NCBI GenBank assembly: GCA_032821775.1
Contig: JAVLRN010000007.1
Location: forward strand, 1,984,001 to 2,048,000
Source: Sanguinoderma infundibulare
Taxonomy: Eukaryota; Basidiomycota; Agaricomycetes; Polyporales; Polyporaceae
DNA: 64,000 nucleotides
Reading direction: 5' to 3'
In this document: positions 1 through 64,000 of the stretch, in pieces
Numbering within the stretch: the stretch's first letter is position 1
How the letters are laid out: every line of letters starts with the position of its first letter
Made by a program: the position numbers and the translations under genes
Notes under the pieces: generated by a model
Databases searched by the model: none
What the model saw: the letters and a program-made list of their open reading frames with translations, nothing else
What the model was told of the DNA's origin: nothing

Positions 1-1
1 G

Positions 2-379
2 CTCTGGAACTCGATGCGCGAATCGATCTCGCTCGTCAAGGGCAAGAATCTGGGCGCGGGCGAGGGCACGTTCAACCACATTGCGAGCGGGTACGACGCC
101 GGGTACTACGGCTACACGTACTCGCTCGTCTTCGCCGCGGACATGTACGCGACGATCTTCAAGAAGGACCCGCTGGACCCACAGCGGGGGAAGCTCTACC
201 GCGAGAAGATTCTACGTCCGGGTGGAAGCCGCGACGAGATTGACTCGCTCAAGGTACGTTGTGGGATGTTGGTTTAGGTACGGTCGCTGACTGGATCGGG
301 GGGCGTGCAGGACTTCCTTGGGCGGGAGCCGAACTCGGAGGCGTTCATTAAGGAGCTGTTCGGCAGCCAGAGCTCGTGA
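2..379 (+). CDS. M3 metallopeptidase (thimet oligopeptidase/saccharolysin type), C-terminal part
   Basis: Only the last ~106 residues lie in the window; the 5' part is off the left edge. Exons 2-253 and 311-379 join in frame across a GTACGT...GCAG intron. The visible protein has the hallmark C-terminal blocks of the neurolysin/thimet oligopeptidase family: YDAGYYGYTYSLVFAADMY, then a PGGSRD block and a FLGREPNSEAF block close to the end. The HExxH zinc site lies upstream and is not visible. The family cleaves short peptides in cytosol or mitochondria; which yeast orthologue this matches cannot be decided from the tail. The stop is TGA at 377-379. Confidence 0.9.
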
Positions 380-1444
380 GCGCAAACGGACACGACGTGG
401 TCCCACGAATTGAATGGTTCTGGTTCGGGCGAGGCTCGAGAGTGAGAGTCGGATGTGGACGGACATGATGTAATTAGCACGCATGCACTGTAACATACAT
501 ACACTACACACCGCTCTGTCCATGGCTTGGCTTGTTGGTGGTCGTGTGATGCGATCGCCTGGATTGCTTGGCCTGCGGCCCCGATCGGTGGGTTAATTTC
601 GTGTACCTCGAGCTTAAAAAGGGAAGTCCGTGTGTGAAGAGTGGTGAGAAAGATGCAGGTTCGTAAACCTTGTTCGGTTGCCATATAGGTAAAATTCGGT
701 GCTCATCCGTCGGTCGTCTGAGGTCGGTGTGGTCAGAGTGTGCTGCTCTGTGATTCAGAGCGGGGACTTGAGGGAGACCGGGATCAGCTGATCGCTCCAG
801 CGGAAGCAAAAACATCCAGGCCGTACTTATCGATGCCATCGTGCAGCACTCCACCGCTGCTTAACTTCATTCTTCCCCATCCGCTCTCCTTGGCACTTCG
901 ACGTCGTCACTCCAAGCTGCAATCCGCGCGATGACAAGCCATTCGCGGGAAGACATCGCGCAGTTACCCGAGCCGAGGCTGTTGGAGAGGGCGGCAAGAG
1001 GGGCAGTTGAGGTAACGTTCCTGCCAGCGTCCAGACGCCGCGCGCCGGCGGCGGATCGTGTTCGAGTCGAGTCGCTGACGATTTGTCGCTGGGATCGGAC
1101 ACGGGGCAGGCCACGGGCGGAGGGCTGGATGCTGCCGCGGAAGATGTGCGTTCGAACTTCTTCTTCCACCCCATACTTAAGCTTTGGGCACCGCCCGCGT
1201 TCCAAGCATTCGCCCGCCTCCAATTTCTTGGCAACACTGCTTTCCGGACGCATCGCCTGCCCGAGTTCCTCCTTGCTCTTCAACCCTCTCGACCGCTCAG
1301 AGCTGACCACATCCTCCTTCGACCTTGCACAGGCTCTGTCCGGAGTAGCTCGCAAGGCCGAGGTGAGCTAGACCATACCTACCCTCTTCCTCTCTCTTCT
1401 TCTCCTGCTCGCCCGCCGCCACTTCTGTTCGCAAAACTTGTGCC
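380..1444. other. intergenic region upstream of the stress-protein gene
   Basis: About 1.06 kb between the peptidase stop and the next ATG. Open frames here lack a convincing start or recognisable domain. The last ~100 bases before 1445 are C/T-rich, as is common in fungal 5' leaders. No repeat or RNA gene seen. Confidence 0.6.
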
Positions 1445-3692
1445 ATGAGCGAACGCCGCAAAGAGCGCAGACGCACCTGGATGGGTCGTTACTCGGCCTC
1501 CTGGAGGTCCAGCGTTCTCGATGGCAAGGACGCGGTCCTCCCCAGCCCGCAGGAGGGCAAGGAGCAGACCTACGACCGCGTCCCCGGCTCGCCTAATCCC
1601 AGCGGCTCTGGCGGCACGGGCGGCGGCAGCATTCTGCCGTTCAAGAGGAGCAACTCGGGCCAGTCCCTCGCCTCGCTCGTATCCCCACGACCGGGCACGC
1701 CGCTGACCACCAAGAAGCGCTCTGGCTCCTCGACCTCGCTCTCCCAGGATGGTCACAACGGCGACCCAAATCAGGTCCAGCCTCCCAACAACGGCCATTC
1801 GCTCGAGCGCACCATCTCATCTCTTTCCACACAGTCCACCTCCACCATGACACACCCCGCGCCCTCCCAAAAGTCCCCCGATCCCGCCGCGCGCCACCCC
1901 GGCTCCTTCTCCAAGATGTCCATCGGCTCCATGCTCTCCTCCCTCTCCCTCACACGCGGCGACCGCGCCAGCCACGGCCACGACGAGGAGCGCGGCCGCC
2001 CCCAGCGCAATGACAAAGACAAGGACAAGGACAACGCCCGCTCCTCCTCCTTCTCGGGCTCCCAAGCCGATCGCGACACCTCCGGCTCGCGTGCCCGCAG
2101 CCATTCCCCCTTCCGCCTCCGCCGCCGCCTACGCGATCCCTCTCCCGGCGTCGAAGCCCTGACCCACTCCGATGTCGAGTCCGACGCAGAGATGTCCCGC
2201 ATCCGCCCCCGCAACGCCTTCTCGTTCTCGTCCGTGTCCGACGACGAGTCCGGCGACGAGACAGAGGAAGGCACCTCGTCGGACGAGTCCTGGACCGAGG
2301 ACGGCAAGCTCGACGACATCACCGAGCAGAACACCGAGGCCAACGCCCTCGTCCCCGCCACCTCCGTCGATCAGGACGTCCCGGACTACCTCGGCGAGGG
2401 CGTGAACGTCATCATGCCTCCAGAGCCCTACTTTCCGTCGACGCTCAACGGCGGCCAAGGCCGGAATCCGAGAAGGCGCAAGTCGATGAAACCCCAGGAT
2501 ACGCTCCCTTTGGACACCTCGCGCCCCGTCTTCCAGAGAGACCGCTGCATCATTACCGTCACCCACGGCAGCCCAGAGAGCATACATCGAGAGACGGGTC
2601 GCCAAGGGAAGCGGTACGTCCTCGCAAGCGATCTCAGTGAGGAGTCGAGGTACGCGTTGGAGTGGGGGATTGGCACCGTCCTGAGGGACGGCGACGAGCT
2701 GTGAGTCCGATTACGTCTTCCTCTTGTACCCCCGCGCGCGGCAGGTGCTCATGATCGCCCGCTCTAGCATCATCGTGACAGTGGTGGAAAACGAGAGCAA
2801 AGGTGCGTGTCCCCTGCCGTCATACGACCCGTGCGCGAGATGTGTGTTCCAGAGTCCCGTCTCTCCTGACCTCGGGCTTCTCTTTGCCTTTTCTTTAGTC
2901 GACCCCCAGATCCCCAACCCCGCCGATCGCGCTACAAAGCTCCGCGCCCAGCAAGAGGTACGTGCCTAAACCTCGCCCGCGGGGCTGAGCTGAACTCGGC
3001 ACCTAGCGTCAAGCCTTGGCGTACATCCTCGTCCGCCAAGCGACGAGCCTCCTGCAGCGCACGCGGCTCAACGTCGCCATCCAATGTCAAGCTTGGCACG
3101 CCAAGAACTCGCGACATATGCTGCTCGGTGCGCCTCAATACACACCCTTATTGACAGAATCATCTGCTCACCCCGCGTGTCCGTCGCGCAGACATCGTGG
3201 ACCACTACGAGCCGGTCATGCTCATCGTCGGCTCCCGAGGCTTGGGCAACCTCAAGGGGTGCGTGCGCTCACCCCTCATTCATTCTCTTGCGCTAACTGA
3301 CACACCCAACGCACGTGCACGCGCACCCCTTACTTACTTCCCCCAGCATCCTCCTCGGCTCGACCTCTCACTACCTCATCCAGAAGTGCTCCGTGCCGGT
3401 CATGGTCGCCCGCCGGCGGCTCAAGCGCCCCCCGCGGCGCGCGGCGCACCTCAAGGCGCATCGCGCGCGCGTCTCGCTCGCGCAGGCCGCCGTGGACCGC
3501 GTCGCGTCCAAGGTCGACCAGGACGTGGCGAAGATGCGGAGCGAGATCGCGCGCGACGACGAGCGCCGCAGCGGCGACGGCGGCCACACGGACGTCGAGG
3601 ACGACGTCGAGACCGAGGTCGAGGGCGAGCCGGGCCCGCCGCCCGTCGACCGGGAGAACTCGCTCGGGGAGAAGATCGGGAGCGGGGAGTGA
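1445..3692 (+). CDS. universal stress protein (UspA) domain protein with long disordered N-terminus
   Basis: Six exons: 1445-2700, 2768-2802, 2899-2957, 3007-3127, 3192-3258, 3347-3692, giving 627 aa. Residues 1-~385 are Ser/Pro/Arg/Asp-rich and look disordered, with RS-like and acidic patches (likely phosphorylation targets). The Usp fold starts near residue 389 (RYVLASDLSEESRYALEWG) and ends near 537 (SVPVMVARRR). It contains GSRGLGNLKGILLGS, which fits the G-x2-G-x9-G-S/T nucleotide motif of ATP-binding Usp proteins. The C-terminal ~90 residues are charged and helical-looking. An alternative acceptor at 2744 in intron 1 would create a stop, so 2767 was used. The family is linked to stress tolerance; the exact role here is not visible. 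Confidence 0.88.
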
Positions 3693-4156
3693 GCGCGTTT
3701 TGGGATGCGGGCGTTCGTGTTCGCGTGGATGGAACCATCATGGAAGACACGACCGTGATGATGACTCGGCTCGGCATATAGCTGCTGGCGGTCGAGCGAT
3801 GGAGGATGGCGGAGGAGGGTGCGTCTGCCGTCTTGGCTCTGACACGATACTGGTCGGTTTTCCACCTCGTATATTATACCTCACGCTGTGTAGCGGTGTC
3901 GTGGGCTCGGGACTCCCTGCTCTCACTGACGACTCAGTACTACTCGGTACTCAGCTAGTACTCATTATATTCGGAGCGATGGCCCATGTATTACTCATTA
4001 TAGATCACTATGACTATGCTACTCATGACATGTCTTGAGGTGTGCGGTGTTGCATTGATAATCCAAAACCAACCATTGTGCACCTCGCAAGTCCATCTAC
4101 TACCCTGGAGGTTATATGGTTGAACGGCGCAGATGGCGCGGTTTCTTCTGTTTCCC
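3693..4156. other. intergenic spacer between convergent genes
   Basis: 464 bases between the stress-protein stop and the PET127 stop. It is AT-richer near 3940-4030 and has several imperfect copies of ACTCATTAT/ACTCAT. It probably holds both 3' UTRs. No gene seen. Confidence 0.6.
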
Positions 4157-6505
4157 CTATTCCCCCTTCGGTATGCCGCCTTTGGTCGGGGAGGCGACCT
4201 CTACCGCGGGCTCCTCAACAGCAGGCTCCTCAACGACGTCTTCGATCGTCGCCTCGAACGTCGCCTCCGGGAACTCAGCCCCAGCCTCCATCGTCGGTTC
4301 CGCGTCCGGAAGAGACTGGGCAATCGCCTCTTGCCGCGCGTACGCCTTCTGCCTTCGGGCTCTGACTTCCGCCTGCGGCTCGTCGACGCGCTCGAGTTTG
4401 AACTGGATCCCCCCTGCAGGCCAGCATGAGGAACGACGGAGCATGACACGGCCAAGAGACAGAAAGAGGAAACGTACAAGGGGCGTTTGTGCCGATCACT
4501 TTCGCGTCTCTGGTCGGCTTGCCGTTCACGACGTTTGTCAGGGACAGCCTGAGCTCGACGACGGGCGGTTGGGAGCCGGGATTGGGGTTCTTCAGGGGCT
4601 CGACCCAGACGCGGAGGTATTGTTTGTGCTTTTCAAACGTGCACTGCACCGACTGTGTGTGTCCGTCAGCATCCCCACCGTCCCGGACGCTCCCTCGATT
4701 GTGCTATGGCAAACGAACGAGGGACACGCACCTGGTTGGGGAAGCACTTGGTGATGTGCTTGTAGAGCATCTCCATGATGCGCACGCACCGCAGGAACAC
4801 GCGCGTCCCCGCGCCCTCGCGCCCGAACAGGCAGAGGTCCATCTCCTTGAGCGACACGTACTGGAAGCCGAAGAGGCGCGCCGTGTTGTGGTACGCGACG
4901 AGGACGCCGTCCATGTTGCCGATGCGCGCCTGGAACGAGTACTCGAGGAACGCGGCGCGGATCATGTCGTAGTACTCCTCCTCGAACGAGTCGCGCCGGC
5001 CGGTCAGGCGCTCGAGAGAGATGTGGGTGTGGTTCAGGTAGTTGTACACGTCGTGCCGGACGGCGGAGATTGCGCGCGTCTTGAGGTCGAAGACGCCCGT
5101 GCCGGGGAGGCGGTCGTCGACGCAGTCGAGCTGGGAGCGCATGAGGAACTTGCCGTGCTGGAGTGGCGAGAACGTGAGGGTTGAATGCGGGATCGGGTGT
5201 GCAGGGGATCATACCTTCGCGTACCGGTGCACGTCTCTTAGTTTCGGGTGGTCCTTGCCGGTATACGACTTCAGGAACTTGTTGAAAGTATTCTCGGGAA
5301 GGGTGAGGAATTTCTCCAGCAATGTGCCCTGTTTGTATGTCAATGAGAGAGCAGGGCGATATTTATCAAGAGTACTGACCAGAGGTAGAAGGATCATTTC
5401 TTCGTCGCACGGGTCACGCGAATCATCGGAATCTGTTGTATAAACACCGTTCTGGTAGCGAAGAATGACAGACGTCGGTATTCGCTGCCCTGGTGTGAAG
5501 TATCGCGGCTGATCCTGGTTCAGCGATTGCTACCAAGGACAACATGATTGTGATACTCACAGCCTCTTCAAACTCTTCACTCAACTTGCTTGTATTGATC
5601 GACCTCTCGAGGGACATAAGCAGATATATTTGGGTCAGAATCCCAGTAAGAGAAGATGTGGACCCGATATATTTGCACTTTGCTTGATGAGCATTCGCAA
5701 TCAAGCCCTTGTCTCGAGAACTTGGCGTGAACCCGGGTAACTTGTCGAACGCGAAGTCGCTGACTCGGGGGATGTTCTCGAGGTAGGGGGTAAAGTTGTA
5801 CTTGTGTGACTCTGGATCCCTGAGTCGATGTACACCTGGCCTATATACTTATGTTACACGACTGGAAGCGTGGACGGAAGAGTGAAGGGGGACGAACTTT
5901 AAAAGGACTTGTCCGAGACCGTGGGCTAGCTTCGGGACGCGGTTCCTCTTCCATTTGTTTGCATCTAACGACCAGAGAGCCTGAAAATGCGTGTCGATGA
6001 CAAACATCGCGGAGCACATACCTTGGAGGGGTTTAAATACGCCATCTTGCCACAAGCCCGACTGAACAACAACCCCATCGGATGACGGTGTTTCTGAGTC
6101 CTTGCCTTGGGCAGAAACAGGATTCATAAACAGGCCTACGATTGATTTAGACGGGAACGGCGGGAAATGGTAACCGACACATACTTTCCAGTGGGTGGAA
6201 GGATTTTCGCTTGGACTTCTTTGTCGTGGTGTGTAAGACCTCACTGCCATCCAGTTCTACCTGGAAAATGTCACAAACTAGGCGCATGAGACTTGCAGAA
6301 CCATGCGCACCTCCGCTTTGCCTTTCTCATCAGAGCCGGTGGCCGGCATGTTTGCGTAGATTAAGTGCCAGGGGATCAGATTCGCGTCAGGATCTGGCGC
6401 GGAGGTTGTCACTGATCGTGACCAGGCCGCAGTACGAAGCGAACTAGAGAGATGGCATGTCCTCGATGAAAGCGAAGCCGGTCGAGGTAACGCGCGGAGG
6501 TGCAT
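4157..6505 (-). CDS. PET127: Pet127-family mitochondrial protein
   Basis: Ten exons (5' to 3'): 6505-6311, 6260-6185, 6135-6022, 5964-5898, 5840-5561, 5514-5380, 5328-5215, 5157-4732, 4652-4478, 4413-4157; 612 aa with phases closing throughout. The first ~40 residues are Arg/Ser/Ala-rich with almost no acidic residues, as in a mitochondrial presequence. Pet127 blocks follow: KLAHGLGQVL then PGVHRLRDPESHKYNF, the KYIGSTSS stretch, GTLLEKFLTLPEN, RSQLDCVDDRLPGTGVFDLK, ARIGNMDGVLVAYHNTARLF and SVQCTFE. In yeast Pet127 takes part in mitochondrial RNA 5' processing and turnover at the inner membrane. The 5329-5379 intron is 51 nt with no in-frame stop, so retention cannot be excluded. The exon-4 donor is an unusual GTTCGT. 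Confidence 0.88.
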
Positions 6506-6887
6506 GGCGAAGAACAGCTGATCGCTGGCAGAGTTCCAGATGAAATGAAGCTGAAAACGAGAGCGAGAATGACAGACGCAAAGTCCTGCCCCGCAAAGGC
6601 GCAGCTAGCCGAGAGAATGAGCACCGTAGTCAAGGCGTGGTGGACGGTGAAAGCAACCCCCTCGAGCAGCCTCGAGCTCACTGTCGGGCACACGAAAACG
6701 GCTACTCACAGCCACGTGCGCGTTGTGCATGGGCGCTTCCCCGCAGCATAGCGGTCGCGACGGAGCGCAGGCCCGGACTTGCCAGTGCAGTCCCTGCCTC
6801 CACCTCCACCTTCTTCCTCTCGCCCAACGCTGTCGACGACTACCCACTCACGGCTTCCTTCTCGTTCAACGCTAGCGGCCGGTCAAG
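6506..6887. promoter_or_regulatory. shared upstream region of PET127 and ARL8
   Basis: 382 bases between two divergently transcribed ATGs. It should hold both promoters. No clear TATA box; pyrimidine-rich stretches (about 6780-6880) precede the ARL8 start. Confidence 0.5.
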
Positions 6888-8084
6888 ATGGCTTCTTTCT
6901 TCTCTTCCTTGCTGCAGTGGTTCAGCGGGTATGCATACCTCTCCCTCCGTGTGGCGACTCCGCTAACCCCGCAACAGCCTCTTCTTTTCCAAGACAGCCG
7001 AAATTGCCATCATAGGATTACAGGTGAATATTCAATTGTATGTACCTTGAATGCCGCACCTCAATTGAACCCCTCGTCAAGGCATCCGGCAAGACTTCGT
7101 TCGTGAACGTCTTGGGAACGGGCCAGGTGCGTGCACATTCTAGACCACGCGCATAGCTGCTATCCTAACCCTGGCACTCCTTCCAGTGGAGCGAAGACGT
7201 TGTACCTACTGTCGCCTTTAACCTAAGGAAGGTCAGGAAAGGTAACGTCACGCTCAAGATATGGGATGTAGCCGGTACGCCCCCTCCCCCCAACCGTCGC
7301 GCGTTCCTCCCAGGTGCAGACCCCCGCTAGGTCAACCGAGATACCGGTCAATATGGGAACGATATTGTAACGGTGTCGATGCTGTCGTGTACGTGCATGT
7401 GCTTGGCTCGGACTGTCAAAAACCTCGTTCACTCTCGAGTTGCTCCTCAGCTTTGTAGTCGATTCTGTAGATGTAAGGCTTTAGGAGATCATTGTCTATA
7501 TGAGCTCGCTAACATCCACCGGCACAATCAACAGAAGGAGAAATTCGAGACGGCACGTTTCGAGCTGCACCAGCTCCTCGCGCAGCCTAGCCTGTCCGGC
7601 GTTCCCCTTCTAGTGGTGAGCATCCCTAACATGTCTCTGCGCGGCACTTGGCACACTGCCGGAGCCGGACTGACACGTTCGACAGCTTGGGAACAAGAAC
7701 GACCTCGAGGGCCATGCGTCCGTCAAGGAGCTTATCAACGCGCTGTGAGTGTTCCCCAGTTTGAGCTTTTTCAGGCACGGCAATAATGTCCATGGTCATT
7801 TTGTACTTGCAGCCAACTAGAAAAGATTACGACTCGACCTGTCTCAGTAAGTCCACTATAGTCTAGCTGTTATTCCCAGATCTGACGACAATTTCCCCAG
7901 TGCTATTCGGTGAGTTGTTTGGAGAAAATATTGCGCTTGATCCCTTACCCCTCCACAGTGCTCAATGAAGAGTCAACACAACCTGTGCGTACCAGTCTAC
8001 CTACACAACACGTGTTCACTTGCTCATTCCGATCATCACTGCAGAGACATTGTATTACAATGGTTGGCTGAACGGAGTCATTGA
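6888..8084 (+). CDS. ARL8: Arl8-type ADP-ribosylation-factor-like small GTPase
   Basis: Twelve exons: 6888-6928, 6978-7023, 7082-7126, 7187-7274, 7331-7388, 7451-7472, 7535-7615, 7686-7744, 7813-7846, 7901-7909, 7959-7984, 8045-8084; 182 aa, the normal Arl length. Visible motifs are the P-loop GLQASGKTS, switch I VPTVAFN, switch [18 protein letters not shown] and the G4 motif GNKND. The C-terminus LDIVLQWL matches Arl8 closely. The start lacks the myristoylated Gly2 of Arfs and begins with a hydrophobic [12 protein letters not shown] helix, as in Arl8. In animals Arl8 recruits motors and tethers to lysosomes; a vacuolar/late-endosomal role here is inferred. Exon 10 is only 9 nt, encoding CYS. 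Confidence 0.93.
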
Positions 8085-8367
8085 TCTCACGCATGCTCTT
8101 ACGACGTACATTACATACCTGCTATTTCGTATCCCGGAGGTCGCTTTTTTGGTTTGCTGCCTTTACTGTACTTTATCCCTGTCGATTTGTGACATGTTCC
8201 TTCCTGTCCTCGTTCTGCTCTCGTCTCGCCAATCCATTGCCGCCGTGCGTGCGGCAGCAGCAGTGCTGATGTATAACACTCTACTCAAGGCGGATGCTGG
8301 AACTAGTCTGGAACATTACACACATCCATCTCTTCGTGATCAGACCACCCGGAACCCAAGTCCAACC

Positions 8368-9517
8368 TCAATCCGTATCCATCCGATCCCCACTCCCCTC
8401 CCCATCCGCCTCCCTCCTCGCCTGATCCTGCAGCGCGCGCAAGAACGGCTCGACACCCGTCCCCGCCTCGGCCGGCAAGCCCAGCGTCCTCACCAAATCG
8501 CCCAGGAGCCCCGTCCGGAGCGCCATGTCGAGGTTCCTGACTGCCGCGCGGAACTGCGGCGACGAGACGACCTGCTCTAGCGTCTCGACCGTCGGCGGCC
8601 GCGGCAGGTCGGGCGGCAGGTGCGGGAAGAGCGACTGCGCGAGCTCGGGGCGGGCCGCGAACAGCGGACGGAGGTTGGCGGGGGTGAGGACGTCGGTCAG
8701 CGAGATCTCGGGCTGCTGCTGTTGGGGTTGGCCGGGGCCGGTGAGGTTGGCGCGGGCGTTGGTGCCGAGGGAGGTGACGATGGAGCGGATTCGGGCGAGC
8801 TCTTCCGGCGTTGGTTGGTACTCGCCTGGGCGTTGGGACCTGGAAGCGGAAAGGTTTGGAATGGAGGCTTTGGTGGATGGGAAGGGGAACACTTACGCGG
8901 CAGACGTGGAAGACGACGCAGCGGGGGCAGAGGAGGTGGACGCCCGGTTGTTGGGGTTGTAGCCCTCGGAGTACCAGATGGGGACGATGCTCGGGTCGGC
9001 GAGGAGGCGGTTCAAGTTGCCCACGAACTCTTCGTCTCGGCTCCCGTCAGCATCCTAGCGGATTCCTTAAGTTAACCGATGTACGCATCGTGGACCTGGT
9101 CGAGCCCGCTCACCTGCATCCAGAACTGGAGCACAAGAAGGAAGAAACGACTTCAGCATGACAAGATGGCTAAAAGATATGACGCGACGTACGAAGTGCC
9201 GTTGGTTCGACGACGAGAACTTGAGGACGTACGTCCGTCCCCAGGCGGACTGCCCGACCTTCTGGAACGTCGCGTCCCCGGGGAAGAGGATGAGGTCCTT
9301 TACAACCGTTAGCATATGGCAATCTATTGTCCTAGGAGGATGTGTAGCACACCTCATCAGCATTGTTGTTGGACCGGTTCTTCCAGATGAAGTGCAACAG
9401 GCCGTCCTCGCCGTTTTGGAGGAGGACCGCGCCCTTGGTCGGGTCGGGGTCGACAAAGTTGGTGTTCCCGCGTCGGAAAGCGCGGCCAGCCTTGAACGCG
9501 AGTCGGGTTTCCGCCAT
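8368..9517 (-). CDS. RPN13: 26S proteasome ubiquitin receptor Rpn13/ADRM1
   Basis: Five exons: 9517-9353, 9297-9193, 9125-9114, 9054-8897, 8839-8368; 303 aa. Residues 1-~115 form the Pru domain that binds Rpn2 and ubiquitin: KAGRAFRRGNTNFVDPDPTKG, then LLHFIWKNR and DLILFPGDATFQKV. A Ser/Ala-rich linker follows. The C-terminal part (about 200-290) resembles the DEUBAD domain that activates the deubiquitinase Uch37: SLTDVLTPANLRPLFAARPE and LFPHLPPD. Many yeasts lack that domain, so its presence is informative. Exon 3 is only 12 nt and encodes FWMQ, a core Pru segment, which confirms the splicing. The gene is convergent with ARL8, with 283 bases between the stops. Confidence 0.94.
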
Positions 9518-10067
9518 GGTTTGTGTCTAGGTCAGCGAGGATGGACTGGTGTGCGTGGTGTAGGATTGCGTTCTGCAGCAGGACGCGTCACCGCCGCGAT
9601 CGGGCGCTTGTGACCGTGAACGCGACGCGCGCTTTGACGCTCATCCAGCACAGACTGCACACTACGACCACATACACCTTATTCTGCCCCCAATAAGCCT
9701 TCTGGGTTAAGATATACCTAGAGTACGGCAAACAAAAAACTGGCTTCGCAGGTACCCCCGTGCCCGGCCGGCGTTAGCTCGTGAGTCTGGAGCCATTCGT
9801 CCTGACTCTGACTCTGCCCCCCCCGGGCGATTATATCTACTTTCGGGCTTCTCCACCAACGCCAAGACTAGCTGCTTTGATTTCGCACCCAACCAGGGAA
9901 TTTCGAGGAGTGTGAAACTCGGCCCCGAGTCAGTTCCGAGCGCACTGCGCAGTGCGCATCGTTCAGGGCATCGCCATTGCCAATCCAAGTCGCTGCGTCG
10001 CTTCTGTCCCTGGTGGCTACTTAAGAGGTGCGTAGGCCGTAAACTCATACGAAGTCCACTGACCCAG
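9518..10067. promoter_or_regulatory. divergent upstream region of RPN13 and the F-box-like gene
   Basis: About 550 bases. An open frame in phase with the next gene extends back to 9912 but starts with an unconvincing basic leader, so the downstream ATG was preferred. No TATA box recognised. Confidence 0.45.
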
Positions 10068-11339
10068 ATGGCGGTTTCGACGATCTTCAGCTCCCCCTTC
10101 ACGAGGATGGACACCTTCCCTACAGAGCTTATCGAGGCCATCTTGGAACACGTCTACTACAAGAAAGGCGTTCCAGACTACAACACCCTCCGCGCATGCG
10201 CCCTTGTGTCTTGGACATGGCGAGAACCCGCCCAGCGGCTGCTGTTTCGGCATGCTACCCTGCGCGGAATCCATCACGGCCGCCAGCACCTCTCGTTTCT
10301 TCAAGCCACCACTTCAGAGACGGAATATGGGCGTACACTCGGGGGGCATGTCCGCGTCCTGGAGCTATTCATTGGGGATAAGGCGGGGCTCGACTTGGAC
10401 GACGCGGACCTTGCGGACATCCTCAGTCGCACCCCCCGGGTATACGAGCTCGTCTTACGGGTGACCGGAATACATCAGTTCGCAACGGGAACGATGGAGA
10501 AGCTCCGTACCCTCGCCGCCCCCCACGTCGCCGGCGAGCCCTCTCACACGCCCTTGCGCATCCGTGCGCTCAGCCTGCTCTCGTGTGGGATCCAGAGCCC
10601 CATCCTCTACCACCTCCTCTCCATCTGGCCCGGCATCGAGTTCCTCTTCGTCGGCGTCGAGATCGCCGCGCCACCGCCCAAGTGGCAGCCAACCTTCAAG
10701 CTCTACCAGCTCACGCTCATGCGCACGCCCCGGCTCTCCATCCTCTCCTGGCTCCTTGCCTCGAGCACGGACAGCCTCCGGATCGTCTCCTTCCGCGACG
10801 CGCCCGGGCGCGAGCTGGACCCGCTCCTTGACGAGGTCGGCCCGCGCCTGCGCTCGCTCCAGCTGATGAACTACAGCCTGCGGGCGACGAAGGTGCTGCA
10901 GCGGTGCCCGAACCTGGAGGAGTTCGTGCTTGTGCAGCTGTCGACGCTGTTCGGGCTCGAGGGGCTGCCGAAGACGCTGGAGCATTTGAGCTGCAGAAAC
11001 CTGCCGTCGGAGACACAGTCGCTGGACTCCGTCATCGAGGCGGTGGGCATGCTGCCGAGATTGCGGGTGGTCACGTGTGACCGGAGCGCGATATCGGAAG
11101 AGCGGTTTGGTGAGCTGGAGGGGTTGTGTGGGGAGAAGGGGGTGCAGTTGTTTGTGGACGAGACTCCATTTTGGGTGGTAAGGACTCCAGCTTGGGTTGA
11201 GCGAGATTGGTGTGTGACTGAGTGCATTGCCGCAGAGAGAGGATCCAGTTCGTGTTGGTCGCTTTCCGAAGAGGAAATCTGTCGCCAACTTCGCGCTCAT
11301 GAATTGAAGGGATTCCGGGAGGGACGTAACGGGGTGTAG
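10068..11339 (+). CDS. F-box/LRR-like protein
   Basis: Single open exon of 423 aa. The N-terminal region FPTELIEAILEHVYY...TLRACALVSWTWREPAQRLLF has the LP.E.I..I..H....L..C.LV...W...A...LF pattern of basidiomycete F-box proteins (residues ~14-65). The rest has irregular leucine-rich strands typical of the fungal F-box/LRR expansion. The likely role is a substrate adaptor of an SCF ubiquitin ligase. The in-frame ATGs at 9912 and 10107 are alternatives; 10068 was chosen because it sits just ahead of the domain. The last ~50 residues after 11180 are less LRR-like, and a small unseen intron there is possible. The stop lies 96 bases from the convergent SCOC-like gene. Confidence 0.75.
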   Translation: MAVSTIFSSPFTRMDTFPTELIEAILEHVYYKKGVPDYNTLRACALVSWTWREPAQRLLFRHATLRGIHHGRQHLSFLQATTSETEYGRTLGGHVRVLELFIGDKAGLDLDDADLADILSRTPRVYELVLRVTGIHQFATGTMEKLRTLAAPHVAGEPSHTPLRIRALSLLSCGIQSPILYHLLSIWPGIEFLFVGVEIAAPPPKWQPTFKLYQLTLMRTPRLSILSWLLASSTDSLRIVSFRDAPGRELDPLLDEVGPRLRSLQLMNYSLRATKVLQRCPNLEEFVLVQLSTLFGLEGLPKTLEHLSCRNLPSETQSLDSVIEAVGMLPRLRVVTCDRSAISEERFGELEGLCGEKGVQLFVDETPFWVVRTPAWVERDWCVTECIAAERGSSSCWSLSEEEICRQLRAHELKGFREGRNGV

Positions 11340-11435
11340 GCTCGAGATGGGCATAACGTGTGTAGGCACGTCTCACGAGGAATTTCAAGGAGTGTTTGCA
11401 GCATACCAGTGTACAACATAGATAGGAGGTCGCAA

Positions 11436-11867
11436 TCAACGACGCTTCGCCATTTGCATGGTCAGGTTGTCGATGTACATCTGTAAGGTCTCGTTGCCAG
11501 AGATGAGCTTGTCGACATCCGCCTGAACACCCTTCGCCTTGACCATCATAGCTGACAAAGGTTTAGCCATCACTTCAATGCACATTGGTTCAGGAGGAGT
11601 GTACAAACCGCGCAAGTCCTCTTGGGCAGCAACAATCTCCCTGTAAGGGGGGTTATTGGGCAAGTTCCACACAGCTGAACAGCCGAAAATGACGCACTTG
11701 ATTATCTTCTCCTTCCTAATAGCGTTGGTAACAATATCACCAGCTGAGGAAGGGACTGGCACGTCCCATCCAGGGGTTGTGTCGTCGAAGCCGGAGAAGG
11801 ACATGCGTAGGTCGTCGAGGTTGTGGTCAAGGCCAGGAGCATGACTATTAGCGCCGCCGATACCCAT
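11436..11867 (-). CDS. short coiled-coil protein (SCOC/DUF2205 family)
   Basis: Three exons: 11867-11698, 11640-11609, 11551-11436; 105 aa. The C-terminal ~40 residues match the short coiled-coil family: VQADVDKLISGNETLQMYID followed by NLTMQMAKR. The N-terminal half is acidic and probably disordered. In animals SCOC binds Arl1 and works at the Golgi and in autophagy; the same role here is only inferred. The ATG at 11867 follows directly on the divergent RAD50 promoter. The open frame extends upstream to 12002 across the RAD50 start, but that extension is basic and out of character. Confidence 0.82.
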   Translation of the reverse strand: MGIGGANSHAPGLDHNLDDLRMSFSGFDDTTPGWDVPVPSSAGDIVTNAIRKEKIIKCVIFGCSAVWNLPNNPPYREIVAAQEDLRGLYTPPEPMCIEVMAKPLSAMMVKAKGVQADVDKLISGNETLQMYIDNLTMQMAKRR

Positions 11868-11995
11868 GACATCACATGACCTGTGTAACGCGTCGCGTCC
11901 GCGGCGCGCGTCTACCCCCTTTGACTGGACCGCCGACTGCCATCGAGGCACGGGCATAAACCTCGCTTGTTGACCCCTTCGCCCTTCCTTCCGCC
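11868..11995. promoter_or_regulatory. 128-bp bidirectional promoter with an ACGCGT element
   Basis: This is the whole gap between the divergent SCOC-like and RAD50 ATGs. It contains ACGCGT at 11888-11893 in a GC-rich context (CGTCGCG and CGCGCG follow). ACGCGT is the MluI cell-cycle box bound by MBF-type factors in fungi, a plausible S-phase input for a DNA-repair gene. That function is inference. Confidence 0.45.
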
Positions 11996-14900
11996 ATGGC
12001 ACACCTAAACAAGCTAGCTATACGGGGTATACGCTCCTTCGACGACAAGAACATCGCCGTCATGGAGTTCTTTTCCCCCGTCACAGTCATCGTCGGCCAC
12101 AATGGCAGCGGCAAGACGACGATCATCGAGTGCCTCAAGTACGCGACGACGGGCGACCAGCCGCCGAATACGCGCGGGGGCGCCTTCATCCACGACCCGA
12201 AGATGGCAAACGAGAAGGAGGTGAAGGCGCAGGTCAAGCTGCGGTTCTACGCCGCCAACGGCGCGCGGATGCTCGCCGTCCGGAACCTGTCCGTGACGAT
12301 GAAGAAGAACGGGGCGCTGACGATGAAGACGCTGGAGAGCATTCTGGGGCTGGCTGAGAATATCGAGAAGGGGAACGGCAAGGTGCGCCGGCTTGCTTGT
12401 ATGTGCATATATGCGAGGAGAGCAATTGGGCTCAATCCGAGCGTGTCGCAGCGAGGGGTCATCTCGACCAAGTGCGCGGAGATGGATGCGGAGATCCCTC
12501 ATTTGCTTGGTGTCTCCAAAGCGGTCTTGGAGAATGTCATATTCTGCCACCAGGAGGATTCGTACTGGCCTTTGTCGGAGCCCTCAGCCCTCAAGAAGAA
12601 GTTCGACGATATTTTCGAGGCCACCAAGTTAGTTTATTTGGTGTAGCCTACATGGTTTACTCTGACCTCCGCGTTGCGCAGGTATACGAAGGCACTCCTC
12701 AATATCAAGGATTTGAAGAAGGAGCGCGTAGCCGAGCTCAAGGCAGAGACTGAGCGGCTAGAGTCCTTGTCGCGTGAGAAGGCTCATGCAGACAAACTCA
12801 AGGACCGTATCTCGGAAATGAACGACAGGATCGCTGCTCGTGAGGCGGAGCACGAACACCTCAAGGACGCATACGAGAAGCAAGTGCGCTCCAACCAGAT
12901 CCTGAACGACACCGGGAGCAAGTTCCGCGAGACGTACGTCAAGGTCGACCAGCTTAACCAGCGGAAAGACCAGTATAAGGAGGAGGTGAACCTCGCCAAG
13001 GAGAACTTGCAAGAGATCGATGGTGTGCTTGCTTCGTTGTGTCCCAACTTGACAAATTCACTGATTGCTCTGCATGCAGGAACGGACGATGAGCTCTCTG
13101 AGCGCGTTCGGACACATGATGACAATATCTTGAACCACAAGCAAAAGCGCAAGACTCAGGAAGCGCGCCTTGAAGACGCGGAGGAGTCCATTCGAGGAGC
13201 ACGTTCTAGCCATGTCGACCTGATGAGTAAGCAGGGAGAGCTGCTTGCGGAAGAGAGGGTAGGAGTTCTGGCGTATTATGACGTACAGGTTTATGCTCAC
13301 GCAGAATATCGACGACTGCAGGTGATCGAGCAGCGCATGGCGGAGCGAGAAGAACTCATCCGAGACCTCGCTACTCGATACCACATCAAGGGGTTTGAGC
13401 AGTCGCCCATTGAGCGCGAGGAGGCCCAGCAATTCCTTGCAGCCCTCAACGATGTCAAGCGTCGGCAGCATGCCGAGACGGACAGGTTGCAAGTGGAGAG
13501 CCGCACACGGAATGACGAGTACAACGTCAAGTCACGACAGCTGCATACAGACCTCGAGGGCCACAAACAGGAACGACGAACTCTACGCGAGCGGATGGTA
13601 AGTTGGATTTTGTAGACCAAATTCGTATCATTGCTGAAGTGCCGTGTCCTCCAGACCACCCTGCAAGGGAAGGTCACCCATGCGGAGCGTGAGGTTGATG
13701 CTGCCCGCGCTCTCACTACTCGTCTGGCAGAGCTCAAAGCCGACATCGAGGAGAAGCGGAATAGGTTGATCAGGGCGCAGGAGGAGTTCAAGTCAGCGGG
13801 CTTCGAAGAGAAGATCCGGGAGGCTATGTCGCAGAGCACCAAGCTGAATGACAGGAGAGACAACCTGAACGAAGGGCTGCGCACGCTGAGTCTGCAGGCG
13901 GACAGCAGAGCGAAGCTCGAGCTTCAGCGTGGCCAGCTGAAGACCAAGACTGGTGAGATCAAGACGACGTAAGTCACGACGTGCGAACTTCCAGTCGACG
14001 GTTGAATACTAACGGCTGCAGTTTAGCATCGACCTGTGCAATCCTAAGTTCCGGAAGTTGGTTGGCGTAGATGCCCGGCCGGAAAATATGGAGCAAGAAC
14101 TTGACCGTGCCGCACTGTAAGTTTTTCGCCCGGAGCTGGTCGGCATGGATCTGACATCGATCTCAGGGAGAAAGAGCGAGAACAGAGCGAGCTGGAGATT
14201 CAATCGAGCAACGCCAACAAAAACCTCCAGGCAGGTCAGACTGGTCTGTCAAGCCTGAAGGCGCAAATGAAGGCAAAGCAGGATGACATCAAGGGTGGGC
14301 CGTTTTCGCCGTCGTCGGAACCTATTAATTAACATCACGGTAAAGGCCTTGACAAGCGAATACACGCTGGTCTTAGGGATGGGGATTACGACTGCACCGT
14401 TGACGAGGCAGTTGATACCGCGACCAAAGAGATCGGTGTCCGGAACGAGTGGGTTCCCTTATAGTGAATCGATGGCTTGGGTCGTTAACCCCATTTGCAG
14501 AGATCTCGGAAAGTCTGCAGGATCTCACGATGTCTACGAGCGGTTCCTCAAGACGGGCAAGTCGAAGAAGTGCTGTCCACTCTGCGTGCGAGGCTTGGAC
14601 GACCGGGAGATGGCGACTTTCGAGAAGAATGTGCGTCGGCTGCCCGATATACGTAGCGGACAACGCTAATTCCTCTTGTATCCTTGTACCCTTGAAGATC
14701 CGGGATGCGATGAAGAAGTCGACACCGGAGGCCATCAAGGAGCTGCAGAAGGAGCTTCAGGATTGGGAGTCTGAACTCAAGCGACTCCAAGACCTGGCGG
14801 TCCTGTCGGCGTCTAAGAACAACCTCGAGACCGTTGAGCTTCCCTCCCTTGAAAAGCAGATCAAGGCGAAGGAGGCGGAGATTCCCGCTTTGACCACTGA

Positions 14901-17116
14901 AGCCGAAGAGGCAAGCAACGTTACACTGCTTTTGGGTCCGGCCTACTAACGCTGTGGTTGCCGGCCTCGCTAGGCTGCGGCACAGCTTGCGGAAGTCACT
15001 CGGGATCTCAAGGAGATTGCGGCCATGCGCCAGCATGCAGCTTCCGTCTCCAAGGCCCAGAAGGATATTCAGCGGCTGAAGCAGGAGATTGCGGCGCTCG
15101 AGAGTGACCTCGTTGCGACAGGATCGACGAAGACGGCAGATGACGTTCAGCGCGAGCTGGACCAAGTCAAGGATGAACTGTACGTCTTCCCTTCATCTGT
15201 CCAGCCCGATCTAGTTTGTCATTTGTATACAGGAAGGCGAGCGATCGGGAGAAGGACAACCTCGTTCGGGACCGCGAGAGCAAGAACTCCACGCTGCGGC
15301 AGCTCGGAGACGACCTGCACAAGAAGGAGCTCGAAGAGAGCGAATGTCGTAACCAGCTCCGCGACAAGGACGAGCTCGAGCGGCGGATCGAGGAGATGAG
15401 GGCGGAGATCGCCACGACTCAAGCCCGGCTGAAGGTTTGACTTCTCGTCGGATGTAACGCGGTGAGCGTTCTGCTGACTTGCCGCTGGCATGGGCAGGAT
15501 CTCGATGGCAATATTGCGGAGGCGCAAGAGCCGATCGAGAAGCTCGAGCGGGAGCACAAGGAGCTGGAGCGAGAACTCGGCGCTAGGATCTCACAGGCGC
15601 AAAAGGCTTCACAAGACCTGAACATGAGTGCGGACAAGCTGGAAAGCCAGAACAAGTGGCTGTCCAAGTGAGTGCCCGTGGCGGCGTGGACGTTATCGAC
15701 AATACTGAGGGCACATGACAGGAATGGCAAGGAGAAGATTGCACGCCGCCTCAAGGACGTCAACGAGCTCATTGAGGAGAAGGAAGCGGAAGTGCAAGAG
15801 CAAGCCCTCAAGCTCGAGCAAATCCGTGCCAAGCTCGGCGAGATCGATAAGGAGATTAGCGAAGCTGCCGTGACCCTAGCCAACCTGCGCGAAAACATCC
15901 GGTTCAGGAGATTGAAGCGCGACCTGGCCGCTACGGAGGCGGAGCTCGACGCTATCGACATGGAAGAGGCTGCGAAGGCGAAGCGGATATGGACGGAGAA
16001 GTGGAATGTAGAGAAGCAGAAGGAGACCGAGCTCCAGACAAAGGTCCATTCTTTGCGTTACCCCGACATTCAGATACTGACTGATCCCATTTGTCGGGTC
16101 AGTCTGCGCACATCGGCGGAGAGTTGAGTTCCTTGAAGGGGCAGCTGAAGACGTTTGAGAACGACATGGCGGACTTCAAGAATGTCAACAAGAAGTACAG
16201 GGACCAACTCATCAGAGTCAAGGTCAGTCCATGAACAGATCATCTGCGTCACCATGGTTAATGTCTTTGCCAGATGTCTGACATGGCTAACAACGACCTG
16301 GAGAAATATGCCAAAGCTCTTGACAAGTCGGTTTACCGTCGTTAACCGTGTGTCGCCGCTGATGTCGTTCCCAGTGCCATCATGAAGTACCACTCGCTCA
16401 AGATGGAGGAGGTCAACGATACAATGCGGCATCTATGGAACAAGACGTATCAGGGGACAGGTGACGTTTGTTACGGACATTGGGCGAGGCCTTCTGTTTG
16501 ACACATCGTGGTCCGCAGATATCGACGGCATCAAGATATGTTCCGAAGGTGAAGGTGGCACGACGAAGCGGTCCTACAACTACCGGGTATACATCAGAAT
16601 ATGCTTAGAATCCGCTGCTGGGCTTATTTTTATCCATCCGTGCAGGTGGTCATGACGAAGGACCAGGTGGAGATGGACATGCGTGGGCGATGCTCGGCTG
16701 GGCAGAAGATGCTGGCCTCGATTATTATCCGCCTCGCTCTCGCCGATTCCTTCGGGCAGAACTGTGGCATCTTGGCATTGGACGAGCCTACAAACGCCCT
16801 CGACACGGAGAATATAGACGCGCTCGCTGCCAGTCTAGTGGAGTAAGTGATCTCCAGCGTCTGAGGTCTTGCGGACGTTATTGACACCATGCGACAGCAT
16901 CATCAACGAACGCAGGAACCACGCCAACTTCCAGCTTCTTATCATCACCCATGACGAGAACTTCCTCCGGAAGCTCGGCCAGAGCAACGTGATGGAGTAC
17001 TATTGGTGAGCTTCGACCGAGGACTTGCCGTTCTTCGACCGCTGACAACGATCCGCAGGCGTGTGTCGAGGGACTCCCGACAGAAGTCGATCATCGAGCG
17101 ACATCGGTTCGGTTAG
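11996..17116 (+). CDS. RAD50: DNA double-strand-break repair ATPase Rad50
   Basis: Twenty-two exons (11996-12382, 12452-12627, 12682-13022, 13080-13258, 13322-13597, 13655-13968, 14027-14116, 14167-14294, 14346-14435, 14503-14630, 14698-14910, 14974-15179, 15233-15434, 15498-15667, 15722-16043, 16103-16222, 16274-16326, 16375-16460, 16519-16586, 16646-16842, 16898-17005, 17059-17116), about 1303 aa, the family's usual size. Walker A is GHNGSGKTT (34-42). The block [13 protein letters not shown] is followed by long coiled coils broken near 685 by the zinc hook CPLC. The ABC signature is RCSAGQK and Walker B is [10 protein letters not shown]. Rad50 forms the MRN complex with Mre11 and Nbs1/Xrs2. 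Oddities: the residues after DEPT read NALD where TNLD is usual, and the exon-11 donor appears to be GC (14911) or a weak GT at 14920. The exon 9/10 junction is the least certain. Confidence 0.95.
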
Positions 17117-18358
17117 TTTACGGACTGTCGTCGGTGTGGAGCCTGTTACTATATTCAGTCGTCGCCGTGATTGTTTATGCATGCTTCTTCCGTTCGGCTA
17201 AATCTCGCCGTTTGGCTTTGGTTTGGCTCGCAGAGTTCGTCCGCGACGCCAAGATGAGCCTCGAGACTGGACTCGTGAACCCCGCACACGCGAGAGGTTC
17301 ACGGGTCCTGAATTTCTCCTCGTTTGCGTCATTCGCGTACCCGCTGGACAAGAGAGCGTCCAGCGACATCGAAGGCTTCATACAGTCCCGAGGTCGGCTG
17401 AGGACCGGAGTCGGCTCCATTGTTGTTGTTGAGTGCTTTGGTGTCGGAAAATGAATGGAGCATGCAAGGAGACGCGTGGTACAGGTACATCGGAAGGTCG
17501 AGTAAGAGCTGATTTAGCGGGTATATGATAGTACGCCAAGGCTAGTGATTTAGCTCTAACTACGCAGAGCGACGGTGAGCTAGGAGTCCTAGCGAATGAG
17601 AGCGAGGGGAGCATACGTTCAGCCGCTCGGTGCCCTCGGGTTCCGATGTTGTCCGAGCAGAGGTTGTCAAGTCGGCATATGGTCCGCGCGGTGGTATGAG
17701 CGGAGAAACCTGTCTGGAGCAGGCCACTCACATGGATTTGGCTCCGTGGAGGATGGCAGAACTTTTTATGATTAGCTGGCGATGTTTCCCCATTGGAGCT
17801 CAGGGATCGAAGGTTGCGGAATCAATGTGGTGATTAACAATGGCTTGGACAATTAGAGCCCAACGGTCGGGATCAGTATCCAACTCAGGCAGTCGAACGG
17901 AGCGAAATGAGACCTGCCCCGCATGTGCAAGGGTCGAGGAGGCCCGCAGCATATCTGCGAAGGAAAGCCGAATTGCGAGGAACGCGGGCCTGCATTCGCC
18001 ATTTCACCCGCTATTTGTCAGGACATTGGTGCTAGTGTTGATATAGCTCCTTTCTATCCTTTCTTGCTGGCGAATGATCAAGTTGGCATGGCCTCTGTAA
18101 TTGTTGGTCGAAGGCTGACACGTAAGTCCCGAACGCCACAACTCGAGGCCGCGGCTCACCGTTCATGACAGTCTCTATCATTGGCTCGCCCTCCAGAGTT
18201 TCACATCCATTGTCTGACAAGCGACCGTTGGCACATTGCAGAACGCCGCTGTACGCGTCCGGAGGCCACCGGTTTGGAAGAGCGCTGTAAACACGTTACA
18301 TCGCCGCCGGTGTTCTTACCTAGCCTCACATCCGCACTTGTCCCTATGGTTCTGACAG

Positions 18359-18640
18359 TCAAATAGGCTTTGAAATTACGTCGAGGCGGTTCCTGCCCAA
18401 GTGTCGAAGGTGAGGCATGCTTTGAAATAGTTGCGCTGTGTCCGTGGGGATTGTAGGGCCAGGGCCTGGTGAGTCGTGACGGCCACCGGATAGCGGAGTC
18501 CATACCTGTATGGATGCACAGAACTTTAGATGAGCGCCGCCACGTCTCCGATATGTGTCGGATACTGGTGCAAACTGTCGGGAGCATCTTTCAAGTTCGC
18601 AAGAATCTGTGGGGCTGCAGTCGCAGCCATAAGCATGTTC
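18359..18640 (-). pseudogene. possible F-box/LRR-like gene remnant
   Basis: On the minus strand one frame reads LANLKDAPDSLHQYPTHIGD and then stops; a second frame just downstream reads AQLFQSMPHLRHLGRNRLDV. Both look like pieces of basidiomycete F-box/LRR proteins, but they are separated by stops and a frame change with no good intron to repair them. Read as a relic; it could be chance. Confidence 0.3.
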
Positions 18641-20376
18641 CGATATTAGGTTGAACTTTTTGAACACGAGTACTCAACGTTAACCTGTTCTGAACAACCT
18701 ATCGGATAATATTCTGTGCGGCTTAAAGGACATGTATTGACGGTGTACGAACTTTCGCCAGCGCCGCGCCGCTCAGAAGCGCCACAGAGGAAGCAAGTCC
18801 GAGCATTCAGTCGTCCGATGGTCGCCCTTCCGGTGTTGTTCCAGCGGAGCAGGCCTGTCGATGTATGGCAAGCGCGCGACATAGATGCGCATTCCTGCTC
18901 GACGTCGACGTGAGGTGCCGTGACCGAGGTTAGCTCGGGGTTAAGGGAGAGTTTGGAGTCCGGGGGTGCACCAGTAATGCCCGACTCACCACCTATAAGA
19001 TTCGCCTCTACGTCCGCCCTCGCGGGTACCATCCCACGCACATCCACTCTTTCCCGCCATACTCCTCGATGCCGAGGGGGACCGTTCGAAAATCTTGACA
19101 TCATCGCTTAGCTGCAAGACGGTTTGCGGTGTACTGGCGCCCATGAAATTCAACGTCGTCTGCCCGCCGCGGCCATGACGGATCTCTTCCCGCCACCGCC
19201 GTCCTCCCGCCGTCGTGGTCTGCATCGCCGTGCTAGTACGCCATGCTTGACCAATGTACGCTCTTGGTTCTTCAATTGTTTTTGTCCGTGTAACTATCCC
19301 TCAAGTGGTTTCGGTTTCCGCCAAATTATCTGTAAGTTTGACCTAGTGTGACGCATTTGCATAGCTCCATCGCTCACTGTCGCGCACCGTTCATTGTCAT
19401 GTCTAGAGTGAGCACAGCGAATCATCATATATCACGTCGGCGAGGAGCCTGTCCACGTCGAAATCGGTCAGAGGCGAAAGATCATCTCCGCTGTGTACGC
19501 TCACCGCACTTCAACCTCAATGCCGGTGGCGCTCGTCCGGCGGTTTGGATTCGCAAGGCGACCGCGCGGTCAGGGTTTCAGGTATCAAATCGGTCGCGTT
19601 GGGTGCAAATTAGTGTTTTAGTCCATGGTGCAGGTCGGTGGGGGGCGGTGGTGGACGGTGTGGCCCCTTTCCCCCAACGATTATGTCGGTGAATCGGGGC
19701 CGTTCACCATCTCCTCACGCCAAGCGAAAGCTGGGACGTCTGTATGGTGAGACAGACGGTCCATACCGAGGCATTCACACGTTCTCTTGGGAAAAACTTC
19801 GGCCTGAAGAGTTGAGGCGAATGCTGGCGACGCTGACGCTAACTTCCTCCAATGAATCGTCGGCACAAAATAGATCGGCGACTTGGGAACGAAGAATGTC
19901 TTTATGGTATGCCACCGGTCTATCGAAGCAGCCCTCCCGCGCTTGGGACGTGGTCCGCATCCTCGCCGAAACGTGGGTCCTCGATTATCTGCCGGCTATG
20001 CTATACAGCTGATTCCCCTTGCGCTACGCCATGCTCCGACCACCACATGCCGCATGCTTCGTTTCCTCTCGAAGGTTTCCACCGTTGCGACATACCAAGC
20101 GTCCTCCAAAATCCCGATGCGATCTCTCCAGGAGACTCGACCGTTCATGCAACCTCGCGGAGGTTCCTGTCGACTGATGGATCACCTGCTGGCATGCCTG
20201 AATCTGCTCAACTCTGTGACACATGCTCTGTCCCTTTCTCATCGGACATGATGGCTGAACATCGGCGGCGCTCTGTGCTGCGTAAGGTTCGAGCTGCTAA
20301 CTGGAAGTGGATTTGGGCAGCACGAGGATGCCGTGCAGAAGGGTCAACTCCACCGCTGCGCCATTTACCTCGGGGA

Positions 20377-20383
20377 TATAAGG
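20377..20383 (+). promoter_or_regulatory. TATA-like box of the NRPS-like gene
   Basis: TATAAGG lies 76 bases before the ATG at 20459, followed by a T-run and C/T-rich leader. Confidence 0.45.
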
Positions 20384-20458
20384 ACAAGTTTTTTTTCTCG
20401 ACATTCACCTCAAACCCGGCTCCCTGCCATATCCCTTCTCTGGGTGTAACTACCCGCT

Positions 20459-23400
20459 ATGGCCACCGTCGTCCACCACCCCCTCACCCTCACGGATCAG
20501 CAGCAGTTCGACCGCTACAGCTATGGGGACCGCGAACGTGCCCCCTTCCGCTGCGTCCACCATGCCTTCGAGCACCACTCTGCCAAACAACCCGACGCGG
20601 TCGCAGTGGAACATCTTGGCGACTCTATCACTTATGGCGAGCTAGACCGTCAGGCGAACATCCTCGCTAACCATCTCCGTGCTACTGGCGTTCGCCCTGG
20701 GGTCCGTGTCTGCCTCTTGGTCCAGCGGTCCATCCTCATGATTGTCGGCATTGTCGCGGTCTTGAAGGCCGGTGGCGCCTATGTGCCGCTGGACGGCACC
20801 ATCGTCACTCAATCGACGCTAGAGCATGTCCTAAAGGATTCCAAGGCCAGCCTGGTACTCACGTTGAGGGACTACGTCCAGCGCGTATCCGGCACCCCTA
20901 CGTTTTGCTTGGAGGACATCGCGGAGCTACCCCAGGTCGCCTCGAAACCCCAGGATTTGAGTGCGTCAGCAGATAGCATTTACATCATTTATACGTCCGG
21001 TATGTCATATGTGCATGGAGACAGCGGCCTTGACTTACTGGCTATGCGCAGGGACGACTGGAAAGCCAAAGGGAGTTGAGGTCATGCACGGCAATGTCAC
21101 CAACCGTAAGGCTTTCCCACATTAAAAACTCGGCAACAGTTGACGCCCTTCCCAGTCGTATGTCTATCGCCGGGTAACATCGAGATGTGTCCCGGCCGCA
21201 GGGTATCGCAGCTGCTTAACGTGGCGTTTGACATGGCGGCATGGGTAAGCGGCCGGCGATGACGCTGATGCTGCCTTCTGACATGCTATGTGCCTTTAGG
21301 AGATCCTTGGAAGCCTCAGTAACGGATGTACTCTCTGCATCCGTGGCAAGTCATCTAAAGAATGGCGCGCGGTCATGAAGACGGTGGATATAGTCATTGG
21401 TCAGTAGACCCTATTCCGAACATGTCGCCCTCATCTGATGTAGTGGGTATTTTCAGCGACGCCAAGCATGATGGGTGCGCGTTTGTGGCGAGGCTCGCTC
21501 GGATACGGACACTAAAGCGTACATTCGTAGCTCCTCATGACCCCGCGGACTACCCCAATATCAAGGTCGTCGCTACAGCTGGAGAGCCTTGTCCTTTACG
21601 TGCGTTACAGTGCCGGTGCTCCTACTCGGATTTCACTGATCTCCCCAAAAATGTAGCCCTTGCAGAGAAATGGGGCAAGGCGGCCCACTATTACAACTGC
21701 TGTGGTCCCACGGAGGTACGGTCCTCCCACACCTACTTTCCCCGAACTCAGGCTGACCGCCGCCTTTTGCACAGGTTACGATCGTCAACACCGTCTCTTT
21801 GCACACTCCGGGCACCTTTCTGACCATCGGCGCCCCCGTACCCAACACGAATGTCTATGTTCTAGATGAGAACGCGAACCCGGTGCCTATCGGCGAGACG
21901 GGTGTCATGTGGGCCGGAGGGGCATGCGTGAGCAAGGGCTACCTAAACCTCCCAGAGAAAACATCCGAGCGTTATAAACTGGATCCCTTCACGAACGATG
22001 GGTGGGTTGTTCTATCTCCACTTGGTTTGGAGCTTCGCAACGGACCTATAATGTCGCTTATGCTACAGGACTTATATGTTCAACACCGGGGATCTCGGAA
22101 GGTGGCGCGATGGCGGAAAACTCGAGCATTTGGGTCGAGTCGATGACCAGGTCAAGGTCAAGGTACGTCACGGCGCGCTCATCAGAAGCAGAAGCATTTT
22201 GCTTAGCTCTTCGTCGTGCTCCTTTCAGGGCTTCCGTGTGGAACTGGATGGCGTTTCCGCAGCGATGCAGGTAACGGATTCCGTTCCGTTCAGTCCCACC
22301 CGCGTCGCTCACATTTACGCAGACCTGCCCTGCGGTTAAAAACGCAACTGCATTGCTGGTAAGTCATGCCCAGCCAAAACCTAAACTCCACTGAACTTTG
22401 CACTTCTTCAGATCGAAAATGAACTGTGGGGTTTCGTGACTCCAGATACGGTTAAGACCGAGTCTGTCACTGCCGCGGCTTCGCTCATTCAGCCGTACTA
22501 TGCCGTTCCGACGCAGTACATCACCCTGGACAACTTCCCTTACACCAGCAATGGGAAGATTGACAAGCGGGCTCTTCGTCAGATGGCGCTTGACAAGATC
22601 GGCCGGGTCCAAGCAGAGAAAGAGCAAGCAGCGCTAGTTCCAGCGAAGCCGGCGTTTTATGGCCCATCTCCGTACGACGGGAAGCTCCTCGCGGACGTTC
22701 TCTCTTCTTTGCCCCATCCGCTCCCGGTCTACAATGTGGACATCAAGGGCGACGCGGGCGCGGTTCTCACTTTGCAGGCGAAGTCAGAAATCACGCAATC
22801 GACTTCCTCGATCTCGGCTACTGTGGAAAAGAGCGAGGTGTCCTCCGCCCACGAGGCCGGAAACGTCTGGGACGGTTACGAGAACGACGAGCTTCCCGAA
22901 AAGACTCAGGGCCACTACGCCCGCAATCTGCGTCACCAAGTCTTCTCGCTGTACCGCAGGCTCTTCAGCGTCGTGTTCCTCACCAACTTGGCGATCTTCA
23001 TCGCGACGCTCGCGAAGGGTGGTGCAAACGCCCAGCAGCTGGGCCTCATCGTCGTGGCGAACCTCTTCTGCGCGATCCTCATGCGCCAGGACTACGTGAT
23101 CAATGCGTTCTTCACGGTCGCGTGTTCAGTTCCGAGCAGGTGAGCAGCTCGCTTTGCTTCATATCGACTGAACCCTGTCTGACAGTTTGCGCAGTTGGCC
23201 GCTGGCGATACGTCGAGTTGCCGGCAGAGTTTACCACATCGGCGGCTGTGAGTGTGCCTTCCTTGGAATCAAAGACGAACAGAAGGCTAAACCTTCCGTT
23301 CCTCGTTCGAAGTGCACTCGGGCTGCGCTATCAGCGGGCTAGTGTGGCTGATTCTCTTCACCGCCCAGGCTACAAGGGAGCTGCTGAATAAGGAGCGGGT

Positions 23401-24550
23401 GAGTATTCAGCTCATTGCAAAGGCGTGGACGACATTCATCCGAGCTGCAGACGTCGGTTGCCACGGTTGCGATAACTTATTTCATCCTTATGCTATTGAT
23501 CGGAATCGTGCTCTTCGCATATCCGAAAGTTCGCACCAGCCATCACGACGCCTTCGAGCGCACACACCGTTTCCTTGGATGGACTGCTACGGCCCTGGTT
23601 TGGTGCCAGGTACGTGGTAGAAGAGTAGATTATGCGGTCAATGGCTCATTCCCTTTGTCTGCTTCAGGTCATACTTCTGACAAACGACTACCGTGCTCCC
23701 GACGAAACTTTGGGTCACGCGCTCGTCCACGCACCACCCTTCTGGCTGGTCACGATTATGACCTGCTCAATCGTCCTCCCTTGGTTGAGGTTGCGGAAGG
23801 TTCCGGTGCGCGCAGAAGTCCTCTCGAAGCACGCGGTGAAGCTATCCTTCGATTACGGTCCGTCCATGCCACCAAGTTACCTCTCGTACGTCTTCTGACG
23901 CGTCTTGTCACGTACAGTCACGACACGACCCGGCCACTTCGTTCGCATCTCGGACAACCCCCTCATGGAATGGCACGGCTTCGCCACCATCAACGAGCCA
24001 GGGAAGGCCGGCTACTCGCTCGTCGTCTCGCGCGCCGGGGACTGGACGAGCAAGTTGATCGAGCAGCCGCCCAAGGCGCTCTGGGTCCGCGGCGTCCCCT
24101 GCTACGGCGTGCTCAGGATCTGTCCGCTCTTCCGCCGCGTCGTCTTCGTCGCGACCGGGAGCGGCATCGGCCCCTGCGCGCCCTGCATCCTCGCGCAGCG
24201 CGTGCCCATCCGGCTTCTCTGGACGTCCCCAAACGTGCGCCAGACGTTCGGCGACAAGTTCGTGGACCAAATCCTCGAGGCCTCCCCAGGCGCTGTCGTC
24301 TACGGTTCGTGACCTTCACTTTCCTCCTGCCGAACGCGATCAGACGAAGTTGACGGCGGCGGTCCATATGTTCTCTGCAGACACGCGCAAGCACGGTAAG
24401 CCGGACATGGTCAAGCTCACCTACCGCCTGGTCAAGGAGTTCGACGCGGAAGCGGTGTGCATCATCTCGAACCAGAAGCTGACGCAAAAGGTCGTGTATG
24501 GCATGACGAGCAGGGGCATTCCTGCTTTCGGTGCCATATGGGATTCGTAA
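20459..24550 (+). CDS. NRPS-like adenylation domain fused to a membrane ferric-reductase/FNR-like module
   Basis: Eighteen exons (20459-20999, 21052-21105, 21156-21244, 21300-21399, 21457-21474, 21531-21599, 21657-21715, 21775-22001, 22069-22162, 22229-22270, 22323-22358, 22412-23139, 23195-23247, 23313-23398, 23451-23609, 23668-23857, 23918-24304, 24381-24550), 1033 aa with closing phases. Residues 1-~500 are an AMP-forming adenylation domain: IYIIYTSGTTGKPKG, NCCGPTE, YMFNTGDLGRW, GRVDDQVKVKGFRVELD and NGKIDKRAL. No phosphopantetheine-site serine (LGGxS-like) is visible after it. From ~617 to ~815 several hydrophobic helices follow. The C-terminus has ferredoxin-reductase-like blocks: GHFVRISDNP, VSRAGDWTS, VFVATGSGIGPC and VYGMTSRGIPAFGAIWDS at the end. 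The organisation suggests substrate activation coupled to membrane redox chemistry; substrate and product are unknown. No tailoring genes adjoin it except, distantly, an aldo-keto reductase. Confidence 0.9.
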
Positions 24551-25087
24551 TCGCAGTCTCTGGCCCGGGTGGGGCTCGAGTTTCTCTGCGTCCATCTATT
24601 TCTAATCTATGGATTTTGTATAATACGTCGACTGTATCTGCTGTTCTTCAATATATGCAGTCTTTAGATCTGCCTTTTGATTACTGCAGGCCCAGGAAAG
24701 AATCATTCGACGAGGATCGGATGAGATCAATGCAACGATCGAGAGGGGTTGCCGTCTTCTGACGTTACGGCGACTTGGGGAAGCCCGATGGTCGTGGATT
24801 CAAAATGACACTTCTAAAGAGTACGCACAAGGGACACAAAATACCGAATTCCTACACACATGCACGCACGCGCACTATAGAGCTGGTGATCCAATAATTG
24901 GTACACATATTGTACTGCAACACGACGGTTACACAACAGCGGCTCCGAGAACAGCATGCAGTCGACATGCCGAGTGGCTACTTACATAACGACCCTTGCG
25001 GTCTGCAGTACTACTGTAGTACGTTGGAAGATATCCCAGAGAACCCTACATAATGTACAAACACGACCGAAGCCCGGAGAGCCTCGA
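24551..25087. other. intergenic spacer between convergent genes
   Basis: About 540 bases of AT-richer sequence between the NRPS-like stop and the seven-transmembrane gene stop; probably both 3' UTRs. No gene seen. Confidence 0.6.
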
Positions 25088-26833
25088 TCAGTGCCAATGC
25101 GGACCCCATTCGCCATTCACGTCCCACGCCCGCCTGGGTATCTTGCCGACGACGAACGCGTCCTCGGGGCGCTTGATGACCTCCACGTCGCCGCCGACGG
25201 AGTTCACGCGCGCCTTGAAGTAGGCGTGCAGCGAGGCGAGGCGCGCCATCTCGCTCACTTCGCTGCTCGTGCGCTTGAGGAGGTCGTCATCGAACGAGGG
25301 GATGGGCGTCGGGGAGCGGGATGGGAGCCGGTTCTTCTGCGGGCTCTTTGGCTTGCGGGCGATGCCACAGAGGGTGAGGGGGGAGAGGAGGACGTGCGCC
25401 CATGCGCGGAGCACGTCCTGATCAGAATGGGGGTCAGAGATGGATCTGGGCGGCGCGATGATGGTGGGTGACGTACTGGTTGCGCAGCGAAGATCAAGAA
25501 AAACACTGTTCCGACTTCCCGACGTATGTCAGTGATGGACAAAGTACGGAACGGCACACGAGGTTGCTCACCAGAGGCAGCAAACATATCGGGAAGGACA
25601 CTGGTGTCGTTTACAGCGGGAAAGAAAGAGGACAGCACCGCGCTGCGTTACGTTTCAGCGGATCGACTTCGACTCGACTTCTGGGAACAGCCTTACCAGG
25701 CTGCAACAACGATATAGGCCATGAAGACCCCAACGCGTGCAGTCAGCTGAAGATCTACCCCAGTGTTGAGGCCTGCGCGACGGAGGGCTGTCCAGCGACG
25801 CGAAAGCATGACCAGGAGATGTACTGAGACCAACACCTTAGTGCCTCTAGATAGGCAGAAATTAATAGTTCTTGTATGCGTACCTTGGAGAGCGGCGGCT
25901 AGGAGGCAGACACATGCCGTGAAGATGGCCATCACGTCGTTGCTGTAACAGTCAGAGTGTAAGTAAGATGCAAGTTGGGAAAATGACGAGACTCACTACA
26001 GCGCGCTGTCAATGGAGCAATAGAAGAATCTCCGTGAACGAGTCACTTTCTCTGGATGTTGAAGACCGAGCTAGAATTTTGGGGAAAAGGTATAAGAGAC
26101 AAATAAGTACAACAGCCAAACACGCCATGCAGACTCACATGTAGACCAACGACGGCAAAGCTGACATATACAACATATGGCACTACGAGGAGCTGCCTCG
26201 GCGCGTCAGAGGGCGTTTATCCAAACTTTTGAGGAAGGAACATACGCAAATAGTGGTTAAACGGCTCATTGGCACTCTCGGACCAGCATGCAGTTTGGGC
26301 CGTCGGAATGTAGACCATGTGTAGTACACGAGCGCGAGGGCCGAAACGGAAGTCCTGCCGCAGAATATATGAGCAAGGAAGGCGTAAAGCGCACCTTTCA
26401 CTCACATGGGCGGGACGGGGACGATTAAGGCCATCTGTGCAATGCATAGGCCTTTTTCCGGTTCTGGACCGACATGTTGACCTTTGTAGAACCTTCAAGA
26501 AGTCAGGACAAACGCTCGCAAATAGCCAACAGTATCCGGTAGACGTACAGAAGTAGAGAGACAATGCCGGTGATGATCCAGGTTACACAGACGTTGATCA
26601 CAGTTGGATGTCGGGTGACGGTGCGGGAGAAAAGGAAGGTGAGGACAAGCAAAGGAAGGAGGGTCTGGTCTCCGGCGATATTGAAAAATAGCCAGATACC
26701 GCGGTCGGTGGAAGCGGCGGAACCAATGGTCTGAGCGTCGACGCCTGAAGCGGGGTGAAACATTCAAACTCTGAAAAACCATCGTGAAAGAGCTCGGGAA
26801 CTTACGCTTGTCGTGGTAAGAAATGTGGCCCAT
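25088..26833 (-). CDS. seven-transmembrane receptor-like protein
   Basis: Eleven exons: 26833-26806, 26744-26549, 26492-26406, 26354-26246, 26192-26139, 26070-26000, 25942-25884, 25823-25697, 25600-25572, 25514-25477, 25417-25088; 375 aa. Hydrophobic helices alternate with short charged loops: WLFFNIAGDQTLLPLLVLTF, the CVTWIITGIVSLLL stretch, LCIAQMALIVPVPPM, ALALVYYTWSTF, LLVVPYVVYVSFAVVGLH, VMAIFTACVCLLAAAL, VGVFMAYIVVAAC and FFLIFAAQ. The last ~95 residues are polar and cytosolic-looking. The helix count and the cytosolic tail resemble fungal GPCR-like proteins of unknown ligand that are common in Agaricomycetes; G-protein coupling is not shown. The start MGHISYHDK is 9 codons before the first intron. 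The in-frame-looking leader upstream of 26833 has no supporting domain. Confidence 0.8.
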
Positions 26834-28226
26834 CTTGGTGACAGAGCGAAGTCAAGGACAAGACAAGTCGTCAGCTTCAAGGGAGGTCGCGAAAGCCGCC
26901 AGAGGGCAAGGGTGGCCCGAAGTACGCATGCAGGCTGGTGGACAGACGAACCCCAGCCCACGCAGGTAGACTCCAGGACAGTCGGCCCGGCGTGCGCAAG
27001 CGCAGCCCTAATGAGAGTGAATGAAGGAAGGTGAGGTTGCTGAGGACGGCAGCGAAGGAGCAGAATAGATAGAGAGGGGGGCAGGCCGGCGCACTTAGAG
27101 CGCAATGCAAAGTATACTTTCATAGCGACCGTGCCTGGGACCGGATAAATACAGGACTCCTGTCCAGTGTCGTCGCAACAACTTGGACATGCGTGCGTGT
27201 GGAGCGCGACGTCCGTGACGGATGGAATTTGAAAGCACCGGGCGCGGATAAATCCAAACCTGCCGCAGCCACGTCATGTTGGCTGCTTAGAAGACAAGAC
27301 GGGTAGGACGACGAGAAATGGGGAGGAGAACTGTGGGTGTGCGAGATGCGCCCGAATGCCTGGATGATGCCTGGACCGAAACAGGGGATCGCAGCAACCC
27401 TCAAGAAGGTGTATAGCATTCCTCAATGAGAACTCGCTGCCGGCATGGGACCGACGTCGCGCATGAACACCCCGTGGACGAAGTGAAACCTAGGTCGGGA
27501 ACGGATGGTTGTCAGTATCATACCGAACGGGGAGCGAAAGGAAACCGACTTTGCACGATAGGTCGATGGGCTAAATGTCCACGCACGTTGGGCATGGAAG
27601 AGAATGCATGTTTCCCTGCTTGCTCTATATTCGCTGGCCTATCCCTGATCATATGTGAAGGCCATCGACGGGTGGAATATACGGAACAAGGGTTAGCATT
27701 AGCCTGGTTGTGTTGTCCGAGTTTTAGGCTTTCTTGGTCAAAGACGATGTCCGGAGCGCAGTCACGATGGGAAGGATGATGGACTGTGGACAGGATGCGG
27801 GCAAGATGCGGACAAGGCACAAGCGGGGTCGCTCTCTGGTCGCTCTCGACCACCATTCCTGCCACGGTCGGTGGCCCCGCTCTCTCTCTCGCCAGCTACA
27901 AGGCTTTCTCCTGCTCGTCTGAGGCGACCTTGACGAATAGTTACGCAAGACTGGCGGCCGACTCCATATATGGTCTCCCCGCTTTCACAAGTATTGCGCG
28001 ACCGCTATCGGCATAGTGATACCCATAGGTATGCTCCGATTCTTGTCGAGACAGCTCTGGGGCACTCAATTGAATGACGTCTCGATTGCTCTGGCTATCA
28101 TCCCTTCATCGCGTTTCACGACTCGCTCACACACCCGTCTTGCTCCGAAGATAAGAGCAAATATAATATCTTAGACTCGGACCACATCAGCTCCCTGTTC
28201 CCTTATTTCCGCTCTGCTGTTACTCT
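26834..28226. other. intergenic region between divergent genes
   Basis: About 1.4 kb between the seven-transmembrane gene and the Ser/Pro-rich gene. Short unsupported open frames only. An AT-rich ATATAAT at 28161-28167 sits about 60 bases before the next ATG and may be a TATA element. Confidence 0.5.
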
Positions 28227-29345
28227 ATGGCCGCATCCTACGTCCGCAGACGCCTATCGCCAACGTCGAGAAGACATTCGGCCACAGAGAACAGGAGAAA
28301 TGACAATCACGAAGATTTGAACACCATATCCGCTGACCATTCCGTATACATCTTCCCCAACCCGCTCTCGGCCCCTCCCAGCCCTCTCACCCCTGGGTCA
28401 TCCCTCTTCTCTATCCCTACCGACTTCGAGCCGTCCGAATCATTCTCCTTCGCCTCCCGCGATCGCACGTCATCCAACGCCACAGCTGCCACAGAATTCA
28501 CATTCGACAGTCGCGCGGATGGCACACGACAACGTACATCCCAAGTCACAGACACCGAAGTCGAAATCGACGTCGAACTATGGGAGCTGAGCACCGACCC
28601 AGACAATGCCCCAGACATCTCGGACGCCGACGAGTCCTGGGTGCTCGAGGAGCAGGTCGAGCGCATTAGCGCGGGCAACGTCGACGTATCCTTCGTGAGT
28701 CCCATCCGAACCCCCACCCGCCCCCGAAAGCTCTCTGCGCCCCAATCTCCCGAGACCGCCGCCAAACACTACTGGATCCTCCGGCCGCAGCGACGCGCTC
28801 GATCGCATTCTCGCGTACGGACCCTCAGCAGCGTCTCCTCGCTTGCGCCACCTTCCGTGCGCCGGGCCGCACCCCATCCACGCACCCACATTCCGCTCTT
28901 ATCCTTCTTCTCTTCCTTTCTCTCCGTCGACCTCGACGACCCCGCGCTCCGTCTCCTCACACACGCGGACCCCGGAGACGCCGAGTCCATCCTCTTCCCG
29001 GGGCGGACAACCGCACAGCTTTTGTCCCAGGACGGCCGCTTGAACGAGAGCGACCCAGAAGGGAACCCAGACGTGAGCGGCTCGAGCCCAGGCGAGGGCG
29101 AGCTGCACGGTCTGCCAAAGCTCCTCCTTGCATCGTTCTCGGACCCGTCGACCGTGGCTCTGCGCTCGCTCCGCGCCGGGCTCGCGGTGTGCATACCCCA
29201 TACCCCGGAGATGTCGCTGCCTATACCCGGCACGTCGGGCCTGTTCGGCCTGTGGCGCGTCGTTGGAGAGGTTTGCGCGAGGAGTAGTCAGGCGTGGAAG
29301 GAGGTATGGGGAGGCTCGTCATGCCCGGATGCGGGTTTGTCATGA
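28227..29345 (+). CDS. unrecognised Ser/Pro-rich acidic protein
   Basis: Uninterrupted ORF of 372 aa; I do not recognise the family. The N-terminal ~190 residues are Ser/Thr/Pro-rich and acidic (DTEVEIDVELWEL and DISDADESWVLEEQVERI), with likely phosphosites such as SPIRTPTRPRK. A short basic stretch RPQRRARSHSRVR follows near 190. The C-terminal half has mixed hydrophobic segments (IPLLSFFSSFLSVDLDDPAL; LHGLPKLLLASF) that could fold. Codon use matches neighbours. The ATG is preceded by a plausible AT-rich promoter. The absence of introns is unusual in this window. Likely a lineage-restricted regulatory or adaptor protein, but no function can be assigned. Confidence 0.65.
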   Translation: MAASYVRRRLSPTSRRHSATENRRNDNHEDLNTISADHSVYIFPNPLSAPPSPLTPGSSLFSIPTDFEPSESFSFASRDRTSSNATAATEFTFDSRADGTRQRTSQVTDTEVEIDVELWELSTDPDNAPDISDADESWVLEEQVERISAGNVDVSFVSPIRTPTRPRKLSAPQSPETAAKHYWILRPQRRARSHSRVRTLSSVSSLAPPSVRRAAPHPRTHIPLLSFFSSFLSVDLDDPALRLLTHADPGDAESILFPGRTTAQLLSQDGRLNESDPEGNPDVSGSSPGEGELHGLPKLLLASFSDPSTVALRSLRAGLAVCIPHTPEMSLPIPGTSGLFGLWRVVGEVCARSSQAWKEVWGGSSCPDAGLS

Positions 29346-30217
29346 TTCGTAATCGACACCGTGTGTTGTGGGTTTCGCGCGGTCAGAAATTCAGGTCGGC
29401 AAGATATGGACGTCGTTGCCAATGGTATGTAGCTAAATAATTCGGTTTGCATTGTACGACTTTGATGTATTCGGTACTGTATAGGATGCGACTCTCGTTG
29501 ATGTCATTCATACCTCCTTAGACTACCACTCAGTAATCGGAGGACCCCCAAGCGTTCTCGCCCACGCTGGAACATTCAATCCAGAGGACCCGGTCTGTGC
29601 GCATGCGTGAGTGCATAGCAGTCAGGACTAATTGTGTCAAACGCTCGCAAGGTGACTCTCACGGCCGCGGTACGTATCCCCGCAGTTCCGATGAAAGGTC
29701 CCGAATCGGACACGACCACGCATTGGAAGGTAGTGTATCCCATGCCGCGGAGCCGCGTACTACCTTGCAAGGCAAGCCTCTGTACATGTCCGATTCGGGA
29801 CCTTTCATCGGAACTGCGTGGAGGTGGAAGTTCAGACGAGAGAGGTGATCAGGGTGGTGGTGGCAGTGTTGGTTGTATGCGGGCATACTCCCCCCACACC
29901 AACTGCATCCGTAGCAGCGACCACCGCGGACTACTGGTGGCAGTCTGGTGCCGCTGTGTTCGTCTTCGGTCAAGTGCCTTCCTCAACACGACCTCACAGA
30001 ACGCGTCCGAACGGCACCGCAAGAACGTCCCCTCGCTGCCAGCTTGAGCCGACGGTCGCGTAATGTCAAGTTGTTCAACTATCGAGACTCAACATGCATG
30101 ATATAAGGATGCGACATCGACCGCCAACCCTACAACACAATCACTCGCTCTCCATCTACCTCCCAGTCCACAGCACAAATACCTTTCTCCATCTCCCCCC
30201 AAGTCTTGATAGTGACG
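29346..30217. other. intergenic region containing a long hairpin
   Basis: About 870 bases upstream of the aldo-keto reductase. It has no supported gene; its main feature is the perfect inverted repeat at 29681-29818. Confidence 0.6.
29681..29818. repeat. perfect 32-bp inverted repeat (hairpin-forming)
   Basis: Arms 29681-29712 and 29787-29818 are exact reverse complements over 32 bases, separated by 74 bases. Inside the loop a second pair continues the fold: AAGGTAGT at 29727-29734 with ACTACCTT at 29759-29766. No obvious target-site duplication flanks it. It may be a small MITE-like relic, a small-RNA precursor or a structured 5' element. Confidence 0.85.
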
Positions 30218-31789
30218 ATGAGCATGCCCCCGGCCCCCGTTCCAGCGACCAAGCTCGGCCGCCACCGCCAGTTGTCCCCGCTCGCCGGCATCCATGTCTC
30301 GCCCATCGTCCTTGGCGGCATGAGCATCGGCGACAAGTGGGCGCAGGTCGGCATGGGGGCGATGGACAAGGACTCGAGCTTCAAGTTGCTCGACGCCTAC
30401 TTCGAGGCCGGCGGCAACTTCATCGACACCTCGAACAACTACCAGGAGGAGTCCTCTGAGGAGATCATCGGCGAGTGGATGCAGACGCGTGGGATCCGCG
30501 ACCAGGTCGTCGTGGCCACCAAGGCGAGTTTCGCGCGTTGCACGTCCTGTCTTATCTTTTCGAAGGGTTTGGCTGATATTTGAGTGACTCAGTACACTGT
30601 CCTCTACAAGTTCCTCGACCCGAGCGTCAAGCAGAAGACTCATTTCGCGGGGAACAACCTCAAGAACCTGCACATCTCGGTCGAGAGGTCGCTCAAGAAG
30701 CTGCGCACCGACTACATCGATATCCTCTATATTCATTACGTATGCACTCATTCATACCGGCCTTCCGTCCCACTTTCTCAACAGTTTTCACTAGTGGGAT
30801 TGGACCTGCGGAGTCGAGGAGGTCATGAACGGCCTCCACCACCTCGTCGCCTCGGACAAAGTCTTGTACCTGGTACACGTTGCCCTTAGTCATAACATTT
30901 GTCTTTTTGGCCAACATTCCATCTACAGGGTATATCCGACTCGCCTGCTTGGATCGTCTCCAAGGCGAACATGTACGCCCGCCAGACGGGCAAGACCCCG
31001 TTCGCGGTCTACCAGGGCCCGTGGAGCGTCCTCCAACGCGACCTCGAGCGCGACGTCATACCCATGGTCAAGGCCGAAGGCATGGCCCTCTGCCCGTGGA
31101 ACGTCCTCGCCGCGGGGAAGATCCGCAGCGACGCCGAGGAGAAAAAACGCCACGAGACGGGCGAGAAGGGTGCGCACCACTTGCTCTGTCTCCCTCCCGC
31201 CCGGGTGTGCGAAGAGACACGCGTGCTGATTGGGATGGATGGGCAGGTCGCGCGCTGATGGGCAGCCCCTGGGAGCGCGAGGAGAAGCATGAGAAGATCG
31301 CCAAGGTTCTCGAGGAGGTCGCCGCCGAGGTCGGCGCGGACACGGTGCAGGCTGGTGCGCATTTCCATTCCACCTCTCTCTCTCTCTCTCTTTGTCTCTC
31401 TCGTCGACGCATGGCTAAATAACCCGTTTTCTGTCCAGTTGCCATCGCCTACGTGATGCAGAAGCTCCCGTTCGTCTTCCCCATCGTCGGCGGGCGCAAG
31501 GTCGAGCACCTGCACGCCAACATCCAAGCGCTCGACATCGTGCTCACCCCAGAGCACATCAAGACGATCGAGGCCGCGGCTCCGTTCGACGTCGGCTTCC
31601 CCGCCAACTTCATCGTGAGTAGTGTCACATATCATATATGCGGTCCTAGGGGTTGTGGGTCGGTGTGAGGCTGACTGTGCGTTTGCATCGAAGGGCGACG
31701 GGACGGGCTACATGAAGAACCCTTACATGGACTTCAACTTCGACAAGGTGCCCACCGTCCAGGCGATCCGTCCGGCCAAGGCCGGATGA
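30218..31789 (+). CDS. aldo-keto reductase (aryl-alcohol dehydrogenase / AKR9 type)
   Basis: Seven exons: 30218-30523, 30593-30739, 30795-30872, 30929-31169, 31247-31354, 31439-31614, 31694-31789; 383 aa. The catalytic tetrad is visible: Asp and Tyr in FIDTSNNYQ, Lys in VVVATKYT and His in ILYIHYWDW. The NADPH-binding C-terminal part includes [14 protein letters not shown]. Length and motifs fit the fungal Aad/norsolorinic-acid-reductase-like group, which reduces aromatic or polyketide aldehydes in the cytosol; the substrate is not known here. Intron 1 has a GC donor (AAG|GCGAGT) and closes at CAG 30592; no GT donor keeps the frame. ATG 30224 is a second possible start. Confidence 0.92.
31374..31400 (+). 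repeat. CT microsatellite in aldo-keto reductase intron 5
   Basis: A run of CT dinucleotides with one interruption lies in the intron between 31355 and 31438. It length-pol acts as pyrimidine tract upstream of the acceptor and is probably length-polymorphic. Confidence 0.8.
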
Positions 31790-32821
31790 TACCGGCCCGA
31801 AGCGATATAGCGGGCGGGGTCGAGTAACCACTGCTATGTATTGGGATGTCAGGTCATTCTCAAATGTACAAAGTATGACAGCTCTGTCAGATTCAATCGT
31901 ACTTCTCGAGCTCTTCGACATTTAGTCCGCGGAGGGCCGAAATCTGCGGAATGACTCACCCATCAGCAAAACCTTACGTGCCCCTGGCGATTCTCGTGAA
32001 CGCGTGAACCCTAAGGCCAAAGTAAACACCTAAGCGATTTCAGGGGTTGTCGGCTTGTATGGCATACCTGACTTAGAACCCGAAGCATCCTGTCACGGTA
32101 GACAACCCTGAGCTCAGAGAGTTAGACTACTTCAGGGCCCGTTCCAGTGTCTGCGACTTTGGCTTTCCTGATGCTTACATCTCGGATCTTTGGCCATATG
32201 TGTCAAAGGCGTTCTCTCCGCCTGCAGTGTTCCGCACACGTTAATCGCATGTTATGGAATCAGAATCGGTGTACCCTGCAGGTAACACGATCCCTGCTGC
32301 GACCGCCTTTGCAGGGATACGTGAGACGGCGTGCCAAACCTGCTCAGGCTGCCGATACTACATCGCCTTGAAGTGTTACGACAGCTGAGGTGCATGCCCC
32401 CGTGCTCGCTTCGCCTTGATTCTTCACTCAACTCGACGTATTTATAGCAACAACCAACCAGTTACCATTTCCCCTGGCTTGTAAGGTGTTCTCCTCTCCA
32501 GGAGCCCGTCGTTGCGCACCTTTTCTGCCACAAAACTGGAGGAGCAACCGTCGATCTCGTTTGCACATCTTTCCATGTTGCAAACACTTGTCGGAGAGAG
32601 CGTGGCTCTCTCGGGTCCCATGGACCTGTTCCGCGGTAGTGGGGCGAACTGTTTTATCCTCTTCAGAAAAGAGCAGCTTGAAATGGCTTCAATGGACGAT
32701 GTTCTGTCTTCTCGTCACGAGCTCATCACATTTGCCCTGATCTAATAGCAATACATAGTATTAATACATCCCCAACCCCAGTTTCTCTTTCCGTCTAGAT
32801 CTTGATTCTGCACGCTCATTT
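31790..32821. other. intergenic spacer between convergent genes
   Basis: About 1 kb with only short frames. A 56-codon ATG frame at 32575 is open but has no recognised domain. Confidence 0.5.
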
Positions 32822-34440
32822 TCAAAGGGGGTCTAATTCTGTGTAACGAAGTACCTTCTGTCCCGGGTTCTCCTTATCCTCAACCAACTCCCCAACCCGT
32901 CTGCGACCACCGCACCGGCGGGGCTGTTCGATAACCACGCAAGCCGTGCGGAGGGCGGGGAAGGAAGGCACGAGGGCATGGACGACCGCGAGCACATCGA
33001 TGTCCGCGAGGGTGCGCTCCGCCAGGTTGAGCGACACCGGACGAGCCCCAATTGATGGCGACTGGGCGTTTGGGGATGAATCCGGTATGGTAGAAGTAGT
33101 AGTGTCGGCATTCTGGTCCCCGGCAGCGTCGGAGGGACCCGACTCAGGCTCAGTCTCCGGTTGCAGGCCAGCGTCCATCATGATCAGGCCGAACTCGAAA
33201 AACGGCACGCCTAGGAGCGCATTTCCGATATCGTCCTCCGGCAGACGTCAGCTGGGAAGAAACTTTTCACGAATGCTGGGAGTGATAGAACGGGACTTAC
33301 CAAGAAATCGCCGACATCCAACTCACGGTCCTCCGCCGTCAGATCAAACGCGAAGAACACGCTCTCCAATCCCGACACAGCAGTACTCCGCAGCGCGTTG
33401 AGGAAGTCCGACACGAGTACCGCGGTCAGCGGGTTGTCGCGGAAGCTGATTGAGAGGTGGACCGGGCGCGCGTACGCGAGGACATCGGTGAGCGCAAAGG
33501 GCGGGCGCGCAGCGGAGTCCTCGAGGCGTAACTCGCGGATAGGGCAGGCAAGGCCAAGGACCCAGAGATCGTAGAGAGGCCCGACGTATTGCTGCATGTC
33601 CTTCCATGTGTTTGCACTCTGCAGCACCAAGCTCCTGTCCCGAAGGGCCTCAGTGAGAGGCAGGTGCTTCAGCAATTCTACGCCTTGAGCAACCGTGCGT
33701 TCGTCTGTTACGAAGAGGTGCGTGAGGTTGGGAAAGGCTTTGATATAAGGAAGAGGGTGCCTGACGACGTAATGGTCGAACAGACTGAGGCGGTGGACAT
33801 TGGGATAGACGATTTCGGGGGGATCGAAGACCTGTTGTGAGTTCGACTCGGGCCAGTCGGAACACGTCAATTCCTGGAGAGTGGAGGCTGATCGCCGTAA
33901 CATGAGCACCGGGTGAGGAGGGGCGAAACGTTCATTGGCATTGGCATTGGCAAAGGCGGCTTTGTTGAAGTAGAGTGTGGCGGATGTAAGCTGGGACTGG
34001 AGCGTCGTGATCAGCTCACAGCACCGCTCTCCAGCTGCGAAGACAGAGAGGATCTTGATGGACAGAAGCGAGGCGAAGGCTGGGAGAAGGTCAGGACAAG
34101 AGAGGAACATCTGGTCTCCGTTGAGAGCCAAAGATCGCAAGCGAGTCATTTGAGGAACGAGGTCGACCAACGCTTTGACAACAGTCTCTGGTACCGTCTC
34201 GGTAGAGATTTCGAGTGTGCGCACGTACGCGCATCGGGTTCGATCTTCGGCCTGAATGAAGCGCAGAAGCGAAAGGATCTTCTCCTCTGATCCATCGAAT
34301 TCGACTGGGTCCTCCAGGACGATCTTGGCTCCTTCATGGTAGAGAAAGCGGCAAGTTTCCATCATCGCTGTGGCAGTTTTCGGAGGAGAGACAGATAAGA
34401 CCGACAACAAGATGTCGTGGTTCAGAGCGGTCGGCAACAT
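32822..34440 (-). CDS. F-box-like / LRR-like protein
   Basis: Two exons: 34440-33301 and 33235-32822; 517 aa. The start MLPTALNHDILLSVLSVSPP followed by MMETCRFLYHEGAKIVL has the short degenerate F-box pattern of Agaricomycete families. The middle has leucine-rich strands, each followed by a position-specific turn (MTRLRSLALNG, FPNLTHLFVTD, CPIRELRLED). An acidic Ser/Thr/Pro stretch (DAAGDQNADTTTSTIP) interrupts the C-terminal part. The intron acceptor at 33236 was chosen because the CAG acceptor 13 bases before it creates a stop. Probably an SCF-type adaptor; target unknown. Confidence 0.7.
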
Positions 34441-35126
34441 GACTACCGATTAAGTGAGCTCAGCATTGTAGGAGCGTCAGAGATGGAGTAGGGCTTACGG
34501 TCGATTGTTCAACTTTGTCGTGGGGGTCAATCAATGTGGCGGTGGGAAGCAGGATACACGCCAGGGACGATCATGGGTACCCATGGGTTCTTGCTTCGCA
34601 CAGTGACTGAACTTACTCATGACGCTTGTACGTACTATCCGTCGGCTGCCAGTTAACACTTGCAAAAACCGCACTGCACTGGCACCATTAGGCCAGTAAA
34701 AGAACAACGTGCGACGAACTCACTCATGAGGCTTACGATCGTCAAGTCTTGAAAAACTAATCGATATGTTGATCAATAGGTTCAGGAGAAGGGCGGCCTC
34801 TACTAGTCAATTTCCCACGATCGTGGCTCCCACTTTATTCAATGCTAACCTTGTCATCCATCGTGCACCGTGACTCGCACACTCGATGCGTCCTTCATCG
34901 GGCAGATGTCATTATCAAGCGGGTGCATCGCTAACTCCGCCAGAGCGGCTTTGCACTGCAGTGACATCATTGCAGATTTCATCCGCTGCAGTCTGTACAG
35001 GGGCTTGGTTGCAAATGCGTGCAATCCGTTGGTAAGCCATTCTCCGACGCTCTCACGCCAGTCTAAGCTAAATACCTCTGGCCCACATCCCGCTTAGGTT
35101 GCGCTCGTACTTTGCCTTCTCAGCGC
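34441..35126. promoter_or_regulatory. divergent upstream region
   Basis: About 690 bases between the F-box-like and questin-oxidase-like ATGs, AT-richer around 34.7-34.9 kb. No gene seen; no element singled out. Confidence 0.5.
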
Positions 35127-36927
35127 ATGCTATCGAGAATGACCAACGTCGCGAAACTGCCCCCTACCATCCGTCAGGGAATCCTGAACTTGGCCGGAAC
35201 GACGCCTGAGGCCAGGCGTGTCGCCGAGAGGATCCTCGAACAGGACCGGGAGAAGCACCATTGTTTCTGGGGCAAGACCGTCGGTTTCCACAACCACCTC
35301 AGCCACCAGTGAGCAGTCTTGGTTTTTGCACTGCGCTCTGACTGAGCCGTCCTTGTAGTGTATTGGCAGCGTACGACCTGGGCGCGCCAGCTGCTCTCCT
35401 GCAAAAGATATACGATCAAGAGGCTGCAGGCCAGTCGGGTATCAAGTCTTGGGAGAGGCGGAGCGGTAAGGTCGAGGCCGCGCAGGAGATCGTCACAATC
35501 GAGAACTGGACGACGTTCCTTGGGAATGAGAGGTTCGCACATCATGTAGGTTCCTTGTCAAGGAAGAGCTACTAACCTGTGTTTCGCCAGGTATTATCCA
35601 AACTACCTCGAGTTCTTCACGAAGAAGATTGCCGACTTAGGTGGGGCCGACGTCTTGGAGAAATATGTGTTTTCGCCAGCTGCGAATGGGAACGAGGCGT
35701 ATATGCTGCTGAGATTCGTGGGGGGAGCGTAAGCATGAAGGTTATGTGTTTACCCACTTTTGCTCACTTCAAAATCACTTTGGATTCAGTGTCCATCCGT
35801 TGATCCAGACCGGGGTAAGCAATTCATTAGTGTAGCGCGGATGTCGCCAATGACCCGACATTTCTTGCTTTAGTACGCCGTTGAGTTCGGCAGCGATGCG
35901 ATGTTAGCGCAAGGTAAGAGTAACGGTCGCTCCGTCATCGAGCGAGTATACTGACACATTCTTTTCAGCTCTGGCTCAAGCCGCGGTTCATGACGCATTC
36001 TACCCTGAGATCTTCGACTTCGGTCCTCCTTCGCCCTTGAAGACGCTCGACTACAAATCTGGGACATCTACCCATCGGCAGCCACACAAGGGTCATTCCC
36101 TGCTCTCTATCCTTCGCCAGGCGTACGACTCTGACATCATGAAGCCCGTCATGCCATACAACCCCGATGCTCTCCTCTCTGCCCGGTTCAAGTCTGCGCT
36201 TGAGGACGGCACCCGGGGAAAAGAGATACGTCGACTCTCCGCCCTCTGGCAGATCGACACCTCCCGTGGTCAAACCGAGTTCGACGAGAAGATCGAAGAG
36301 CTGCTGTGGACGACGACCCTCCTCCTCGTCGGCTCCGGCAAGCGCGGCCGAAAGCCACGGCTGGACTTCTTCCTCATGCACATGCTGAACGCGTCGCTCT
36401 TCGTGCCCTCCCTCCTTCAGGCGATTCCAACTACGGAGTCGAAGGCGGCGTTCCTCCGCGCGATCCCCCCGGTGCTCCTCATGTACCTGACCGTCCGCGG
36501 CCGGCCGAGGGTCGACGCGGACCTCGCGATGTCATACACCGAGTTCCCCCGCCCTCCAAACACAAAAGTACCGGAGCCGAGCGCGGACGCTATCGGGGAC
36601 CCGCGTGACCCGAAGGAGCACAACACTTGGGCAGACATCGTTGCGGACGCCATTCACGCGCCGGACGCGCACACGCCCAAGGCGATCCGTGCGCTGTACT
36701 ACGCATCACGCATGTACGGGCGCACGCCGTCTGGGGAGGTTATTGGGGCGTTCGACACGGAGGGACGGGAGACACATCCGGGGATCGCCAAGGTGGACGG
36801 CACCCTGTTCACGAGGGCGGCGGGGGTGGTGATGGATGCGCTCGGGTGGGTGACGCATGGACAGAAGGAGGGGGGTTGGGACCGGAGCGCTTTGGGGTGG
36901 GAGGATGCGTGGAAGGAGGGGGACTGA
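35127..36927 (+). CDS. questin oxidase / AflY family protein (DUF4243)
   Basis: Six exons: 35127-35308, 35359-35532, 35591-35728, 35790-35814, 35874-35913, 35969-36927; 505 aa. Family blocks are clear: GFHNHLSHHVLAAYDLGAP, TFLGNERYYPNYLEFF, LLRFVGGAVHPLIQTGYAVE, ALAQAAVHDAF and later YLTVRGRPRVDADL. Members such as fungal AflY and questin oxidase carry out Baeyer-Villiger-type ring cleavage in polyketide pathways, but many Agaricomycete homologues stand alone and are uncharacterised. No polyketide synthase lies nearby, so a role in a cluster is not supported. The first ATG after an upstream non-ATG frame is 35127; 35139 is also possible. Confidence 0.87.
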
Positions 36928-37265
36928 CTCTTACGAGGAGTGGCATCGAAGTTGTAAGGTAGTGCCGTTGTGTGTATTTGTATCCCCCTGCGTGCGCTTT
37001 CTCTAATCTTCAGTCTCAAATGTATGTATGATAATGTATTAGGTATATTAGAATACGAATACGACGCGTTGCATAATCTATCGCCCTCCAGCTTGTCAAG
37101 GGAAGGGGACTCGAGGATTCGAGACCGCGCGATCACGTGAGGAACGCGACCTTCGCGTATCTGCGGGACGGGCTCAGATTGGCCTTGCCAACGACCTCCC
37201 CCTTGCGACATCGCGTATAATACCGACTGCACTACTCGAAAACATATCGCATTCATTTGTGCTAA

Positions 37266-37967
37266 TTGTCAGTGAGTCCCTGTCTTCGGCTACGAACTAC
37301 ACCGGGGACCCGTGGGAGCTTGGCTGGAGTCAGTGCGAGTTCGTCGCGGAGAGAGGAGGAGGTGGACCTGAACGATCCGTGGGAGAAGCTCTTTAGGGAG
37401 ATAGAGGTGCCGAAGAAGACGAACGGGGAGGTGACGGTCGAGGACTTGTGGGCGTGGAAGAAGGAGGAGAACTTGACGAGGGGCAAGTGCAGCAACCAGG
37501 AGATCGCGATCAAGTTCGAGTACGATCTTGGGGGTGAGTGTGCCTGCTGCTCCGTTCTCATGCCCACGCGCATTTCTCCCACGCGCATTTCTCCCACGCT
37601 ACGGTGCACGTATTGACGCGTTTGATGGCCAGCGAGCTGGGAGGTGCGCGTCACCGTCGAAGTGGACAAGGACGGGGCGTACATGTGGAAGACGAAACTC
37701 CCTACGAGCAACCCGGTCATCAAAGTGGCCAAAGGAGGGGTGGGTCTATACTTGAACACATTTTGGCATCAAGCTAACGACTTTCTAGGTCCCTGTTGAG
37801 AACGCGCGCAGCTCCAGAGGAGTAAGTTGTCGCGTTTCGCGTTCGACCTCCGTGACGCCTGTGCTGGTGGGTTGTATTCATCACAGGAGATTGAAGGAAA
37901 GAAGAAGAAGGTCTCGCACATGCTCTTCCTGCCCGGTGTACATATTCGAGCGGTATCTCAAGGGTGA
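37266..37967 (+). pseudogene. unrecognised spliced gene without a visible start codon
   Basis: Four segments splice with matching phases: ~37266-37533, 37633-37739, 37789-37821, 37887-37967, ending in TGA. The predicted protein includes NGEVTVEDLWAWKKEENL, SNQEIAIKFEYDLGASWEVR, then TVEVDKDGAYMWKTKLP and HMLFLPG. The mix of charged and hydrophobic positions looks like a real soluble fold, but I do not recognise it. There is no ATG in frame upstream and no convincing earlier exon back to 36928, so this may be a 5'-truncated copy or a gene with a missed first exon. Confidence 0.4.
37566..37599 (+). repeat. tandem duplication in an intron
   Basis: The 16-base unit CACGCGCATTTCTCCC occurs twice head to tail within the 37534-37632 intron. 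Confidence 0.75.
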
Positions 37968-38450
37968 GGTCGGCTCTGAGGCCCGGAAGATGGAACTTGC
38001 TGTCTTCAACGTCGAGGAAGAGGGAGCCCGCCGGCAAGCTGAGGCTCAAGAACGAGAGAAGCGGAGACTCAAACGCCAGCAATAGCAAGACGAGGGCTCA
38101 GGTGATGACCATGAAGGAGATTTCAGCGATGAGGCCTGAGGATGGCAGTTTAGACGAGCTTGACTATACCCTAGTAGCGTCTTCTAGTAATGTACTTAGC
38201 GATATTACACATTAACACATCTAGATCAGCAGGAATACGTCCCGCTAAATACTCACCCGAATACTGTTTGAAACTTTCATGTCTCGACGGGGACAACGCA
38301 AAAGCTTGAAACGAGTGCTGTGGCAGGTAACCCTAGCTCCATGACCAAATGCGGAACCCTAGGCCTACCAACGCTGGAGCCCGCCTTGGACATCGACGTC
38401 CGCTACGGCTCCTCAGGTAGCCATCGTCCATTAACGTCTGTTTATCCACC

Positions 38451-39312
38451 ATGTCCGTCTGCCCACCATACGCTCCCTTCTTTGGCTTCGCAGGCGTCGC
38501 TTCCGCGGTGCGTTTCTCTCGCGTTTGCTATGTCATTGCCGTCTCGCATGCTGACGCACCCAAACGTGCAATGCAGATGATCTTCAGCAGTGCGTATTCG
38601 AACACCTTTTCGGCGGTGAAGATAACAGAACTCACGTACCTATCTTAGCGGTCGGAGCGGCGTTCGGGACAGCCAAGTCGGGCATCGGTATCGCGGGTCT
38701 AGGGACGTTCAAGCCTGAGCTGATCATGAAGGTACGTGTCTGGACGTCATTGCGAACGACCCCTTGCGTCTCACCGTTCATGCTCGTGGTCGTCACCAGT
38801 CCCTCGTCCCCGTGGTCATGTCCGGTATCATTGCCGTGTACGGTTTGGTGGTGTCCGTGCTAATTGCCGGTGGACGTGAGTATTGTCTGTCCCGCGCGTC
38901 TGGGCGAATGCTCGGGGGCTTATTTCTCCGTTTCTTGACAGTGAGGCCTACCGACTACTCGCTGTTCGCTGGCTTCATTCACCTGGGCGCAGGTCTTGCA
39001 TGCGGCTTCACCGGTCTTGCTGCAGGCTATGCGATCGGATTTGTGGGCGACTCGGTAAGCCATCATCGGGTAGGGCTACAACTTGATGTCACTAACATCC
39101 ACATGGCAGTGCGTGCGAGCATATGTGTTCGAGTCCAGGGTGTTCGTGACTATGGTGCTCATACTCATCTTCGGAGAGGTGTTGGGGTTGTACGGGTACG
39201 TCATCCCAGCCACTCATCTGTTGCTCTCAGAAACGTACTCAACTGGCCCGCAAGCCTGATCGTTGCACTCATCATGAACTCACGAGCGACGGAGGCCGCA
39301 CGCTGCCCTTGA
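38451..39312 (+). CDS. VMA3: V-ATPase 16-kDa proteolipid subunit c
   Basis: Seven exons: 38451-38507, 38577-38589, 38649-38731, 38800-38875, 38942-39054, 39110-39195, 39255-39312; 161 aa, the standard length. Four hydrophobic helices are visible: [12 protein letters not shown] with [55 protein letters not shown]; and [14 protein letters not shown]. The proton-carrying glutamate in helix 4 is at residue 137, as in yeast Vma3. The subunit builds the vacuolar membrane rotor. Vma3 and Vma11 (c') are close relatives, so the exact paralogue is not certain. Exon 2 is only 13 nt. Confidence 0.92.
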
Positions 39313-39519
39313 AAGATCTCATCCTTCCTGGCTACCCTCGGTTCGCCACTCTTGTACATACTCTACCACCTGTGTTCCCAACCTGCTCATGGACTTGCGC
39401 ATGGAACAAGGTCATAATACTACATACCCCAAGCATATGTAGGTGCTCTACATAACATACAGAAAGGTGTGGGATACAGCACAAAGGATAAGGAGCAAGG
39501 TGGCGGTGGCCGTTACGGT

Positions 39520-40206
39520 CTACCGTCTGTCCCTCGGGCTTCGGCTCCTGCTACGACTATCGCTGCGGTATCGCTTCCTCTGTGGGCTCCGGCTACGTGA
39601 GCGACGCGAGTCGTCAGATGAAGAACCGGAAGAGTCTGAGTCTGAGGAACTGTCGCTGTCGCTATCTGAATCTGAAGACGAAGACGAAGAGGACGCGGAT
39701 CTTGAGCTACGGATCCCGTCAGCCATGTGCGTAGAAAGGGCGTAACATGGGAAGGAACACACCGTCTGCGTTTGCGAGAGGACCCCTCGCCTTTGTCCTC
39801 GTTTGTCATGCGTTCTTTCTCCTTCTGTGCAAGAATGCGGTTCGCGGTACCGCTCCTGGTTTCACCGTCGGCATTGTCGCACACCACAAGACTTAAGAAC
39901 TGTATACGCACTTGGACTTGAACTCCTCGGGCACGTCAACAGACGGTTTCCCATCGGCCTTCAACTTCGCGAGCAGCTTCGGGTTCTCGAGCTGCTGTGT
40001 GCGGGATGGGCGTGAGACATACGGGCGCGCGCCCTTGCATTCATAGATAAAGTGACCTGGGAAGCACCATCTTGTGTAAGAGTAGGTTCTCTGCACCTTG
40101 TGCTGCAGGTTGACTACGCACCTGTTCCGAGACACTTCTGACAGACGGTGGTCGCGCTGGCCCTGGGGTTGCTGGCGGACTTGCGATGCGGCGCGTACTT
40201 GGACAT
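39520..40206 (-). CDS. zinc-knuckle protein with RS-rich tail (ZCCHC10-like)
   Basis: Four exons: 40206-40122, 40056-39912, 39855-39763, 39706-39520; 169 aa. Residues ~20-45 form a CCHC zinc knuckle (CQKCLGTGHFIYEC: C-x2-C-x4-H-x4-C), followed by the family block SRPSRTQQLENPKL. The C-terminal ~60 residues are a Ser/Asp run, then Arg-Ser repeats (RRSRSRSPQRKR). The layout matches the small CCHC-10 family, presumed to bind RNA in the nucleus and to be phosphorylated by SR kinases. A read-through frame across the last intron would give an alternative start, but phases support the spliced form. It is divergent from the next gene. Confidence 0.85.
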
Positions 40207-40550
40207 TGTTTGTGGAGCGCGTAAGGATAGGTCAGAGCTGGGGTATCTGAGGAGGAGGACAGAGAGAGGATGTGGTGGACGCCTGCGAGGATCACCTTCG
40301 CCCGACTTGGCTTATCTCAGCAGAACTCAAACTCAACATTAATTCCATTAATTCCACAATGGGCGCCAAGCTGACTCGCGCTCGCTCGCTCGCTCTGGTC
40401 CGCGCCGAGCTTGAGTCACTGCAGCACAATTGCCACAGCCCTCACCGTCTAGACATACATACTTAAACCATACCCCCTACTGTGTGACCCTTCAGCTTCA
40501 GCCTTCTCCCCCATTCGCTGCTCGAATCTCGGCCGGTGCCTCGGGCAATT
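40207..40550. promoter_or_regulatory. divergent upstream region
   Basis: 344 bases between two ATGs, with short palindromic GCTCGCTCGCTCGC-type repeats near 40380. No TATA box. Confidence 0.45.
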
Positions 40551-41932
40551 ATGGGCGGAAACGCGTTCAAGAACCTCCTCCAGCACGCGTCCTTCCCGCG
40601 CATGCACCCTACGGTCTACCATACACTAAAAGCTCAGCTCCTCCCCGTCCTGCAGTCTCTCTACGCCCACGCGACCGTCGCGCCCGAGGCCCCGGGGAAG
40701 GCGGACTTCGGCGACCTGGACATCGTCGCAACCAGCCCACGCGAGGGTCTTACGCACGAGGAGGTCAAGGCAGCGCTGCGCGCGACGTGCAGCATCCCAA
40801 TGGCAGGCAACAGGACGAGCAACTTTGCCGTCCCGGCTGACGCGTTTGAGGCTGTCGCGGAGGCGCGTCGGAAACTCGCAGCCGCGAGCCCTGTCAATGG
40901 AGGAGACGCGAGGGGGACAGAGACAGAGACGGACGCGGAGGTGTTCTTCCAGGTCGACGTGAATGTGTGTGCGGACCACGCGCAGTGGGAGCGCACCGTC
41001 TTCTACTCGTCCTTGAGCGACCTCGGGTTCTTCCTCGGGCTATTTGCGCAGACGGCGGGACTGTCGTTCAACATCTTTGGTATGAAGGTGCGCCTCCCCG
41101 AACCATCCTCTTTCTCCTTTGTTCGACACATCTCACCTGACAACCATTTCGCGCCTCACAGCTCGCAGACCCAGTCCCCACCTACCCCGCTCAGACATTC
41201 TACGTCTCGTCCTCCATGGACGACATCCTCACTTTCTTCGGGCTCTCGATGGACAGATGGAAACAAGGCTTCGCGACAGAGGACGACATCTTTGCCTGGC
41301 TCGCCACCTCCCCGTTCGTCCACCCCCTCGCCGCGCGTTATCGCTCTCCGGCGTACAAAGCGGCGACGAAGGACCGCGTGCAGGAGCGCCCCATGCGCCA
41401 GCACTTCGTCGACTACCTGTGCACGCACGACGTCCCCGTCCCCGCCCCCGACTCCTTGTTCGCGGAGGAGGGGAACGTCGAGAAGAAATTTGAGGTAGCG
41501 CTGAAGTTCTTCGGGAAGGACGAGGAGCACGCGGCGCTCATCTATGCGAATCGCGCGTGGAAGCGGTCGAAGGACGTGCTGAACGGGACAAACGTCATGG
41601 CGTGGACGGGCGTGCAGGGCATGACTATCCGCTTCATCATGGACGAGGTCAAGGACCGCCTCGCATGCCTCCCGGTCCGTTCTGAGGCACCGCAAGCGGT
41701 CGGAGATAATGTTCCGGCTTGGCAGAGGGTGCTGTTGGACATGTCCGAAGAGGACGTGCGGGCGTTGGTGGTGCGCGTGAAGGAGGAGATGGCAGAGGAT
41801 GGACGACTAGAGTTTGACTGGAAAGCTGCCAAAGCATCTAGACTAGAGAAGAAACAGCAGATGAAAAATGCAGCTTCGGTTTCTGAGGAAGAGGCAGTCA
41901 CGACGGCGGCCGCGGCGATCGCAATAGCATGA
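40551..41932 (+). CDS. conserved fungal protein with nucleotidyltransferase-like acidic motifs
   Basis: Two exons: 40551-41087 and 41162-41932; 435 aa. I recognise it only as a conserved uncharacterised fungal family. Residues ~45-60 read KADFGDLDIVATSP, a DxD in the position expected of a Pol-beta-type nucleotidyltransferase; a third acidic position follows in VFFQVDVNVC. Between them GNRTSNFAV is conserved-looking. The rest is helical: DDILTFFGLSMDRWKQGF, then PMRQHFVDYLC. The C-terminal ~50 residues are charged. Catalysis is inferred from the acidic spacing only, and a typical GS motif is not obvious, so it may be a degenerate or distant member. Confidence 0.8.
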
Positions 41933-42594
41933 TACCCTCTGCGTGTGTAGATAGGAATGTGGAACAGCGTCTAGTATAGTCGCTCAGTTTGTGATGATAA
42001 ACATGGGATTGGGACTTTCGCAGAGATCCATAAGACTGAAAGCGGTGAGTCCTCTTTGTCGATAACAGTGCGGGGAAAGCTTCGAGGTGAGGAGACGTCA
42101 ACCAATTGGTTACAGGTCACCATGTGGAAGTTGTGTTGATTCGTGAGACCCGTACTGCACTGCTGGTGACGCGGTCATGAATCGCAAGGCTACTGGCTCT
42201 CGTCTGCGACGATCACAAGTCCTGAAAACGAAACATCAGGGGTCACAAATTTCTAGACAAGCTGAGAAGTGTGGTTTATCACTCGTGTGCTGCCAACAGA
42301 ATATTTCAAGTCATTGGACTCACCCCTGCCCACTACTCTTGTCGCTTGCTGGGCCGTAGTGCTCGCTGCATACCTTATCGCCTATTGTTATACAATATCT
42401 GGCAATAAAACGACAGCAGAGGGATGGGATTGTGGTGTGGTTATCGACGCCAATGTGGATAAAAGAAGCGCCCTGTCGGAGTTCGCCGAGAGAAACTGCA
42501 TAGTTGTGGCAGACAGAGTTCAGCCACCCAACTCCTCCCGTACAGCGCTGTACTAACGACCAGCAGTGGGCACGACAGACTTCAAGACTTCAAG
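41933..42594. promoter_or_regulatory. upstream region of the ribosomal protein gene
   Basis: About 660 bases. A hydrophobic open frame near 42269-42556 begins with GTG and has no ATG in a useful place, so it is not called. The end of the region should contain the RPL17 promoter. Confidence 0.45.
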
Positions 42595-43533
42595 ATGGGT
42601 GCGTACCCAGAGACTATGTCATCGCTCGACGTGTCTGTGGTGCTGATTTGTCGTCTGTTTGAAATGCAGTTCGTTACGCCGCCGCTGCCCTTGCCACCAA
42701 CCCCGAGAAAAGTGCGTTTGGAGAGCGGAGGCTCATCGTGGTTTTGTTGGGAGATTGCGGTGGGGAACTGACGGTGGACCTGGTGCGTTTGCAGCTTCCC
42801 GCGCCCGGGGCGAGTACCTCCGGACGCACTTCAAGAACATGCGCGAGGTCGCCGCTGCCTTGACGGGTCAGTGCCTTTGGTTGTCCGCGCATGTTGGGCT
42901 TTCGGCGGGAGACTGAAAATGGGATGGCTTCAATCTTGGTACAGGCCTCAAGCTCAAGAAGGCATATGCCTACCTTGGCGACGTTGTCGAACACAAGCAG
43001 GTTATCCCCTTCCGCCGATTCTCTGGCGGTGTCGGCCGTGCCAGCCAGGCCAAGCAGTTCAAGGCTACTCAGGGTGCGTTATGATTTGTTACTAGGCAGA
43101 GGGGCGTGGGCTTAAGTTGGGGTGATGGGAAGGTCGTTGGCCCGAGAAGTCTGTCAAGTTCATCCTTCGTCTCCTCAAGAATGCCGAGTCGAACGCGGAC
43201 GTAAAAAACCTTGATGCCGACGACCTCTACATCAAGAACATTGTCGTCCAGCAGGCTCCCGTACGTTGCATCTTCAGCTGAGCTCGTTTTTTAATAGCTC
43301 GTCTTACTGACGCGTTCGCGATTCAACAGAAAACCCGTCGCCGCACGTACCGTGCACACGGTCGCATTAACCCTTACCAGGGCAGCCCTTGTCACGTCGA
43401 GATCATCCTCTCGGCATCCGACTCGGAGGTCGAGCGCGCCAAGGATAAGGACGCAGTTGCCTCTTCATCACTCTCTGGCCTGAACAGGCGACAGGTTGCC
43501 CGCAGACGGATTGAGGCCGCGCGTACCGCATAA
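42595..43533 (+). CDS. RPL17: 60S ribosomal protein L17 (uL22)
   Basis: Six exons: 42595-42598, 42670-42711, 42795-42866, 42945-43073, 43133-43260, 43330-43533; 192 aa, the usual length. Hallmarks: start [20 protein letters not shown], then [46 protein letters not shown], and the exit-tunnel loop region [14 protein letters not shown]. The first exon is only ATGG, a common design for fungal ribosomal protein genes, where the first intron often carries regulation. Located in the large subunit near the polypeptide exit tunnel. Confidence 0.97.
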
Positions 43534-43842
43534 GTCTCTCTATCCTCTCGTTGAGGGAGCGATGTGAGGTGCTGTGCCGGGAGCTTGTCAGTGGGAGTCG
43601 TGCTATTGCGTGTTGTTTTCATATGTATGCGTATGCCATGTTGCCAAAACGTGAAGAGTGCAAGCGGTACTATACATGGATTATGCATCTTTTTCTTTGC
43701 ACTTGATTTGCACATGCCCGCGAATGAGAGGGTACACGTATGTGTGTGATGAATGCGAAAGTGAGTATGAATACAAAGCAGTACGACATCGACAGCGAAT
43801 AGGATCAAAATATAATAATAATGGGGGATGCGTGCCGCAGGG

Positions 43843-44854
43843 TTACTTCTTTTTCTTCTTGGTTCCCCGAGTTGTTGAACCGCCGCGTCCACCACGAGCT
43901 GCTGCAGATCCTCTTCTACCCTTCCCTTTGCGGGTCTGTTTCGATGCTATAGATGCAGCTGCGACACATGCCTTGAGCACACTAAAGGAGACGACGGGAT
44001 TCCATGAGCGCATACCTGGAGATTGTCTAAGATCCTCTTCCTCCTCAGCATACTCGGTCCCCGCATCTGTCCCCGTCGCCACGCTGTCTCTTGGTGTCGG
44101 CGCAACGCTCTCGTCCCCGCTCTCCTGTGTTAATGCACTACTATCACTGTCCCCGCCGACGAGGCCCGCCATCACCTTGAGTTTGCTCTTGCCCTTGCGT
44201 CCGCCCCGTCCGGACTTTGTGTTAGCCGCCGGCGATGGTGCACGGGAAGTTGAGGGCAATGAAGCGGACGCGCGCATGCGCCGTGCGGATACGAGTTGGT
44301 CGATTGTTTCGTCTTGTGGGAGGGCGTATTCGCCGCGGAAGAAGGGGTGGTTGAAGATATTGTCGGATGGCGTGGGGGAAGGGGGTTGTTGGAACGGTGG
44401 GGTGCCTGCATGGCTCTCGCCCGGGACGTCGAAGCCGTCCGCTTCCTGCACGTCGTGGATGGTCCGTCATGTCGTCCGGGAAATGTTGATGCAACCCATG
44501 TTCGCCAGTCATTCGCGCCGAAACCGGAGAGAGCCAAAGCATATGTACACGAAGACGATAATGATGAGTGAACACTGAAGACATGAGCGACAGGGTGCGA
44601 GTGGCGGGCTCACTGACAATGTTCTCGAGGTTGTCGAGGTCGTAGCACGCGCGCAGCTTCTTCCACAGGTCCCCAACCTCCACCAGACGGCCGGTGTCGC
44701 GCAGGATGGCGTTGCGCATGGTGAGGACGTGGAAATGCCGGTGGATGCCCACAGGGCGGGCGCGCGTCAGCGAACGGAAGAACGCGATCTCGCCTTCGAC
44801 CGTGTCCAGCCAGGGAGCAGCCTCGGGTTCGTCGACGTCCATGCTTGTCGCCAT
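43843..44854 (-). CDS. EAF7: NuA4 subunit Eaf7 (MRG-binding protein family)
   Basis: Three exons: 44854-44618, 44445-44016, 43946-43843; 256 aa. The conserved N-terminal CT20/Eaf7 domain reads EGEIAFFRSLTRARPVGIHR, HFHVLTMRNAI and LWKKLRACYDLDNLENI. A short PFF motif (NIFNHPFFRGEYALP) follows. The tail is Ser/Asp-rich, then Gly/Arg/Lys-rich, ending in a run of lysines that suits binding to chromatin. Eaf7 with Eaf3 and Eaf5 forms a module of the NuA4 histone acetyltransferase. An acceptor at 43947 (TAG|CATCG) was required by phase; read-through would add residues without family support. Confidence 0.88.
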
Positions 44855-45042
44855 GCCGGTTGAGTCGAAAGGGGTGGAGACTGAGGCACTGAGAGAGGGA
44901 GAGGCGGAGGTGCTGTTGGCGGCAAAGGGCGCGGGAGTCTGGCGGGCGTCGCTGTCCAGAACGAGAATCCAGCGCTTGCTGCGTACTCGACTTGAACAGC
45001 GACCACCATCTCTCCTCTCGTCTGTCTGAAGTTCTCAGAACC

Positions 45043-45450
45043 ATGCCAGAAAGCCGCCAAAGCGAACTTGTGTACCAATGCACACGCTCAGAGTGCAAAG
45101 ATCGCACAACGACCGGCATTGAATCTACAAGGGTGAGTTTGAGCCGTGGAACCTAGTTCGCTGATGTAAGTGAATCTATCCTTTCACAGATGCACGCAGT
45201 CGCCGACATCGGTGGAACTAGGGCAGAGTTCGTTGACAAGGATGATAAAGACGAAGATTGCATTCAAAGTCGGGCCTTCAGTGTGCCCGATGGCTGCGTC
45301 TGCCTGTGCCCAACACGAGGCATGCGTCTGAATGGCGAGTGGGCGAAGCTCTCTGTGTGTGAGCTCGTCAAAGGCTTCCCATTGTTGTGCGCTCCGACTC
45401 GGGCTTCGACACACAGCACAATAGATGAGGAACGCGTACCGTCCGGATGA
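45043..45450 (+). CDS. small hypothetical protein
   Basis: Two exons, 45043-45132 and 45190-45450, would join in frame to give 116 aa. It contains VYQCTRSECKDRTTTG and later CVCLCPTRGMRL, so it is fairly cysteine-rich, but no domain is recognised and an opposite-strand frame overlaps it. A further 84-codon ATG frame at 45591-45845 follows, unsupported. Treat as speculative. Confidence 0.3.
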
Positions 45451-46560
45451 TTCTGGAGCAATGGATGCATAGAAGATATTTATCAAATTCGCATTGTGGT
45501 TGGGAACCCTACTCTCACAGACTTCTATCACCGTAAGCGGTTTGAGGCTTCCAAGTATACCCTGACCAAAGCTAATACCTCGTGGTAATGCAGAACCTTT
45601 TCGGGATCCATTCTGCCAACGAAAACCTTGAACTCGTGCCCGAGCACGACCTGTTTGACTGTTACGCCCGCGTCTGTGGAAGAAATGCTATGGTCGTGCA
45701 GGCTAGCGGAACAGCTCGCGAAGTACCGTCTGAAGCAGAAGCATTGCCTCCGGGACTCACACAATCTCCCTCCCGAAGCTGCGTAATGAACGGTGACTCT
45801 TCGATGCTAGTTGCGCGCGGCGTTCGTGCGTCAAACCTAACCTAGCCTTATTTTTAGAATTCTAGACATGGACTCCATTGCCAATCTGCGCTGCTTGCAA
45901 CCCACGAGTTGAATCATGTCGCTCAGGAAACGCGATGCTGAAGCTAGACAAGCACCACAGACCGATGTTAATACCGAGTCCGCAGCGGCCTTCACGCCTT
46001 CGAATTCCGCCAGCTTGGATCACGTCCTTCGACAGTGCTGTGCGTGCCCCTCGCGCTCCCTGTCTTCTGGAACACTTACTTGACTGTTCGCAGGCGGTGT
46101 AGGCTGTATGCAGGGTTGTGGCAGGCTCCCCTCAGCAATTGATCGAACCCAGGTGCCACCGCAATGATACGTTCCACCATGAGGCGGCGGCTTCTCGCAA
46201 TCCAATTGCAATCGGCTCACAGCGCCAGCCATTCCGGACACTTGGGAACGTGCGTCGTCTTTTCAGGCTAGCAAGGGCCAACCAGTACTCACAATTGCAG
46301 CCAGGCTGTCCGGCGTGGTAGCTTCTGCGGCACCTCCCGAGACCCCGGGTGCAACTTGGATCTAGTCGCATGGCAGTGGCGGGCTTCTCGCGGCCAGAGT
46401 CCCTGGAAACCGCTCACATCCGGATGCAGAAATATTAGCTAAGCCGTATGGGTATAAGAGGCGGCTTGGTTAACGCGGTGTCCAACAGACCGCTCCCCTG
46501 CATCGCACTTCCCGACTACACTCCAACCGCTCCGACTCGAACGACCACTACTAGCCCGAC
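45451..46560. promoter_or_regulatory. upstream region of the acidic repeat protein
   Basis: About 1.1 kb with short unsupported frames. TATAAG at 46453-46458 lies 108 bases before the ATG at 46561 and fits a core promoter. Confidence 0.45.
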
Positions 46561-46956
46561 ATGTACTACGAGGAAGAACGCGAGACCGCCGAGACCGTGA
46601 GCAGTTACAACGCTCGAGCCTTGGTCCTTGACTGATGGATGTCTGCCTACAGACCGACTACAACAACGGCTACGAGAACGTCGAAGAGACCACCGAGACC
46701 AGAGAGGAGGTCGTCGACACTCCCTTTGGCGAGGAGGTACGGTTGTGTCCTCTGTATAAAGCTGCTTCCGGCACGTTGTGTTCATGTTGTTTGCATCCAG
46801 GTCGTAGAAGAGCGCGAGACTGTCGAGACCGACAACTACGGCTACGGTCGTGAGCGCGAGGTCGTCACCGAGACCGAGGTCGTTGAGGAGGTGAGCTTTT
46901 TCTCGACATCGGTTCAGAGTGATTCCTTGGTTGACATTCCGCAGAGAGGATGGTAG
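46561..46956 (+). CDS. very small acidic repeat protein
   Basis: Four exons: 46561-46596, 46653-46736, 46801-46890, 46945-46956; 73 aa. Nearly a third of residues are Glu, with Thr, Val, Tyr and Asn. It is built from imperfect units such as EERETAETTDYNNGYENVEE and EERETVETDNYGYGRERE, and ends in ERGW. All three introns are ~55-65 nt with good GT...CAG ends, and the last exon codes just RGW. It has a well-placed TATA box. The composition predicts a disordered, strongly negative cytosolic or nuclear protein. I know no family; the duplicate units suggest internal duplication. Confidence 0.65.
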
Positions 46957-48040
46957 ACGACGTACGATCGTCGGGCAGACTGCCCCAGTCAAGCGCAAAT
47001 GTTCCGTGTACCATATAATGGATATGAAAGAAATACCAGAAGGCTGTGTTCGTACCGAATGCCGAAGTCTCAATCGACTGAGTTCTCCACGTATTCACGA
47101 AAACCCTACTTCGGGTCACTCGACGATCCCAGGAACGAATTCCTCAAGTTTTCCAAGCACATCTCTGAAAGAAAAGGACCCTGAGAACGCTTCTGTCAGA
47201 CGTCTGCCATCGATGGCTTCAGTTGAATACTCCTTAATACTCCGCAGTGTTCCTTCCAGTTTCCGCATACTTAGCCCCGCCAGCTCAATGTGGCCAAGGA
47301 CAGGTCGGTCGTTATTATGCCTGGAAGCTCAAGCTACTCCTGTCCCCGCGCCGAGCGCCGACAGCGCGCCGACGAGGCAGTGAAACAACCACAAGGCACG
47401 GGACGCCATAGCCTTGGTAGATCCCGTGTTGTGGCGCCCGATGGCATCGAATAAGTTAGCAACTAGGAGGACCGTAGTACCGAAGCCGCACCGGAGGGGC
47501 AAATTGGCCAATGCTTGCGCAAACCGTCGCAATCAGTATCACGAGACTGTGGGTTCACAGATTGAACGCCTGAATGCATGCGTGCGGTCCTACGAAAACC
47601 AGAATCCGAGCAGAAATGCGTAGAGGATTCTTGCAACGCGTATCCTTGTCCTGCGACGTCAGTCAGTCGGCCGGCATTCTTTTGCGAAGCAAAACCAGCA
47701 TTTAGTAGAGGTTGGCACCCAACGATGCGACCTGGGATAAGACAACGCAATTAGAAACGAAATACCTAGCTAGACAGTTCGACAGCCTCCTGTTTTAGCA
47801 AGGATCGCTGGCCAACCTAACTTTCCTGCCCCTTCGGATATCCGAGTATTCGCAATGAGGCATCCGCGATGCTCTCATGCCACCAACTTTCGCGGATGTA
47901 GGAGGCACTGCTTGACATTGTGCCGCGGAAAAACCAAAATCAGATTATTCTAGGGTAACGTACTTTCGGAGGAGAACCAGCATTCTCCCTCCTGTCAAGT
48001 CAACAGTAGGGGTTCTGCCTGAAATTCATCCGCGGATCCT
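46957..48040. other. intergenic spacer
   Basis: About 1.08 kb between the acidic-protein stop and the ILV3 stop. Nothing recognisable. Confidence 0.55.
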
Positions 48041-50497
48041 CTACGCATCGGTAATACATCCGCGGCTCGCGTCCTCGACGAGCTTGGTGTATTTGAACAG
48101 CGTGCCCTGCTTGACCTTGAGCGCGGGTGCCTTCCACTCCGCTCGCCGACGCTGGAACTCCTCGAGCGATATCTGCAACTCGATCGTGTTCTTGACGGCG
48201 TCGACGGAGATGATGTCACCATCGCGGACGAGCGCGATGGGGCCGCCCACCTGCGCTTCAGGGACGACATGCCCGATGCAGAACCCGTGCGATCTGGTGG
48301 TGCAACCAAAGGAGAGGCGCAAGGGGAGGCGGGGTCAAGAGGGGCAGGAGTAGGAAAATTAAACGACTAGGGGTCAGCGGGTCATTTGAGACGAATTAGG
48401 TGACGAGAGCCATTACCCTCCACTGAAACGTCCATCTGTGAGGCAGGCAACGTCCTTGCCGAGACCAGCACCCATGATTAGACTGGTGGGTTTGAGCATT
48501 TCCGGCATGCCTATAACAGGTGAGATGGTGGAATGCGATCGAGGAGAGATCGGTCAAACAACCGGGCACGAGTCAAGACTCAAAAACGCACCAGGACCGC
48601 CCTTGGGGCCAAGATACCGCAGGACGACGACGGTCTTCTCGCCCTTCTTGATAGAGCCCGCCTCGACAGCTTTTACGAACTCGTCCTCGGAGTCGAACGT
48701 GCGCGCCTTGCCCGTGAACTCAAGGCCTTCCTTCCCAGTGATCTTGGCGACAGCCCCGCCGGGTGCCAGGTTACCCCGCAGGATTCTGTCAAACCGACGC
48801 CATAAGGAGACACAATAAGTGCCAGCGAAGATCATCCGCACCGCAGGTGTCCCGTCTCCTTTATCGGTTTCTCCAGAGGCCGGATGACGTCTTGGCGGCT
48901 GAACTCCAGCTCTCCGTGCTCATGCGTCCATCTGTCGAGGTTCTCTCCGAGGGTTCGACCTGTTACCGTCATGTTGTTCCCGTCGATCAACTTATTTTTG
49001 AGGAGGTACGCCAAAACCTCTGTCACGGCGCGACGTGTTAGCACCTAGCCAATTAAGCGAAGACGGAACAAACATACTAGGAATGCCACCAATCTTGTAG
49101 ACATCCTCCATGACGTACTTCCCGCTGGGTTTCAAGTCAGCGATGAAAGGTATTCGGTCGGAGACGGCCTGGTAATCTTCAAGGGTGAGTTCGATGCCAA
49201 CAGAGTGGGCGATGGCTGTTAGATGCAGGACAGCGTTCGTCGAACCGCCCAGGATCATGGTGAGGACCTACAATACATCAGTAATGACTACGGACTTCCA
49301 AAAAACGGCACCATCACTCACCATGGCGTTCTCAAGTGCTGAACGCGTCATGATATCTCGAGGGAGAATGTTCTTCTCCAGGAGGTTGCGCATCGCAGCA
49401 CCGATCGATGCACATTCCTGCAACTTTTCGGGATACTCCGCAGGGAAGGACGAGGATCCAGTCAGCGTCATGCCCATGGCTTCCGCTGCGCTCGCCATGG
49501 TGTTTGCGGTGTACATCTGACATACATACACTCAATAACAGCCACGTCAGTTAACGCATATACTCACACCACCGCATGCACCAGGGCCCGGACAAGCATG
49601 ACGGACGGTGTTGTGCCGTTCCCGTTCGGCTGCCTCAGTTTTTCCGTCTTGGAGGTACTGCCCATAAGCCTGGAATGCAGAGACAATGTCCAACTGGGGT
49701 GCACCCTCGCATGAGCCAGGCCGAATGGTTCCACCGTAAACCATGATACCTGGCCTGTTCAGTCTTCCCACTACATTTTTGGGCATAATGAGAGAAGAAA
49801 AGAAACGCATATATTGATATGACGTACGGGCCATGAGGACACCAGGCATGTTCTTGTCGCATCCGGGCACGACAACCATTCCGTCCAACCAGTGTCCTCC
49901 AGCAGCGGTCTCGACTTGGTCCGCGATGAGGTCCCGGGACTGCAGAGAATACGTCATGCCCGCAGTTCCCATACTAATTCCATCGCTGCCAAACGCGTTT
50001 GAGGGCTTGGTTCCAACTCCGCAAGCGCATTTATTGAGGAGACACACCTAACGCCGACAGTACCGAACTGGTAACCGATGAGCCCAGCGTCGACGAGGGA
50101 CTTTTTGACGTGCTGGCCGAGGCCGAGGAGGTGCTTGTTACATCTAGCCTGCTATTGAGTTGTGAAACGAGGACAAGGAAGAAGTGTACGCACGGGTTCC
50201 CCTCGTACCTAGAGCCGGTCAGCTGGGACCACAGATGCGCGGCCTCGTGAGCGACTACACTCACCAAACACTTGCTACTCCGACCATCGCCTTATCAAAA
50301 TCTTCATCGCCCTGTATGCCATCGGTGTCATAGAGCATGGCCTGGCTTGCGCCTTGACTCTTGGGTTTAGTGACCGTCCGACTGTACCGGTTGAGAATGG
50401 GCTTTTCGGAGCATGTCGGTGCAGATGTGGCAAACAGCCGGTGAGAACTACGCCTAAGAATGGAGCGTGTGCGGAGGGAGGACGTGGAGGAGAGCAT
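48041..50497 (-). CDS. ILV3: dihydroxy-acid dehydratase, mitochondrial
   Basis: Eleven exons: 50497-50265, 50208-50194, 50143-50048, 49985-49828, 49770-49568, 49516-49322, 49267-49078, 49019-48842, 48785-48592, 48510-48417, 48293-48041; 602 aa. The first ~30 residues are Ser/Arg-rich without acids (mitochondrial presequence). Iron-sulfur cysteines appear in [17 protein letters not shown] and [10 protein letters not shown]. Other blocks: [37 protein letters not shown] and [13 protein letters not shown]. It makes branched-chain 2-keto acids for Val/Ile/Leu synthesis. Exon 2 is a 15-nt microexon whose bases complete WYEGNP. ATG 50569 is a possible upstream start but adds a less typical leader. 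Confidence 0.96.
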
Positions 50498-51824
50498 AGC
50501 CGTCGTCGCTGTTCGACTCGCCTTCGTCCTCGTCGACTCCTTTGCCCCTCCAAAACGTCGAGTCACCATTGGCTGTGACGCCGCGAGCACGTGGCGTAAC
50601 TGTCACAACCCAAGTGCGGTGATGAGCGCATGCGGCCGAAACGGAGATCGCGTGGCGCCCACGTGGCGCTTGTTACAGATTTGCTCCGACGCTGCGATCT
50701 CCGTGGGCGCTGACAGGGACTGAGATCAACCTCCAAGCATCGTCGGCCAAGTTGCGCCCAGCTGCTGTTCCCCGCCGCAGCGTCAGGAGCGAGTGCATGC
50801 TCCTTCATGCTCCTTTTGTCTTGTCCACGCGAATCACACGCGATGCGCACGCGCAGAGGAGCTCAACTCAGTCCACCGATATCAAAATCAGGCGGCTTCC
50901 AAAGTCTCTTCCGCGATCGAGATAGCGTTTTTCGCAAACGTGCTGATGCCCCCAAAAGGTTAGGTCCCGACCTCCCTGATCGAGCCTATCGGAGGGCAAC
51001 CTGTGGGTTACCACATGGAGAGACATGGCGTGGCATCAGCCCGAGAAAAGTCTCTCCGACTCCGCTAGAGCGACTGAATGTCCGCCGAGGAACACGCTCC
51101 CTTCCATAGCCTTCCACACGCTACAAAGAGGAGCTCGCGCGTGGGGTGTCAACTCTGGTGTTACCAGGGACGCGGCGCCACATGCACTAATCCAGGGCGT
51201 CAGCTGGGCACGTTGAGCGTCAGTCACGCCGATCGTGTTTCGGATGGACAGTGTGACCGTGACTCGTTTCTACACCGCAACGTCTAAACGCGGTAGTAAG
51301 ATCATCGCTGCCCCGAATTTCCACCCCGACAAATCAGCGGCCTCTCCACTCCGTCGCCAAACCCACCCTCTGGGCCTTTGCAGGCGCATGAAAATGTCTG
51401 CCCGCCCAGCGCAATTTGGCCGCAAGATGTCATCTGGCACGTTAGGATGTCGGCGTCGGAGTATCGATCGTTTCTTCACCGCATTCCCCCGTAAGCCAGC
51501 GCTTGAGGAACAGCGATCTGGTATGCTCCTCGTGTCCACGCGTCCTATGGGCTGTAGATTTGCCCCCGCCACCCGGTCTCTCCAGCGGAAGCAAAGTCTT
51601 GTCGGCACGACCTTCCAGCGGAACAGAGCCATCCGCTCCTCAACAGCGGGACCTCGCTCCCTCCCCTCTTTTTTTCTTTTCAAAGTAGGATCCCCGCCCC
51701 TGCGCACCGCACGCCTGAGGCACATGGGACCTCTATCCTCTACCGCCATCTCCTGCCGTTGCCGCTTCGCGCGAGTCGCCATCACTACCCGCGAGTTCCT
51801 GAGAGAAGGTTTACCGCCGTCGGC
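50498..51824. promoter_or_regulatory. divergent region between ILV3 and the Zn2Cys6 gene
   Basis: About 1.3 kb. Contains C/T-rich leaders near both ends and a T-run at ~51670. Open frames are shadows of the GC bias. No element assigned. Confidence 0.45.
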
Positions 51825-53881
51825 ATGGACCGACAACGACGTGGGGGCCCGCCGCACCGACGACAAAGCTCGCTCCCGTCCAGCCTCCATCGGTTGATGG
51901 TTCCGGGCCCTCCCCAACCTCGCAGGCGCACGACCCAAGGGGAAATAGCAAGCTCATCGGTGTCGCCGTGGCCAGAGGAGCCGGAGGATCCGTGGAGGAA
52001 CACCTTCCCCACCAGCGGGCATCCCATCTCATCAACCCCAGGTCAGCCACTCCCCTCGCTCATGCTCAGACGAGCAGTCTTCGATGGCGGCGCGGAGAGC
52101 AGCGAGAGCGAAGAAAGCCGGGGAGCGAGCCAATACCCTGCGTCCGGGACTCCTGGCCAAGATGCTGGTGCTGCTATGCTTTCGATCCCCCACCCGCCCG
52201 CCAGAGGCATCGTTCGATCCGATCCGGTGTATTATGCGTCAATGCTCGCACACTCAAACACTTTCTCTGTCCCACCTCCAGGTCCACCTCTCCCGCCCAT
52301 TTCCTGGGCTCCACCAGAGGAGGCCGCAGGCCCGTCGCGCGCCGCGCCGCGGCTCGGTCCGGATAGGAGGGATCCGCCGTCATTTTATCCCATTCCGCAG
52401 CAGGATACGCGACGTTTTTCTGCTCCGTCGCCACCACTCGCAGGACCGTCGCGACTGCACGGGGATCCTCCGACAAGTCCTATCAGGCGCAAACATCGAC
52501 GTACGAAATCGCAGGCTGCGATACCCGCGCCGGAGGCCGTCTACCCATCCGGGAGTCAGCCCATCGACATACCATGGCACGCATCGAGCGATAACACGCA
52601 CGGTGAGTCCTCTGCTTCCGGATCGCGTCTAGATGCGTGAATACAAGCCGAGCAGATGTGGGGAGCCCTACTCAGGCGCCACCATCAGGGTTCCCTGTCG
52701 ACCACTGGGCGATGCGCCCCGTTCCTCCACGCCCGCCGGAAGGTGCAGACTTTCCGCGGCGGACATCCGAGGGGGGTCCTTCGTCCGTGTTCCCCGAAAA
52801 CTACAGCGTCGCGGTTGGCTCGACCGCCTACCATGTCACGACATTGGTACCGCTCCGGACGACCGCAATCGTTTCGCCCACCGAGGAGTCGGTGCACACA
52901 TCGGTATCTTCCGCGCCTAGCCCCCAGTCCCCGAGGTTCCCTGGTTCAGCCACCATCTCCTCCCACGGCGCCCAGGCTCTGGAATCCGGCTCGAAGCCAA
53001 AGACTGCGAAACGGACAGAGTCCGAGGGTTCAGTGAGCGGCTTGGGAACGAGGCGACGGCGGGGTAGGGCAGAGAAAGAGAAGGAGAGCGGGAGTTCGGA
53101 GAGCTCTGAGCGCGCGCACGCGCCGAAGTCGAAGAAGACGTTGATTGCCTGTCATTTCTGCCGAGGTGAGCACCGACTCGAGTCGTGGACTTATCTGCGA
53201 CCGTTCCAGCCTCTTGCACGAGGAGCGAACTGACGTCTTCGCATCGGGACGGTAGCCCGGAAGCTACGCTGCGACGGACAGAAGCCGTCGTGCGCGAACT
53301 GCACTCGGCGCAACAACCCATGCACGTACGAGCAGCAGCCGAAGCGGCGGGGGCCTGGCAAGACACCGAAGGGGGCGAAGTCAGGGCGACAGGGACAGCG
53401 GGCGAGGGCGAGCATCAGCGGGCCCGAAGCGACGGGGCGGGGACCGGGAACGGACAGAGGCCCCAGCCCGCCGGCGGCCGGGGGGCGGTTGGGAGCAGTG
53501 TCTGTCAGTGCGCCGCCGGGCCCGGGCCTGACAGCTTCGTTCCCATATACGCGATCGGCATTCGAACCACATCTGACCGGACCAGTGCCCTCGTACCCCG
53601 GGTTCGCCTACCGTCCGCCGTCGCCCTCGTCGTCATTCAGCGCCGCGTCCGTTCCATTCACCTTCCTCAGCGTCCGCCCCGGCCCGAGGCGGAGTGCCGC
53701 CTCTGCGTCCGAGAGCGTCCAGTCGTCGACGACCTCCTCCGCGCCCTCCGTCCCCGACTCCGAGGACGGCGGGCACACGGACATCGCGGACGTCGAGCAC
53801 GTTGACATGGACGAGTTCCATCGCGGGCCCCAGCCAGGACCGCTGGAGGAGCCCCGGAGCGAGCGCCCCGCCGGGACATGA
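51825..53881 (+). CDS. Zn(II)2Cys6 transcription factor
   Basis: Three exons: 51825-52602, 52656-53165, 53256-53881; 637 aa. The binuclear cluster lies centrally at residues ~425-452: CHFCRARKLRCDGQKPSCAN then CTRRNNPC, giving C-x2-C-x6-C-x6-C-x2-C-x6-C, preceded by a basic Lys/Arg/Ser patch. Flanks are Pro/Ser-rich and disordered; no fungal-specific transcription-factor domain is seen. An intron splits the finger right after CxxCR in phase 1, as in both fingers of the neighbouring GTPase fusion. The C-terminus is acidic (EDGGHTDIADVEHVDMDEFH), a possible activation region. Likely a nuclear DNA-binding regulator; targets unknown. Confidence 0.85.
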
Positions 53882-55387
53882 GGTGAGCGGATGGACGCCG
53901 AGGAGGGGGGCGTGGGACGGACGCTGACGTCTTCTGCTTCTTGTCGTTCTCGACCAGGTCAGGGTCCGTTCATTTCCCATGGGCTTCGCCGTAACCGGGC
54001 AACTTTGACAGCTACACTCGCGCCCGCCCTGATTCTCACCCTCATCCACGCTCCCGCAGTGTGCCGCCGGTGGCCACGGGCGACGATTCTTCAAGACGAT
54101 CTGCCGTATGTCTGGCGTGTTGGGGACAACAGCTTCGGATACGCTCTATCTTAGGTGCTCTTAAGCCGTAGTGTACGCCCGGTATAGCTTGCTAGTGTAG
54201 ACCTGTTCTAGAAGATAATGCATTTCCAGTAATACCATTGCAGTTCTCGGGCGCTGGTCCCGATTCATTTCATCTCGGGATCGGAGCACGTAGGCAGTTG
54301 TCGTTCCCTCGCAGCTGAATGTAAAAGCACTGCTGGGGTTCTTTCCTCCGAGCAATGAGCGCCTCTGCATGCTTTTGCCCTCGTCCCTTCGCCCGTGGGC
54401 GTGAGGGACGGTCTAGGCTAGGATACACCGGTCCGTACGCAAAGTTTAGAGGTGGACTGACATAACCACTCCGAGAATTCCCACCTCTTCTCCCATTCAG
54501 TTTCTCTCGGATAAACGCACTCGGACCTGGTTCATGATCGCGCCATGAGGATGGTGAATGTCCGCGTAGAGCGGTCGGGAAGCAGCCTACGCCACTGCTT
54601 CGCGCAACTGGCACTTAGCCCGATAGAAGTCCAATGCTGCGCTCATACACCGAATCGAGGCGTGTCGACGCTGTGCCGCAGAACGCATGCAGAAGCGTTC
54701 ATGCCCGCTCCCTCGTTGCGGGCCATCTAGACGAGTCGATTCATCTCTGGCGATCAAGTTGACGAAAAAGTGAGTGTGCATGTGCGTCATACCGCGACGG
54801 TTGGCGGGAAGTCGTTTGAACGACTCCTCCCGCGTAGATCGTGTTGGGGCGGGCGGCTATTGCTGCTTTTGGACATGGGCCGCCGGCTGTGAGGAACCTT
54901 GATGGGCGCAGAGTGACAGCAAAGCTGGACGACAAACAAGCGAACGTCGGGGAGATGACAATGATCGTGTGCCTTGGCCGGGAATGCCAACGGTCGATGG
55001 TGGACGGTATTGAGCCCGTCATCGAGGACGGCGGGGTCGATGACGGTGTGCGGTGTATGTGCTGTTCGAGGCGTTTGAATAGCGGGTGGGAGGAGAACGA
55101 TGACGGAATGGGAAGGGAAGAAACGGGAAATGGCCGTTGGGCCGCGAGGGAGTCATGGAGGTGAAACAGCGTTCTGGTCGGAAGGCGGGTCCGGTTGATA
55201 GGGCGGAAGGGGGCTCCGACGGGGATTGGCCAGAAGAATGGACACTGGATTCGGTTCGGATCGCTGAGCCTGAGCGAGCGGCTAGGTCGGCGCCGGAACC
55301 TCGCTGATGGTTGTATGCGTTCGAGAACGTCCCCATCCCCGCACATCCGCACCGTATCCCCTCCGTCATCCCTTTCTCTCTCCTCTC
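53882..55387. promoter_or_regulatory. upstream region of the septin-Zn2Cys6 fusion
   Basis: About 1.5 kb. A minus-strand frame (ATG ~55346 to 54741) is open but low-complexity and without domains. No element assigned. Confidence 0.45.
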
Positions 55388-58300
55388 ATGAACTCCATCG
55401 ACCACCGCCATCGACGCGCTGAAATCGACCATGACCACCTCCTCTACGAACGCCCTCAACTAAACGCCAAGCACCACCACCAACGCTGTCTAACTCACCC
55501 TCCCTGCGCCGACAGGATGCTAGCCGAGGAGCCCTCTGCGTACACACTAATGGTCGCTGGCCGTCGCACAGGCAAGACTTCCTTCCTCCGCCTCCTCCTC
55601 GACACCAGCAGCGTATCCTCCTCCGTCACCCACGACCAGCTCGCGTCCGTCGCCAAGTTCGTCCAGGGCTGCAGTGGTCACACCGCGCATGTCCGGTCCG
55701 TGTCTATCGACATTGACCTGGCGCCCGACGAGGTGGACGAGGAGCTTCCCCTGACCCTGACCCTCATCGACACGCCTTCGTTGGACTTCGAGGACGAGCC
55801 CTCGTCCCAGCGCGCCCTTCAGGAGATCCTCCGACACGTCGAGTCGCGGTTGGGAGAGAGTTTGGACAATGCGAGTGTTCCGCTGTTAAGCGCCCATTTC
55901 ATCCTGACGTCTCCCGTTGGCGCTACAGGATCGCAAGGCCTTTGCCGGCCACCACCTTGTACATCTGTACGTCCCCCTTTTCATTTCCATCTCGCATATC
56001 ACCCTAGTCCGCACCCTCTCTTGCCCTCGAGAGCACACGCGCATCAACTATGTCCGTCTCCCCGTCCGGGGCACTTCGGTCATCTTAAGCGATCCTCACG
56101 CGTCACGGAACTGGGGCCGTAGAGCCGGACTTTAAGGCTTCGCTCTCACCCTTGGCTTCCTCCCCTTGAATTCATGCCGTCACCGCGAGCGGGCCTTGTG
56201 CTGTTTTGAGCTCGACGGGGCGGCGTGCGTTCAATGTGGCTCGTCCGAGATCTTCGGTCCCTATTCGTCCCCGTTTCAGGCGGGCGCTGTACAGCGCGAG
56301 CTCTCTCCTCCAGAGCCCGACGCCCCCGATCGTTGCTATATGTGGCTTCTAGTGTTTGCCTTTGCCGTCCTACGTCCGTGTTCCGCGCTCTCCCGGCTTC
56401 CCTTGTTGATGGTGGATGGCCGGCATCACTTCCCGCTGCGATGGAACAAGTGCGGAGCGATCCCTCGGCAGGAGACTCGTTCCTCACTTCCCAAGCCTCG
56501 GGAACTTGCGCCTTTGGAGACACCTCGTCGCATCTTTTTCGTTTCCTCTGCGGAACCGTGAGCACTTCAGAAGTCCAGGCTTTAGATGTCATGTGGACGC
56601 AGGCCGATGGATCTCGGGGATTCCGCAATGCTTGAGGGAATCTGGGGCGATGACGCTTTAATTGGCAGAACCCGCAGTTCGGCGGCTCGCTGCGCGTACC
56701 GGACGCCCAGCGATTCCTCGACTTCTTTAAAGGGATGACTGTGTCGTCAGAACACCAACGCGGGAGTGATGATAGGCCGGGATTAGCCGATGAGCTGGTA
56801 GCGTGCATGAACGGACTTTATGACAACAGTCCGAGACGCCATGTTTTGCGACTCTCGACCTGCGTGGTGTGGGGTACTGGATTGCTAACCGAATGTCTTT
56901 CGTTGCAGATGTGTTTACTTCCTGGATCCGGACTACATAGTGTCGCCCTCCGTGCAGGCGCCGCCCGTCCCTCTTGTGCCTCGTGCACGTACCAACAGTC
57001 TTTCGACCCATGAGTCCGAACCTGTCATCCTCGAACCACCCGTCACCAACAACCCTCTGCTGTGTCGACCTATCCTCCCATCCTCCGACATCACCGCCAT
57101 ACGCCGTCTATCACAGCGCGTCAATGTCTTACCTGTTTTAGCCCGTGCAGATACTCTGACGACTGACCGTCTCACTGCGGTGAAGATGGCTATTCGCAGA
57201 GATCTTGCCGAAGCGGGTATCGGTTTCGGCATCTTCGATCTCGACATCCCCTTGTATGCACAATTGGAGTCGAAGGTCGCGAAGAACAAATCCGAGAACG
57301 GCTTTATCAAGCACCATCTCAACGGCAACACCAACTCGCCGCCCTCCACACCCATCACACCGACGCTGTTGCGGCTGCCGTTTTCTTTGATTTCCCCTGA
57401 TATCTATTCGCACAGCGATGGAGTCAATCGACCTCCGTTGTCCCGCCACGAGCTTGTGCACCAATACGCTCCTTCGAAACAAATCACCATCAAAAACCAG
57501 TCGACACCGAAAACCGCGCTTGGCAGGTTCGTGAGGAATTACAGGTGGGGATCGCTCGACGTCATGGATGCGAGCCATTGCGAGTTCCTTCACCTCCGCG
57601 GTGCTGTCTTCCATCACATGGAGGTATACCAGCTGTCCCATGCTCTCTGCTTAGCAACAATGTACTGACGCGCCTTCCCGACGCCTGCAGACCCTGCAAA
57701 AGTACACGAGGGAGTACTTGTTTGAGAAGTTTAGGGCCGAGGTGCAACCCGCCCCACCACCCCCCGTCCGCTCGTCGCAACAGCCGACGCGAGTCGACAA
57801 CCGCCTACCACCCATGCGCACCTCTCGCCCTATCCTCGCCATCGATACTACCCCAGCTCCTGCGAATGGGAACGGCCATGTTTCAATGCCGCGTTCAGGT
57901 ATCGTCAATGGCCATGGCGAGCAACTATCTGCACAGATTCTCTCCGCTGCAGCCTTGGCGGAGCTCTCTCCGAAGGCAAATTCGTTATCTCGTAAGCCGG
58001 AGCTGTTTTTTTCTCTCGGTTCGCCGCTCACGTCTTCTATTTCCCTAGGATCCCAGCGCCAGCGCGCGAAAAAGATTACGGTTGCGTGCAACTTCTGCAG
58101 ATGTAAGTTCCGGTCTGCTCTTGCATTCAATCGGAGCGCGCGTTCTCACTCCTGCTCGGACGCAGCGAGGAAGCTCAAGTGCGACGGCGGCAGGCCGGCA
58201 TGCGGCCAGTGCTTCAAGCGTTCGAACCCGTGCGACTACACGGCGAGCAACAAACGCCGCAACTCTGCAAAGGGGCGGAAACAGTACGGCAGCGACAGCG

Positions 58301-59172
58301 AGGGTGACAGCATCGAGGACGGCACGGCCGACCTGGATCCCTCTTCCAATTCTCCCGAGCTGTCATCGTCCGCTCCGCACTCCCGAAGAAGCTCGAACGT
58401 CAGCATGCTTCTGACGGACACGCTTCCCCCCCTGAGCGCCGCGGTCGAGCCACGCGAAGAGGCTCCTGCGGTTCTGCCCCCGATCAATTCTCAGGCTGTT
58501 GGGTACGGCGTGTCCTCTGGGTCGCGCCGACCTTCTCTGAACACGGAACTGCCGCCCATCGCAACCTTGTCGGCGCCTCCCGGTCCGCAGGACGAGCCAC
58601 CATCGCTGGCAGCGCTCAAGCACGCCGAGAACGCAGCGTCACGACGTCGCACATCATCCAACACGTCGGGCTCTGTGACAGGGCGCGGCGGTCGTGGCGG
58701 CAGCGGATCAAAGATTGTGGCGTGCAACTTCTGTCGAGGTACGTCGTCTCATGTTGCAGATGACGAAGATTGCGGTGCATTTTTTTTGACTGATCTCCGT
58801 CTCTCCTCGTCTGGCCACCATCTTTCATGTCGACACACAGCTCGGAAGACGAGGTGCGATGGCGCACATCCCACGTGCAGCAGTTGTTCGCGTCGATCGC
58901 TGCGGTGCAATTACGTGAACGATCCGACCAAGGCGCGGTCAAAGAGCACGACGAGCGGGGGCACGCCCCCCGATGTGTCCGCGTCCGCGTCGTCGCGGTC
59001 GTCGCCCGTTGGACCGTCGTCGGTGTCGATGACACCGCCGAGCCCGCGGTCGGTCGGGAGTCGGCCGCTGAGCTCGCACGATCCAGACATGATGCAGGCG
59101 CCGGCGAAGAAAATGCGGCTCGCGCACGAGCTGAGCACGCCGTCGATCGCGGTGCTCGCCTCCGGTCCATGA
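55388..59172 (+). CDS. septin-type GTPase fused to two Zn(II)2Cys6 clusters
   Basis: Seven exons: 55388-55870, 55929-55966, 56909-57623, 57691-57991, 58049-58102, 58166-58738, 58841-59172; 831 aa with phases closing throughout. Residues ~50-420 are septin-like: P-loop AGRRTGKTS (57-65), LIDTPSLDF (G3 as DTPS, not DTPG), LCVYFLDP, RVNVLPVLARADTL (G4 ARAD) and the septin-unique block YRWGSLDVMDASHC ahead of TLQKYTREYLFEKFR. A Pro/Gln linker leads to two zinc clusters at residues 526-553 (CNFCRSRKLKCDGG...) and 717-744 (CNFCRARKTRCDGA...), each C-x2-C-x6-C-x6-C-x2-C-x6-C. Intron 1 has a GC donor and intron 2 is 942 nt. Splitting into two genes would need an internal start with no promoter; the fusion reading is favoured. 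Predicted role: nucleotide- or assembly-linked DNA-binding regulator. Confidence 0.78.
55967..56908 (+). other. exceptionally long intron (942 nt) of the fusion gene
   Basis: The GT at 55967 and CAG ending 56908 join CAT CT with A TGT to restore HLCVYF, the family's expected sequence, so the splice is well supported. Almost all other introns in the window are 45-75 nt. A minus-strand ATG frame of 220 codons (56808-56146) lies wholly inside; it is Arg/Ser/Pro-rich with no recognised domain. The extra length may be an old insertion. Confidence 0.6.
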
Positions 59173-60405
59173 GCATGAACGATGAATCGCGCACTGACGC
59201 GAGCATTGCGCGCGGGGTCGCCGTGATGTGTAACAGTGTAACAGTGTGTATCGTGACCGCGTGTACACTTTGTTTTCCATCTCGTCTTCCTATAACTCGT
59301 AACTTTTTCTATTCAGGCAAAGGACTGTTACGGATAGCTTCTGATCCGCTTCTGTTAAGTAGAGAGCGTATACGCATAAGATCATATTCCCCAGCTGTCT
59401 TGTTTTGATTACCCACCAATTGCTACCCATGTTTTAGCATTTATCCATTCCCCATATTCTCCCTTCAATTGCTACCAATATCTGCGGCTCGTGGACGCCC
59501 CTCTCCCCTCCTTGCCCCCTCACTACTCTCATGTCATTCTTGGGTCTTTGGATTGCGATATGCTTGTTGTGCATCGGAACTGTACTATAGGCTCTTCTAT
59601 CTTCTGCGTTCCAAGTGCTGGTACCCTCGCTACTGGCCCCATCCGCTACAGTACGCGTACGTGTTGATTGCACACACCTGCCTGGAAAACGATCCTTTGA
59701 ACACCCAGGGACCTCGTTGGCCAGAGACAGAGCTCTAGATGGCCGGACTTGCGACCGGAATCCGACGACGCGGGCAACGTGTCAACGTCGCACGGACTGC
59801 AGTTCACAAGTGCCGCCGCTGTTCTCAAGATGATGCGAAATGTGGCCTGTCCTGCGAGTGTGAAGAGGGAGGTATGAGCTCATGCTGTATATCCGTTCGG
59901 CTCAGGCTGGCGTCGTGTCATGACGGAGAGTCACAGGCATGCATAAAACGCGGCAACGGCTGCCCTTTTTCGACAGCCTTGGCTTATTACCGACGTTCGG
60001 TGCGTCTGCAGACAGCGAGGAGAGTGCTGCACGGCCGACTTGACGTCGACAGATGCTCTCTGAGTGATTTGATGTGGGAGAAAATGGGACCGGTACTAGG
60101 CGGGCTGGAGTGGGACGAGGCTAAATAAGGGCAAGGGTGGCCGGGCGAGCGCGGGGCTTGCCAGAAACAAAGGGGTCGGCAGCGGGGTCTGTTTGCAACG
60201 CCAAGGTTGGCACTGGCATTCTGGCCGTCGACGGACGTCGCGAGCGCAAAGAGTCTTTGATTCCGAACCGCTTTGCGTGCATGCACATACCCCCTCCGCT
60301 GGTCGTCGCTGGTCGCCCGCTCTCCTCCTTTCTTGCGCCGCTCCTTTCGTCTTCCCCATAGCTGTTGATACCCACCTGCACCCGCTCTCCTACTCGCCCG
60401 CCACC
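59173..60405. promoter_or_regulatory. spacer upstream of the second septin-like gene
   Basis: About 1.2 kb. AT-rich 59.28-59.6 kb (probable 3' UTR of the fusion), then TAAATAAG at 60122-60129, a weak TATA-like match, and a C/T-rich leader just before 60406. Confidence 0.45.
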
Positions 60406-62762
60406 ATGTTCTCCTTCCGCCGCAAGCCCGGCAAAAATGCCGAGGACACCTCGCCCATTCGTACCTCGCCCTCCCTCCCCGAGCTCTCCTCCCAGGGCAT
60501 CCCATGGCCCAGCAACCTCGTCGACCTTTCCCAGCTCCCCCAGGACCCACCTGTCCCCCGCGGCGCCGCCAAGACGTCGTTCACGACCGACACTGTGACC
60601 CCCGTTCCATTCCACAAGCCGTGGTCCTCCCCCGGGAAGGCGACTGACAGCCCCACGGGCCCGCCGATCGCGTCTTTGTACCTCTCCCACCCACCGTCCG
60701 CGTTCGAAGCCCGCAAGGTCAGCACCAACTCCACTCGCCAACGCGCGAGCCAGAGGCGCAGCAACAGGAATCCAACCACGTTCAACCTCATGGTGCGTGC
60801 AAACTTGTCTGGTCCACCATCCATGTTCGGTCGCTCACCTCGCCGTGCTCGCTGTCGTCATGCATACGCCTAGGTCGCTGGCGCGCAAGGCACGGGCAAG
60901 ACTTCGCTTTTGCGCCTTATCTTGGACACCGCAGACGTCTCCCCCACGGCCACCGCAGACCAGAAGGTGGCCATGGACCGCTTCCTCCGCGGCTCCCCCA
61001 AGCGTACGGAGGCCATCCAGTCTGCGTGCGTCGAGATTTGCGAGAGCAGGTACGACAGGCTGCTGCTCTCCGTCATCGACACACCCGGCCTCGACTTTCA
61101 GGAGGGCCACGAGCTCAAGCTGGAGCGCCAGGTGTCGACGATCGTCAAGTACCTGGATTCGCAGTTCGCAGACACTCTCAACGAGGTGCGTAGCTGCCTC
61201 TGCTCCCAAGTACATCGCGTCGCTGTGCGAACGACTGGCAGTATGCGTGCCTGGGATCTGACTTCTCGTGCAGGAATCAAAGGTCGTCCGTCAGAGCAAG
61301 GGAGACCAACACATTCATTTGTAAGTCCCGAGCCTGCTTCTAGCGACCTTCCGGATCACCCGCTCACTCCCCATGCCCATGCAGATGTATCTACATGATT
61401 GATCCTTCGTCCGTCATGACAGAGGCCGCACGTCGCGTCCTGTCATCCTTCCCCACAAAGGTCCGCTCGGAAACGACCATCTCCTACAAGCCCCCAGACC
61501 TCACGTCCATGTCGGACGAAACCGACTCCGATGACGAGGAAGACGAGAACGGCCTCACCATGTCCCCCGCAGACATCCGCGTCATCCGCCGGATCGCCGC
61601 CCGCGCCAACGTTCTCCCGGTCATCGCTCGCGCCGACTCGCTCACGGACACGAAGCTCTCTGCCATTAAGAAGGTCGTCCGCCGCGACCTCCGCACCGCG
61701 AACGTCGACTTTGGCGTGTTCGGGTCCGTCGTGGACGACGCGAAGAGCTCGTCCAATGGACACGGACACTCGAACGGCCACGACCAGGCGACCAGCAGCG
61801 AGGAGAGCGCCGACGGCGCGGCGCACACCAACGGCAACGGCCACGCCTCGCCTGAGCCGAGCCAGGAGAACGCCAAGGACGAGCACGAGGAGACGGAGCA
61901 GCAGCGGTCCTCCCGCCCCATCATCAAGCTACGCGCGACGCGGCTCAAGCGCCGCCCGTCCCGCTCCCGCTCCCGCCTCGAGATGTCCGAGATGGCGCTC
62001 GCGGAGGACCCGACCGCGCTCGAGCTCGTGAACGACACGGAGAGCGTCGCGAGCGTGCGCTTCTCGGCGCACATCGTCACCAAGACCGACCTGAGCGCGA
62101 ACATGCCCTTTGCGCTCATCACTCCCGAGCACTCGCGGCGGCGGGGGGCCCTGAAGGCCTCCCTCGGGTTCCCAGAGTCCGCGTCCGCAAGCGTGAACGG
62201 CCACGGGGCCCCGGCGGAGGGGCACGCGGCGGACCGCAGGGACTCGATCGTCGCGCCGTCGGAGGACGGGCATGCGCCGCCCTCGATCGCTCAGAGCATG
62301 ATCATGTCACCGGTCAGCCCGTCGTCCCCGTCGTCGCTGCGCTACCCGTACCTTCAGGGCCCGCCTGCGGACCTCAAGGGGGTGTTCGTGCGCCGGTTCC
62401 GGTGGGGGACGGTCGACGTGCTGAACCCGGAGCACTGCGATTTCGCCGCGCTGCGGACTGCGGTTATGTCGACGCACATCAAGGTTCGCTCCCTCTTTTT
62501 GCTTATGTTAGTGCCGCTTCGTGGAGTTGACGAGCTGATCATCGTGCTTGTGTTTGTTGCAGCTGCTGAAAATCCGGACCAAGGAAGTGCTGTACGAGAA
62601 GTACAGGACGGAGAAATTGCTCGCCAGGCGCGCTACACGCAACATCAGCGAGGACGAGACTCGCAGGTTGCTTGAAGGTGCGTACTGTCAGCCCCAGGTA
62701 GATTCTTGGACTCCCCACCCATGTTCTAACATGCCTGCTCTGTTGCAGATTTGGGATTGTGA
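60406..62762 (+). CDS. septin-type GTPase with long disordered inserts
   Basis: Six exons: 60406-60792, 60874-61185, 61274-61320, 61385-62483, 62563-62677, 62749-62762; 657 aa. The N-terminal ~125 residues are Ser/Pro-rich. The G domain has P-loop AGAQGTGKTS (K138), DTPG (198-201), LCIYMIDP, NVLPVIARADSL (ARAD 330-333) and the septin-unique block RRFRWGTVDVLNPEHCDFAA, ending VLYEKYRTEKLLARRATRN. About 150 low-complexity residues (NGHGHSNGHD, then acidic and Arg/Ser-rich stretches) are inserted after ARAD. Length and layout differ from the core septins Cdc3/10/11/12. It is a paralogue of the GTPase half of the preceding fusion; filament formation is inferred only. The last exon codes just DLGL. 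Confidence 0.88.
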
Positions 62763-63189
62763 TTATCTTTTGGTGCCTGTGTCCGCCAACAGTGCTTGCG
62801 ACTGACTGCTTCTATCTCTCACGATATGACCTTATTTTCGGTCCACCCACAAGGTTGGTGGTGACTCTCTAACATTCACTGACCATATATGCGTATCGCT
62901 CGCTCCACTCCCTCAGCCTCTCCCCCACCTCCTTCTTGCACATTTCTACGTTGACGACACTTACCACTTACCATACCGTTTGATTGCCCTTTATCTGTGG
63001 TTAAAGTCCGGTTTTTCATCTCTCAGCCCGGACAGTGCTGCGGTCCTCTCGCCCGCCCTATCTTATATCTATGTTCTTCGTTGCTGTTTTCGTCGGCCCA
63101 CGCCGACGGTGATGTTGACGATTTCGAATACCTGCTTCATTGTGATACCGGAGGTGCTTGGTGAATGTATGCGTTACACGCAGAGACAA
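62763..63189. other. spacer between convergent genes
   Basis: About 430 bases, T/C-rich, between the septin-like stop and the chorismate mutase stop. Nothing recognised. Confidence 0.55.
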
Positions 63190-63974
63190 TCAGCTCTTCT
63201 GCTTCGATGCGAGCGCGTCTACCTCCTCCTGCGAGAGCCCATCCAATCGTACGAGAAGGTAATCCACCTGCTCAATTGTTCAGATGGATGTTGGCACAGG
63301 CGGCTGCACGGACGTACCTCGACCTCCTTCGTCAATGGGATGATGTAGTGTTCGTACAGCTCTACCACTCCGTCTACATCTATCTTCCGAGCCGCCGAGT
63401 CGTTTAGGGGCTCACCGTCCGGGGTGAAGTTGATGGCGTACAGTGATGCCTTGCTCCGTAGCCTTTGCAGAAGCTTCTTCTCGACCTCCGGTTTGGTGAT
63501 GAGTGCGTCGAGCGCCGCGCGATCGCGCGACTTGATGTGCGGGATGAACGCGGCAGGGTCGTCCCTGAACTTGCTTTCAGACACAAACTTCCCTGCATCG
63601 TCATATCGACCGCACACACGCGCGCGCGCAGTCAGTTCGATGATGATGCGGCGGCGCGACGCGATCTGTCCGGCGTACCGTAATGGACTCGCTTCGAGAT
63701 CGCCTGGAGGACCTCGAAGTCGACAAAGGCCGCGCTCCCGTAGTTGCCGTCGTCCTCGTACTCGTCGTCGCCCGAGATGCCGTGCGCGCGCTTGCCGGCT
63801 GCGAGGGCGAGCGTCGCCTGACGGGTGATGCGGGGCACGATGGACTTTGTGTAGAAGGAGAGGATGGAGGCGTTGACGTTGACCTTGTTCGGGTGCAGGA
63901 TCTGCGGGTGCGGGAAGGGCTTGAGGATGGGCGGTGGGAGCTCGTTGATGTTCGTGAACGGGTATTCGTCCGGA
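63190..63974 (-). CDS. ARO7: chorismate mutase (AroQ type), 5' end outside the window
   Basis: Three exons visible: 63974-63679, 63592-63318, 63267-63190; at least one upstream exon is beyond the right edge. The 216 visible residues match eukaryotic chorismate mutase: [92 protein letters not shown] and the end [19 protein letters not shown]. It converts chorismate to prephenate for Phe/Tyr synthesis; eukaryotic enzymes are usually feedback-regulated by Tyr and Trp, but that site is not checked here. The intron between exons 1 and 2 carries a CGCG/CACA-rich run. Confidence 0.93.
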
Positions 63975-64000
63975 CTGCATGTGCCACCCCGGTCAGCTTC

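What the first reader, a model, noticed from the sequence alone, without database searches (positions are those of the whole stretch)
55388..59172. A septin-type GTPase continuous with two Zn(II)2Cys6 DNA-binding clusters
The sequence shows one closing exon chain from a P-loop/ARAD/septin-unique-element G domain into two complete fungal zinc clusters. Septins are normally cortical cytoskeletal GTPases; Zn2Cys6 clusters are nuclear DNA binders. A nucleotide- or polymer-state-controlled transcription factor would be a new type of regulator. Sequences of this kind seem familiar from other Agaricomycete gene models, so the fusion may be conserved, but I know of no functional description.
Basis: partly seen in the sequence, partly recalled or inferred. 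Interest (0 to 1): 0.88.

Follow-up and report, generated by a model that had tools for sequence, protein, structure and literature searches.

The report
Mushroom septin fused to zinc clusters
A mushroom gene makes one protein that joins a cytoskeleton-type septin domain to two DNA-binding zinc clusters; the same fused protein is found in many mushroom species, but its job has not been described in the papers searched here.

Summary
A seven-exon gene (55388-59172, + strand, 833 aa) encodes a divergent septin G domain, a linker and two complete Zn(II)2Cys6 clusters. The fusion is conserved: 120 of 120 listed homologues carry both Pfam domains (72 further hits not shown), from at least seven Agaricomycete orders. 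Two homologues of 820 and 830 aa lie on contigs of 2592 and 2752 nt, too short for six introns, so I read them as spliced transcripts spanning both halves. The G3 motif is DTPS or DTPA in 117 of 117 readable members, never DTPG, whereas the neighbouring zinc-free septin gene B has DTPG in 113 of 114 readable. This argues against a simple GTP-hydrolysis switch. The linker holds a conserved RP(I/V)LAIDT block that fits the calcineurin-docking PxIxIT pattern (106 of 118). The gene sits in a tandem: zinc-cluster gene Z, fusion A, septin B. Best reading: a DNA-binding regulator in which a septin-type domain serves for assembly or anchoring. DNA binding, localisation and partners are untested. No functional description was found in the searches made. 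New variant of a known kind.

The parts
55388..59172 (+). gene A: septin-type GTPase domain fused to two Zn(II)2Cys6 clusters, seven exons, 833 aa
55556..55579 (+). P-loop AGRRTGKT (G1)
   Evidence: sequence
55769..55780 (+). G3 motif DTPS (DTPG in the genome's core septins and in gene B)
55967..56908 (+). intron 2, 942 nt, much longer than the others, only match in the genome is itself
57141..57152 (+). G4 motif ARAD
57691..57991 (+). exon 4: septin C-terminal helix and start of the linker in one exon
57829..57846 (+). PILAID, PxIxIT-like (calcineurin docking pattern), within the conserved linker block RPILAIDT
58087..58233 (+). zinc cluster 1, split by intron 5 (58103-58165), four bases after the second Cys codon, phase 1
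58723..58908 (+). zinc cluster 2, split by intron 6 (58739-58840) at the same place and phase
60406..62762 (+). gene B: zinc-free divergent septin, six exons, 657 aa, DTPG; tandem neighbour
51825..53881 (+). [not shown]

Best explanation
Gene A encodes one protein: a septin-type G domain that lies outside the core septins, a long and probably disordered linker, and two Gal4-type zinc clusters. Shown here: the single reading frame, both domains, the conserved fusion, the septin fold of a homologue's model, the loss of the G3 glycine, the conserved linker block and the tandem with septin gene B. Inferred: it is a DNA-binding regulator in which the septin domain takes the place of the usual dimerisation and regulatory part of zinc-cluster proteins. 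It binds nucleotide mainly for structure, pairs through septin interfaces with itself or with B, and so sets the spacing of several zinc clusters on DNA or holds the protein outside the nucleus. The linker block and basic patches suggest that access to DNA is set by phosphorylation and calcineurin rather than by GTP hydrolysis.
Against: No test of DNA binding, localisation, partners or nucleotide state was possible. Zinc clusters can serve structural roles (Cep3 also matches the profile). PxIxIT patterns are common (36% of predicted C. neoformans proteins) and said to be poorly conserved (PMC5017699, passages); my rows are related, so 106 of 118 are not independent. Of 24 septin-only hits read, seven are named gene models without zinc clusters: four end in the linker (P0121, P0123, P0124, P0126) and three earlier (P0139, P0140, P0148), so a septin-only product is possible. 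A P-loop pattern was found in the first 250 residues of only 108 of 120 models, two of these by chance matches; some models start late, skip it or carry it further on. Disorder of the linker rests on low model confidence alone.
Confidence: 0.55

Rival explanations
1. A nucleotide-switched transcription factor: GTP loading or hydrolysis by the septin domain changes assembly and thereby DNA binding.
For: P-loop, switch-I Thr and G4 Asp are conserved; the model aligns best to septin 9 bound to a GTP analogue, though a GDP-bound form ties with it.
Against: The DxxG glycine is Ser or Ala in 117 of 117 readable members, while 113 of 114 readable B homologues keep Gly.
Confidence: 0.15
2. A structural tether: the zinc clusters hold a septin-type assembly on chromatin (or the reverse), for example in nuclear positioning or division, without regulating genes.
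For: Zinc-cluster protein Cep3 matches the family profile; that Cep3 is a yeast kinetochore protein, and that septins are cytoskeletal, is general knowledge.
Against: Cep3 is the weakest of the 55 listed hits (8.3e-5); Gal4, Hap1 and Put3 score better. The conserved linker block hints at regulation.
Confidence: 0.2
3. Two separate genes joined by wrong annotation or by the reader.
For: Seven named septin-only models among 24 hits read; some homologue models are merged with neighbours, so mergers do occur.
Against: Septin end and linker share one exon and a 505-codon open frame; 120 of 120 listed homologues fused; P0092 (820 aa on 2592 nt) and P0090 (830 aa on 2752 nt) leave 129 and 259 nt outside the frame, too little for six introns; linker block conserved.
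Confidence: 0.02
4. The zinc clusters are used for protein contacts or metal sensing and the protein works as a septin at the cortex.
For: Septin fold and the R and W interface-type residues retained.
Against: Basic residues beside cluster 1 and Gal4-like cluster sequences.
Confidence: 0.08

Closest known systems
Septins, fungal group 5 (AspE type)
   Same: Septin fold and motifs; outside the genome's core septins; short N-terminus and no C-terminal coiled coil seen in the model, as described for group 5 (PMC6323724, passages)
   Different: G3 Gly lost; inserts; two zinc clusters at the C-terminus. No AspE sequence was compared, so group membership is untested
Zn(II)2Cys6 regulators of the Gal4 / Hap1 / Put3 kind
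   Same: Cluster spacing CX2CX6CX6CX2CX6C, basic flanks, profile match to solved structures
   Different: Two clusters, at the C-terminal side, and a septin domain where such regulators usually have the fungal_trans domain
Calcineurin-gated zinc-finger factor Crz1
   Same: Disordered region with a PxIxIT-type docking pattern beside DNA-binding zinc modules (passages of PMC8457507 and PMC5017699)
   Different: Crz1 has another zinc-finger type and no septin domain; calcineurin binding of A is not tested

Membership tests
Septin (PF00735) | Septin profile match above curated cut-off | tested here: met
   106.7 bits against 26.2
Septin (PF00735) | Septin fold distinct from other GTPases | tested here: met
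   [not shown]
Septin (PF00735) | G1 P-loop and G4 (A/N)KxD-type motif | tested here: met
   AGRRTGKT; ARAD with Lys replaced by Arg, as also in many B homologues
Septin (PF00735) | G3 DxxG (DTPG) | tested here: not met
   DTPS here; 113 DTPS and 4 DTPA of 117 readable homologues
Septin (PF00735) | Assembly into filaments or hetero-oligomers | not testable with these tools
   Only the R and W of RxYxWG seen as invariant
Core septins (groups 1-4) | Falls among the genome's four core septins | tested here: not met
   Core four form their own group, support 100; A and B lie outside (core sequences approximate)
Group 5 (AspE) septins | Clusters with AspE in a tree | not tested
   No AspE sequence at hand; CC1G_04978 is called Cc.AspE in PMC4624876 but could be A or B
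Zn(II)2Cys6 clusters (PF00172) | Six cysteines with CX2CX6CX5-12CX2CX6-8C spacing | tested here: met
   Both clusters; Zn_clus 2.9e-15, two stretches
Zn(II)2Cys6 transcription factors | Sequence-specific DNA binding and nuclear location | not testable with these tools
   Inferred from family only
Zn(II)2Cys6 transcription factors | fungal_trans (PF04082) regulatory domain, usual but not required | tested here: not met
   Pfam scan of A lists only Septin and Zn_clus; none in eight homologues
Calcineurin substrates | PxIxIT pattern in a disordered region | tested here: met
   106 of 118 linkers; 625 of 5900 shuffled linkers have any match; a pattern match only
Calcineurin substrates | Binding to and dephosphorylation by calcineurin | not testable with these tools
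   None

The most novel reading that the evidence does not exclude
A mushroom-specific relay from cortex to nucleus: A is held in a septin-type assembly with its neighbour B at septa or tips, its linker docks calcineurin, and calcium-triggered dephosphorylation releases it to bind paired CGG-type sites with its two zinc clusters. It would be a DNA-binding septin, a class of regulator not described in the papers searched.
Probability: 0.15. Interest if true: 0.93.

Novelty: new variant of a known kind. Interest (0 to 1): 0.76.

Why it matters
Septins are known as cortical, filament-forming GTPases. A septin-type domain in the same protein as tandem DNA-binding zinc clusters, kept through at least seven mushroom orders, means that a cytoskeletal module was recruited into a probable gene regulator before those orders parted. 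It gives a ready genetic handle (one gene, one neighbour, clear point mutations) for asking whether cell-shape or septum state speaks directly to transcription in multicellular fungi.

Tried and rejected
Two-gene reading: rejected, see rivals. Intron 2 (942 nt) as a repeat or inserted element: its only match in the genome is itself (that search skips simple repeats), so its length stays unexplained. A further septin in the genome: the C3:1148340 match covers only the P-loop to G3 stretch and was not taken as a septin.

Tree: core septin sequences are approximate, joined from exon matches with introns partly included, and one (C1b) lacks the P-loop part. A, B and core form separate groups (supports 100, 95, 100), but the root, and so whether A and B are sisters, is not settled; A-B identity is 37%, A-core 26-28%, B-core 31-33%. 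A first zinc pattern was wrong (0 of 120) and was corrected (two clusters in 108, three in 2, one in 10 of 120).

Depth outside the orders seen is not resolved, because only the best 120 of each search are shown. Septin-only search: 235 hits, 120 listed, one of them with Zn_clus (P0022, a truncated model). I read the ends of 24 of the 120: 17 stop just past exon 3 (read as unspliced genomic pieces; one of them, P0148, is a named model), two lack the septin end, four end in the linker, and one (P0141) runs in one frame from septin into CNFCR.

Full report
What is there. The window holds a seven-exon gene at 55388-59172 on the + strand. All introns are GT-AG (52, 942, 67, 57, 63 and 102 nt) and the spliced frame gives 833 aa. 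Pfam finds Septin (1.7e-30, 106.7 bits, three stretches) and Zn_clus (2.9e-15, two stretches) and nothing else at E up to 0.1. The last septin helix runs into the linker inside exon 4, and the genomic frame from 57655 to 59172 is open for 505 codons even across introns 4 to 6. The start at 55388 fits N-termini such as MNSxDHRxRR in 40 of 120 homologues that match a loose pattern; many other models start later, near the ATG that corresponds to 55517.

Is it one protein? By the tests available, yes. Of 192 homologues (among 7994 scored candidates) the best 120 are listed, and 120 of 120 carry both Pfam domains. My own pattern finds two clusters in 108, three in two (merged models) and one in ten. 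Two proteins from unnamed assemblies, P0092 (820 aa, longest contig 2592 nt) and P0090 (830 aa, 2752 nt), leave 129 and 259 nt for everything outside the frame. Six introns like those of the window gene cannot fit, so I read these as spliced transcripts; the sources do not say so. Against: seven named gene models among the 24 septin-only hits that I read lack the zinc part. P0121 has the same locus tag as the fused P0030; P0123, P0124 and P0126 also end in the linker; P0139, P0140 and P0148 end earlier. Fused relatives exist in Termitomyces and Tricholoma (P0069, P0060), so I take most of these as annotation or splice variants, which is not proven.

Spread. Ganoderma, Serpula, Russula, Heliocybe, Jaapia, Athelia and Coprinopsis species in the list place the fusion in Polyporales, Boletales, Russulales, Gloeophyllales, Jaapiales, Atheliales and Agaricales. 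No member outside Agaricomycetes was seen among the listed names, but the lists are capped at 120.

The zinc part and linker. Both domain kinds are matched by one family profile: septins, and solved Gal4, Hap1 and Put3. A conserved block RP(I/V)LAIDT lies in the otherwise variable linker: R460 95%, P461 97%, L463 95%, I465 97%, T467 93% of 115 rows. It fits P[^PG][IVLF][^PG][IVLF][TSHEDQNKR], the PxIxIT pattern quoted in PMC5017699 (passages), in 106 of 118 usable sequences (three of 121 skipped; the window's own model is one of the 118). Sixteen further matches occur in 11464 linker residues, and 625 of 5900 shuffled linkers have any match. The same paper warns that the pattern is frequent and poorly conserved between fungi. 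A loose basophilic pattern in the inter-cluster linker occurs in 108 of 111 and a KKMR-like tail in 107 of 111; no chance control was run for these two.

Neighbourhood. B (60406-62762, 657 aa) is a divergent septin without zinc; 0 of 120 listed B homologues has the zinc pattern. Of 64 species names that I copied from both lists, 61 have A and B on contigs of identical length, taken as the same contig; three differ (Dichomitus squalens, Serpula lacrymans, Lentinula raphanica). I copied 73 of 120 A rows and 66 of 120 B rows with an eye to shared names, so this is not a random sample. Neighbouring locus numbers appear in Trametes cinnabarina (g3/g4), Fibroporia (02691/02690), Gelatoporia (112111/112110) and Tricholomella (002864/002863); numbers are 12 and 7 apart in Amanita polypyramis and Cerrena zonata. 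Merged models P0035 and P0044 run from A into a B-like septin. One 5153-nt contig length is shared by an A (P0110) and a B (P0341). Upstream gene Z (51825-53881) has one zinc cluster; merged models P0048 and P0062 carry a similar cluster before A. By exon matches the genome has four core-type septins besides A and B.

Literature. Ten searches were made; eight bear on the fusion or on its parts, two asked other questions. Their listings, many of them capped, show no paper on this fusion. The words 'zinc' and 'transcription factor' occur 0 times in three papers on septin diversity (PMC6323724, PMC11238149, PMC8801916; term searches in the text). Only open-licence PubMed Central papers were searched. 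Coprinopsis CC1G_04978, named Cc.AspE, has antisense transcripts before stipe elongation (PMC4624876, passages); whether it is A or B is unknown, and the original paper (Shioya 2013) is not held. Protein databases already label family members with both domains, so the architecture is visible but, as far as searched, undiscussed.

Verdict. A real, conserved, single-protein fusion. I file it as a septin-like protein with an altered G3 and as a zinc-cluster protein by sequence; I do not claim as shown that it is a transcription factor or a working GTPase.

Noticed in passing
window 55967-56908: A 942-nt intron inside the septin domain, far longer than the other five (52-102 nt), with no second copy found in the genome.
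   Followed up: partly
window 57992-58048, 58103-58165, 58739-58840: Introns 4-6 are all multiples of three and stop-free, so their retention would keep the frame but break both zinc clusters: a possible off form.
   Followed up: no
window 60406-62762: Septin gene B with DTPG beside A, found in many Agaricomycetes on contigs of the same length as A.
   Followed up: yes
window 51825-53881: Gene Z with one zinc cluster, intron at the same place as in both clusters of A; another such cluster at L026 (G000 C10).
   Followed up: partly
P0030 / P0121 (Taiwanofungus AcW2_007443): One locus tag with a fused 839-aa and a zinc-less 588-aa model: alternative splicing or annotation.
   Followed up: no
   Followed up: no
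P0074 (Volvariella volvacea, A0A0K1IK10): A member named 'Zinc finger transcription factor' in the database, without a contig; its sequence joins DIP to GKTSFLRLL and so lacks the first part of the P-loop seen in relatives.
   Followed up: no
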